A stretch of DNA of 41,298 nucleotides from Halococcus salifodinae DSM 8989 (GTDB lineage Archaea; Halobacteriota; Halobacteria; Halobacteriales; Halococcaceae). The stretch lies in contig NZ_AOME01000027.1 in assembly GCF_000336935.1 (NCBI RefSeq), forward strand, positions 50,728-92,025. Reading direction: 5' to 3'. The position numbers and the translations under genes were made by a program. Each line of letters starts with the position of its first letter. Position 1 is the stretch's first letter. The notes beneath the pieces are model-generated. The model ran no database searches and was not told the DNA's origin. It saw nothing but the letters and a program-made list of their open reading frames with translations. Shown here piece after piece: positions 1-41,298 of the stretch.

Positions 1-360
1 GGCGCTGTTATCCCGGCAGCACGCAGCGAGTTGCTGAGTACGGAAGGGCTGACTCTCATCGCACGACGGTTCTGGTATCTCACGGTCGGTTCAGTCCTCC
101 TGTTGTTGTTCAGTGGCGGGCACCTCGCAGGGACACTCTATACTGCCGAAACGCTCCAGTCAACCGGCCGAGGGAATCTCGTACTGGCGATGGTCGGCCT
201 CTGGCTCGTCCTCGCAGTCGTGCTTTTCTTCGGCTTCCGCCGGTTGATCAGCGACCAACCGGAGACGTCAGCGGTCGCAGCAGCAACGAAAGCACGACCG
301 TGGTTTCTCGGAGCGAGTGTCATCTCGATATCACTACTCGTCGTCGCTGGATTCCTCTAA
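1..360 (+). CDS. CopD-like membrane protein, C-terminal part (5' end outside window)
   Basis: The frame is open from the first base, so the gene starts upstream; the TTG at 31 is internal rather than a start. The visible 119 residues hold three hydrophobic segments, roughly residues 25-48, 58-80 and 98-118. The first contains a GGHLAGTLYT stretch, which I associate with haloarchaeal CopD-like (copper resistance D) membrane proteins. The role would be metal handling or an unknown membrane function; that is family-level recognition only. The stop codon at 358-360 lies inside a hairpin (352-374). About 40 bp downstream a family A transposase begins, so this gene borders an insertion. Its C-terminus looks natural, not truncated. 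Confidence 0.55.
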   Translation, partial: GAVIPAARSELLSTEGLTLIARRFWYLTVGSVLLLLFSGGHLAGTLYTAETLQSTGRGNLVLAMVGLWLVLAVVLFFGFRRLISDQPETSAVAAATKARPWFLGASVISISLLVVAGFL

Positions 361-374
361 TCGACTTAGAGGAA
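352..374 (+). terminator. Hairpin overlapping the stop codon
   Basis: TTCCTCTAA (352-360) and TTAGAGGAA (366-374) are perfect 9-bp inverted arms around a 5-nt loop (TCGAC). An A/T-rich stretch follows. The left arm includes the TAA stop of the upstream gene. It may be a transcription terminator or a sequence protecting the mRNA end. Family A homology starts about 30 bp further on. Confidence 0.45.
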
Positions 375-400
375 AATCATAATACGTTTCGTCACACCGA

Positions 401-2224
401 ATGGAACCCGATGATCTCGTCGGATTCGTTTCAGACGTCACTACCATCGCGCAGGCGCGCTGCGAGCACGCCACGGACTACACCGACATCGAGACCCTGA
501 TCTGTCGACTCCCGACTGCCCATCTCACGTTCACGGCACACGATTCGTTAGCACCGTATTCGGGGCCATATTCGATGGCGTTACTGATCCGAGCGTGCCT
601 GCTCAAGGAAATCAACGGTTGGGACGAAACCGCGCTCCACGACCATCTACGAGCGTATCCCTCGCTCCGACAGGCTCTCGGCTTCGAGTCGCTCCCGGAT
701 CAATCGACGTTGTGGCGCGCGTGGAACGAACGTTTCAGCGAGGAACTACGCGATGCTGTACAGAAGTGTGCTGATGCGGTTGTGATGGCCGCGCGTGCCT
801 GCGAGGTTCCGCTTCCCAACCGAATCAAGACCGAAGAAACGGATGAGCCAGAGGGTGGCGACACTCCCGAACGTCAACTCGTCGCCGCAAAGACCGATGA
901 GGTGTGGCAGCAGGCCAAGCCGTTCGTGACCGACGCGTTCGCGCTCGACCGCGGGCAGAACTGGGAGATCCACGAGAACGCCTTCTGGGAGCAGCACGCC
1001 TACATGGGGATGCGCGAGGACATGTACGCGCGCAGCGGCCCGGCGTCGTTCTCGCTCGATACCACACGCGAACGGATTCCGACGGGATCGACGCATCGTT
1101 ACCAGATCGGCAAGCTCTCGGTCGCGGAGATCCGCTCGATGCTGCGGAACACCACGCGGATGCTGATCGCCCGCGCTCGCCAGAACGGCGAACTCGATGG
1201 GCCGGTCTTTGCGGCCATCGACGTGACCAAGGGGTTCCCGTTCACCGGCGACGTCGAGGACCACGACGACGATATCCTCGGGTACAAGGACGGGAGCGAC
1301 TATTACCAGTGGGCGGTGCTCAAAATCGTCGGGATGGACGTGCCGCTCGTGCTCGACGCCATCCCGCGCGAACGAGGCCAATCGAAAGACGAGATCGTCG
1401 AGAAGCTCCTGTCGCAGGCGACCGAGATGGTTGATATCGATCTCGTGATGATGGACCGCGAGTTCGACAGTGATCCGGTGAAAGACACCTGCGAGGAGTA
1501 CGGCGTCCACTACCTCAACCCGACACGCATCTTCGACCGCAGCGACGAGGCTGACACCATCGCGTGGATGTACCGCAACGGCAAACGCTTCCACGTTACC
1601 GAGGAGGAATCCGATGACGACACCCCGACGCACAAGCAAATCTACCTCCCGAAACGGGCGAGTTCCGATGACGATGAAAACGAAGACGACAGCCTCTCAG
1701 AAGTGTGGACGGAGATGTGCGGCGAGTGGGAGTTCGAGGACGTGGACGGTGAACCAAGCGAACGCATGTCGTTTTCGCGGCTGCTCGCGGACATCCAGCG
1801 CGAAGAAGACATCGAAGAGCGCAAGCAGAAAGCGCAGGACGGAGAGGTGGACACCGCCGAAACCGTCGTCTTCGAGACCAACCACCCCTACGTGACAGCG
1901 CGTGATGCCGACGAAGATCAGATGGACGGGAAGGAATTCATCCACATGATCGAGCGCCTGATCCGGTGGTACCGCCACCGTTGGGGCATCGAGAACGGGT
2001 TCAAGAAACAGAAGCACTTCATGGTGCGGACCACCTCGACCGAGCGCGACTATCGATTCTTCAACTTCGCGTTCGCGTGCGTCCTCTACAACGTCTGGCG
2101 GTTGGTGGACCTGCTCGTGAAGATTGCGATCAACGACGAGAATCGCACGTACACGCCACGAGTGGATGCGAACCAATTCCTGACCGTGGCGAAGCAATAT
2201 TACGGACTCGATCCACCTGACTGA
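401..2224 (+). CDS. IS4-like DDE transposase, family A copy 1
   Basis: This 607-residue protein would catalyse DNA strand transfer. The catalytic triad reads as D274 (AIDVTKGFPF block), D352 (MMDREFD block) and E531 in YRHRWGIENGFKKQK. That last block fits the IS4-family Y-(2)-R-(3)-E-(6)-K signature exactly, starting at Y524. A long acidic insertion lies between D352 and E531. Compared with copies 3 and 4 (664 aa), it lacks about 70 N-terminal residues and starts with an ATG just where homology begins, so it is a truncated left end with a fortuitous start. Whether it is active is unknown. Long frames on the opposite strand are coding shadows. Confidence 0.85.
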   Translation: MEPDDLVGFVSDVTTIAQARCEHATDYTDIETLICRLPTAHLTFTAHDSLAPYSGPYSMALLIRACLLKEINGWDETALHDHLRAYPSLRQALGFESLPDQSTLWRAWNERFSEELRDAVQKCADAVVMAARACEVPLPNRIKTEETDEPEGGDTPERQLVAAKTDEVWQQAKPFVTDAFALDRGQNWEIHENAFWEQHAYMGMREDMYARSGPASFSLDTTRERIPTGSTHRYQIGKLSVAEIRSMLRNTTRMLIARARQNGELDGPVFAAIDVTKGFPFTGDVEDHDDDILGYKDGSDYYQWAVLKIVGMDVPLVLDAIPRERGQSKDEIVEKLLSQATEMVDIDLVMMDREFDSDPVKDTCEEYGVHYLNPTRIFDRSDEADTIAWMYRNGKRFHVTEEESDDDTPTHKQIYLPKRASSDDDENEDDSLSEVWTEMCGEWEFEDVDGEPSERMSFSRLLADIQREEDIEERKQKAQDGEVDTAETVVFETNHPYVTARDADEDQMDGKEFIHMIERLIRWYRHRWGIENGFKKQKHFMVRTTSTERDYRFFNFAFACVLYNVWRLVDLLVKIAINDENRTYTPRVDANQFLTVAKQYYGLDPPD

Positions 2225-2424
2225 GACCCGACCATCCCTGTGAGCGCCGGGTCGTGAGCGTCGGCTCTATCGGACGCCCGTTTGTTTCACGCTTTGCGTC
2301 CCTGATTCTGAAATTGCGATCTGATTTCGCCCACGATTCATTTGCTACGTCGAGAAACCGGCTGCAACGAATGTCGATTCCGTGCATTCAGCGGCTACCT
2401 AGCCGACATCAGGAGCTATCTGAG
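401..2424 (+). mobile_element. Family A IS4-like element, copy 1 (left side missing)
   Basis: This copy has the transposase gene, a roughly 158-bp right-end segment shared with the other copies, and the palindrome at 2383-2450. It lacks the serine resolvase and res-like spacer seen upstream of the copy 3 transposase. Homology with copies 3 and 4 begins near position 405, so the left part appears deleted. I could not define a left terminal repeat or target duplication. The right boundary is set provisionally inside the palindrome. Confidence 0.6.
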
Positions 2425-2600
2425 GTCGGCTAGGTAGATTCGTTATGCATGAGTATCTGCGAAATTTAGATGGTAGCTACCAGTTCTAAGGCAGTCATAC
2501 ATGACCGCTCCGCTTGTTTGATTCTCAAGCTGGTAGAAGTCATCCAGGCAGCCCACTTTACAGAGAGCCTCTCAAAAGCTAATCTGCTGAGTTGTATCCA
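2225..2600. other. Right end of copy 1 plus intergenic spacer
   Basis: The first 158 bp are element right-end sequence with weak similarity to the equivalent segments of copies 2-4. All four segments end close to GTGCATT. Next comes the long palindrome (2383-2450). The remaining 150 bp hold a perfect 12-bp palindrome (TGGTAGCTACCA, 2471-2482). There is also a GTG-initiated frame of about 38 codons on the minus strand, which I do not consider supported. Confidence 0.5.
2383..2450. repeat. Long palindrome at right end of family A copy 1
   Basis: The perfect core arms are CTACCTAGCCGAC (2395-2407) and GTCGGCTAGGTAG (2425-2437) around a 17-nt loop that itself can pair (CAG/CTG). The outer ends are TGCAT (2383-2387) and ATGCAT (2445-2450). 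The inner, element-side arm has CAGCGG between TGCATT and CTACC. The outer arm has a different middle (AACGAAT on the complementary strand). Related palindromes lie at 9201-9271 and 14841-14906. It could be a terminator, the element end, or the insertion target. Confidence 0.8.
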
Positions 2601-3356
2601 CTACCTATCATGCATGGACGGCTCCCTCTCTAGTTTCTGGTCGTGTTGACCGCTTTGTCCCAGCAAAATCGCCTCAACTTTATGGAGGTGTTCGTGCAGA
2701 GTAGATGTGGAAATATTCAATTCATCCGCTAAATCTCCAGCTGATGCTTTTTTCGGGTAGTCGTAGTACCTCTTCTTACGGGCAAGCTGAAACACTTCTA
2801 GCTGGCGTTTCGTGAGCTGGTCCACCGGAAGAGCATTCGTAGTGGGTTGGCGACCCTGGTGTTCTATGCTCCGAATGTTGATCTCTGCATCCATCTCCTC
2901 GCGGACTTCTTCGAGCTTCTTCTGAATTGTCTCTCGATCGTGATTTGTCGCTAAAGACCAGTGCTCTCGGCCATTTCGGATATCGATCGGTCCTGTACAG
3001 ACGAATCCCCGAGAAGTGAGAGGCTGACTGATTTGTTTTCTTCCGTCGTGATTAACAAGGAGTTCTCGCGCCGCGTTTCCTGGTTTTCGAATGGCAGTTT
3101 GCCGGAAGCCTGGGGCAATCTCTGATACTGAATTAACGTGTTTTGCTGCACTCACCGCTTCAATCCCCTCTGTGATCAGCTCTCGGTTGTCCGCATATAT
3201 CGTGAAGAGTGTTGCAACATCATTCCCAGTCATATATATCCCGTATCCGAGAAGTCCTACGTCAAACTGGTTCGTGATTTCGATTTCCCAGCAATCGGGA
3301 TATCGAAGAACAATTGACAAATAGAGTGCGTCGTCGTGTTGTTCAGAGCTGGTCAT
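2601..3356 (-). CDS. Bacterio-opsin-activator-type HTH_10 transcriptional regulator
   Basis: This 251-residue protein is a predicted haloarchaeal DNA-binding regulator. The N-terminal ~150 residues form the sensor-like region typical of Bat-family proteins. Residues ~178-232 are an HTH_10 domain: LTKRQLEVFQLARKK leads into the recognition region ADELNISTSTLHEHLHKVE. No membrane segment or signal peptide is seen, so it is cytoplasmic. The upstream 157 bp contain two small inverted repeats (GTTAccggaTAAC near 3388 and GTAGCcaataGCTAC at 3371-3385) that could be autoregulatory sites. Its target genes cannot be read from the sequence. Confidence 0.85.
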   Translation of the reverse strand: MTSSEQHDDALYLSIVLRYPDCWEIEITNQFDVGLLGYGIYMTGNDVATLFTIYADNRELITEGIEAVSAAKHVNSVSEIAPGFRQTAIRKPGNAARELLVNHDGRKQISQPLTSRGFVCTGPIDIRNGREHWSLATNHDRETIQKKLEEVREEMDAEINIRSIEHQGRQPTTNALPVDQLTKRQLEVFQLARKKRYYDYPKKASAGDLADELNISTSTLHEHLHKVEAILLGQSGQHDQKLEREPSMHDR

Positions 3357-3513
3357 CGTACTTGCGTGTGGTAGCCAATAGCTACTGTTACCGGATAACT
3401 GGTGACATTTTTCTCGCTATCATGTACTATCGCCGCAAGTCTTGTGTGCGCTCTTAGAGGCAACATAACGAACGCAATCGTCTTGCAGAAAGCCAATACA
3501 GTCGAGATCCAGA

Positions 3514-3885
3514 TCAGCTGCCAGCGATGAACTGAGCCACGCCATCTCGGAAAGACCAGTCTTCCTCACCATTCTCCGTAATGACTATCAGTACATTTTC
3601 CGGCGGTATCCCCGGGTCCTGTTCTAATAATTCAGTTGCGCGGGCGTAGAACGCCTGTTTGTCTTCACGAGCTTGGCCAGCACGCATTGTCAGCTCAATT
3701 ACAGCTCGGTCACCCTCTCGATCCTGCAACTCAAGATCTTGTGAAGGGAGTTCTCGAACGAGTTGATAACGGTCATCCGGAGGGAAGTCAAGCGTATCGA
3801 GAACAGCCTTGTTGACCATATCAGCGACGGCTTTGCGGTACTCGTCGGATTTCCCTGCTACGATTGAAATTGTAACTAATGGCAT
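3514..3885 (-). CDS. Tautomerase-superfamily protein
   Basis: This 123-residue protein begins Met-Pro-Leu-Val. After Met removal the N-terminal proline would be the catalytic base of the 4-oxalocrotonate tautomerase superfamily. The length and the GDRAVIELTMRAGQ...KQAFYARATELL pattern fit the Tautomerase_2 group rather than the ~60-residue 4-OT monomers. Members catalyse keto-enol isomerisation, and the substrate is not predictable. The gene starts 7 bp after the acyl-CoA dehydrogenase stop on the same strand, so the two are probably one transcript and may act in one degradative pathway. Confidence 0.8.
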   Translation of the reverse strand: MPLVTISIVAGKSDEYRKAVADMVNKAVLDTLDFPPDDRYQLVRELPSQDLELQDREGDRAVIELTMRAGQAREDKQAFYARATELLEQDPGIPPENVLIVITENGEEDWSFRDGVAQFIAGS

Positions 3886-3892
3886 CTACTAC

Positions 3893-5032
3893 TCACTCTC
3901 CGTACCGCTCAATTACCGCTTTTGCGAGCGTGTCTTTGTGGCCCTCGTTCGGTCCTCCAGCTATCGTCAGGAGTTTTGCGTCCCGAAGGTAGCGCTCGAC
4001 ATGGTGTTCAGTCGTGTATCCGAGACCACCGTGGAGTTGAACCGCTTTGTTCGCATTGTCAACTGCAGCCTGCGTCGCGTTGATTTTCGCCATGGCAAAC
4101 TCACGGGTCACGTCGTGTCCCTGATCAGCGCGGTCAGCTGCTCGAAGTGTGAGTAATCGAGCGGTGTCGACACGTTCCGCCATCTCGCCAATCTCCCATT
4201 GGACGCCTTGGAAGTCGCTGATGTGCTGGTCGTACTGTTCTCTAGAACTCGTGTAGGCGGCTGTGTCTTCGAGCGCTGCACGCGCGATGCCGACACCGCG
4301 GGCAGGGACGTTCACACCGGTATGAATTTCTCCGCGTGCAACGTAGCCCTCGCCTTCCTCGCCAATGAGCCGATCAGCAGGAACGCGGATATCGTTGAGA
4401 GTGATACGCGGAGATTTGACACTGTTCGCTCCCAGAGTCTCCCAGATTTCATCGACCTCGAATTCCTCGGCCGGGACGAGGAACGCGCTGATGTTGTGCG
4501 GCGCGTCCTCGTCGGGACCGGTTTTGGCGTACGTAAGGACGTAGTCGGCGTTGAGGAAACCCGACACCCACTGTTTGTGGCCGTTGAGAACCCATTCGTC
4601 GTCGTGTTGTGCAGCCGTGGTTTCCATTTCCAGCTTGTTGCTGCCCGCATTCGCTTCACTCTGGCCGAGTACGCCGACTGTTTCGAACGTCGCCATATCG
4701 GGGAGGAACGCTTCGCGTTGCTCATCGGTCCCAAATCGTTCGATGACCGTTGCGACACCGAGATGGAGCCCAATGGTACTTGCTACGGGCATGAGTGCGG
4801 CTGAGAGTTCCTCGATAGCTAAAGTGAGTTCGACGAGACCTTCTCCTCGTCCTCCGTATTCTTCCGGGAGCGTCAGTCCTGGAAGACGACGGTCGCCGAG
4901 TTTATCGAAAATCTCAGCGGGGTATTCCTCCTGCTGGTCCAGTTCTATCGCTTTTGGTTTGATTTCGCTTTTTGCAAACTCCCGAACATCGTCCCGGAGT
5001 GAGCGTTGGTCTTCCGTTAGCCCGAATCTCAT
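3893..5032 (-). CDS. Acyl-CoA dehydrogenase family protein
   Basis: This 379-residue FAD enzyme has the typical N-terminal helical domain (LTEDQRSLRDDVREFAKSEI), a middle beta domain and a C-terminal helical bundle (AVQLHGGLGYTTEHHVERYLRDAK). The family oxidises acyl-CoA thioesters to 2-enoyl-CoA, here feeding electrons to an unseen ETF. The position that usually holds the catalytic Glu (IYEGT) reads TIAGGPNEG, so the canonical base seems absent. The alternative helix-G position (VNVPARGVG) also lacks a Glu. It may therefore act on an unusual substrate or use another residue. An 18-bp palindrome and a TTAAT box lie just upstream, which fits a leaderless, regulated transcript. The tautomerase follows it. 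Confidence 0.85.
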   Translation of the reverse strand: MRFGLTEDQRSLRDDVREFAKSEIKPKAIELDQQEEYPAEIFDKLGDRRLPGLTLPEEYGGRGEGLVELTLAIEELSAALMPVASTIGLHLGVATVIERFGTDEQREAFLPDMATFETVGVLGQSEANAGSNKLEMETTAAQHDDEWVLNGHKQWVSGFLNADYVLTYAKTGPDEDAPHNISAFLVPAEEFEVDEIWETLGANSVKSPRITLNDIRVPADRLIGEEGEGYVARGEIHTGVNVPARGVGIARAALEDTAAYTSSREQYDQHISDFQGVQWEIGEMAERVDTARLLTLRAADRADQGHDVTREFAMAKINATQAAVDNANKAVQLHGGLGYTTEHHVERYLRDAKLLTIAGGPNEGHKDTLAKAVIERYGE

Positions 5033-5067
5033 ACGTAACTGTGGTGGTGATACAGGATTAAGTCTGC

Positions 5068-5085
5068 AACCTGCTATAGCAGGTT
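5068..5085. promoter_or_regulatory. Perfect 18-bp palindrome, candidate operator
   Basis: AACCTGCTATAGCAGGTT equals its own reverse complement. It sits 36-53 bp upstream of the acyl-CoA dehydrogenase ATG, immediately before a TATA-like CTTAAT on the minus strand. That is where an archaeal regulator would affect TFB/TBP loading. The regulator is unknown. Confidence 0.6.
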
Positions 5086-5232
5086 TTCTCGATGTTCGTT
5101 TTGTGCAACATTTATTGGACGGTATTAATCGCTGAGAGGCTCACACCATTGGGCAAGATACATTCACAACAGACAAATTTCTCATACTGAGAGCGTACAA
5201 TACGGAACAGACCGTTTCGATATAACCCACCC

Positions 5233-6417
5233 ATGACACAACGCGATAACCAGTCACATGAGAAACGATTCAGAACGCTCGCTGTCGGGTCGACGAAAGA
5301 TACCTCATCCTCCGAGAAATCTGAACCAAGCGACGTTGTTGCACCGTTGCACCTCTCAAGCACCTTTGAGTGGGCCAGCGAGAACGATGCCAACAAACAC
5401 GATTACTCACGCGAGAGCAACCCGACACGGGCAGCTCTCGAAGAGCAGTTAGCCCGTCTTGAAGGCGGCGAGCACGGGCTAGCGTTCGCCTCAGGGATGG
5501 CTGCTATCTCGACGACGATGCTCTCGCTGGTCCCACCAGGGGGCCACCTCGTCTCGTCAGACTCTCTCTATAGCGGGACCGAGAAACTGCTCACGGAGTT
5601 CGTCGCTGGTCACCTCGGCGTCGACGTTGAGTTTGTCGACGCCCGCGAGCCCGAAAATGTCGCCACGGCAGTCGATTCAAACACCGACTTAATCTGGGCA
5701 GAGACACCGACGAACCCACTGATGCGTCTATGCGACGTTCGCTCGATAGCTGATATCACCCACGATTATGGCGTCCCGGTCGGGGTCGATAGCACCTTCG
5801 CAAGCCCATACTTCCAATCCCCACTCGAACTGGGTGCCGACATTGCCGTCCACAGCACCACCAAGTACCTTAACGGCCACTCCGACTCAATCGGCGGTGC
5901 TGTCGTCACCGACGACGACGAGATCTTCGAGAACCTGGCGTTTGCCCAGCGGATCGGGCTCGGAAACATGCTTTCGCCGTTCGACTGCTACCTCGTCGCG
6001 AGAGGCATCAAGACGCTGCCGGCACGGATGGAGCACCATCAGGAGAACGCGATGGCGATTGCTCATCTCCTCGAGGCCCACGATCGGGTCGCCAGCGTCT
6101 ACTATCCAGGCCTGGAGAGTCACCCACAACACAATCTCGCGGCCGAACAGATGTCGGGATACAGCGGGATGCTTTCCTTCGAATTCGACGGCACGCTTGT
6201 TGAACTCGAGGCGTTCATCGATGGTCTCGAGCTGTTTACCCCAGGGGCTAGTCTCGGTGGCGTCGAGAGCCTCGTCGAGGTGCCGTCGCTGATGATCCCC
6301 GACGAGGTCAGCCACGGGTCGGCCACCGCGGAGATTCCCGAAACTCTGGTCCGGATATCGGTCGGCATCGAAGATGTCGACGACCTATGCGAAGACCTCC
6401 GGACGGCGCTGCCGTAG
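5233..6417 (+). CDS. Cystathionine gamma-synthase / Cys-Met metabolism PLP enzyme
   Basis: This 394-residue fold-type I PLP enzyme has the hallmark HSTTKYLNGHSD motif with the Schiff-base lysine at K211. It also has the SRESNPTRAALEEQLARLEGG region and the ETPTNPLMRL block. Members make or break C-S bonds in cysteine and methionine metabolism (gamma-synthase, gamma-lyase or O-acetylhomoserine sulfhydrylase). Sequence alone does not settle which. The ATG follows a short AT-containing leader. The gene converges with the MOSC gene, and a T-run after the stop (6427-6437) may terminate it. Confidence 0.88.
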   Translation: MTQRDNQSHEKRFRTLAVGSTKDTSSSEKSEPSDVVAPLHLSSTFEWASENDANKHDYSRESNPTRAALEEQLARLEGGEHGLAFASGMAAISTTMLSLVPPGGHLVSSDSLYSGTEKLLTEFVAGHLGVDVEFVDAREPENVATAVDSNTDLIWAETPTNPLMRLCDVRSIADITHDYGVPVGVDSTFASPYFQSPLELGADIAVHSTTKYLNGHSDSIGGAVVTDDDEIFENLAFAQRIGLGNMLSPFDCYLVARGIKTLPARMEHHQENAMAIAHLLEAHDRVASVYYPGLESHPQHNLAAEQMSGYSGMLSFEFDGTLVELEAFIDGLELFTPGASLGGVESLVEVPSLMIPDEVSHGSATAEIPETLVRISVGIEDVDDLCEDLRTALP

Positions 6418-6529
6418 GCGCGCGTTCCCTTTTTCTCCCGACCGTCCCAATCGGCAAGCAAGTCAACTGTCCACCGGTCGCAGCAGCCGCAAGCGAGAAT
6501 ACGAACTATTTCCAATCGAAAGAATCGGG

Positions 6530-7021
6530 TTATTCGAGGGGTTCGACGGCATCTCCGGGGCGAATCATTCCATCTTCGAGAATGTCTGCTCGGAGACCTC
6601 CTCGATGAGTGAGTGCCTGCAATACGCCATCGTGAGTGATGCGTTGAAGGTGGCTACATGGTTCACACAGCCGATCTCCTCGGCAGATGGCGTCACCGAC
6701 CTGGAATCGTTGTCCAACGAGATGGTTGAGTGCGACATCACGAGTTTCGATGTTCCGTCGGTGTTCGCCCGGTGCGAGTTCGATTTCCGCTTCACGTTCG
6801 ATTGCTGTAACAGCCTCCTGTTCGATCAACGTGAGATCGTACCCATCGTGGCGTTGCTCGTCCGACTCCCACTTGACGAAGGTCCCGGTTTCGATTTCGC
6901 GGAAATATCTGTCACCTCGAAGACCACTTTTAGCGACGGCCTCAACGTCACTGCGTTCGGTCATTTCGACTTCGGGTTCAGGAGCCGTGAAGATTCGTTC
7001 GACAGTTCCAATACCATTCAT
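6530..7021 (-). CDS. MOSC domain-containing protein
   Basis: This protein has about 163 residues from the ATG at 7021; a GTG two codons earlier is the alternative start. It has MOSC hallmarks: GLRGDRYF, ELAPGEHRRNIETR, and a conserved cysteine pair in DRLCEPCSHLQ, followed by HRGGLRADIL. MOSC domains bind sulfur or molybdenum-cofactor intermediates and act in sulfur transfer or N-hydroxylate reduction. This stand-alone short form has no assigned substrate. Its neighbour is a sulfur amino-acid enzyme in convergent orientation. A family A element begins about 110 bp upstream, so promoter sequence could have been disturbed. Confidence 0.85.
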   Translation of the reverse strand: MNGIGTVERIFTAPEPEVEMTERSDVEAVAKSGLRGDRYFREIETGTFVKWESDEQRHDGYDLTLIEQEAVTAIEREAEIELAPGEHRRNIETRDVALNHLVGQRFQVGDAICRGDRLCEPCSHLQRITHDGVLQALTHRGGLRADILEDGMIRPGDAVEPLE

Positions 7022-7133
7022 ACTCACAGGGTGTTAGTCATCTACCAAATGGCTTGCGCATGTGTGAGGCAGCGTCTCAGTCAGGCAGCTTGTTGGGCAG
7101 TATTTCAACTGTACTGACCAGTCAGACGGATTC

Positions 7134-9044
7134 TTGAGCGTGTCGTGGTCAGCATCTCGTGTGACTACGGCTCGTGAGGTTCGACAGACTGTCTATCGAC
7201 GAATCGCACGTCGGTCGCACGCCGAAGGGACAGACAACAATCTCAGTGAATTGGTCGCGGCTGTCACCACCATCGCGCAATCGCAGTGCGAACGCGCTAC
7301 GGATTACGCAGATATCGAGATGTTGGTCTCTCGGCTCCCGATTGAGCATCTCACGTTCGCCGCGCACGATTCGTCCGTGCCGTACTCGGGACCGTACCCG
7401 ATGGCGCTACTGGTGCGGGCGTTCATCATTGAGGAGATCAACGGCTTGGACGAAACCGCCCTCCACGACCACCTACGAGCAAATCCGTCACTTCGTCGTG
7501 GACTCGGGTTCGAGACGCTCCCAAACCAATCGACGTTCTGGCGGGCATGGAATCACCGCTTCAGCGAGGCTCTACGCGACGCCGTACAGGAGTGTGCTGA
7601 GGCGATTGTGAAAGCCACATGCGCCTGCGATATCTCCTTACCCGAGCGAGTCAGCACCAGCGAGGCGAGCGAACCAGACTCCGCTGACTGTCCAAAACGC
7701 CAACTGCTCGCACAGAAGACCGACGAGGTGTGGCAACAGGCCAAACCGTTCGTCACCGATGCGTTCGCGCTTAGTCGTGGCCAGAACTGGCAGATTCACG
7801 AGAACGCCTTCTGGGAGCAACACGCCTACATGGGAATGCGTGAGGACATGTATGCCCGTAGCGGTCCAGCCTCGTTCTCACTCGATACCACGCGCGAGCG
7901 CATCCCGACGGGTTCGACCCACCGGTATCAGATCGGCAAGCTCTCGGTTGCGGATATCCGTTCGATGCTTCGCACTACGACGCGAATGCTCATCGCTCGT
8001 GCCTGCCAGCACGATGAACTCACCGGAAAACTCTGGGCAGCCATCGACGTGACCAAGGGCTTCCCGTTCACCGGCGACGCAGACGAACACGAGGACGATA
8101 TTCTGGGGTACAAGAATGGAGGCCAGTATTACCAGTGGGCAGTGCTCAAAATCGTCGGGAAAGACGTTCCGTTGGTGCTCGACGCCATCCCGCGCGTACG
8201 CGGGCAGTCGAAAGATGAGATCGTCGAGAAACTCCTGACGCAAGCGACCGATATGGTGAATCTCGATCTCGTGATGATGGACCGCGAGTTCGACAGCGAG
8301 TCGGTCAAAGACACTTGCGAGGAGTACGGCGTCCACTACCTCAACCCGACGCGCATCTTCACCACCAGCGACGAGGCCGACACCATCAAGTGGATGTACC
8401 GCAACGGTGAACGGTTTCACGTCACCGAAGAGAAAGCCAACGGCACACCGACACGCAAGCAGGTCTACCTCCCGAAACAGTCGCGCTCGGACGATGAGGA
8501 CGAAGACAACGATCTCTCGGAGATATGGCAAGAGATGTGCGGCGAGTGGGAGTTCGACGACGTGGAGGGTGAACCAAGCGAAGGAATGTCGTTCTCACGG
8601 TTGCTCGCGGACATCCAACGCGAAGAGGAAGTCGAAGAGCGTAAGCAGAAAGCAGAGAACGGCGACGTTGACACTGCCGGTACCGTCGTCTTCGAGACGA
8701 ACCACCCCTACGTGACCGCCGGTGACGCCGACGATCAGCAGATGGACGCGAGAGCGTTCGTCCACATGATTGAGCGGCTGATCCGGTGGTATCGCCATCG
8801 TTGGGGCATCGAGAACGGGTTCAAGAAGCAGAAACACTTCATGGTGCGAACCACCTCGACCGAACGCGACTACCGCTTTTTCAATTTCGTGTTCGCGTGC
8901 GTGCTCTACAACGTCTGGCGGCTGGTCGATCTACTGGTGAAACTCGCCATTGACGGTGAGAACCGCACGTACGCACCGCGAGTGGACGCGAATCAGTTCC
9001 TGACCGTCGCCAAGCAGTGCTATGGGCTCGACCCGCCTGACTGA
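7134..9044 (+). CDS. IS4-like DDE transposase, family A copy 2
   Basis: This protein has about 636 residues and the same AIDVTKGFPF, MMDREFD and YRHRWGIENGFKKQK blocks as copy 1 (DDE triad plus YREK signature). The N-terminus before NNLSELVAAVTTIAQ does not match copies 3 and 4. No ATG precedes the conserved region, only TTG/GTG codons (7134, 7140), so the 5' end is probably truncated and fused to unrelated DNA. It is clearly diverged from copies 1, 3 and 4, which implies independent or old insertions. No resolvase lies upstream. It converges with copy 3 on the palindrome at 9201-9271. Confidence 0.85.
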   Translation: MSVSWSASRVTTAREVRQTVYRRIARRSHAEGTDNNLSELVAAVTTIAQSQCERATDYADIEMLVSRLPIEHLTFAAHDSSVPYSGPYPMALLVRAFIIEEINGLDETALHDHLRANPSLRRGLGFETLPNQSTFWRAWNHRFSEALRDAVQECAEAIVKATCACDISLPERVSTSEASEPDSADCPKRQLLAQKTDEVWQQAKPFVTDAFALSRGQNWQIHENAFWEQHAYMGMREDMYARSGPASFSLDTTRERIPTGSTHRYQIGKLSVADIRSMLRTTTRMLIARACQHDELTGKLWAAIDVTKGFPFTGDADEHEDDILGYKNGGQYYQWAVLKIVGKDVPLVLDAIPRVRGQSKDEIVEKLLTQATDMVNLDLVMMDREFDSESVKDTCEEYGVHYLNPTRIFTTSDEADTIKWMYRNGERFHVTEEKANGTPTRKQVYLPKQSRSDDEDEDNDLSEIWQEMCGEWEFDDVEGEPSEGMSFSRLLADIQREEEVEERKQKAENGDVDTAGTVVFETNHPYVTAGDADDQQMDARAFVHMIERLIRWYRHRWGIENGFKKQKHFMVRTTSTERDYRFFNFVFACVLYNVWRLVDLLVKLAIDGENRTYAPRVDANQFLTVAKQCYGLDPPD

Positions 9045-9429
9045 GGCTCGGTCATCCCCTGTGACGCTCGTTCGTGAGCGACAGCTCTATTGGGCGGTTA
9101 TTTGTTTCGTGCTTTGATGCGATGATTCTGAAATTGCGATCCGACTCCATCCACAGCTCATTTCACACACCAAGAAAACAGCTGGAACGAACGCCCAGTC
9201 TGTGCATTCAGCGGCCACCTAGCCGACTTCAGATAGTACCTGAGGTCGGCTAGGTAGCCGCTCAATGCACAGTATGGCTGTTCGTTACAGCCATGATCTG
9301 GACGTATCGAAGAACTCACCGGCGGTGTTGAGTCGTCATCTCGGAATCAGACTTGCGGAGTGGGAAATAAACAAATCCCCGACAGCGCTGCCGCTCACGA
9401 CCCGGCGGCCACGCACGGATGTTCGGGTC
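9045..9429. other. Shared right-end region of convergent copies 2 and 3
   Basis: The left 156 bp are the right end of copy 2 and the right 158 bp are the right end of copy 3 in reverse. They meet at the palindrome 9201-9271. No gene is seen. Both segments keep the family pattern ending near GTGCATT. Confidence 0.6.
9201..9271. repeat. 71-bp near-perfect palindrome shared by two convergent elements
   Basis: The arms 9201-9232 and 9240-9271 match at 29 of 32 positions around the 7-nt loop ATAGTAC. The core is ACCTAGCCGAC/GTCGGCTAGGT and the outer ends are TGTGCATT/AATGCACA. Both arms have the element-type middle (CGGC next to ACCTAGCC), unlike copies 1 and 4, where only the inner arm does. This fits two elements abutting at one palindrome. 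Confidence 0.85.
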
Positions 9430-11424
9430 TCAGTCAGGCGGATCAAGCCCGTAGCACTGCTTGGCCACGGTCAGGAATTGGTTCGCATCGACGCGCGGTG
9501 AGTACGACCGGTTCTCGCCGTCGATGGCGAGTTTCACCAGTAGGTCCACCAGCCGCCAGACGTTATACAGCACGCATGCAAACACGAAGTTGAAGAATCG
9601 ATAGTCGCGTTCGGTCGAGGTGGTTCGCACCATGAAGTGCTTCTGCTTCTTAAAGCCGTTCTCAATACCCCAACGGCGGCGATACCATCGAATGAGTCGC
9701 TCGATCATGTGGATGAACGCCCTCCCGTCCATCTGCTGTTCGTCGGCGTTACTGGCGGTTACGTAGGGGTGATTCGTCTCGAATACCACGGTTTCGCCGG
9801 TGTCCACCTCTCCCTCCTGTGCTTTCTGCTTCCGCTCTTCGACTTCCTCTTCGCGCTGGATGTCCGCGAGCAACCGCGAGAACGACATCCCCTCGCTCGG
9901 TTCGCCCTCCACGTCGTCGAACTCCCACTCACCGCACATCTCCGTCCATACTGCTGAGAGGTCGTCGCCTTCATCCTCGTCGTCCGAGTTCGATTGCTTC
10001 GGGAGGTAGACCTGTTTGCGCGTGGGCGTCCCATCGTCGGCTTTCTCCTCCGTGACATGGAACCGTTCGCCGTTACGGTACATCCACGCGATGGTGTCTG
10101 CTTCGTCGCTATTGGCGAAGATGCGCGTGGGATTCAGATAGTGAACGTCGTACTCCTCGCAAGTGTCCTTGACCGGATCGCTATCGAACTCCCGATCCAT
10201 CATCACGAGGTCGACATCGACCATCTCGGTCGCCTCTGACAGGAGCTTCTCAACGATCTCGTCCTTCGACTGTCCGCGCACGCGCGGGATGGCATCGAGA
10301 ACCAGCGGAACATCCATCCCGACGATCTTGAGTACGGCCCACTGGTAATACTCGTTGCCGTCCTTGTAGCCGAGGATATCGTCCTCGTGGTCCTCCACTT
10401 CGCCGGTGAACGGGAACCCCTTGGTTACGTCGATGGCCGCAAAGACCGGCCCATCGAGTTCACCGTTCTGGCGGGCGCGAGCGATCAACATTCGTGTGGT
10501 GTCTCGCAGCATCTCCCGAATCTCCGTGACGGAGAGCTTCCCGATCTGGTAGCGGTGGGTCGAGCCTGTCGGGATGCGCTCCCGTGTCGTATCAAGCGAG
10601 AATGAGGCGGGGCCGCTTCGAGCGTACATGTCCTCGCGCATCCCCATGTAGGCGTGTTGCTCGAAGAAGGCGTTCTCGTGGATCTGCCAGTTCGGCCCGC
10701 GATCAAGCGCGAAGGCGTCGGTCACGAACGGTTTGGCTTGCTGCCACACCTCGTCGGTCTTCTGGGCTACGAGCTGGTGTTTCGAAGGCTTGTTGGTCTT
10801 GGTTTCGGCCGTTTCGCTGGTGTTGACTCGTTCGGGGAAGGAAACTTCGTTGGCACGCGCGGCCGTGACGATGCTGTCGGCGCACTTCTGTACGGCGTCA
10901 CGCAGGTCCTCGCTGAAACGCTCGTTCCACGCGCGCCAGAACGTCGATTGATTTGGGAGGCTCTCGAACCCGAGATCTCGGCACAGCGAGGGATTCGCTC
11001 GTAGATGGTCGTGGAGCGCAGTCTCATCCCAGCCGTTGATCTTCTCGATGATGAACGCCCGCACCAGTAACGCCATCGGATACGGTCCCGAATACGGTGC
11101 GTGGTCGTCGTGTGACGCAAACGTCAGGCGATCAATCGGGAGCCGACAGACCAACGTCTCGATGTCGGCATAACCCTCGCAATGCTCGCACTGTGACTGG
11201 GCGATGGTCGTGACATCCGCAACGAATCCGTCGAGGGCTTCGCCTCCCCTGTCGAGTTTGCTCTGGAAAAAGTGTGCTTGTTCGTGACGATCGGTGGCAT
11301 CGGCGACGAGAGCCGCTGCAACCATCTCCGTAGTATCGTTCAGCGGTTTTGCGGCGGGTGGTTTCGCGTCGATACGTGCGTCCGTGTCGGGTACGTCCGC
11401 GTCCGACTCTGATTTTGGTGACAT
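9430..11424 (-). CDS. IS4-like DDE transposase, family A copy 3 (full length)
   Basis: This 664-residue protein has its start ATG at 11424, supported by copy 4 having the same length from an equivalent ATG and a similar start (DADxPDxDARID). The N-terminal ~80 residues are polar and variable, followed by VADVTTIAQ and the catalytic blocks AIDVTKGFPF, MMDREFD and YRRRWGIENGFKKQK. The upstream spacer has inverted repeats and leads to a serine resolvase on the same strand. That suggests replicative transposition followed by cointegrate resolution, which is an inference. It is a plausible active copy. Confidence 0.88.
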   Translation of the reverse strand: MSPKSESDADVPDTDARIDAKPPAAKPLNDTTEMVAAALVADATDRHEQAHFFQSKLDRGGEALDGFVADVTTIAQSQCEHCEGYADIETLVCRLPIDRLTFASHDDHAPYSGPYPMALLVRAFIIEKINGWDETALHDHLRANPSLCRDLGFESLPNQSTFWRAWNERFSEDLRDAVQKCADSIVTAARANEVSFPERVNTSETAETKTNKPSKHQLVAQKTDEVWQQAKPFVTDAFALDRGPNWQIHENAFFEQHAYMGMREDMYARSGPASFSLDTTRERIPTGSTHRYQIGKLSVTEIREMLRDTTRMLIARARQNGELDGPVFAAIDVTKGFPFTGEVEDHEDDILGYKDGNEYYQWAVLKIVGMDVPLVLDAIPRVRGQSKDEIVEKLLSEATEMVDVDLVMMDREFDSDPVKDTCEEYDVHYLNPTRIFANSDEADTIAWMYRNGERFHVTEEKADDGTPTRKQVYLPKQSNSDDEDEGDDLSAVWTEMCGEWEFDDVEGEPSEGMSFSRLLADIQREEEVEERKQKAQEGEVDTGETVVFETNHPYVTASNADEQQMDGRAFIHMIERLIRWYRRRWGIENGFKKQKHFMVRTTSTERDYRFFNFVFACVLYNVWRLVDLLVKLAIDGENRSYSPRVDANQFLTVAKQCYGLDPPD

Positions 11425-11544
11425 ACCTATGGCATGTTTCTCACCGGCACCACGGGTTACCCGACAAATGGACGCTGGGCAGTGTCGCCCAGTCGATTAC
11501 GTCCTGTGGTTCGGTGAGTGCTGTGCCATAGGTTGTGTCGGGTA
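11425..11544. promoter_or_regulatory. res-like spacer with paired inverted repeats (copy 3)
   Basis: ACCTATGGCA (11425-11434) pairs with TGCCATAGGT (11524-11533), and TACCCGACA (11458-11466) pairs with TGTCGGGTA (11536-11544). The same four blocks persist in copy 4 while sequence between them diverges. A region of ~120 bp of spaced repeats beside a serine resolvase is what a resolution site looks like. It may also carry the transposase promoter. Confidence 0.5.
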
Positions 11545-11566
11545 TCCGATCGTACCGTAAGCGAGA

Positions 11567-12301
11567 CTATAACCGGTCCGGTTCGTTCCGCGTACTGAGC
11601 GAGGGGAGTTCCTTCTCGCCGGCGTCGACCTTTGCGCGTTCGAGCCGCCACTGCCCATTGTCGAATGGTACGTCGTAGTTCGCCTCAGCTCGTGCGAGGA
11701 TGCTTCGAATCTTCGAGTCGGGTATCTCGAAGAACGCGGCAGTGGCCTTCTTCTCGCGGCCCTTGCGAACCTCGCGGATGAAGTTCTGGACACGAACGTA
11801 CTCGGCGGGCACTTGTTGGAGGAAACCGTCCTCGACGGTGTAGCCGAACGGAGGCCGACCGACACGCTTGCCGTCCGCGATGGCGGCGTCGATTCCCTCC
11901 TGGACGCGCGAGCGAATCATCTTGCGCTCGGCGTCGGCGAACACCATCATCATGTTGAGCATCATCTCGGCCATCCAGTCGTCCTCGCCGACCGTACCGA
12001 TGGGCTGGTTCACGAGGTCGATGTCGACGTCTTTCTCACGGAGATCATCGACGAATCCGGCGAGATCTGCGAATGATCGCCCGAGTCGATCGAGTTCGTG
12101 GGCGACCACCACGTCGTACTCGGCGACGTGCTCGCGGAGACGTTGGTACTCTTGCCGTGAGACAGAGGCTCCGCTCTCTCCAAGATCGCAAAACCACTCG
12201 ATTTGGTTGCCCTCCTCGCTGTACTTCTGGCGGATCGCACGCATCTGGCGATTCTCGTTCTGGTCGTCAGTCGAGACGCGGACGTAGGCGGCGATTTGCA
12301 T
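11567..12301 (-). CDS. Serine-family site-specific recombinase (resolvase)
   Basis: This protein has about 244 residues from the ATG at 12301; a longer frame upstream to 12394 would cross the promoter and is rejected. It starts MQIAAYVRVSTDDQ with the catalytic serine S10 of the resolvase/invertase fold, followed by the DRLGRS motif and a long E-helix region (MMLNMMMVFADAERKMIRSR). The C-terminal part (GRPPFGYTVEDGF onward) is the DNA-binding segment. It would cut and rejoin DNA at short spaced repeats, most likely the spacer before the transposase. A truncated relative follows copy 4, and a decayed one precedes the family C transposase. Confidence 0.9.
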   Translation of the reverse strand: MQIAAYVRVSTDDQNENRQMRAIRQKYSEEGNQIEWFCDLGESGASVSRQEYQRLREHVAEYDVVVAHELDRLGRSFADLAGFVDDLREKDVDIDLVNQPIGTVGEDDWMAEMMLNMMMVFADAERKMIRSRVQEGIDAAIADGKRVGRPPFGYTVEDGFLQQVPAEYVRVQNFIREVRKGREKKATAAFFEIPDSKIRSILARAEANYDVPFDNGQWRLERAKVDAGEKELPSLSTRNEPDRL

Positions 12302-12319
12302 GGTGAATTCGGACACCCT

Positions 12320-12390
12320 AACGACACCGCCGAACAGTATATAAAGAACGGGGGTTTTCTGGTCGACCTCGAAAACTGGTGTTTTTCTGG
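12320..12390 (-). promoter_or_regulatory. Resolvase promoter with conserved palindrome
   Basis: On the minus strand there is a TTTATATA box (12338-12345), 37-44 bp before the start codon. Upstream of it is a GAAAAC/GTTTTT inverted repeat (12371-12387). The same order and spacing (palindrome, C-run, TTTATA, TTAGGGTGTCCGA, start) occurs upstream of the decayed resolvase at 32419. The palindrome may be an autoregulatory site or part of the element end. Confidence 0.55.
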
Positions 12391-12564
12391 GCACTCAAGA
12401 TCGTTTTCCAGTTCTCCCTCAGATTTATCGACAAATGATTCCACGACCACTCCCAGATACCGACACATCTGAGGCCACGAGAGTGATGAGTGAAGATGGG
12501 CCAGATTCGCCGCGGTGGGTACCGTGGTGTACTTCAATAGGCCCTAAATATCGGCACAAAAGTA

Positions 12565-12608
12565 TCAGAGTATAACCAAAGAGTATTTTATGCTAACAAG
12601 TGGAGGGG
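12565..12608 (+). promoter_or_regulatory. Promoter and ribosome binding site of the halocin-like operon
   Basis: A TATAA box lies at 12571 and a second AT-rich TATTTTAT at 12584-12591. GGAGGGG (12602-12608) lies 6 nt before the ATG at 12615. This decides for the ATG pair at 12612/12615 over the GTG at 12600, which would overlap the binding site. Confidence 0.5.
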
Positions 12609-12614
12609 TTGATG

Positions 12615-13316
12615 ATGTCTGATAGCGATAAACTGAAGCGGTCAGAGGTCGTAAAGTTCCCCCAGAAACGACGAGGTGCACTTCGCAGTATCGCTATTGG
12701 AGTTGCTTCCACATTAGGAATCAGCGGAACTGCATCTGCGACAGATACGCAGAAGGTGAACCCAGAAGATACTGTACAGGAGTCCCTTAGCGTGGATGTA
12801 GAATCCGCACGAAATGCCTTGAGTGAAGCCAGTACTTCTAGGTTATTCGAACAACTAGCCGAAGACGGATTGATCTCAGAGCAATCAATTGAGGCAATAC
12901 CATTTGATGAAATGGTAGACGATTCGCAGCTGGGAGAGATTGAGCATTTATTGGTTAATGGAAAATTCGAGCAGTATAATTATCATATCTCAGTAGATGG
13001 CGCTCGACTCGAGATCATGCTTCCACTGTCCGATATGGTTCCTGCTGCATTTTTTCATCAGAAAGATGCGCCCGAGATTGTCTACTCCCCCAGCAATGAC
13101 TATCGAGGAGGCGAACTACAAGCCGAATCTTCCACAGCATCTATAGATTCCGAAGTTTCCACGGAGGCCAATCCTTGTGATCCCCCGCTTTTCCGAGGCT
13201 GTACAGGTTGCGTCGCTTGCTGCGGCCTCACCAATTGGTCCAGGGGTGAGGCTAAGCAACCTTGTCCAAATTGTTGGTTGACGAAATGCCACTGGGTTAA
13301 ATCGTACTGCTGCTAA
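12615..13316 (+). CDS. Putative cysteine-rich halocin-like (HalC8-type) precursor
   Basis: The 233-residue precursor has three parts. There is a Tat-like leader (PQKRRGALRS, a hydrophobic stretch, then SGTASA) near residues 18-48, and a ~140-residue acidic middle. The last 46 residues (188-233) hold ten cysteines, including ACC, CPNC and a terminal YCC. Halocin C8 is known to be released from the C-terminus of a Tat-exported precursor, has ten cysteines, and its precursor N-terminal part gives immunity. The architecture matches, although I cannot show sequence homology and the cysteine domain is shorter. The gene is visibly AT-richer than its surroundings, sits between two family A elements, and is followed after 9 bp by a membrane protein gene. 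It could instead be another secreted disulfide-rich peptide. Confidence 0.55.
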   Translation: MSDSDKLKRSEVVKFPQKRRGALRSIAIGVASTLGISGTASATDTQKVNPEDTVQESLSVDVESARNALSEASTSRLFEQLAEDGLISEQSIEAIPFDEMVDDSQLGEIEHLLVNGKFEQYNYHISVDGARLEIMLPLSDMVPAAFFHQKDAPEIVYSPSNDYRGGELQAESSTASIDSEVSTEANPCDPPLFRGCTGCVACCGLTNWSRGEAKQPCPNCWLTKCHWVKSYCC

Positions 13317-13325
13317 ACAATTCGC

Positions 13326-14114
13326 ATGGCTTCTACTGAGGCAAGCGTTGTTAACAAGCTTCGTCAGCCAGAATACACTGGAGAAAATAGATGTTATCCA
13401 TGCACATATCTTAATGTATTCATATCTGTGATCCTATCCTCATTTATAGGTCTATTTGTTTCCCCACCCACTGGAGGTATTGCTCTTGTTCTTTCACTCG
13501 TTGTGATTTATCTGAGAGGTTATATCATTCCAGGTACACCAACAATCACGCAGCAATATTTTCCCGATCGGGTGTTACAATGGTTCGGAAAGGCACAATC
13601 TGCAGACAAGGATGTTGCGAAAGTGTCTAACGAAGTCATAGATAGCGATCTCATAGAATATAGTGAGAAATTAGAGGATCTCAAGCTTGTGGATGAAGTC
13701 AAGAACCGTTGGCATACCGAAATTCGCAAGGCAGATCAGGAAGTGGTTGAGCACCGGTTAAAATCTCTGACAAAATCTGATGAAGTGGAACTAAGAGAGG
13801 CTGATGGAGTCGCCTATGTAATGGCAGACAACGAAATGGTTCTTCAACGTCGCTCACGACCTGCGATTGTTGCAGATATCGCAATCCTGCCGATATTATC
13901 TGTGAAACTTCCTTCATGGGAAAGGTATTCCCTAAACGAAAAGTCTGATGCTATGAGGGTTGTACGTATGTTCATGGACGATTGTCCTGCCTGTGGTTCT
14001 GATCTTACACTCGATCAGACGGCAGTTGAAAGTTGCTGTACAAGCAAAGAGGTGTATACGCTCTCTTGTCCAGAATGCAAGACACAAATGTCAGAGATGC
14101 CAGTTGCAGATTGA
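13326..14114 (+). CDS. Membrane protein with C-terminal zinc ribbon, halocin-cluster partner
   Basis: This 262-residue protein has an N-terminal ENRCYPCTYLN motif followed by two hydrophobic segments (residues ~28-65) and a PGTPTITQQYFPDRVLQWFGK stretch. I recall that stretch from other haloarchaeal small-membrane-protein families of unknown role. The middle is charged and helical. The end has CPACG and CPEC knuckles (residues ~218-256), a zinc ribbon. It begins 9 bp after the precursor stop, so translation is probably coupled. Immunity, export or maturation of the cysteine-rich product are reasonable guesses; none is demonstrated. Codon use is as AT-rich as the upstream gene. Confidence 0.6.
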   Translation: MASTEASVVNKLRQPEYTGENRCYPCTYLNVFISVILSSFIGLFVSPPTGGIALVLSLVVIYLRGYIIPGTPTITQQYFPDRVLQWFGKAQSADKDVAKVSNEVIDSDLIEYSEKLEDLKLVDEVKNRWHTEIRKADQEVVEHRLKSLTKSDEVELREADGVAYVMADNEMVLQRRSRPAIVADIAILPILSVKLPSWERYSLNEKSDAMRVVRMFMDDCPACGSDLTLDQTAVESCCTSKEVYTLSCPECKTQMSEMPVAD

Positions 14115-14182
14115 TTTATGCATCTAACAAATTGTAACACAGTCTTTGACAGAATAAAAATGGCGGGGAAAAGCTAGAAAAC

Positions 14183-14665
14183 ATGTACGAAGCAACAAAC
14201 GTTCATCTTGGCGACTACACCGACGAGAGCAATAATAAGAAAATCACTTGCACCGACGAAGAAATTCGCCATATTGACGCCGAACGTAAGGAGCCAACCA
14301 TTGAAACCATCCCTGTTGATGAGATTGCAGAAATCAGGCGAGATACCGACAAGTCTCAGGCAGGTTTCAAACGCATTGGCTATGCGTTCGCAGGGTTTGG
14401 ACTCATATTCACGTTCATGTCTGTTCCGTTCCTGCTAGCAGGCGTATTCAACCCTATTGCTGGCGGATCGTACCTTTCAGCCGTCCTCTGCTGGTTCGGG
14501 TTTTGGATGTTCTACAGAATGGAGCGAGGGATTCTTGATGTCCTCGAAATCCGAGTCGAAAACGATTGGTATCATTTCTTCACAAAGAAAGAAGGCACAA
14601 CTTTCGACGAGATTCTGTCTCGTCTCCCCCACGATGTCGTGAATAGATCCACTGGTCCTGATTAA
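14183..14665 (+). CDS. Small two-helix membrane protein, possible immunity factor
   Basis: I do not recognise this 160-residue protein. The N-terminal ~70 residues are polar and strand-like (CTDEEIRHIDAE, ETIPVDEIAEIRRD), in the style of a membrane-anchored PH-like fold. Two transmembrane segments follow at ~72-96 and ~101-119, then a short C-terminal polar part (ENDWYHFFTKKEG). It lies 68 bp after the zinc-ribbon membrane protein on the same strand and shares its low G+C. Its place as third gene of the cluster makes it a candidate immunity protein, which is inference only. Confidence 0.6.
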   Translation: MYEATNVHLGDYTDESNNKKITCTDEEIRHIDAERKEPTIETIPVDEIAEIRRDTDKSQAGFKRIGYAFAGFGLIFTFMSVPFLLAGVFNPIAGGSYLSAVLCWFGFWMFYRMERGILDVLEIRVENDWYHFFTKKEGTTFDEILSRLPHDVVNRSTGPD

Positions 14666-14680
14666 CCCCCCTAGAGTCGG

Positions 14681-14820
14681 GGCAGGTGAATTTCTCAGAC
14701 CCAGAGTATTCGAAATCAACCTCACTGTCTCAAATATCCCAGATGGCTATGCCTGATTTCAGACTGGAATCAGGCAGGTAGATTTCTCATATATGCCGAA
14801 TCCAAAATCAACCCCACAAA
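14681..14820. repeat. Imperfect ~47-bp direct repeat and a degenerate palindrome
   Basis: Unit 1 (14681-14727) and unit 2 (14773-14819) both start GGCAGGT, continue with ATTTCTCA, and end AATCAACC-T/C-CAC, 92 bp apart. Between them GCCTGATT (14751-14758) pairs with AATCAGGC (14768-14775). Read on the minus strand, 14773-14796 matches the host-side palindrome arm beside the IS110 element (27999-28022) at about 21 of 24 positions. This is probably a remnant of earlier insertions or of the same palindromic repeat family. Confidence 0.5.
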
Positions 14821-14840
14821 CTAAATTTCGGACGTGATTA

Positions 14841-14906
14841 TGCATGAGAGATGTACCTAGCCGACTTCAGATAGTACTGATGTCGGCTAGGTAGCCGATC
14901 AATGCA
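14841..14906. repeat. Long palindrome at right end of family A copy 4
   Basis: The arms 14841-14870 and 14877-14906 surround the loop ATAGTA. The core is TACCTAGCCGAC/GTCGGCTAGGTA and the outer ends are TGCAT/ATGCA. The copy-4-side arm has the element-type middle (CCGATCA next to ATGCA). The island-side arm has the host type (GAGAGATG). Confidence 0.82.
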
Positions 14907-15065
14907 CGGATCGGGCGTTCGTTTCGTCTATTTTCTCAGCGTGATAAACAGTCGCTGATCAATCTCGGGTCGACATCTCGGAATCACCCGATCAGGCTGT
15001 GAAATGAACGCCCCCTGAACAGTGCCGCTGCTCACGAGTCGGGCGAACACGGAAGAGTATCGGCG

Positions 15066-17060
15066 TCAGTCAGGCGGATCGAGACCGTAGAACTGCTTGG
15101 CGACGGTCAGGAACTGGTTCGCATCAACCTGCGGTGCATACGACCGGTTTTCGCCGTCGATGGCGAGTTTTACCAACAGATCGACGAGCCGCCAGACGTT
15201 GTAGAGGACGCACGCGAACACGAAGTTGAAGAACCGATAGTCGCGCTTGGTCGAGGTGGTCCGCACCATGAAATGCTTCTGCTTCTTGAAGCCATTCTCG
15301 ATACCCCAACGACGGCGATACCACCGAATCAGCCGCTCGATCATGTGGATGAACGCTCTTCCGTCCATCTGCTGATCACCGGCGTCACGCGCTGTCACGT
15401 AGGGATGGTTCGTCTCGAACACCACTGTCTCGGATGTATCCACGTCTCCATCCTGCGCTTTCTGCTTGCGGTCTTCGATATCTTCCTCACGCTGAATGTC
15501 CGCGAGCAACCGTGAGAACGACATACACTCGCTCGGTTCACCCTCCACGTCCTCGAACTCCCACTCACCGCACATCTCCCTCCACACCTCTGAGAGGCTG
15601 TCATCCTCATCATCGTCGTCCGAATTCGACCGCTGCGGAAGGTAAATCTGCTTGCGTGTGGGCGTCCCGTCGTCGGAATCTTCCTCGGTAACGTGGAAAC
15701 GGTTGCCGTTGCGGTACATCCACGCGATGGTCTCGGCCTCGTCGCTGCGGTCGAAGATGCGCGTCGGGTTCAGGTAGTGAACGTCGTGCTCCTCACAGGT
15801 CTTCTTGACGGGCTTGCTGTCGAACTCGCGGTCCATCATCACGAGGTCGATGTCAACCATCTCGGTCGCCTGTGACAGGAGTTTCTCAACGATCTCGTCT
15901 TTCGACTGACCGCGCACGCGCGGAATGGCGTCGAGCACGAGCGGCACGTCCATGCCGACGATTTTCAGCACCGCCCACTGGTAGTAGTCGCTACCGTCCC
16001 TGTACCCGAGGATGTCGTCCTCGTGGTCCGCTATGTCGCCGGTGAACGGGAAGCCCTTGGTTACATCGACGGCCGCGAAGACCGATCCGTCGAGCTCACC
16101 GTTCTGGCGGGCACGGGCGATCAGCATCCGGGTAGTGTTGCGTAGCATCTCCCGAATCTCCGCGACCGAGAGCTTGCCAATCTGGTAGCGGTGGGTCGAA
16201 CCCGTCGGGATACGCTCGCGGGTGGTATCGAGCGAGAACGACGCCGGGCCGCTCCGGGCATACATATCCTCGCGCATCCCCATGTAGGCGTGCTGCTCCC
16301 AGAAAGCGTTCTCGTGGATCTGCCAGTTCGACCCGCGATCGAGCGCGAACGCGTCGGTCACGAACGGCTTGGCCTGCTGCCACACCTCGTCGGTCTTCTC
16401 GGCGACGAGCTGGTGTTCGGAAGGTTCGTCGGCGTCTGGTTCATCCGCTTCGCCACTACCGATCCGGTCCGGAAGCGGGACTTCGCAGGCACAGGCAGCC
16501 CTCACAATCGCGTCAGCACACTCCTGTACGGCATCGTGCAGGTCCGCGCCGAAGCGTTCGTTCCATCCCCGCCAGAGCGTCGATTGGTCCGGAAGCGTCT
16601 CGAATCCCAGATCTTGGCGAAGCGCGGGATTCGCCCGCAGGTGGTCGTGGAGAGCGGTCTCGTCCCAGCCGTTGATCTCCTCGATCATGAACGCCCGCAC
16701 CAGGACCGCCATCGGGTACGGTCCCGAGTACGGCGCTAACGAATCGTGCGCGGCGAACGTGAGGTGGTCGAGCGGCAGGTCACAGACCAGCGTCTCGATG
16801 TCGGCGTAGTCCGTGGCGTGCTCGCAGCGTGCCTGCGCGATGGTAGTGACGTCCGCGACGAACTCGCCGAGATCGTCGCCTGCCCCGTCTGATTCGCTGT
16901 CGAAAACCCGCGACTGTTCGGGGTGGCCGTTGGTGGTGTTGGCGAGAATCGGTGGGTCCGTCCTCGTGGCCTCGTTCGGTCGGTCTTCGGCCAGTGACTG
17001 CGTGTCGATGCGTGCGTCCATGTCGGGTGAATCCGCGTCCGACGCTGAGTTCGTACCCAT
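15066..17060 (-). CDS. IS4-like DDE transposase, family A copy 4 (full length)
   Basis: This 664-residue protein starts at the ATG at 17060, because the resulting N-terminus (MGTNSASDADSPDMDARID) aligns with copy 3. A longer frame to 17135 would run into the res-like spacer. It has the DDE blocks AVDVTKGFPF, MMDREFD and YRRRWGIENGFKKQK with the YREK signature. Its companion resolvase is broken, so resolution would need copy 3 or another source. A frame-perfect 664-aa reading suggests the gene is recently functional. Confidence 0.88.
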   Translation of the reverse strand: MGTNSASDADSPDMDARIDTQSLAEDRPNEATRTDPPILANTTNGHPEQSRVFDSESDGAGDDLGEFVADVTTIAQARCEHATDYADIETLVCDLPLDHLTFAAHDSLAPYSGPYPMAVLVRAFMIEEINGWDETALHDHLRANPALRQDLGFETLPDQSTLWRGWNERFGADLHDAVQECADAIVRAACACEVPLPDRIGSGEADEPDADEPSEHQLVAEKTDEVWQQAKPFVTDAFALDRGSNWQIHENAFWEQHAYMGMREDMYARSGPASFSLDTTRERIPTGSTHRYQIGKLSVAEIREMLRNTTRMLIARARQNGELDGSVFAAVDVTKGFPFTGDIADHEDDILGYRDGSDYYQWAVLKIVGMDVPLVLDAIPRVRGQSKDEIVEKLLSQATEMVDIDLVMMDREFDSKPVKKTCEEHDVHYLNPTRIFDRSDEAETIAWMYRNGNRFHVTEEDSDDGTPTRKQIYLPQRSNSDDDDEDDSLSEVWREMCGEWEFEDVEGEPSECMSFSRLLADIQREEDIEDRKQKAQDGDVDTSETVVFETNHPYVTARDAGDQQMDGRAFIHMIERLIRWYRRRWGIENGFKKQKHFMVRTTSTKRDYRFFNFVFACVLYNVWRLVDLLVKLAIDGENRSYAPQVDANQFLTVAKQFYGLDPPD

Positions 17061-17176
17061 GGCATGTTCGTCACCGTCACCACGAGTCACCCGACAGGCG
17101 GACGCTGGGCGGTCCCTCTCCTTACGCGCGTCCACTGTGGTGCGGTGAGTGTTGTGCCATAGGTTTCTGTCGGGTA
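17055..17176. promoter_or_regulatory. res-like spacer (copy 4)
   Basis: It keeps the blocks ACCCATGGCA (17055-17064), CACCCGACA (17088-17096), TGCCATAGGT (17155-17164) and TGTCGGGTA (17168-17176) in the same order and nearly the same spacing as copy 3. The sequence between them differs. Conservation of only the repeat blocks argues they are bound by protein. Confidence 0.5.
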
Positions 17177-17264
17177 CTCTGACCGTCCCGCCATCAGATT
17201 ATAATCGATTCGGTTCCTCTCCGGCAGCGGACTGGTTCCGAGCGCTCCCCTCCTCCGCTGGCGA

Positions 17265-17560
17265 TCACTCCTCAGGAGGACTCGTCGGTGTGGTCGGACG
17301 TGTGCTTTTGCTGTTGAGCGGCGGGAGGGCCTTTTCACCGGCGTCGACCTTCGCAAGTTCGAGCCGCCACTGATCGTTGTCGAACGGGACGTTGTAGTTC
17401 CTCTCGGCCCGCGCGAGGATACTCTGGCTCGCGGAATGGGAGATCTTGAAGAACGCGGCAGTGGCGTGTTTCTCGCGGCCCTTGCGCACCGTGCGGATGT
17501 AGATCTGGGTGCGGATGTACTCCGAAGCAATCTGCTGGAGCAATTCATCCTCTCCCCATC
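17265..17560 (-). pseudogene. Truncated serine resolvase, C-terminal remnant
   Basis: The ~95 codons from DELLQQIASEY through VRKGREKHATAAFF to DAGEKALPPL match the C-terminal segment of the copy 3 resolvase. The catalytic domain with S10 and DRLGRS is missing, and an in-frame stop (TGA) precedes the homologous part near 17,560. It cannot be a working recombinase. The boundary marks where copy 4 was cut or recombined. Confidence 0.8.
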
Positions 17561-17700
17561 ATATTAACCATTATCTGTCGTTCCTGACATTTTATCGCAC
17601 AGGTCCCTAAGTGATATGAGCAATCAGTTGTCGGCTGTCCGCTATTAGCTAAATGATACCCTAGTTATAACAACCCCGATTACGTAGGTAAATAGAGATC

Positions 17701-17759
17701 ATGTCACGCGAGCATATCCAATTCCTCTCTGGCTCAGCGAAGCGTATTCAACTCCTTAG
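17701..17759 (+). pseudogene. Interrupted HTH regulator gene, 5' fragment
   Basis: This fragment encodes MSREHIQFLSGSAKRIQLL plus two bases of the next codon. It ends in TTAG, which is duplicated at 21478-21481. Joined to 21482 after removing the element, it reads ...RIQLL-RALRKQPARQCELMERC, the expected start of a haloarchaeal wHTH regulator. A TTATAAC box near 17671 suggests the original promoter. See the 3' fragment. Confidence 0.85.
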
Positions 17760-17775
17760 CAGTACCTCCGAATTG
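17760..17775 (+). repeat. Left terminal inverted repeat of the family B element
   Basis: This 16-bp sequence is perfectly complementary to 21462-21477 and adjoins the TTAG duplication. Confidence 0.9.
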
Positions 17776-17894
17776 AGGATATAATTGCACGGGCGAAGTT
17801 AATTATTGCCAATCATTTCAACACACATCGGTAGCACCACCCAATTCAGTTTAATCATATCATCTGTCAGAAAATGGGATTGCTGCTCCGGGTA

Positions 17895-18026
17895 TTACTG
17901 GTCGTTCACGAAGGTGCGTTTTGGACCGTCCACGACAGTATAGTATTGGCGGTTACATCGGCGACAGAAACACCAACCGGGGAGTTCTCCGACAAGGCAT
18001 TCTCCGAGTCGGCTCTTACAGTGCCA
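17895..18026 (-). pseudogene. Small Cys-rich zinc-knuckle frame lacking a start codon
   Basis: The 43-codon open frame includes HCKSRLGEC and WCFCRRCNRQYYTVVDGP, followed by KRTFVNDQ and a TAA. The cysteine spacing and composition look like a haloarchaeal small zinc-binding protein rather than noise. No ATG, GTG or TTG lies in frame after the preceding TGA. A short MAL-stop frame with an ATG overlaps, so a frameshifted start is possible. It lies ~30 bp downstream of the hydrolase gene on the same strand, inside the family B element. It is either a decayed gene or a fragment. Confidence 0.35.
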
Positions 18027-18056
18027 TCAAAAAATCACCCCGTCGTGTGATGGTCA

Positions 18057-19349
18057 CTAAGTGCTAACTCCCTGGATCCACTCGTTCAAGTCATCGATGA
18101 CGTTCTCAGCGACGTTGCCGCCGAAGTAAAGGCTGAGTGGGGTTGTCGGCGGCGTGACTGACTGGAAGTAGTGATCCACGTTCATGTAGCATTCAGCGCG
18201 GCTTCCCTCGGGGAGATCAGCATCCCGCCAGGTCTCGTAGCGGTTCCGGGAGAACGCGGCGAGTTCGGGCTGGGTCTCTTCGTCGGCACTAAACGTCATC
18301 AAAGCGAGCATAGGCACATTGAGGCTGCTGGCAGTAGACACAGGGTCGTACTCCCCCAGGCTCCGATGCCAGACACCGGGACGACCCATGATCGTCTCGT
18401 CATCGTCGAACTCGCCCTCGGCGATGCGCCGGAGCGTCTCACGGTCCTCCTCCAATTGGGCTGCCTGCTCCTCGTCAAGGTCGCCGTCAATCTCGAATTC
18501 GTACCGGATGATATCGGCGTGCTCTGGGTTCAGGTTTGGATTGGGAGAGCCATCCAGATTCACGACACCTGCGACACCACCGTGGCGGTCGGCGATGCGT
18601 GGGGCGCACATCCCACCTTGGCTGTGACCGGCGATGAACAGCGCATCTTCGTGAACGTCATCAACGGTGGCAAGTCGATCTACTGCCGCGACCGCGTCAT
18701 CAGTCACTACTGCGTCCAAGGTGAGCGCATTGTCGGGGACCTCGTTGTTGGCGAGGCGTTTTTCGTAGCGGAGTGAAGCGATACCCTTAGTGGCGAGTCT
18801 CCACGCGATATCCTTCAGGATCTTCGAGTTATCCACTGTGCCATCTGGATCATGGACGCCGGCTCCATGAACGAGCACGACACCTGGAACTGGGTTCCTG
18901 TCTTCAGGGGCCGTGAGTAGTCCGTTGAGGGTCACATCTTCAGCGTCAATGGTTACCTCGTGCTCGATAAACGCGTCTTCGTCGGCATAGGATGGTGGTT
19001 CGTATGCAAGTGTAAATGAGAACTCGGAGATACTGTCACCTTTGAGGCCCAGCGTCGCGGTTTGGGTACCGTTCTCGAAAGCGAACATAACAGTGACCTC
19101 GGTGTCGTCGTGAACGGTTAGCTCGTCTACGGCCTTGGCCTCACCGTACTGCCCGTGTAGACCCCACCAATACTGTTCAAGAACGTTCTCTGGGTCCATC
19201 CCTTCCTCGGTGAGGAAATCGGGGAACGAATCGATGATGGCCTCATGCCCGTCATCGGCCAGCATGCTGGTTGCGTCGGTAAACCTTCTATCGATGAACC
19301 GTGTTGCGAACTCCCGTGCATTCCTCTTTTCCTCACTCAGGTCATCCAT
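18057..19349 (-). CDS. Alpha/beta-hydrolase with N-terminal DUF3887-like domain (element cargo)
   Basis: This protein has 430 residues from the ATG at 19349. I prefer that start because a CTTAAT box sits ~27 bp before it, as for a leaderless transcript; the alternative ATG at 19400 adds 17 residues. Residues ~1-115 resemble the DUF3887 domain (AREFATRFIDRRFTDATSML). The rest is a hydrolase with VLVHGAGVHDPDG (oxyanion region), the nucleophile elbow GHSQGG and a late NVDHYFQ histidine. It is a serine esterase or dienelactone-hydrolase-like enzyme of unknown substrate. It lies wholly within the family B element, divergent from the transposase, so it is a passenger gene. It might help the host or be a detoxifying trait. 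Confidence 0.85.
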   Translation of the reverse strand: MDDLSEEKRNAREFATRFIDRRFTDATSMLADDGHEAIIDSFPDFLTEEGMDPENVLEQYWWGLHGQYGEAKAVDELTVHDDTEVTVMFAFENGTQTATLGLKGDSISEFSFTLAYEPPSYADEDAFIEHEVTIDAEDVTLNGLLTAPEDRNPVPGVVLVHGAGVHDPDGTVDNSKILKDIAWRLATKGIASLRYEKRLANNEVPDNALTLDAVVTDDAVAAVDRLATVDDVHEDALFIAGHSQGGMCAPRIADRHGGVAGVVNLDGSPNPNLNPEHADIIRYEFEIDGDLDEEQAAQLEEDRETLRRIAEGEFDDDETIMGRPGVWHRSLGEYDPVSTASSLNVPMLALMTFSADEETQPELAAFSRNRYETWRDADLPEGSRAECYMNVDHYFQSVTPPTTPLSLYFGGNVAENVIDDLNEWIQGVST

Positions 19350-19612
19350 CTCCAAATTGGAAATACTGGCAAGAGGATTAAGTGCCTTATGTTCCACCAT
19401 ATGATGTTGACACTATTCACCGGCTGCTGTGGCTTCAATTTGCTTCGAAACTCCCGTTGAAGAGACTTCCTCTCGAATTCGGCCTCATTTGTAAGTACAG
19501 CAACTTAACGGATGGCGCACATGATTAATTATTGAAACAAGTTATATGACGCCCTCCTGAGATGGATAAACACGGTCTTTTTCAAATCCGCACCGAATGG
19601 TAGCAGATATTG

Positions 19613-21373
19613 ATGAACAGCGACGATAGCGATTTACCCCTCTCCGACGCCGAGCTTGACGTTCTTGGAGAGACCTACGATGATATTCTTGGAGACGATA
19701 GTGATCCCCCTACCCTTGACGACTGGAAGGCTATGGACGTGGAAAACTCCTCAGTAGCATGGATGAACCAGTTCCTGAACGGCGGCCCGCTGAAAGACTT
19801 CGACCGTTTTGTTCTCACTACCGCCCTCGGGCCTGACGACGAGGAAGACGCATACGCCGACGACCACCACAGCATTAACTTCTCACCAGTTGTCTGGTCG
19901 CTTCTCCTCAAGGAGGCGCGAAACCTCCCCAGCGACGAGCAACTGGAGTTCTACTTGAAAAGACAGAAGAATGTCGCCCAGATGGCCGGCTTCGATAGCG
20001 TAGACGATGTCCCACGCAACACGACCTTCTGGCGGGCCTACGCCAACACCGACTCCAACGACCCACGTCTCGACGAGGACGCGATGAAAGCCCTCCGGAC
20101 CGAAGCCCGGAAGTTGGTAAACCATGCCAAGTGGGCTGGCTTCGAACTCCCTGATGGTTCCGAAGAACATCTCTTCGAGTTCGGGAAACAGGACTTCATA
20201 GAGTTGGCCGAGGAGATTGCCCACGACCTGCTCGCTAAGACCCTCCCACACATCGCGTTCGGGCGAGACCCATCACGAACCACGTACTCGCTTCCGTCCA
20301 TCGTGGGTTTTCTCGCACACCTCGCGCTGGAGGGCGCGTACCCCGAGAACGGGTCGGACACATTCAACCATATGGACCTCTACGAAAACGGCGGGACAGG
20401 TGCGGACAACTTCTATCACTACGTCCGGAACCGGAACGCTGAGGAGTGGTTCGACCGGTTCCTCCGTGCGAACGCCGAACTCCTCGAAGAGGCGCGTTCG
20501 ATGGGGCACTTCGAGAACGCCAGCGAGGTCGCCCTCGACACAACCGGCATCCCGTGGTTCGGGGATACATCGAACAACTTCGTGGACGGCACGAAGCCCT
20601 CACGCAATTACGCACACTCATTTCACTTCACGACCATCGGCGTCGTCGGCGACGAAGCCAGCCTGAGTCTCGCCGCCCACCACCTGAAGAACCGCACCGA
20701 CCAGGACCGCATCCTCCGGGCGATTCTCCAGCGCGTGAAGGGCCTTCACTACTTCTCTGACGACCAGCTGGACGTGGACATCGAGCGCGCGTATCTCGAC
20801 AAGGGCTTCTACGGCGGGATGCACGTCACCGCGCTCCGGGAGACGGACACCGAGTTCCTCATCAAATCTCGGAAAGTCGAGCCCGTGAAGGACGTGATCG
20901 ACGGTCTCGAAGAGTGGGACGGGGATTGGGGCATCATGCAGGACTATGAGGTCGGCGACCTCAAGCAGGGAACAAACATCTTCATCCAGCCCTCGGAGAA
21001 GCGCGCACCGCGCTACGACGAGAACACCGATGAAGAGGACAAGAAGTACGGTCGCTGGGTGGCGTTCGTCACGGACATCGACCCGGTGTCAGCGGACCGG
21101 GAGAAGTTGGCGCGGCAGTTCCGGAATCGCTGGGGTGTGGAGACGCAGTACCGGCAGTTCAAGCACAAGTTCTACCCGCCGACGAAGTCCTCAAAGGGGC
21201 GCGTCCGAGCGTTCCACTTCAACATGGCCCAACTGTTCTACAACATTTGGGTGGTCGTGAACCTCGAACTCCGCGACCGTTACGGCGTGCTGGAGCGCCG
21301 CCCGGTCACCAGTGACGATGTCCTCCACGCGATCCGTGACGAGGCCATCGAACTGGACGACGTACCAGAATAG
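19613..21373 (+). CDS. IS4-like DDE transposase, family B
   Basis: This 586-residue protein starts at the ATG at 19613; the TTG directly before it is not needed. The likely catalytic residues are D309 (VALDTTGIPWFGD), D396 (AYLDKGFYGG) and E510 in FRNRWGVETQYRQFKHK, which keeps the R-(3)-E-(6)-K spacing of IS4 transposases with F for Y. The N-terminus is very acidic. It is distinct from family A, with no extended similarity outside the C-terminal block. It mobilises the element defined by the TIRs at 17760 and 21477. No resolvase accompanies it. Confidence 0.88.
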   Translation: MNSDDSDLPLSDAELDVLGETYDDILGDDSDPPTLDDWKAMDVENSSVAWMNQFLNGGPLKDFDRFVLTTALGPDDEEDAYADDHHSINFSPVVWSLLLKEARNLPSDEQLEFYLKRQKNVAQMAGFDSVDDVPRNTTFWRAYANTDSNDPRLDEDAMKALRTEARKLVNHAKWAGFELPDGSEEHLFEFGKQDFIELAEEIAHDLLAKTLPHIAFGRDPSRTTYSLPSIVGFLAHLALEGAYPENGSDTFNHMDLYENGGTGADNFYHYVRNRNAEEWFDRFLRANAELLEEARSMGHFENASEVALDTTGIPWFGDTSNNFVDGTKPSRNYAHSFHFTTIGVVGDEASLSLAAHHLKNRTDQDRILRAILQRVKGLHYFSDDQLDVDIERAYLDKGFYGGMHVTALRETDTEFLIKSRKVEPVKDVIDGLEEWDGDWGIMQDYEVGDLKQGTNIFIQPSEKRAPRYDENTDEEDKKYGRWVAFVTDIDPVSADREKLARQFRNRWGVETQYRQFKHKFYPPTKSSKGRVRAFHFNMAQLFYNIWVVVNLELRDRYGVLERRPVTSDDVLHAIRDEAIELDDVPE

Positions 21374-21461
21374 TTATACAGGCTAATGTAGATCCTCGAC
21401 GAAAGTCTGGAAACCGCAGGGATGGGGTTCATTTCACAGAGCCTCATGCAATTATCGAGCC

Positions 21462-21477
21462 CAATTCGGAGGTACTG
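21462..21477 (-). repeat. Right terminal inverted repeat of the family B element
   Basis: CAATTCGGAGGTACTG is the exact inverse of 17760-17775 and is followed by the second TTAG copy (21478-21481). Confidence 0.9.
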
Positions 21478-21481
21478 TTAG

Positions 21482-22208
21482 AGCCCTTCGTAAGCAACCG
21501 GCCCGTCAGTGTGAGTTGATGGAGCGGTGCTCGGTGTCGCGGCCAGCAGTCTGGCGAAGTCTTGCTGGATTCTCCGACCGCAATTGGGTAAAGGAGGATA
21601 GTGGACTGTACCGAATCACAATTATCGGGGAGTTTGTTTTGTCTCACTATGAGACACTCGCCGAGGTGATCGACTGTGCAGGCGAGCGAGCAAGGTTCTT
21701 CGATCATCTCGGCGACATCGGCTCGACATTCCCGGCTGAAGCTCTTGCAGAGACGACGGTCGTGACGGCAACGCCAGAGAAGCCCTCCGTGGCGCTCAAC
21801 CGCTTCAGAGATGCGCTCACTACCTCAACCACCGAGCAGTTTCGCGCGCTCGTGCCCGGAGTACGCCGGGTCGTCGAAGAGGTAAGCTGGCATTTATCCA
21901 CAATGGACGCCGCTTTCGAGTTGATCGTCGGAGAGACTGCACTCGAACTACAAACAGTACCTGACGCGCTTGTCGAGGCACGCTCGCACGAATGGTTTCG
22001 TTTCTATATGTGTCCAAAACCGCTTGAATTTGGAATGCTTCTCTCCGACGACTATGTACTTGTAAGTGCATACGACGAGTGGGGTAATCTTCGGTCATGC
22101 CTCGAAGGTATGAACGAACCACTACTCGAATGGGCGGTAGATATCTACAAGGAGCACCGTCAGGATGCAACACCCGCTGACGCTATCTCCGGACTTCCGC
22201 AGATATAA
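21482..22208 (+). pseudogene. Interrupted HTH regulator gene, 3' fragment
   Basis: This is the rest of the regulator split at 17759. It contains the recognition helix (ELMERCSVSRPAVWRSLAGFSDRNWV), a wing (KEDSGLYRITIIGEFVLSHYETLAEVI) and a C-terminal ligand-type domain (LSTMDAAFELIVGE... WGNLRSCLEGMNEPLLEWAVDIYKEHR), like the FilR1/winged-helix regulators common in haloarchaea. The intact protein would have ~261 residues. A TTG at 21516 could start a shorter protein that misses the first HTH helices, so function is probably lost. A paralogue-type gene is at 29467-30267. Confidence 0.85.
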
Positions 22209-22345
22209 CTGACTCTCTCCAGGAATACGACCGAATGGCCGTCTATTACAGATAAATGAGTTAACGCCCCCATAACATCGTTACGCACTACAAAATACGT
22301 TAACACAAATGAAGATATACGCCCTGCCATTCGTTCGGAAAGTGT

Positions 22346-23263
22346 ATGGAAGACAAACACACCAAAACTGGTGTCGGTCGGCGGACATTCTTGGCCGGTA
22401 CCAGCTCGCTTGCGGCGTTACCGTTCATCCCAGTTGGTGTATCGAGCGCCAAGCCAACTGGAAATCTGACCGTGCTCGGTGACTTCGAGTCAGGGCTCGA
22501 TGGCTGGAAGACAAACGGCGGTAACGAGCTTGCTCGGTTCAGTACGGAAGAGTTCCCCGCAGCGGTGATTCATGAAACGCACGCGCTGAGAGTCGGCATC
22601 GACGGCGATCCGTTCCCGATGATCGAGAACAAAAAACGGGTCAAGCAAGCGGATTTCGCGGATTCGCCGTATCTCTCCGCAGCGGTTTCACCGACCATCA
22701 CCGACAGTGATTCCGACGTGGTGTGCAAGTTCAGATATCATCACAATGATGCACCACCGGATAGCGACAAAACCGCTAATGCTGGAAAGGGCCGACAAAA
22801 GAAGCCCGTTCTCGTCGAAGAATCGCCAGAAATTACTGTTCCACAGATGGTTCCGACGCGATTATACTGGGACATGAGCGGACTACCGGAAGACGAGCTT
22901 TCGAGCCCGAAACGGCTCGAGCTCGTCTGGTATCCAGCCGATCATCCACCGGCAGGAGGTCCACGCGGACGTGGACCGAGTGGCCCGTTCAAATACGAGG
23001 GAAGCATGCTGATCGATGATATCCGACTTAGTGACAGTGCAGCAGACCTTGCGGCGGACGCAATACCGACGAAAATGCAGACATACCAACTCGAACACGG
23101 TGTACTGACCGAAACGGTTGCGAACGAGTACGAAGATGGACTAGAAGAGGGCGATCTCACGTTCCTTGATGGAACGAATATTCCGTACACGTTCGAGATA
23201 ACGGACGACGAAAAACGGTTCACGATTGATGACGAAACCTTCGTAGTGGGAGGTGGTGTCTAA
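22346..23263 (+). CDS. Tat-exported protein with carbohydrate-binding-like fold
   Basis: This 305-residue protein has a clear twin-arginine leader (GRRTFLAGTSSLAALPFIPVGVSSA, residues ~11-35), so it is exported folded. The mature part begins GNLTVLGDFESGLDGWKTNGGNELARF, a beta-sandwich start often seen in haloarchaeal secreted proteins and CBM-like domains. Conserved-looking blocks are MIENKKRVKQADF, RFYHHND-type and LELVWYPADHPP. No catalytic motif is visible. Its stop overlaps the next start (TAATG), which points to translational coupling. It could bind glycans or be part of a surface complex. Confidence 0.7.
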   Translation: MEDKHTKTGVGRRTFLAGTSSLAALPFIPVGVSSAKPTGNLTVLGDFESGLDGWKTNGGNELARFSTEEFPAAVIHETHALRVGIDGDPFPMIENKKRVKQADFADSPYLSAAVSPTITDSDSDVVCKFRYHHNDAPPDSDKTANAGKGRQKKPVLVEESPEITVPQMVPTRLYWDMSGLPEDELSSPKRLELVWYPADHPPAGGPRGRGPSGPFKYEGSMLIDDIRLSDSAADLAADAIPTKMQTYQLEHGVLTETVANEYEDGLEEGDLTFLDGTNIPYTFEITDDEKRFTIDDETFVVGGGV

Positions 23264-24504
23264 TGGTGGTCGCAGAACCCGTCGAAGGTGGTGGTGGCGA
23301 CGAACCGATCACGAACCCGAACCGCGATGTGGCTGCTTCGAGTTCGGTACTGAGCTTCCTCCCTGGTGGAAACGAGAACTCCAACCAAGGTGGTAACGCT
23401 CTCAACGGATCGCTATTCCACCTGATAGAGCCTGGCACGGAGATCGACATCGACCTACCAACGGTGTTCGGCTACGGCGGCGACGATATCGTTACCGTAC
23501 CACTTGGCCCAGTCATAGACAACTGGCTCACCACCGATATGGTAGATAGTTTACCCGAGACCCTGTCTGAGGCGAGGATAAGGGAAGATAATAAGTACGA
23601 CGAGGTAAGCGGCGCGTACCCGAATTATCGAACCGAGAATCAAGTCGGCGTGTCGTTCGATACGAGGGCTGATAATACCATCATCGAGGACTCGATTGAT
23701 GTCCGATTCACTGGAACGAGCACGGACAGCGTGCTTGAAGGCGAAGACGTCAACAGTCTGTCAGAGTTTGTTGAAGGACCGAGCAAACCGGGCGGGTATC
23801 GCCCACGGTACTGGAACCGTGAGATGATACAGGTCGACGGTGTCGACGCGGTTCGAGTCTCGACCGTTTTCGGTGGCTTCCTTCAATACGGTCGTGATGT
23901 CGCCGAATTGATCGCCGAGAGAGGGAGCTTCAATTTCGCTGGTGACATCTACGACTGGGATCTGTCAATACCGAAGGAAGCATATCAGGTTAGCAACGTC
24001 ACAGCACTAATCAGGGCGATCGAATTGTTCGCTGTCTCACCGAACATCTTCAATTTCCTTGAGTTGACTGTGCTCGCCGATGGACGCCGTTTCGTTCGCT
24101 TGCTTGATGCAAGCCCAACGCCTCAACACGTCCTGTACGTTGATGGAGTACAGGAAGGCACATCGGCCTTCTCATACAGCGAACAGGAACTATTCAATTT
24201 CCGTGTTGCTGCGTTCTTCGTAGAAGCTAATTCCCGGCTAGTAACGCCATACTACGCACCGAAAAGTCAGTATCTGGAATCAGTCCGGGATGGCGGTATA
24301 CTAGGTCAGGTGAAGGAACAATTCGCTAAAACTGTCGGTAACCTCCTCATTACCGGGGACAATTTCATTCCTTACGAGGATATAGCGCTTCCGTCACCGC
24401 TCATTGGTAAAGGCTTCGAAGGGCCGAATGGCGCGGAGATCCCGACCGATAGCCTCCCGGCGGAGGTACCCGATCCGTTCGTCTACAAACAATCCGAGGA
24501 ATAA
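23263..24504 (+). CDS. Unrecognised protein coupled to the Tat-exported protein
   Basis: I do not recognise this 413-residue protein. There is no signal peptide or membrane segment of its own. Its N-terminus is glycine-rich (VEGGGGDEPIT) and follows directly from a glycine-rich C-terminus of the upstream protein across a TAATG overlap in a shifted frame. The two could be one protein joined by frameshifting, or this one may be carried out with its Tat-exported partner. The rest is mixed alpha/beta with no obvious enzyme motif (EPGTEIDIDLPTVFGYGGDDIV, NREMIQVDGVDAVRVSTVFGG). Confidence 0.6.
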   Translation: MVVAEPVEGGGGDEPITNPNRDVAASSSVLSFLPGGNENSNQGGNALNGSLFHLIEPGTEIDIDLPTVFGYGGDDIVTVPLGPVIDNWLTTDMVDSLPETLSEARIREDNKYDEVSGAYPNYRTENQVGVSFDTRADNTIIEDSIDVRFTGTSTDSVLEGEDVNSLSEFVEGPSKPGGYRPRYWNREMIQVDGVDAVRVSTVFGGFLQYGRDVAELIAERGSFNFAGDIYDWDLSIPKEAYQVSNVTALIRAIELFAVSPNIFNFLELTVLADGRRFVRLLDASPTPQHVLYVDGVQEGTSAFSYSEQELFNFRVAAFFVEANSRLVTPYYAPKSQYLESVRDGGILGQVKEQFAKTVGNLLITGDNFIPYEDIALPSPLIGKGFEGPNGAEIPTDSLPAEVPDPFVYKQSEE

Positions 24505-24592
24505 TACGCACAAAGGTCCACATCTATAGAAGTGGCGCGGGCCGTTGGCCCTCATCTACCACGTGTACCCGAAATCCCCACGGTTGGGATCA

Positions 24593-25891
24593 TTACCAGA
24601 GTCCGAAAACAGCCCCTTCATTATCGGTGACATAGACGGCTCCATCGATGATTGCCGCAGACGAGTATATGCCGTTTCCCGTCTCGACGTACCACTGGTC
24701 CTCGCCGGTCGCTGTGTCGAGTGCGAGGAGACCACTCTGATCGCCGATGTAGATGGTCCCACCGGCGATACACGGTCCGGATTCCGGAATTCCGATAGGG
24801 GCTTTCCACTCGACGCGACCGGTCGCCGCATTGAGTGCATATAGCGAAAGCGATTCCAATGAGTCGCCTGTCGGTACGTATACACTACCGTTGGCAAGTG
24901 CGGGCGATGCCTCTATACCCGTTCCACGATCAAATGTCCACCGAACAGTTCCATCCACGGACGAAAGCGCATACAATTTCGCGTTGCTTCCACTCGCATA
25001 TACGATTTCAGTCCCGACGGTTGGTGCTCTATCCAGACGGTCGTCTCCACTAAACTGCCAGCGTTTCTCACCGGTCGCCCCATCCAGCGCATACAAGTGA
25101 CGGTCATCGCTTCCGGCGAACACAGTATTATCGGCGACAGCGACCGCTCCACGAAATCGACTTGCGTATGGATCATCAGCGGATCGGTGCGGGTTTCGAG
25201 CAACGCCAGCGAACTGCCAGCGTTTCTCACCGGTCGCTGCGTCCAATGCGTATACTATTCCATCAGTGCTGCCAAAATAGAGCGTTCCGCTATCGAATCG
25301 TGGAGCAGCAGCGATTCGTGCAGCTGGCGGTGAAGGAGTGTCTGGTTCAAAATGCCAGCGTTCTTGACGCGAACGTAAGTCCACAGCTTGCATGACATTT
25401 CCACTGGCGATATATATCGTGTTGTCAATGATTGTCGGCGGGGAGACGTTCCCTCTTCGAACGGTGTGCCACCACTGCTCTTCTCCTGCACGTGCATCTA
25501 TCGCACGCAATACCGATAATTCGCCGGAGTCCTGGCTCCCACACACATAGACAGTTCCGTCGATGACACTTACAGATGCTGGCATATTATAACTGTATTC
25601 GTCTCGCTGAATCCTTTGTGGGGTTTGGCGAACGTTCTCGGCAAAGTCGTACGTCCACTGCACTTCGATACATCCTTCGGGCGGACTCGCATTCGGCGAG
25701 TACCCCGTGTTGTGGATGTCATACTGGAAGGTCGGCCACGCACTACCAGATGGCCCATCCGAATTGTCCTCAGAGGGAGATGTTGACATTTCACACGAAA
25801 CCGTTGGCTCCTCGTCGCCGGATCCACTCGATAGACAACCACTGACTGTTGCTGCCATTCCACAGAGAGTGAGATACGCTCGCCGGTTCAT
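24593..25891 (-). CDS. PQQ-repeat beta-propeller lipoprotein
   Basis: This protein has 432 residues from the ATG at 25891; an upstream extension to 25987 has no leader character. The start MNRRAYLTLCGMAATVSGC carries an RR pair and a lipobox with C19, so it is a Tat-type lipoprotein on the outer face of the membrane. About seven repeats of the YALDAATGEKRWQF type (PQQ_2/BamB-like propeller blades) fill the rest. Such proteins are usually scaffolds or PQQ-related dehydrogenase-like proteins. The cofactor-binding residues are not evident, so scaffold is more likely. A GTTTGCAAAC palindrome lies upstream near 25929. Confidence 0.85.
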   Translation of the reverse strand: MNRRAYLTLCGMAATVSGCLSSGSGDEEPTVSCEMSTSPSEDNSDGPSGSAWPTFQYDIHNTGYSPNASPPEGCIEVQWTYDFAENVRQTPQRIQRDEYSYNMPASVSVIDGTVYVCGSQDSGELSVLRAIDARAGEEQWWHTVRRGNVSPPTIIDNTIYIASGNVMQAVDLRSRQERWHFEPDTPSPPAARIAAAPRFDSGTLYFGSTDGIVYALDAATGEKRWQFAGVARNPHRSADDPYASRFRGAVAVADNTVFAGSDDRHLYALDGATGEKRWQFSGDDRLDRAPTVGTEIVYASGSNAKLYALSSVDGTVRWTFDRGTGIEASPALANGSVYVPTGDSLESLSLYALNAATGRVEWKAPIGIPESGPCIAGGTIYIGDQSGLLALDTATGEDQWYVETGNGIYSSAAIIDGAVYVTDNEGAVFGLW

Positions 25892-26122
25892 GATATTGAC
25901 TCGACCTCTGATAGAATAACAGTTTGGTGTTTGCAAACGAATATAGACAATCGATATTGGAAACTTGGATGCTTTGACGGGTCTCAAGTTGCTCCAAGAT
26001 CAATCATATGCCATTCCCTCGGTACCCACGTCCAGCGGTGCAATAACAGGTTAGGAGATCTATCGGCTCCAAACTGCGAACGAGAATGCTACAGGCCCTC
26101 GTTTCTAGCGATGAAATAGCTA

Positions 26123-27109
26123 CTATCCATTCGCGTTGGGTACCGCCAGCCGCCACCCGACCGTCCCGAGGAGCGCGAACCCGTAGGCGTTCAGCACACC
26201 GTGGAGCGTTATCATTCTCGAAATACTCAACCCTAGTAGATTAGCTTCGGTGAACGTCCCAATGCCGTAACCGAGCGCCAGCAGCATCGAAACCGGGAGT
26301 ACCAGCGATGACACCGCGACGAGCACCCCTTGCAATCGCGGGCGTCCGGGCACGATCCGGATCGTAATGTAGCCACCGAGAACCGCGATCGCAACGGTAA
26401 ACCCGCCGACTGCGAGCACTTCTACAACCGGGGAGAAGGAAATACCGATGGCGATGAATGCCGGCCCGAACAGGATCACACCGACCAGCACGCGAAACTC
26501 CGTCCCTGCTCGGTCGCCCAGCACACGGCCAGCGAGACCCGTTAGCACCGGAAGGACAAACCCCGCGAAGTGGAAATGCACCGCCGTCAACAGGATGATT
26601 ATCGGCTCGAACCAGAAGGTAATATCGAGCTGATAGAGTACGAGTGCCACGGCCCCAACGATGGAATACGCGAAGCCTGCATCAATAACAGTCTCCGACA
26701 GCGGCCACGGTCCACGATCATGCGTCCGTGCGAGTGCCGCGAGACCCAAGAGTCCGGTTACTACCACCCAGGGCACGGCCGCCACTGCTGCTCCCGGCCC
26801 GTCCGACGGAAGCACGAGCGAAACGAGGAAGAAGAACGCTCCCACGGGCTGGCCGAGGACCGCTGCCCTGTAGGGACGGCGCGATACTTCCCCGAAGGGG
26901 GGCGTCGCTGCCATCCCCATCCCCAATGGGACCAACACGAGCGCCGCGAGCGCGAGTGCCTGCTCCACGGTGGTTGCGAGTTCGCCGACGAAGACGGCTC
27001 CCATCCAGAGGATCGCGCCGGCAAGCGAACTCACGTCCGTGACGGCAATCCCGCCGGCCGAGAGGTACCCTGATATAGATGCCGACTCGTCGATACTCAT
27101 GTCCCTCAT
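26123..27109 (-). CDS. YndJ-like polytopic membrane protein
   Basis: This 328-residue protein has about nine hydrophobic segments and the ILLTAVHFHFAGFVLPVLTGLAG block that marks YndJ-type proteins. Function is unknown; the His-rich TAVHFHFAG helix might bind metal or haem. Its ATG overlaps the stop of the DUF4166 gene (ATGA), so the two are translated together. The YndJ and DUF4166 pairing is a recurring arrangement as far as I recall, suggesting one membrane process. Confidence 0.75.
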   Translation of the reverse strand: MRDMSIDESASISGYLSAGGIAVTDVSSLAGAILWMGAVFVGELATTVEQALALAALVLVPLGMGMAATPPFGEVSRRPYRAAVLGQPVGAFFFLVSLVLPSDGPGAAVAAVPWVVVTGLLGLAALARTHDRGPWPLSETVIDAGFAYSIVGAVALVLYQLDITFWFEPIIILLTAVHFHFAGFVLPVLTGLAGRVLGDRAGTEFRVLVGVILFGPAFIAIGISFSPVVEVLAVGGFTVAIAVLGGYITIRIVPGRPRLQGVLVAVSSLVLPVSMLLALGYGIGTFTEANLLGLSISRMITLHGVLNAYGFALLGTVGWRLAVPNANG

Positions 27110-27780
27110 CCGGGTGGGAGCGTCTCAACCCCACGCGTCGGTCGCATGTTATCCGGGACGGTCTCGTCCCTTTCCATTTCCTGTGTGAACGCCCCGCGGT
27201 AGCTGAGAACGTGGCCTGCGAGCGTGTTTTCGATGGTTGCGGTCACGTGATACTGCTCGTCGGCATCGTCGTAGCGGTCACGCACTCCGACATCCACCGC
27301 AAGCGGTCCACTCATCGGGACGTATCGATCCCCGAGTCGGAGCCACTGTTTGCCTGCCTTGACGACGAGTGCGCCCGCTTCGACGTGGGGGTGGAGTTCC
27401 GACACGAGAAGTCCGTCTGTCCCAAGGAAATCCAACAGGCGCTCGTTGGCCGCGTCCCAGACAGTGAGCGAATCGAACCGTCGGCGCTTGCGCCCGAACC
27501 TGAACTCGCGGATGGTCGCAAGCACTTCGCGCCCGGTCTCGTCCCGGAATCCAGCGGTCCGCACGCTGAAGGGAACGTCGTGGCCCGCTTCAGGGAACAG
27601 TAGGTTCTGGCCGGCCATCGCATACAGGGCCGGCAGAACGTGTGTTCCGCGGCTGATGTCCATCTTCCCGCGTCCAACACAGATGGCGTCGTCATCCGGG
27701 TCGGTGCTATACCGTTCGCGGACTTTCTGGTGGAGTTCGTCCGCCTCTGCTCCGAGAGCGTGTTCGTAGACTCCAGTCAT
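27106..27780 (-). CDS. DUF4166 domain protein
   Basis: This protein has about 224 residues from the ATG at 27780; a GTG two codons earlier is the alternative start. It contains GRGKMDISRGTHVLPALYAM, FREFRFGRKRRRFDSLTVWD-type beta strands and LSYRGAFTQEM near the end, as in DUF4166 proteins. No membrane segment is seen. It is the first gene of a two-gene operon with the YndJ-like protein. A CTAAATT box ~45 bp upstream may be its promoter. No biochemical role is known to me. Confidence 0.7.
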   Translation of the reverse strand: MTGVYEHALGAEADELHQKVRERYSTDPDDDAICVGRGKMDISRGTHVLPALYAMAGQNLLFPEAGHDVPFSVRTAGFRDETGREVLATIREFRFGRKRRRFDSLTVWDAANERLLDFLGTDGLLVSELHPHVEAGALVVKAGKQWLRLGDRYVPMSGPLAVDVGVRDRYDDADEQYHVTATIENTLAGHVLSYRGAFTQEMERDETVPDNMRPTRGVETLPPG

Positions 27781-27998
27781 CGACACTCGGATGCTCGGTG
27801 CGTTTGATTGGATGAGAATTTAGCGAGTTCGTAGAGATTGAACCATCCCAGCGGCTTGTGACACATGTGATCGAACGTTTCGACGGAGGATTAAAAAAGA
27901 TAGGTGCATCTTGTGAACTCCGAAATCAGCTAAAGAGATCTGTCCACTCCAGTCGCCTGCGAAAGTCAAACTGGCGTGGAAAATTTCCATCCTCACTG

Positions 27999-28023
27999 TG
28001 CATGAAAAATCTACCTGCCTGAC
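27999..28023 (+). repeat. Host-type palindrome arm next to the IS110 element
   Basis: TGCATGA-N5-TCTACCTGCCTGAC is a 25-nt sequence of the same length and pattern (TGCAT, 7-8 variable bases, TACCT, GAC) as the host-side arms of the palindromes at family A copies 1 and 4. The second arm expected to its right is missing and the IS110 inverted repeat starts 5 bp later. The element may have inserted into a member of this palindrome family. Confidence 0.45.
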
Positions 28024-28046
28024 TCGATGGGGAAAATCTGCTACCT

Positions 28047-28244
28047 TAGCCGGGTCAAGGCAAAGCATGGGGCACAAGAGACCGAGTGAAGTCCGGCGGC
28101 TTCGACCGCGCGTGCCTGACTGGTCCGTGTGCGAAGGAAGCCGAGAATGGGGCGTCCCAGCCCGGCTGCCGCCGCAGGCGACAGCCGGGAAAGCCCGAAT
28201 ACGTGAGTCTCATCCAACGCACTGGTGCCCCGGAGTGAGAACAC
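28047..28244 (+). ncRNA. Candidate bridge RNA in the IS110 left end
   Basis: This is noncoding leader directly upstream of the transposase, about the length of known IS110-group bridge RNAs. It has a strong hairpin CCCGGCTG (28161-28168)/CAGCCGGG (28182-28189) extended by CGCC-GCA-GGCG inside. A second long stem is CGGCTTCG (28097-28104) against CGAAGGAAGCCG (28132-28143). Known IS110 bridge RNAs use internal loops to pair with target and donor DNA. Which loops would do so here was not resolved. Confidence 0.5.
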
Positions 28245-29243
28245 ATGTTCTTAGGAATCGATATCCACAAGCGGGAGGCCCAAGTGGCCGTCCGTAACGA
28301 CGACGGAGACGTGATCGAGCAGGTCCGTGTCAAGAACACGGACCTCGAAGAGGTTGCCCACCAATACGCTGGTGGCGAAGCCTTGCTGGAAGCCACGACG
28401 AATTACTTCTACATCTATGATATGCTGTCTGAGCATCTGGACGTGGTTGTCGGGCATCCGCCGAAGTTGAAAGCAATCGCTCAGACCGACAAGAAAACCG
28501 ACCGAGTCGACGCCAAGGAACTGTCTCGGCTGCTCTGGTTGGGTTCCGTTCCGGAAAGCTACGTCCCAACCGACGAGATCAGGGAGTGCCGCGCACTCGT
28601 GCGCGGCCGGATCAGCTTGTTGGAGAAACGGACGAGTTTCGCGAACAAAATCCACGCGTTGCTGCTGGACAACGGCATCACCCGGAGGGTGAAGCCGTTG
28701 GGTGTGAAAGGACGTGCGTTTCTTGAGGAGTTGTCGTTGCCTGCACCATGGAACGGGCTGTTGTCGTCGTATCTCTCAGTGATCGATACGCTGACCGAGG
28801 AGATCGAACACCTAGACGAGCGGATCGAGGAGCGAGCAGAAGGGTGCAGAGAGACGCAACTCCTCATGACGATTCCGGGTATCAGCCACTACTCAGCGTT
28901 GGTGATTTACGCGGAGATCGGCGAAATTGACCGATTTGATCGAGCCAAGGAAGTGGTGCGGTACGTGGGATTGAACCCGGTGATCCGCGAGTCTGGCGAC
29001 TCGCGGTTCGTAGGGGGTATCTCAAAGAACGGTTCGGGAAAGGTGCGGTGGGTGCTGGTCCAGGCGGTTCATTCAGCCGTTCATACGGTCGGTGACGAGT
29101 ATCTGAGTCGGTTCTATAACCGCATCAAGCGGCGGAAGAACAAGCAGAAGGCGGCGGTGGCGACCGCCCGGAAACTAGTGGTATCGATCTACCATATGCT
29201 AGATCGCGGTGAAGTGTACGATCCACCCGGCGTGACAGCCTAA
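28245..29243 (+). CDS. IS110-family DEDD transposase (recombinase)
   Basis: This 332-residue protein has an N-terminal RuvC-like DEDD domain with D6 (LGIDIHK), E49 (LLEATTNY), D86 and D89 (TDRVDAK). There is a coiled middle (TLTEEIEHLDERIEE). The C-terminal Transposase_20 domain has the IPGISHYSALVIYAEIG helix-hairpin-helix and a serine-bearing GGISKNGSGKVRW block (S260 or S264 is the likely nucleophile). It would recombine a circular element into target DNA guided by a bridge RNA. The start ATG lies right after the structured leader. The frame is intact. Confidence 0.92.
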   Translation: MFLGIDIHKREAQVAVRNDDGDVIEQVRVKNTDLEEVAHQYAGGEALLEATTNYFYIYDMLSEHLDVVVGHPPKLKAIAQTDKKTDRVDAKELSRLLWLGSVPESYVPTDEIRECRALVRGRISLLEKRTSFANKIHALLLDNGITRRVKPLGVKGRAFLEELSLPAPWNGLLSSYLSVIDTLTEEIEHLDERIEERAEGCRETQLLMTIPGISHYSALVIYAEIGEIDRFDRAKEVVRYVGLNPVIRESGDSRFVGGISKNGSGKVRWVLVQAVHSAVHTVGDEYLSRFYNRIKRRKNKQKAAVATARKLVVSIYHMLDRGEVYDPPGVTA

Positions 29244-29466
29244 GCAGCTGATTGCGCGGTTGGTGGCGGTATGAGCGACAGCTACCGCAATAGGATGTCT
29301 TCCGCTTGTCGGTGGTGAGGGAGAAATTGGTTCGCCGTCAGTTGGTTTTGTGGCGGGAGAAGCTACTCGGTTAACTGGGCGAAAGGATCAAGCTTCCTGG
29401 TTGGCTTGGTTCAGGTAGCAGATTTTCCCATACGTGACTTCAGAACCATAGTAACGTGAAACTCGG

Positions 29467-30267
29467 CTACCACGATTCGAGCGTGTCCGGATCGAGCGGA
29501 ACTGCCTCGCGCTTGTATCGCTCATGGGTTGCTTTCGCCCAATTTAGCACCGTCTCTTCATCGCTTTCGATCATCGGCCCAGGACCGCCCTGGTCGTCAG
29601 TCGCACCCATTACGATCGTTCCATCGATGATACTGAGAATGAACGGGATCTCGTCCTCATAGACGTATATTTCGTTGCCTGTCCCGAGGATTTCCGCTAT
29701 GTGTGATCGTGCGTCCGAGCGCGAGAGGGCTGACTCGATCGCTTCTTGGGTATAAACGCTTGTATACGGAATACCTTCATCGACTACTTTTCGCCGGACG
29801 ATATCGAGCGTTCGGTACTCGAAAAACCCGCCGACGGTCTGGAGCTGGTTGGTCGCCCCTTCGTAGAGAGTCCCAACACGATTGATCATTGCGATGATGT
29901 CACCCCTGTCGCCGGGCCGAACGATCTGTGCGGATTCGAGCCATCTGAGGTCGATATCAGTGGCATCGTACAGAGCGTGAGAGACTACATCTCGGAGGTT
30001 CTGTGCGGTCGCGGCCGTGTCGATCAATTGACGCACATCAGTAGCCAACAATTTTCCGAGCGGTGTCGCCTCGTACTCCCATCCTTCGTGAGTCACCCAC
30101 TCGCGCTGTTCCATCTCTTCGAGAATCCGCCCGACCGTCACTCGTGAGGCATCAGTCAGTGACTGAAGCTTCGAACGGCTATGGTGGTCATCGGCAAGCG
30201 CTTCGAGCACCGCGATTCGGTTCTCCGAGCGAACGAGATACTCGACGTCGTCGTACGGCGTAGTCAT
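29467..30267 (-). CDS. Winged-helix transcriptional regulator (FilR1-type)
   Basis: This protein has 266 residues from the ATG at 30267; an ATG five codons upstream is also possible. The N-terminal wHTH reads YLVRSENRIAVLEALADD...SRVTVGRILEEMEQREWVTHEGWEYEATPLGKLLA (residues ~9-75). The C-terminal domain ends with the YVYEDEIPFILSIIDGTIVMGATDDQGGP region common to haloarchaeal FilR1-like regulators. It is the intact type of the regulator disrupted at 17701-22208. It is divergent from the epoxide hydrolase gene (176 bp between starts), which is its obvious candidate target. The ligand is unknown. Confidence 0.85.
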   Translation of the reverse strand: MTTPYDDVEYLVRSENRIAVLEALADDHHSRSKLQSLTDASRVTVGRILEEMEQREWVTHEGWEYEATPLGKLLATDVRQLIDTAATAQNLRDVVSHALYDATDIDLRWLESAQIVRPGDRGDIIAMINRVGTLYEGATNQLQTVGGFFEYRTLDIVRRKVVDEGIPYTSVYTQEAIESALSRSDARSHIAEILGTGNEIYVYEDEIPFILSIIDGTIVMGATDDQGGPGPMIESDEETVLNWAKATHERYKREAVPLDPDTLESW

Positions 30268-30444
30268 AGCTCCATGTCCCATCTATCTTTAGCCTACTTT
30301 TGTACTTAAAGCACGCCATGAACATCGTTCAGAGTTATGTAGATGTCATCGTGGCACCTCTGCTCATTCGTGCCGACACAACGTGATTGGCGGCAGGGAT
30401 TCGGCTCGACAGTCACTCACTCGGCACAACACGGACAACCACCA

Positions 30445-31599
30445 ATGAGTAGCGAACCATACGACGTCGAAATTTCGGACGAAACGCTCGATGACCTCCG
30501 CGACCGCCTCTCACGGACGCGCTGGCCGGACCAAGTCACCGATGCAGGCTGGGAATACGGTGCGAACCTCGAATACATGAGAGAACTAGTCGAGTACTGG
30601 CGCGACGACTTCGATTGGCGCGAACAGGAGGCGACGATCAACGAATTCGATCACTACCGCGCTGAGGTCGGAGACACCGGCATTCACTACATCCACGAAC
30701 GCGGTGCGGGCGACAACTCGACGCCACTCGTGCTCCTTCACGGATGGCCAGGAAGCTTCGTGCAGATGCTCGATATTATTCCGTTGCTGACCGACCCCAA
30801 GAGTCACGGTGGCGATCCGGCCGAGTCGTTCGACGTGATCGTTCCCTCGTTGCCGGGGTACGGCTTTTCCGACCGCCCAAGCGAACCGGGGATGAGTCTC
30901 TCACGGATTGCCGACCTTTTCGACAAACTATTGATTGAAGAGATCGGCTACGAGCGCTACGCTGTCCGTGGAAGCGACCTCGGTTCTGGGATCATTCAGC
31001 AACTCGCTGTGAAGTATCCCGACTCGCTGATCGGCACCCATCAATCCGGAACAAACCCCTTCATCGACGAAGAACAGATCCCCGAGGATCCGACCGAGGC
31101 CGAACAAGAGTTCCTCGATAATGCCCAGAACTGGAACCAACAGGAGATGGCCTATGCGATGGAACACTCGACCAAGCCCCAGACGCTCTCGTACGGCCTG
31201 AACGAGTCACCGTCTGGGTTGGCCGCGTGGATCATCGAAAAATTCCGCACGCTGAGTCACAACGACGGCGATATTGAGGATTCGTTCACGAAAGATGAGT
31301 TGCTGACGAACCTCACGGTCTACTGGGCGACCGAGACGATCGGGTCGTCTATCCGGTTGTACTACGAGATGACTCAGGATCCGGGTGAATGGGGCGAGAT
31401 GAACACTCCAACGGCGATGTTGATGAGCTCACACGATATGTTCGAGACACCCCGCGAATGGGTCGAACGAACCCAGCGTGTTGATCGCTGGACCGAAGTC
31501 TCGCGTGGCGGCCACTTCCTCGAATGGGAGGAACCCGAACTCGTTGCCGAGGACATCTGTGAGTTCTTCGCCACGCTGGATGACCCGGAGACTGAGTAG
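30445..31599 (+). CDS. Epoxide hydrolase family protein
   Basis: This protein has 384 residues from the ATG at 30445; the upstream 34 codons lack family similarity. The N-terminal EHN domain (DETLDDLRDRLSRTRWPDQV... YWRDDFDWREQEATINEFDHY) is typical of microsomal-type epoxide hydrolases. The HGWPG motif (residues 99-103) precedes the nucleophile D178 in RGSDLGSG. A late SRGGHFLEWEEP supplies the catalytic histidine. It would open epoxides to diols in the cytoplasm. The divergent regulator upstream suggests inducible expression, for example on toxic epoxides. Confidence 0.9.
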   Translation: MSSEPYDVEISDETLDDLRDRLSRTRWPDQVTDAGWEYGANLEYMRELVEYWRDDFDWREQEATINEFDHYRAEVGDTGIHYIHERGAGDNSTPLVLLHGWPGSFVQMLDIIPLLTDPKSHGGDPAESFDVIVPSLPGYGFSDRPSEPGMSLSRIADLFDKLLIEEIGYERYAVRGSDLGSGIIQQLAVKYPDSLIGTHQSGTNPFIDEEQIPEDPTEAEQEFLDNAQNWNQQEMAYAMEHSTKPQTLSYGLNESPSGLAAWIIEKFRTLSHNDGDIEDSFTKDELLTNLTVYWATETIGSSIRLYYEMTQDPGEWGEMNTPTAMLMSSHDMFETPREWVERTQRVDRWTEVSRGGHFLEWEEPELVAEDICEFFATLDDPETE

Positions 31600-31651
31600 G
31601 TAGTGGGCTATCTTCTCCCGGAGTAATCTTTGATGTAGCCCGAAAACTCGA

Positions 31652-32242
31652 TCAAATTCTTCGTTTCCCGTCTTCGTCGTACGGCAGTAGATCTTCTGCT
31701 GCCAGTCCGACGATCTTCTCGATCCGTGCGTCTCTCGTTTCGGAGGTTTTTGCATCCTCAACCGACGTAATGTAGGTGTACTGGTTTGTATTGGAAAAGT
31801 CTTGGAAGTTCGTCCACGCGGCTTCGTTTTGCTGTAAGGCGTCTTTAAGCGCAGATGGTATGTCGTGATCTTCTCCAACCCGATAGGCATTTTCCCATTC
31901 GCCGGATTCTTTCGCTGCTTTGATGAGCTCCATTCCAGCGGGAGTCATCTTTCGATTTTCAATCATTGCTTGGACACGTTCTTTATTAATCTTTGACCAC
32001 TTGCTATCCGGCTTTCGCGGAGTGAACCGTCGCTTGTATGTCTCGTCATCGATTCCGTTAACGAGGCCGTCGATCCATCCGAAACAGATCGCTTCTTCAA
32101 CGGACTCGTTATAGCTGATACCGGTTTGCTCTGCGTCTTTTTTGTAGTATCCGAGCCATAGCTCATCGGTTGCGTCGTAGTTTGTTTCGAGCCAAGTGCG
32201 GAACTCGCTTCGAGACATGAAGAATGTCGGTTTCGAACTCAC
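31652..32242 (-). CDS. YdeI/OmdA-like protein
   Basis: This protein has 196 residues from the GTG at 32242, chosen because SSKPTFFMSRSEFRTWLE matches the usual family start (-P-FF---EFR-WLE-). A GTG at 32266 would add eight residues. The family pattern continues with DELWLGYYKKDAEQTGISYNESVEEAICFGWIDG and the KWSKINKERVQAMIE block. The C-terminal part has NFQDFSNTNQYTYITSVEDAKTSETRDARIEKIV. These proteins are annotated as bacteriocin-protection (YdeI/OmpD-associated) but their mechanism is unclear. It is convergent with the epoxide hydrolase. Confidence 0.85.
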   Translation of the reverse strand: MSSKPTFFMSRSEFRTWLETNYDATDELWLGYYKKDAEQTGISYNESVEEAICFGWIDGLVNGIDDETYKRRFTPRKPDSKWSKINKERVQAMIENRKMTPAGMELIKAAKESGEWENAYRVGEDHDIPSALKDALQQNEAAWTNFQDFSNTNQYTYITSVEDAKTSETRDARIEKIVGLAAEDLLPYDEDGKRRI

Positions 32243-32331
32243 AGTACTACATAGACTCGACAGCACTTATACCGTAGTTTTGTAATCACATCGGATATTC
32301 ATTGTATATCCTTGGTCAGTGTGAATCAATG

Positions 32332-32380
32332 TAGAAAACAGTAGTTTTCTATACCGATACGAAACCCCCCGGTCTTTATA
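32332..32380 (+). promoter_or_regulatory. Palindrome and TATA box before the decayed resolvase
   Basis: TAGAAAAC-AGTA-GTTTTCTA (32332-32351) is a palindrome with 8-bp arms. A C-run and TTTATA (32375-32380) follow, ~40 bp before the resolvase remnant. The same palindrome, C-run and TATA layout precedes the copy 3 resolvase (12320-12390 on the minus strand). Confidence 0.55.
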
Positions 32381-32418
32381 CATCGAATCACAGTACGATT
32401 AGGGTGTCCGAGCACACC

Positions 32419-32603
32419 ATACAAATCGCCACTTAACTCCGGGTTTCGATTGGCAACTAGAACGAACAGCGACAGATGTACGCAATCCGTAAGAAGTACG
32501 ATGGATCAGAGCAGGATAGCCAGATCGACTGGTACTGGAACCTCAACGACGCCGAGGCGTTGACCTCGCGGTGGAAGTACCAGCGCCTCCGCAAGTACAA
32601 CTT
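32419..32603 (+). pseudogene. Decayed N-terminal part of a serine resolvase
   Basis: The frame from 32419 reads IQIAT*LRVSIGN*NEQRQMYAIRKKY, then IDWYWNL and YQRLRKY. Residue by residue it follows the copy 3 resolvase (MQIAAYVRVSTDDQNENRQ, MRAIRQKY, IEWFCDL, YQRLREH). ATG became ATA, TAC became TAA, and CAG became TAG. The catalytic Ser codon is still TCG. Homology fades near 32603, 85 bp before the transposase. The same promoter block lies upstream. It is clearly nonfunctional. Confidence 0.85.
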
Positions 32604-32687
32604 CAGTTCGGAGGGAGCAGGCACCAATTCTCTCATCCAGATTTTGCGGAAAGGATATGACCCTCCCCTTGCAAACTCGTCGTAGTA

Positions 32688-34604
32688 GTGGCACAACGGG
32701 AAGACCACATCACCGAGCAGATCGCTGCCGAGGGATTCACATCACCCGTCGAAGAGCCGATAGACCGCGATTACGTCTACATCGCCGAGAAGATCGCTGA
32801 TCGTCGCGTCCGGTTTCACCCCGCCGAAGACAGATACGAACACCGTGGCGAGGAAGACGTCATCGCGATGGCCCGCCTCCACGTCTATTGGCACGTCGTA
32901 GAAGAGCTTGACTCGTGGCCACAGATCGCCCGGCACCTCCGTAACACCGACGGCGTGGTCGATGCTCTCGGACTCGACTCCCCGCGCAGTCGCGAGACGA
33001 TCCGGCTGTCGTGGAAAAACCAGTTCGCCCACGCACACGAGCGCCTCCGCAGGATGGCCGAACACGTCCGCGATAAGATCGGCTGGGGCAGGGACGGTGT
33101 CCTCATGGCGATGGGTGTCGATGACGGGTCTCAATCCTTTCCCGAGTTCACCGAGGAAGGTGTCCGTGAGGCGGCGAAGGACCGCGCCTACGACCGCATC
33201 CGCCCGATTCTGACGGACGTCGTGGACTTCGATCGCGCCGACAACGTCTCCGTTCCGAGTGAAGACCTCACCGACTACGCCGGGTGGCTTGCACGGCGGC
33301 GAGAGATGTACCCCGAGTCGGTGGACTCCTATGTCGCCGAGATGGACGCCCTCGAAGACGAGCCGTTCGATCCCGAGACGTACCGCCGCGCCGTCCGGAA
33401 CAAGGAACGTGAGCGTGTCGTCGTCGATGGCGAGGTCCACTGGGTGAAACCACGTGCCTCCGTTAACGATACGGCTCCGAACCCGGACGTCTACGACAGT
33501 TGGGACGCTCTCGCCGCCGACGGCGTCGACTGGAGCATCGATCTCCTCGATGACCCAGGTGGGACTGACAACTGGCACTCCACCGCCGAGGAAGGCATCG
33601 AGCGTTTCGTCACTGAACTCACCGAAGACGGTGTCATCGACGGCCCGGTGCCGGTCTGTATCGACGGGTCGATTCGGAGCTGGCACAAACACCCTCGGGG
33701 GAGCGACGACCGCCCGGACGGTGTCTATCGGGAATCCTACTTCGACACCAACTACGGCTGGAAGGACCTCTCCGCCAACGCCATCATCGATGGGCGGAGC
33801 GTCGTACTGGCGAACGTATCGTCAGTTCCAGGCGACAAGTTCTTCCAGGCTGTGAAGTACCTCATCGACCGCGCCACTGACCTCGTGGACGTCGAGTGTT
33901 TCTTCGCCGATGCCGAATTCTCCAACGTGGATATCTGTCGCTATATCCACCACATCGGCGAGGACTACATCATGCGGAAATCTCACCGTGAACCCGTAAA
34001 ACGGTTGTTCGAAACGTTCTCCGGAACGGCTGACTGGGAAGAGAACTACGAGATGAACTCGAAGAGGAAAGGAATGACCCACAAGACGACCCTCTTCGCG
34101 GTGGAAAAACGCGGCCAGACCGATGTTAAGAAGGGCGAGAAACGCCACGATGACCACGAACAGGCTGGATTTGATGACTTCGACTTCGATCAGGCCGAGG
34201 GACAACTCACGTGGAGCGATCTCGCGCCCGACGATGACGTCGAGTACGTCGCGTTCATCACGAACAAGGACATCGACAGCGCCGGTATCCACCCAGAGCT
34301 AACCCCGGAAGATCGCAGAGATGAGACGACTGTCTGGAGCCTCGCCGAACAATACAGACGGCGCTGGTCAATCGAAACGACGTTCCGACAGATCAAGCAT
34401 CAGTTCCTCCCGCGGACGAGGTCGCGTGACCTCGGCACCCGGCGATTCGTCTGGATGCTCGCCATCCTCCTGTACAACGCGTGGGCGACGATCAACCTGT
34501 TCGTGCAGTCGTGGGCGGCCCAGACCTTCGACGAGGACGACACTGACCCACCGGTTCGTGGGAAGGTGATGCTCGAAGAGATAGCGAAGACGGACTACGG
34601 CTAA
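32688..34604 (+). CDS. IS4-like DDE transposase, family C
   Basis: This 638-residue protein starts with GTG at 32688. The catalytic residues are probably D326 (VPVCIDGSIRSW), D408 (CFFADAEFSN) and E563 in YRRRWSIETTFRQIKHQ, an exact Y-(2)-R-(3)-E-(6)-K signature. It has a long acidic insertion before the last block. Outside the catalytic blocks it does not resemble families A or B. It is intact, although its companion resolvase is decayed. Large opposite-strand frames here are shadows. Confidence 0.88.
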   Translation: MAQREDHITEQIAAEGFTSPVEEPIDRDYVYIAEKIADRRVRFHPAEDRYEHRGEEDVIAMARLHVYWHVVEELDSWPQIARHLRNTDGVVDALGLDSPRSRETIRLSWKNQFAHAHERLRRMAEHVRDKIGWGRDGVLMAMGVDDGSQSFPEFTEEGVREAAKDRAYDRIRPILTDVVDFDRADNVSVPSEDLTDYAGWLARRREMYPESVDSYVAEMDALEDEPFDPETYRRAVRNKERERVVVDGEVHWVKPRASVNDTAPNPDVYDSWDALAADGVDWSIDLLDDPGGTDNWHSTAEEGIERFVTELTEDGVIDGPVPVCIDGSIRSWHKHPRGSDDRPDGVYRESYFDTNYGWKDLSANAIIDGRSVVLANVSSVPGDKFFQAVKYLIDRATDLVDVECFFADAEFSNVDICRYIHHIGEDYIMRKSHREPVKRLFETFSGTADWEENYEMNSKRKGMTHKTTLFAVEKRGQTDVKKGEKRHDDHEQAGFDDFDFDQAEGQLTWSDLAPDDDVEYVAFITNKDIDSAGIHPELTPEDRRDETTVWSLAEQYRRRWSIETTFRQIKHQFLPRTRSRDLGTRRFVWMLAILLYNAWATINLFVQSWAAQTFDEDDTDPPVRGKVMLEEIAKTDYG

Positions 34605-34634
34605 CCCTCCGTTTTCTCTCCGAGATCGCCGACG

Positions 34635-34654
34635 CGGTAGCCGCGCGGCTACCG
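34635..34654. terminator. Perfect 20-bp palindrome after the family C transposase
   Basis: CGGTAGCCGC joined directly to GCGGCTACCG makes a perfect palindrome with no loop, followed by a TTCTTTT stretch at 34662-34668. It could be a terminator or, by analogy with family A, a conserved structure near the element end. It shares the GGTAGCC/GGCTACC motif with the family A palindromes. Confidence 0.5.
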
Positions 34655-34863
34655 ATTGCTGCTTCTTTTCGCACCGATAGTCCTAGAATCAGAGAAACAC
34701 TCTCACGCCACCCTTGACCACCGGGTACCATCACTTCCACCGATCTTAATTGCTGTCACCATCGTCGGGTATAGAACACAAACTTTGGGGTACTAATATT
34801 TGTGAGGTTTAGTACGCCGCTGAAAGGACCATAGTTTTTCTGCGGGGAGAGGCGTGACCGCCA

Positions 34864-37800
34864 ATGACAGTTTCATCATCAGTCGCCACACAATCAGACA
34901 GCGCTACCGCTGCAAGCGATGCTCTCGCACCACCGGCTGAGACAGTTCGTTCGTGCGCAGACCGTGAACGCCGGCTTACTGAATACATTCGTGCCCATAC
35001 GGGCGAGGATATCGCCGTCCGGCTTTCCTCAGACGTGCCGACCGCCTTCGTTGTGCCGACCAGTGAAGAGGCACTGATCGAGTCCGATAATGCCGACTTC
35101 GCCGATGATGAGGCTCGTCAACTCGTTGAGTCGGTCGACGCTAACTATCTCGTTCTCATATCTACTCGCCCAGCGACCATCGACAATCTCCCGATCGACG
35201 ACCAGCTGACGGCCGATCGCGCCCAACAGTTCGGCTCCGCACTCCACGAGTTGGGCCACATCCGTTATACGGCCATCGCGAACGCCGCAGCACTCCTCGA
35301 AGAGCGCGTCGACGAAGCCCATCAGGAGTTCGTTCATGGGCTGTGGAACGCCTGTGAAGACGCCGCCATCGAAAACCAACTCAGACTCGATCAGAGCCAG
35401 ATCGCCGCCGACCGGATCGAGCTCGTCAGACGCAGCATCAGCACTCAGGCTGAGGAGTATCAGACCGGAGAATCCTGTGCGTTCACCTTTCGGGATGCAA
35501 TCGAGACAGCGCTGTACGATGAAGGCATCTACGACACGGGTGTTCGTGATGCGCTGTGCGATCCCGACGACGATCGGATCGTGTTCGCTGGTGACGCCGA
35601 CCGGCAGGCATACGAGCAGGTCGCCGACAGCATCTCGGAACTCATCACGACGGTTCTCAGTACGCCCAACTCGGTTGAGCGAATCGAACACATCCTCGAC
35701 TGGTGGGAGAGCGTCGTCAAACCGCTACTTGACCCGTCCCAACAGAACCAACAGGAGTCTGGCCAGCCAGATCCTGATGGAGCCACCGGCGAGTCCAGTA
35801 CCGACGCCAGTAGCAGTGACAGGAGTAGTGGGTCATCAGCTGACGGTGAAGGTGAGAAATCCACCGACGAGAGTGCAGACGCAGACCGATCGTCGGCGGA
35901 GAGCGAAGCTGGTCAGACCGGCGAAAGCACTCCGGAAAGCAATAGTTCGGGCGACGATCCTGACAGCAGTAGCCGTGAAGAGAGTAGCACGTCAGATGGG
36001 ATGGGTGAGTCGGATGAAAGCGAGGGGTCGGGTAGTTCGCAAGCGGAAAATCAGCCGAATCCAGATGCGATCAACACCGATCAACGCCAGTCGCATCCAG
36101 GAGCGGATGTACTCGACTATCCAGACATTGGAGGCGACGAAGATGCTGACGCACTTCGCCAGCCCGGACACGATGAGGGAGACAAGGACGAAGCTGGATC
36201 AAACGGAGACAGTGAAGTCGAAAGAGAGTCGGCTGACGACCATCAGGCCACAGGAGGAGATCGTGAAAACGAGAGTGCCGCCGATACAGCAGGCGATGCT
36301 GGTAGCGAGGACGATGGCCGTGAAAACGCCAATGGGGTTAGGGATTCGGACACCGACACCAGCCCAGACGAGGGAGGTGATACTGACGCTACGCCGGATA
36401 GCGGCACTGACGCAGGCAACAGCGAGGAGATGCCCGGAAGCAACGATGGACAGTCTTCCCAGAACGATAGTTCTGGCGCGAACCACAGTGAGACCACCGA
36501 CGTAGCTGGTGAGAGTGACGAACAGGACAGTGAGGGTGAATCCGAAAGGGAAACATCAGAGTCCCAGTCCCGGTCTCAGTCCTCCGGAAACCCGTGGGGA
36601 CCCAGCAACGACACGAATCAGACCTCGCTCGGGAGCTTCTCCACATCGGAATCTCAGACTGAGAGTGGAGCATCCGCTTCGGATAGCGGTGGCAGCGACG
36701 AATCACCTGCCAACGAATCCGATGCGGAACGTGACGGCTCTCCCACGGATGCCGGTGACGCTAATGAATCAGAATCGGAATCGGAGTCAGAGTCGAATGA
36801 AAGCAACACCGTAGGCGATTCTGGAAACGACACTACCGACGGCAGTGACGAGGGTAGTACTGATAAAGGACCGAACACCGATAGTGCGCACAACAGTGAG
36901 AGCGTCGGCGACGAGGGACCTGCCGAAAGTAGCAGCATTGAGGACGAGGATGGGGTCACTACTTCAGAAAGCGACACGCCGGCTTCCGATGGCGACACCG
37001 AGCGTGAGGATACGTCAACCGAGACCACTCCCGACGCAAACGAGCAGTCACCGGCATCGACCCCCGATCACGCAGACGGGGACGGCGGTCTCGATCGTGA
37101 GGGTGCGCTCGAAACTGACCGGGATGCAGCACACGACGAAGCCGAGCGTGCAACACCCGACGAGAGAGGGCTTGAACGCGATCTTGAGGATGTCGCTGAC
37201 GCGCTCGATGCACTTGAGGAACAGGATGGGGGTGGAGCCGCACCAGGATCGCTGTCGGAACTCGACATCATGCCAGTCATGGAGGAGTCAAGCTCAAAAA
37301 CGACGGCGGAGCGGTGGGGAGACGCCGCTGCCGATGCGGAGTTCGTTGGTGGGTCCCTTCGAAAGGCACTGAAAGAGAGTCACCGGGATGCACACCGCTC
37401 TGGCGTCACCAGTGGCACGTTCGATCGACGGCGTACGGCCGCTCTCGCCCGTGGCGATGTCGACGTGTTCCAGGTGCGCCAGCCCGGCGATGATAAGCAG
37501 TACGACCTCGTGATCATTCTCGATCGGAGTAACTCAATGCGGAAGCATATCAAAACCGCCGAGGACGCGCTCGTGCGGTTCGCACTCGCGTGCGAAGAGA
37601 TCGGTATCAACGTCGGCGTGATCGACTTCATCAACACAGAAGCCCGGCTAATCAAGCCGTTCAGCGTTGGGAGTGCGCACGTTCGTGAGAGCCTCCTCTC
37701 CGAACGGTACGGTGGCAAGACACCGCTCGCGGATGCACTCGGGCTCAGTCGAGAGCTGCTCGAACAGCGGCGGAACAGCCCGCTTGTGCTTGTCGTCACC

Positions 37801-38019
37801 GATGGTAAGCCAGGCAGTGCAGATGCCTATCAAGACGAACTCACCCAGTCGTACGCGCCCGTCTGTGGGGTCACGCTGGTTCTCGATCAGCCCGCGGGGA
37901 GCGTGCCCGAAAGAGTCAGTCGCAACGAGCGGTTCTACGATCGTCACGTGTACGTCCACGACCCGAGCCAGCTCGCCAACCGACTCGATCAGTTCGCTGT
38001 GATGTTCAGTGGGTTGTGA
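34864..38019 (+). CDS. Giant acidic HELGH and von Willebrand A domain protein
   Basis: This 1,051-residue protein has three parts. Residues 1-~290 include ALHELGHIRYTAI (HELGH at 128-132, a zincin-like HExxH) and ACEDAAIENQLR, resembling predicted metallopeptidase-like domains. Residues ~295-790 are a low-complexity linker rich in Ser, Asp, Glu, Gly and Thr. Residues ~880-1051 are a vWA domain with a complete MIDAS: D887-R-S-N-S891, T953 and D980. No signal peptide is seen. vWA proteins of this kind usually work with a MoxR-type AAA ATPase; none is in the window, and the family C element lies immediately upstream. The next two genes follow on the same strand, so a shared operon is likely. Confidence 0.8.
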   Translation: MTVSSSVATQSDSATAASDALAPPAETVRSCADRERRLTEYIRAHTGEDIAVRLSSDVPTAFVVPTSEEALIESDNADFADDEARQLVESVDANYLVLISTRPATIDNLPIDDQLTADRAQQFGSALHELGHIRYTAIANAAALLEERVDEAHQEFVHGLWNACEDAAIENQLRLDQSQIAADRIELVRRSISTQAEEYQTGESCAFTFRDAIETALYDEGIYDTGVRDALCDPDDDRIVFAGDADRQAYEQVADSISELITTVLSTPNSVERIEHILDWWESVVKPLLDPSQQNQQESGQPDPDGATGESSTDASSSDRSSGSSADGEGEKSTDESADADRSSAESEAGQTGESTPESNSSGDDPDSSSREESSTSDGMGESDESEGSGSSQAENQPNPDAINTDQRQSHPGADVLDYPDIGGDEDADALRQPGHDEGDKDEAGSNGDSEVERESADDHQATGGDRENESAADTAGDAGSEDDGRENANGVRDSDTDTSPDEGGDTDATPDSGTDAGNSEEMPGSNDGQSSQNDSSGANHSETTDVAGESDEQDSEGESERETSESQSRSQSSGNPWGPSNDTNQTSLGSFSTSESQTESGASASDSGGSDESPANESDAERDGSPTDAGDANESESESESESNESNTVGDSGNDTTDGSDEGSTDKGPNTDSAHNSESVGDEGPAESSSIEDEDGVTTSESDTPASDGDTEREDTSTETTPDANEQSPASTPDHADGDGGLDREGALETDRDAAHDEAERATPDERGLERDLEDVADALDALEEQDGGGAAPGSLSELDIMPVMEESSSKTTAERWGDAAADAEFVGGSLRKALKESHRDAHRSGVTSGTFDRRRTAALARGDVDVFQVRQPGDDKQYDLVIILDRSNSMRKHIKTAEDALVRFALACEEIGINVGVIDFINTEARLIKPFSVGSAHVRESLLSERYGGKTPLADALGLSRELLEQRRNSPLVLVVTDGKPGSADAYQDELTQSYAPVCGVTLVLDQPAGSVPERVSRNERFYDRHVYVHDPSQLANRLDQFAVMFSGL

Positions 38020-38070
38020 CCCTGTAGCCGGGCTACGATTTTTCTTTCCGAGAGAGGTGAGGCGATCTTC

Positions 38071-39006
38071 ATGTCCGACACACTGTCTTTCGACGATGGA
38101 ACAGAACTCGTCTTCGAAACACCTCCGTGGGCGTCCTGGAACCTCAATATCCACCGGAACGGTCCCGGACGCGATGCCGCTCACGCAATCGATCCCGAAA
38201 CCCGTCGCAATATCGCGATCCACGAACGAGACTGTCTCTACCGACGACGCGAAGTTGCTTCGCGGCCTGGAGAGCGGTTGGCAGAATATCGCCGTCTCAA
38301 ACTTCGTGAAATCGACGTCGATGGGCACGGGAACGTGTGGCTCGAATTCGATGCCGGTGAGCGATATAGCGCGAAAGGCGTTCTCACGACGCTTGAATCA
38401 TCAGATCGGACTTGGCGACGCCAGACACCACGAGGAATCGATGGATCAGGCTCAACCTGGCGGCGGTGGGAAGACGTGCGCGACCGATCAGCCGTTCCCA
38501 CGCCGCCATCGTGTGCAGCGCTCACTGTCGGCCAAGTCTCAGGAGCTGGCTCACGTGCCCGGATGAACGATTTCCTAGAAGGTGGTCCAGATGGACTCGT
38601 GGACCATACGCTTGGCAGCGTCCACGTCTGGAAGGCTGCATTCGAAGCCACCTACCAAGGCGAAACAATCGCTGTGTTGATCCTTTCAACACCCGCTTCA
38701 CCACACGCTGATCCGAACTCGGAGATCGTGATCTCCCGGCTGGCCTGCCACCCAGTACGGCCTCAAAACACCTCGTCATGGTTCATCGCCCGAGCCAGAG
38801 ACTGGGCTCGCGATCACGGCTACGAGCGGCTTGTCGCCTACGCGGGTGTCGGAGGCAACGATGGCACCTGCTACGAGGCCGCTGGATTCGAACTCGAAGA
38901 ATCAGTCTGGGCAGACGGGAGTGGCTGGACCAATCGCGATGGACGCAGAAAAGTCGCCAATGGTGATCGGTGGCGACGCTCAAAGTGGGTATACATTCTT
39001 GATTAA
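38071..39006 (+). CDS. Mom-like / XF1762-type GNAT-fold protein
   Basis: This 311-residue protein starts at an ATG with a good binding site (GAGGTGA about 10 nt upstream). The C-terminal half (residues ~150-311) has a GNAT-like core (EIVISRLACHPV, ARDWARDHGYERLVAYAGVGGNDGTCYEAAGFEL). It ends with GRRKVANGDRWRRSKWVYIL, as in phage Mu Mom and XF1762-type proteins. Mom modifies adenine in DNA to resist restriction, so a DNA-modification role is possible here. The N-terminal half is Arg/Trp-rich and unrecognised. It lies between the vWA and SWIM genes, which suggests a joint nucleic-acid-related function. Confidence 0.65.
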   Translation: MSDTLSFDDGTELVFETPPWASWNLNIHRNGPGRDAAHAIDPETRRNIAIHERDCLYRRREVASRPGERLAEYRRLKLREIDVDGHGNVWLEFDAGERYSAKGVLTTLESSDRTWRRQTPRGIDGSGSTWRRWEDVRDRSAVPTPPSCAALTVGQVSGAGSRARMNDFLEGGPDGLVDHTLGSVHVWKAAFEATYQGETIAVLILSTPASPHADPNSEIVISRLACHPVRPQNTSSWFIARARDWARDHGYERLVAYAGVGGNDGTCYEAAGFELEESVWADGSGWTNRDGRRKVANGDRWRRSKWVYILD

Positions 39007-39096
39007 CATCCTCCAATCGAAGAACCCGCTTACCCGGTTTTTCCAGTCCAGAGAAACGAGACAGCAACCAACAACTGCTCGCCTTCATCCGTATCC

Positions 39097-39987
39097 ATGT
39101 CTTCACAACAGATCCAACCGACAGACGAAAGCCTGCCATCGCTTGATCTCCCGTCCGGTGCGCTCCCCGTATCGCATCCCAACTACGTTCACGATGTCGA
39201 AGCTGATCCGCCCGAGATCGAACCAGTCGAGCACCGGTTGCGCGTCGATTTCATCGACGGTGGCCCTCTGACGCCACATCCACTCCACGGGTCGCACCAG
39301 CCGCGTCCGCGCCGGTACGCCGATCGGACGCTCACCGAGATCTCCCAGGCTGAACAGCGCTATTACCCGACGCTGCCAGATGGGGAGGAATTTGCAGATG
39401 CGCCTGCATTCCTGCGCGACGAACTCGCACCGTACTTCGCCGAGCTGCGTGAGATCCAACACCGACGATTCGAATGGTATACTGAGCATATCCCAAGAAA
39501 CCTCGACCAGATTCTCGGTACTGTCGAGAGTCTGTATCCGAGCGCCGCCGGAGAGGCATTCGATGATGCGAATCAGTGGATCGGAGCCGTGATCATCCCC
39601 ACAGAAACACCAACTGACGAGTTCGCAAACAAACGGGGCATCGACGAACAGTACGTCGTTCACGAAACGGATCTTGACGATCAGACAGCACCCTCTGAGT
39701 ACGGTATCTCGCTTCCAGCACCAATCCTCACTGGGAAATACAACAGCCAGAGCCGGTATTCGCTCATCCCGTGGTCAGATGGGTTGGTCTGTGCTTGCCC
39801 GTACAAACAGAAGCGGCCGTCGCGAGTGATGTGTAAGCACGAGCTCGCGGCGACGATACGCCTCGCAAACGAGGATCAGTACGTGCTGCCAGTCGATGAC
39901 GGTGTTGAGGTCCCCCAGCGGGCGCGACGATTCGTTAGTCCCACCATCGCTGCTCAGCACACGCCACGCCCTCCTCGCGAGGAGTAA
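39097..39987 (+). CDS. SWIM zinc-finger protein
   Basis: This 296-residue protein has a C-terminal SWIM motif, CxCx(n)CxH, formed by C232, C234, C246 and H248 (LVCACPYKQK...VMCKHELAATIRLA). SWIM fingers bind DNA or proteins. The N-terminal ~200 residues are acidic and unrecognised. It is third in the vWA, GNAT and SWIM row, 90 bp after the GNAT gene. SWIM proteins recur next to vWA/MoxR modules in haloarchaeal plasmids and genomes as far as I know, but their role is not established. Confidence 0.8.
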   Translation: MSSQQIQPTDESLPSLDLPSGALPVSHPNYVHDVEADPPEIEPVEHRLRVDFIDGGPLTPHPLHGSHQPRPRRYADRTLTEISQAEQRYYPTLPDGEEFADAPAFLRDELAPYFAELREIQHRRFEWYTEHIPRNLDQILGTVESLYPSAAGEAFDDANQWIGAVIIPTETPTDEFANKRGIDEQYVVHETDLDDQTAPSEYGISLPAPILTGKYNSQSRYSLIPWSDGLVCACPYKQKRPSRVMCKHELAATIRLANEDQYVLPVDDGVEVPQRARRFVSPTIAAQHTPRPPREE

Positions 39988-40032
39988 GAGCAACCGTTGG
40001 GTTTTTGTCAAAGGTAAAAGTGAGCTAAACTG

Positions 40033-41298
40033 ATGCAACGAAACTATGCCGTGATTGGCATAGCGTTTGTTTTGGTCACATCAATTATCGGAGGTGGAGT
40101 TTTCCTCGGAGACTCCTCCTCGAGTGATGCCACAAACGCTGTCCAAGCCGAAACAGCCGAAATGAGCGTTGAAAATGTAGAGGTCGTCAACCGCTCGAAC
40201 GGGATCATCACCGCCGAGGTCACGATCTCCGGCGAGATGAATCAGAGTCAGCTCAAACAGTCTCTTTCGGAAATGTACGATGATCGGAAGGTGGCTGTCA
40301 GATCCATTCGTATCGAGAATGTCAGCGACGATGTCGCAACAGTGTCGCTCGTGACGCGAGGGGACTCGAACTCAGAGACCGTCGAGACCCAAATCGAAGA
40401 CCAACTCACGAACCGAACCACGGAGAACCAGACAACGACGAATCAGTCAACCACAGCGGCCAACAACTCATCCGACAGCGACGAGACGATCGATAGAGAT
40501 CCGAACGCAACCCACTATCAGATCGACTTCGTCAAGGGTGAGCCGATCGAGAACCTTCGCGGTCCCAACGGCACCTATACGAACGACCAACTGATTCGGT
40601 TCGCGCACGGCAGCAACGAAACGCCGCTCTATCGGTCGTCTGACGGCGAATTTACCACGAACGAGACGCTCGCACGATGTGTCGAAAGTACGCCAATCTC
40701 CGTTGATGCTGAAAACAATACTGCCACGGTGGCCGTCAGTGTTGCTGAAGGGTGCGGGCCGGTCGAACTCTCGCTGGTGAGCTACACGAAACCCGAACCG
40801 GTCTGGAGTCCTGAAACCGAGCACCTCCAGGTGTTCGTCGACGCCGATACTCAGACAATCGGACCAAACGAATCCCAGAATCTGACTATTGATCTACCGA
40901 ACAATACGTCTTCGATGGCAACGACAGATCCGACCACAACCGAAGAGAGCGAGACCACCACTGAAACAGCAGAGACAGAGACAGTAACTCCGACCACTAC
41001 AGAAACCGAATCGAGCACCGAGACAGCCACGGAGTCACCGACAACCACTGAGGCGTCTGAAGAAGAGACAGCTACATCAACGGAAACCTCAACCCCAACT
41101 GAGACCGACACTGCGACCACTACTGCAACGGCGGCGGAGACTCCACAGTCAACAACCACCGCCTCGACTCAAACACCGACCGAAACCGAAACTGAGGCCG
41201 AGGCCGAGGCATCAACTCCTGAATCAACCGACACGTCAACACCCACTGAAACATCCGAACCAACTGAGACAGCCACAGAAACCGACACACCAACCGAA
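40033..41298 (+). CDS. Thr/Glu-rich secreted surface protein, N-terminal part (runs off window)
   Basis: The frame is open from the ATG at 40033 to the last base (422 codons). The first ~25 residues (NYAVIGIAFVLVTSIIGGGVFLG) form a signal or anchor helix. A ~270-residue globular part has many N-x-S/T sequons (NRSNG, NQSQ, NGTY, NETP). From about residue 296 it becomes a Thr/Glu/Ser repeat (TETATETDTPTE style) typical of O-glycosylated linkers before a C-terminal sorting signal, which would lie outside the window. It is probably an S-layer-associated or wall protein, and no enzyme motif is visible. Confidence 0.75.
   Translation, partial: MQRNYAVIGIAFVLVTSIIGGGVFLGDSSSSDATNAVQAETAEMSVENVEVVNRSNGIITAEVTISGEMNQSQLKQSLSEMYDDRKVAVRSIRIENVSDDVATVSLVTRGDSNSETVETQIEDQLTNRTTENQTTTNQSTTAANNSSDSDETIDRDPNATHYQIDFVKGEPIENLRGPNGTYTNDQLIRFAHGSNETPLYRSSDGEFTTNETLARCVESTPISVDAENNTATVAVSVAEGCGPVELSLVSYTKPEPVWSPETEHLQVFVDADTQTIGPNESQNLTIDLPNNTSSMATTDPTTTEESETTTETAETETVTPTTTETESSTETATESPTTTEASEEETATSTETSTPTETDTATTTATAAETPQSTTTASTQTPTETETEAEAEASTPESTDTSTPTETSEPTETATETDTPTE

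Follow-up and report, generated by a model that had tools for sequence, protein, structure and literature searches.

To our knowledge, few antimicrobial peptides are known from archaea; among those that are rich in cysteine, halocin C8 is the principal example. The halocin C8 peptide contains ten cysteines, and a 2019 survey of archaeal toxins in mBio reportedly extended the halocin C8 family. HmHapP (HFX_0892) is a secreted haloarchaeal precursor from which extracellular serine proteases release an antagonistic peptide; the active part of HmHapP is its alpha-helical N terminus, and cysteine is absent from the text of the paper (PMC12893001). Here, we describe a locus of Halococcus salifodinae DSM 8989 in which the first gene (ORF1) may encode a Tat-exported, disulfide-rich precursor of the microhalocin type and the second gene (ORF2) a candidate immunity or maturation protein. 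This was the best overall explanation of our data, and we held it with about even confidence.

The window (the whole 41,298-nucleotide stretch of DNA that was analyzed) contained three ORFs on the same (+) strand, namely, ORF1 (positions 12615 to 13316), ORF2 (13326 to 14114), and ORF3 (14183 to 14665). The gap between ORF1 and ORF2 was 9 bp, and the gap between ORF2 and ORF3 was 68 bp. The three ORFs were located between two transposase copies with about 80% DNA identity (9217 to 11584 and 14855 to 17216). The G+C contents of ORF1 and ORF2 were 48% and 43%, respectively, versus 59 to 62% for the flanking transposase copies. Because this AT-rich island was placed between two transposase copies, it looked like mobile cargo. 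In all, four related ISH-type transposase copies were present in the window (401 to 2224, 7134 to 9044, 9430 to 11424, and 15066 to 17135); they showed 80 to 82% DNA identity, were found in both orientations, and included the two that bracketed ORF1 to ORF3.

The preliminary description of this DNA had treated the three genes as one operon and had named both downstream genes as candidates for export, processing, or immunity. The three-gene operon did not hold up. ORF3, which encodes a 160-amino-acid protein with two hydrophobic stretches, had relatives in 12 of the 391 genomes sampled, and its nearest copies (on contig C51 of the same genome and in a congener) had no ORF1 or ORF2 relative nearby; we therefore rejected ORF3 as an operon member and left it out of the unit. 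The earlier grouping was supported for ORF2, which proved to be a recurrent partner, and not for ORF3.

ORF1 was called as an open reading frame encoding a protein of 233 amino acids, a call that its family supported. Translation could start at an in-frame ATG at position 12612 or 12615, and a GTG at position 12600 was also possible. A Shine-Dalgarno-like sequence, GGAGGGG (12602 to 12608, + strand), was located directly before the ATG codons. Residues 1 to 42 (12615 to 12740) comprised a putative Tat-type leader (KRRGALR...GTASA) with the sequence KRRGALRSIAIGVASTLGISGTASA; the TAT_signal models did not report ORF1, and the leader was assigned by sequence motif. The conserved middle domain (residues ~50 to 170; 12762 to 13124) contained helices and beta strands, and the acidic middle of the protein had a net charge of −22 over 133 residues and no cysteine. 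All ten cysteines (residues 188, 196, 199, 202, 203, 217, 220, 225, 232, and 233) were in the 46-residue tail (13176 to 13313), which ended in CC and is the predicted mature disulfide-rich peptide. The tail had a net charge of about +3, and its cleavage would yield a peptide of about 5 kDa, which would fall below the 10-kDa limit of the microhalocins. Thus, the ORF1 sequence confirmed the Tat-like leader, acidic middle, and ten-cysteine, CC-ending tail that had been described previously.

In the AlphaFold model of ORF1, the middle domain (residues 50 to 170) had pLDDT values that were mostly 86 to 96, and the leader and tail were without structure. Fold comparison of the model with the PDB yielded no similar solved structure, and searches of Pfam and NCBIfam with the whole protein and with the tail yielded nothing above the cut-offs. 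With ORF1 alone as the query, relatives with 52%, 51%, and 45% identity were found in genomes G303, G058, and G383, respectively, and weaker ones were found elsewhere. Because relatives in other genera (44 to 52% identity) retained both the middle domain and the tail, sequence conservation indicated that ORF1 is a real gene.

To define the family, we searched a sample of 391 haloarchaeal genomes. A profile of 18 sequences identified about 70 full-length members, distributed over about 40 of the 391 genomes. When 62 selected genomes were searched with a profile that lacked the tail and leader, 77 places were found, and 38 of these genomes had a match. We put the family at about 80 members, spread over about 40 of the 391 genomes, a figure that combines the full-length members with the later tail-free finds and describes the sample rather than a census. 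The middle domains of all members were related and were predicted with confidence, whereas the cysteine-rich tails, of about 50 residues, were variable; a Tat-like leader was recognizable in 58 of 68 members. Judging from the sequence searches, the family is unnamed and has no Pfam or NCBIfam model. A peptide-pattern search of public named genomes returned nothing, plasmid records returned no ORF1 match, and viral contigs returned no relative. One locus (L163) carried three different precursors in tandem, followed by an ORF2 relative. The close ORF1 relative in G303 (L154, 6035 to 6667) had two stop codons in the tail, an intact middle domain, and no ORF2 nearby.

Family comparisons indicated that the tail is the variable part of these proteins. 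The tails could not be aligned across subgroups, and the cysteine spacing differed between subgroups; from the first cysteine to the end, the tails had a median span of 48 residues and contained 4 to 22 cysteines. In tandem paralogues (L278 and L174), 58 to 60% of the middle domain was shared, versus 9 to 21% of the non-cysteine tail residues. In orthologous pairs, the tails were conserved about as well as the middle domain. In contrast to spacing, cysteine parity was nearly constant: the number was even in 69 of 69 family members and in 47 of 47 nonredundant tails, versus 101 even and 47 odd among other genes from the same regions with at least six cysteines. At the rate of the comparison genes, the probability of all-even tails by chance was about 2e-8. 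A held-out test gave a similar picture, as each of the ten places that the tail-free profile alone detected had a cysteine-rich tail, and the count was even in eight of them. The other two, which were related to each other and had long tails, contained 17 and 21 cysteines (L342, 1158 to 1973, and L343, 1100 to 1990); no other member had an odd number. A near-universal even count is the outcome that disulfide pairing would produce. We consider it quite probable that ORF1 is the precursor of an exported disulfide-rich peptide, for which we infer both the cleavage and the disulfides.

Genes within 2.5 kb of 66 precursor loci, as called by a simple codon-score caller, were then counted. An ABC-2 permease family was present at 13 of the 66 loci versus 1.2 expected from other regions (about 11-fold), and an ABC-2 ATPase was present at 16 versus 4.9 expected. 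The associated ATPase resembled DrrA and lantibiotic-protection ATPases at scores below their cut-offs. A 296-residue protein without a family match (e.g., L168, 4558 to 5448) adjoined 7 of the 66 precursor genes and none of the background regions. ABC exporters and a shared partner gene beside a precursor form a layout that is associated with bacteriocin immunity. Together, the ABC-2 transporters, the neighbors shared with halocin C8-like genes (see below), and the variability of the tails suggested that the ORF1 peptide may be antagonistic, a reading on which our judgment was evenly balanced.

Another reading is that ORF1 is a secreted signaling or cell surface disulfide protein, such as a pheromone, a mating or self-recognition factor, or an S-layer cross-linker, and that no toxin is involved. 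Variable tails on a constant domain would fit the distinction of self from nonself, and many members had no dedicated partner. In addition, most family tails were acidic (median charge of −6), unlike classic antimicrobial peptides, which are cationic. However, the enrichment of ABC-2 exporters, the ORF2 relatives held in common with halocin C8-like genes, and the patchy distribution and mobile setting of the family argued against this role, which we consider rather unlikely.

We judged it a little less likely again that ORF1 is a secreted metal-binding protein (metallothionein-like or zinc/copper-binding) used for metal capture or tolerance. The ORF1 tail contains CPNC, which resembles a zinc knuckle, and some family tails pack 20 to 22 cysteines into a span of about 50 residues, where CC and CxC motifs are numerous. 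Yet the cysteine number, while even, was in many cases not divisible by four (6, 10, 14, and 22) in unrelated tails, the spacing varied by subgroup, and no metal-transport gene was among the recurrent neighbors. None of 65 family members matched a Pfam or NCBIfam zinc family, and known metal-binding families likewise gave no match. The preliminary description had stated that homology of the tail to a structural zinc domain of nonsecreted proteins would refute its proposal; the searches revealed no such homology, and the leaders counted above pointed to export. A disulfide-rich peptide thus remained our preferred reading of ORF1.

ORF2 (+ strand) encodes a 262-amino-acid, two-helix membrane protein with a C-terminal zinc ribbon, in agreement with the zinc-ribbon membrane protein noted earlier, and is a candidate immunity or maturation partner. 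The two adjacent helices were at residues 24 to 44 and 47 to 64, an N-terminal CxxC (residues 23 to 26) was invariant, and the zinc-ribbon-like CPxC...CxxC was at residues 220 to 251 (13983 to 14078, + strand). The conserved features of the family were an N-terminal NRCxPCT, the two helices, RGYLVPGTP, and the C-terminal CPxC...CxxC. Relatives were found in 358 of the 391 haloarchaeal genomes (92%), with one to nine copies each, and none was found in phage records. No Pfam family covered ORF2, and the window member had no NCBIfam match. A PADLOC match to JetA (E of 0.001, part of the protein) was judged to be due to chance. The structure model of ORF2 had a pLDDT of 90 and no match in the PDB; because neither ORF1 nor ORF2 matched a solved fold, no structure-based mechanism is suggested.

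The ORF2 family was found at 8 of the 66 precursor loci, the window included, versus about 0.3 to 0.5 expected. For six independent cases versus 0.5 expected, the Poisson probability was about 1e-5; this expectation was our estimate from copy counts and assumed a deliberately high density, with five ORF2 genes in every 3.5 Mb. An early list of cysteine-rich ORF2 neighbors included several frame artifacts, and these artifacts were excluded from the counts. In a tree of 95 ORF2 sequences, the window ORF2 was sister to the ORF2 of G058 (100/88), and these two grouped with the precursor-adjacent copies of G050 and G089 (97/90). The ORF1 relative of G058 had the same tail type as the window ORF1, and both genes were mutually closest relatives. 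Precursor association required 7 changes on the tree versus 11.4 in shuffles, and 0 of 500 shuffles were as low. Thus, ORF2 is a genuine recurrent partner of ORF1-type precursors.

The idea that ORF2 is always coupled to a precursor was rejected, as only about 5 of 90 sampled copies were so placed. Because the remaining copies (about 85 of 90) had no precursor neighbor, the ORF2 family is not solely a partner of precursor genes unless its members are mostly orphans. These unaccompanied copies, the wide distribution of the family, and the close ORF1 relatives in G383 and G303 that had no adjacent ORF2 would fit the view that ORF2 is a membrane protein of general occurrence in haloarchaea, placed downstream by chance, and that ORF1 acts alone. 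Nevertheless, the excess of ORF2 relatives at precursor loci, the clustering of precursor-adjacent copies on the tree, and the pairing of both genes in the window and G058 made such a chance placement improbable.

ORF2 relatives also adjoined halocin C8-like genes, in L120 (on the same strand and with the same 9-bp gap as in the window) and in L150. On megaplasmid 2 of Halobacterium sp. GN101 (L242, 2551 to 3441), a halocin C8-like gene was divergent from a degenerate ORF2 relative; in the NRC-34001 records, this halocin C8-like gene was matched only in part, in two places. Haloferax larsenii pHl5678-1 (L241, 2974 to 3855) and L181 carried genes for a Tat protein with a hydrophobic cysteine-rich tail (CGLALGECLASGAGCVACSSTCAG...) that were divergent from ORF2 relatives, and this Tat protein had no family match. 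Contig C68 of the source genome (L107) contained a halocin C8-like gene (13918 to 14856) with a four-helix membrane gene downstream; 8 kb away, a gene for a cysteine-rich Tat protein (4845 to 5780) was divergent from an ORF2 relative.

TIGR04449 (membership cut-off of 24 bits) did not match ORF1 at an E value of ≤10, and three halocin C8-like positive controls (L025, L120, and L242) matched at about 1e-12. An hhalign comparison of about 64 ORF1-family middle domains with 47 halocin C8 N-domains (HalI-like) gave a probability of 0.6% over 13 columns, and the tail-free profile matched neither the halocin C8-like genes of G000 nor those of G112. Early weak profile matches to halocin C8-like precursors were set aside as mostly due to the Tat leader and not to shared homology. 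Given these results, and at the sensitivity of these comparisons, we rejected the reading of ORF1 as a divergent halocin C8 family member, which is very improbable even though the parts (Tat leader, acidic middle, and ten-cysteine tail) occur in the same order. ORF1 plausibly represents a separate class. The preliminary description was right that the cysteine spacing is unlike that of halocin C8, the halocin C8-like layout that it saw was supported, and its suggestion of a new class is plausible in light of the TIGR04449 and middle-domain comparisons.

In the proposal that we favor, the Tat leader would export the ORF1 pre-pro-peptide, with signal cleavage after ASA, and the middle domain would carry the tail, act as its chaperone, or inhibit it as a pro-domain. 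Once outside, the 46-residue tail would be freed, possibly by a protease that acts extracellularly, would fold with up to five disulfides, and would antagonize related haloarchaea. ORF2, which would be membrane anchored and made from the same unit, would most likely confer immunity, with maturation as the second choice; we put forward the immunity role tentatively, at somewhat less than even confidence. The mostly acidic tails, the two odd-cysteine members, the unaccompanied ORF2 copies, and the lack of a solved-fold match for either protein count against the proposal. An unmodeled family of this size, with one carrier domain and very different tails, would supply a ready list of peptides for testing, and the antagonistic reading, if true, would give a candidate role to a family present in 92% of the sampled haloarchaeal genomes. 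A more speculative and doubtful possibility is a polymorphic haloarchaeal arsenal, in which one Tat-exported carrier domain bears many unrelated disulfide-rich peptides, ORF2-type proteins provide immunity for this class and for halocin C8-like peptides, and most of the immunity genes are orphans.

In the case of halocin C8, the precursors are haloarchaeal and, like ORF1, have a Tat leader, a long acidic middle, and a ten-cysteine C-terminal region, and some halocin C8-like loci have an ORF2-type neighbor. The tails of halocin C8-like proteins are hydrophobic and less diverse, whereas those of the ORF1 family are polar and highly variable, and the sequence, spacing, and middle domain are unrelated. 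HmHapP (PMC12893001) may serve as a model for processing, but its peptide is apparently of a different kind. Disulfide-rich bacteriocins and defensin-like peptides showed no sequence or fold homology to ORF1, which differs from them in its Tat export and its folded pro-domain of about 120 residues, but they resemble the ORF1 family in their small size, even cysteine number, variable part on a conserved precursor, and nearby immunity or ABC genes.
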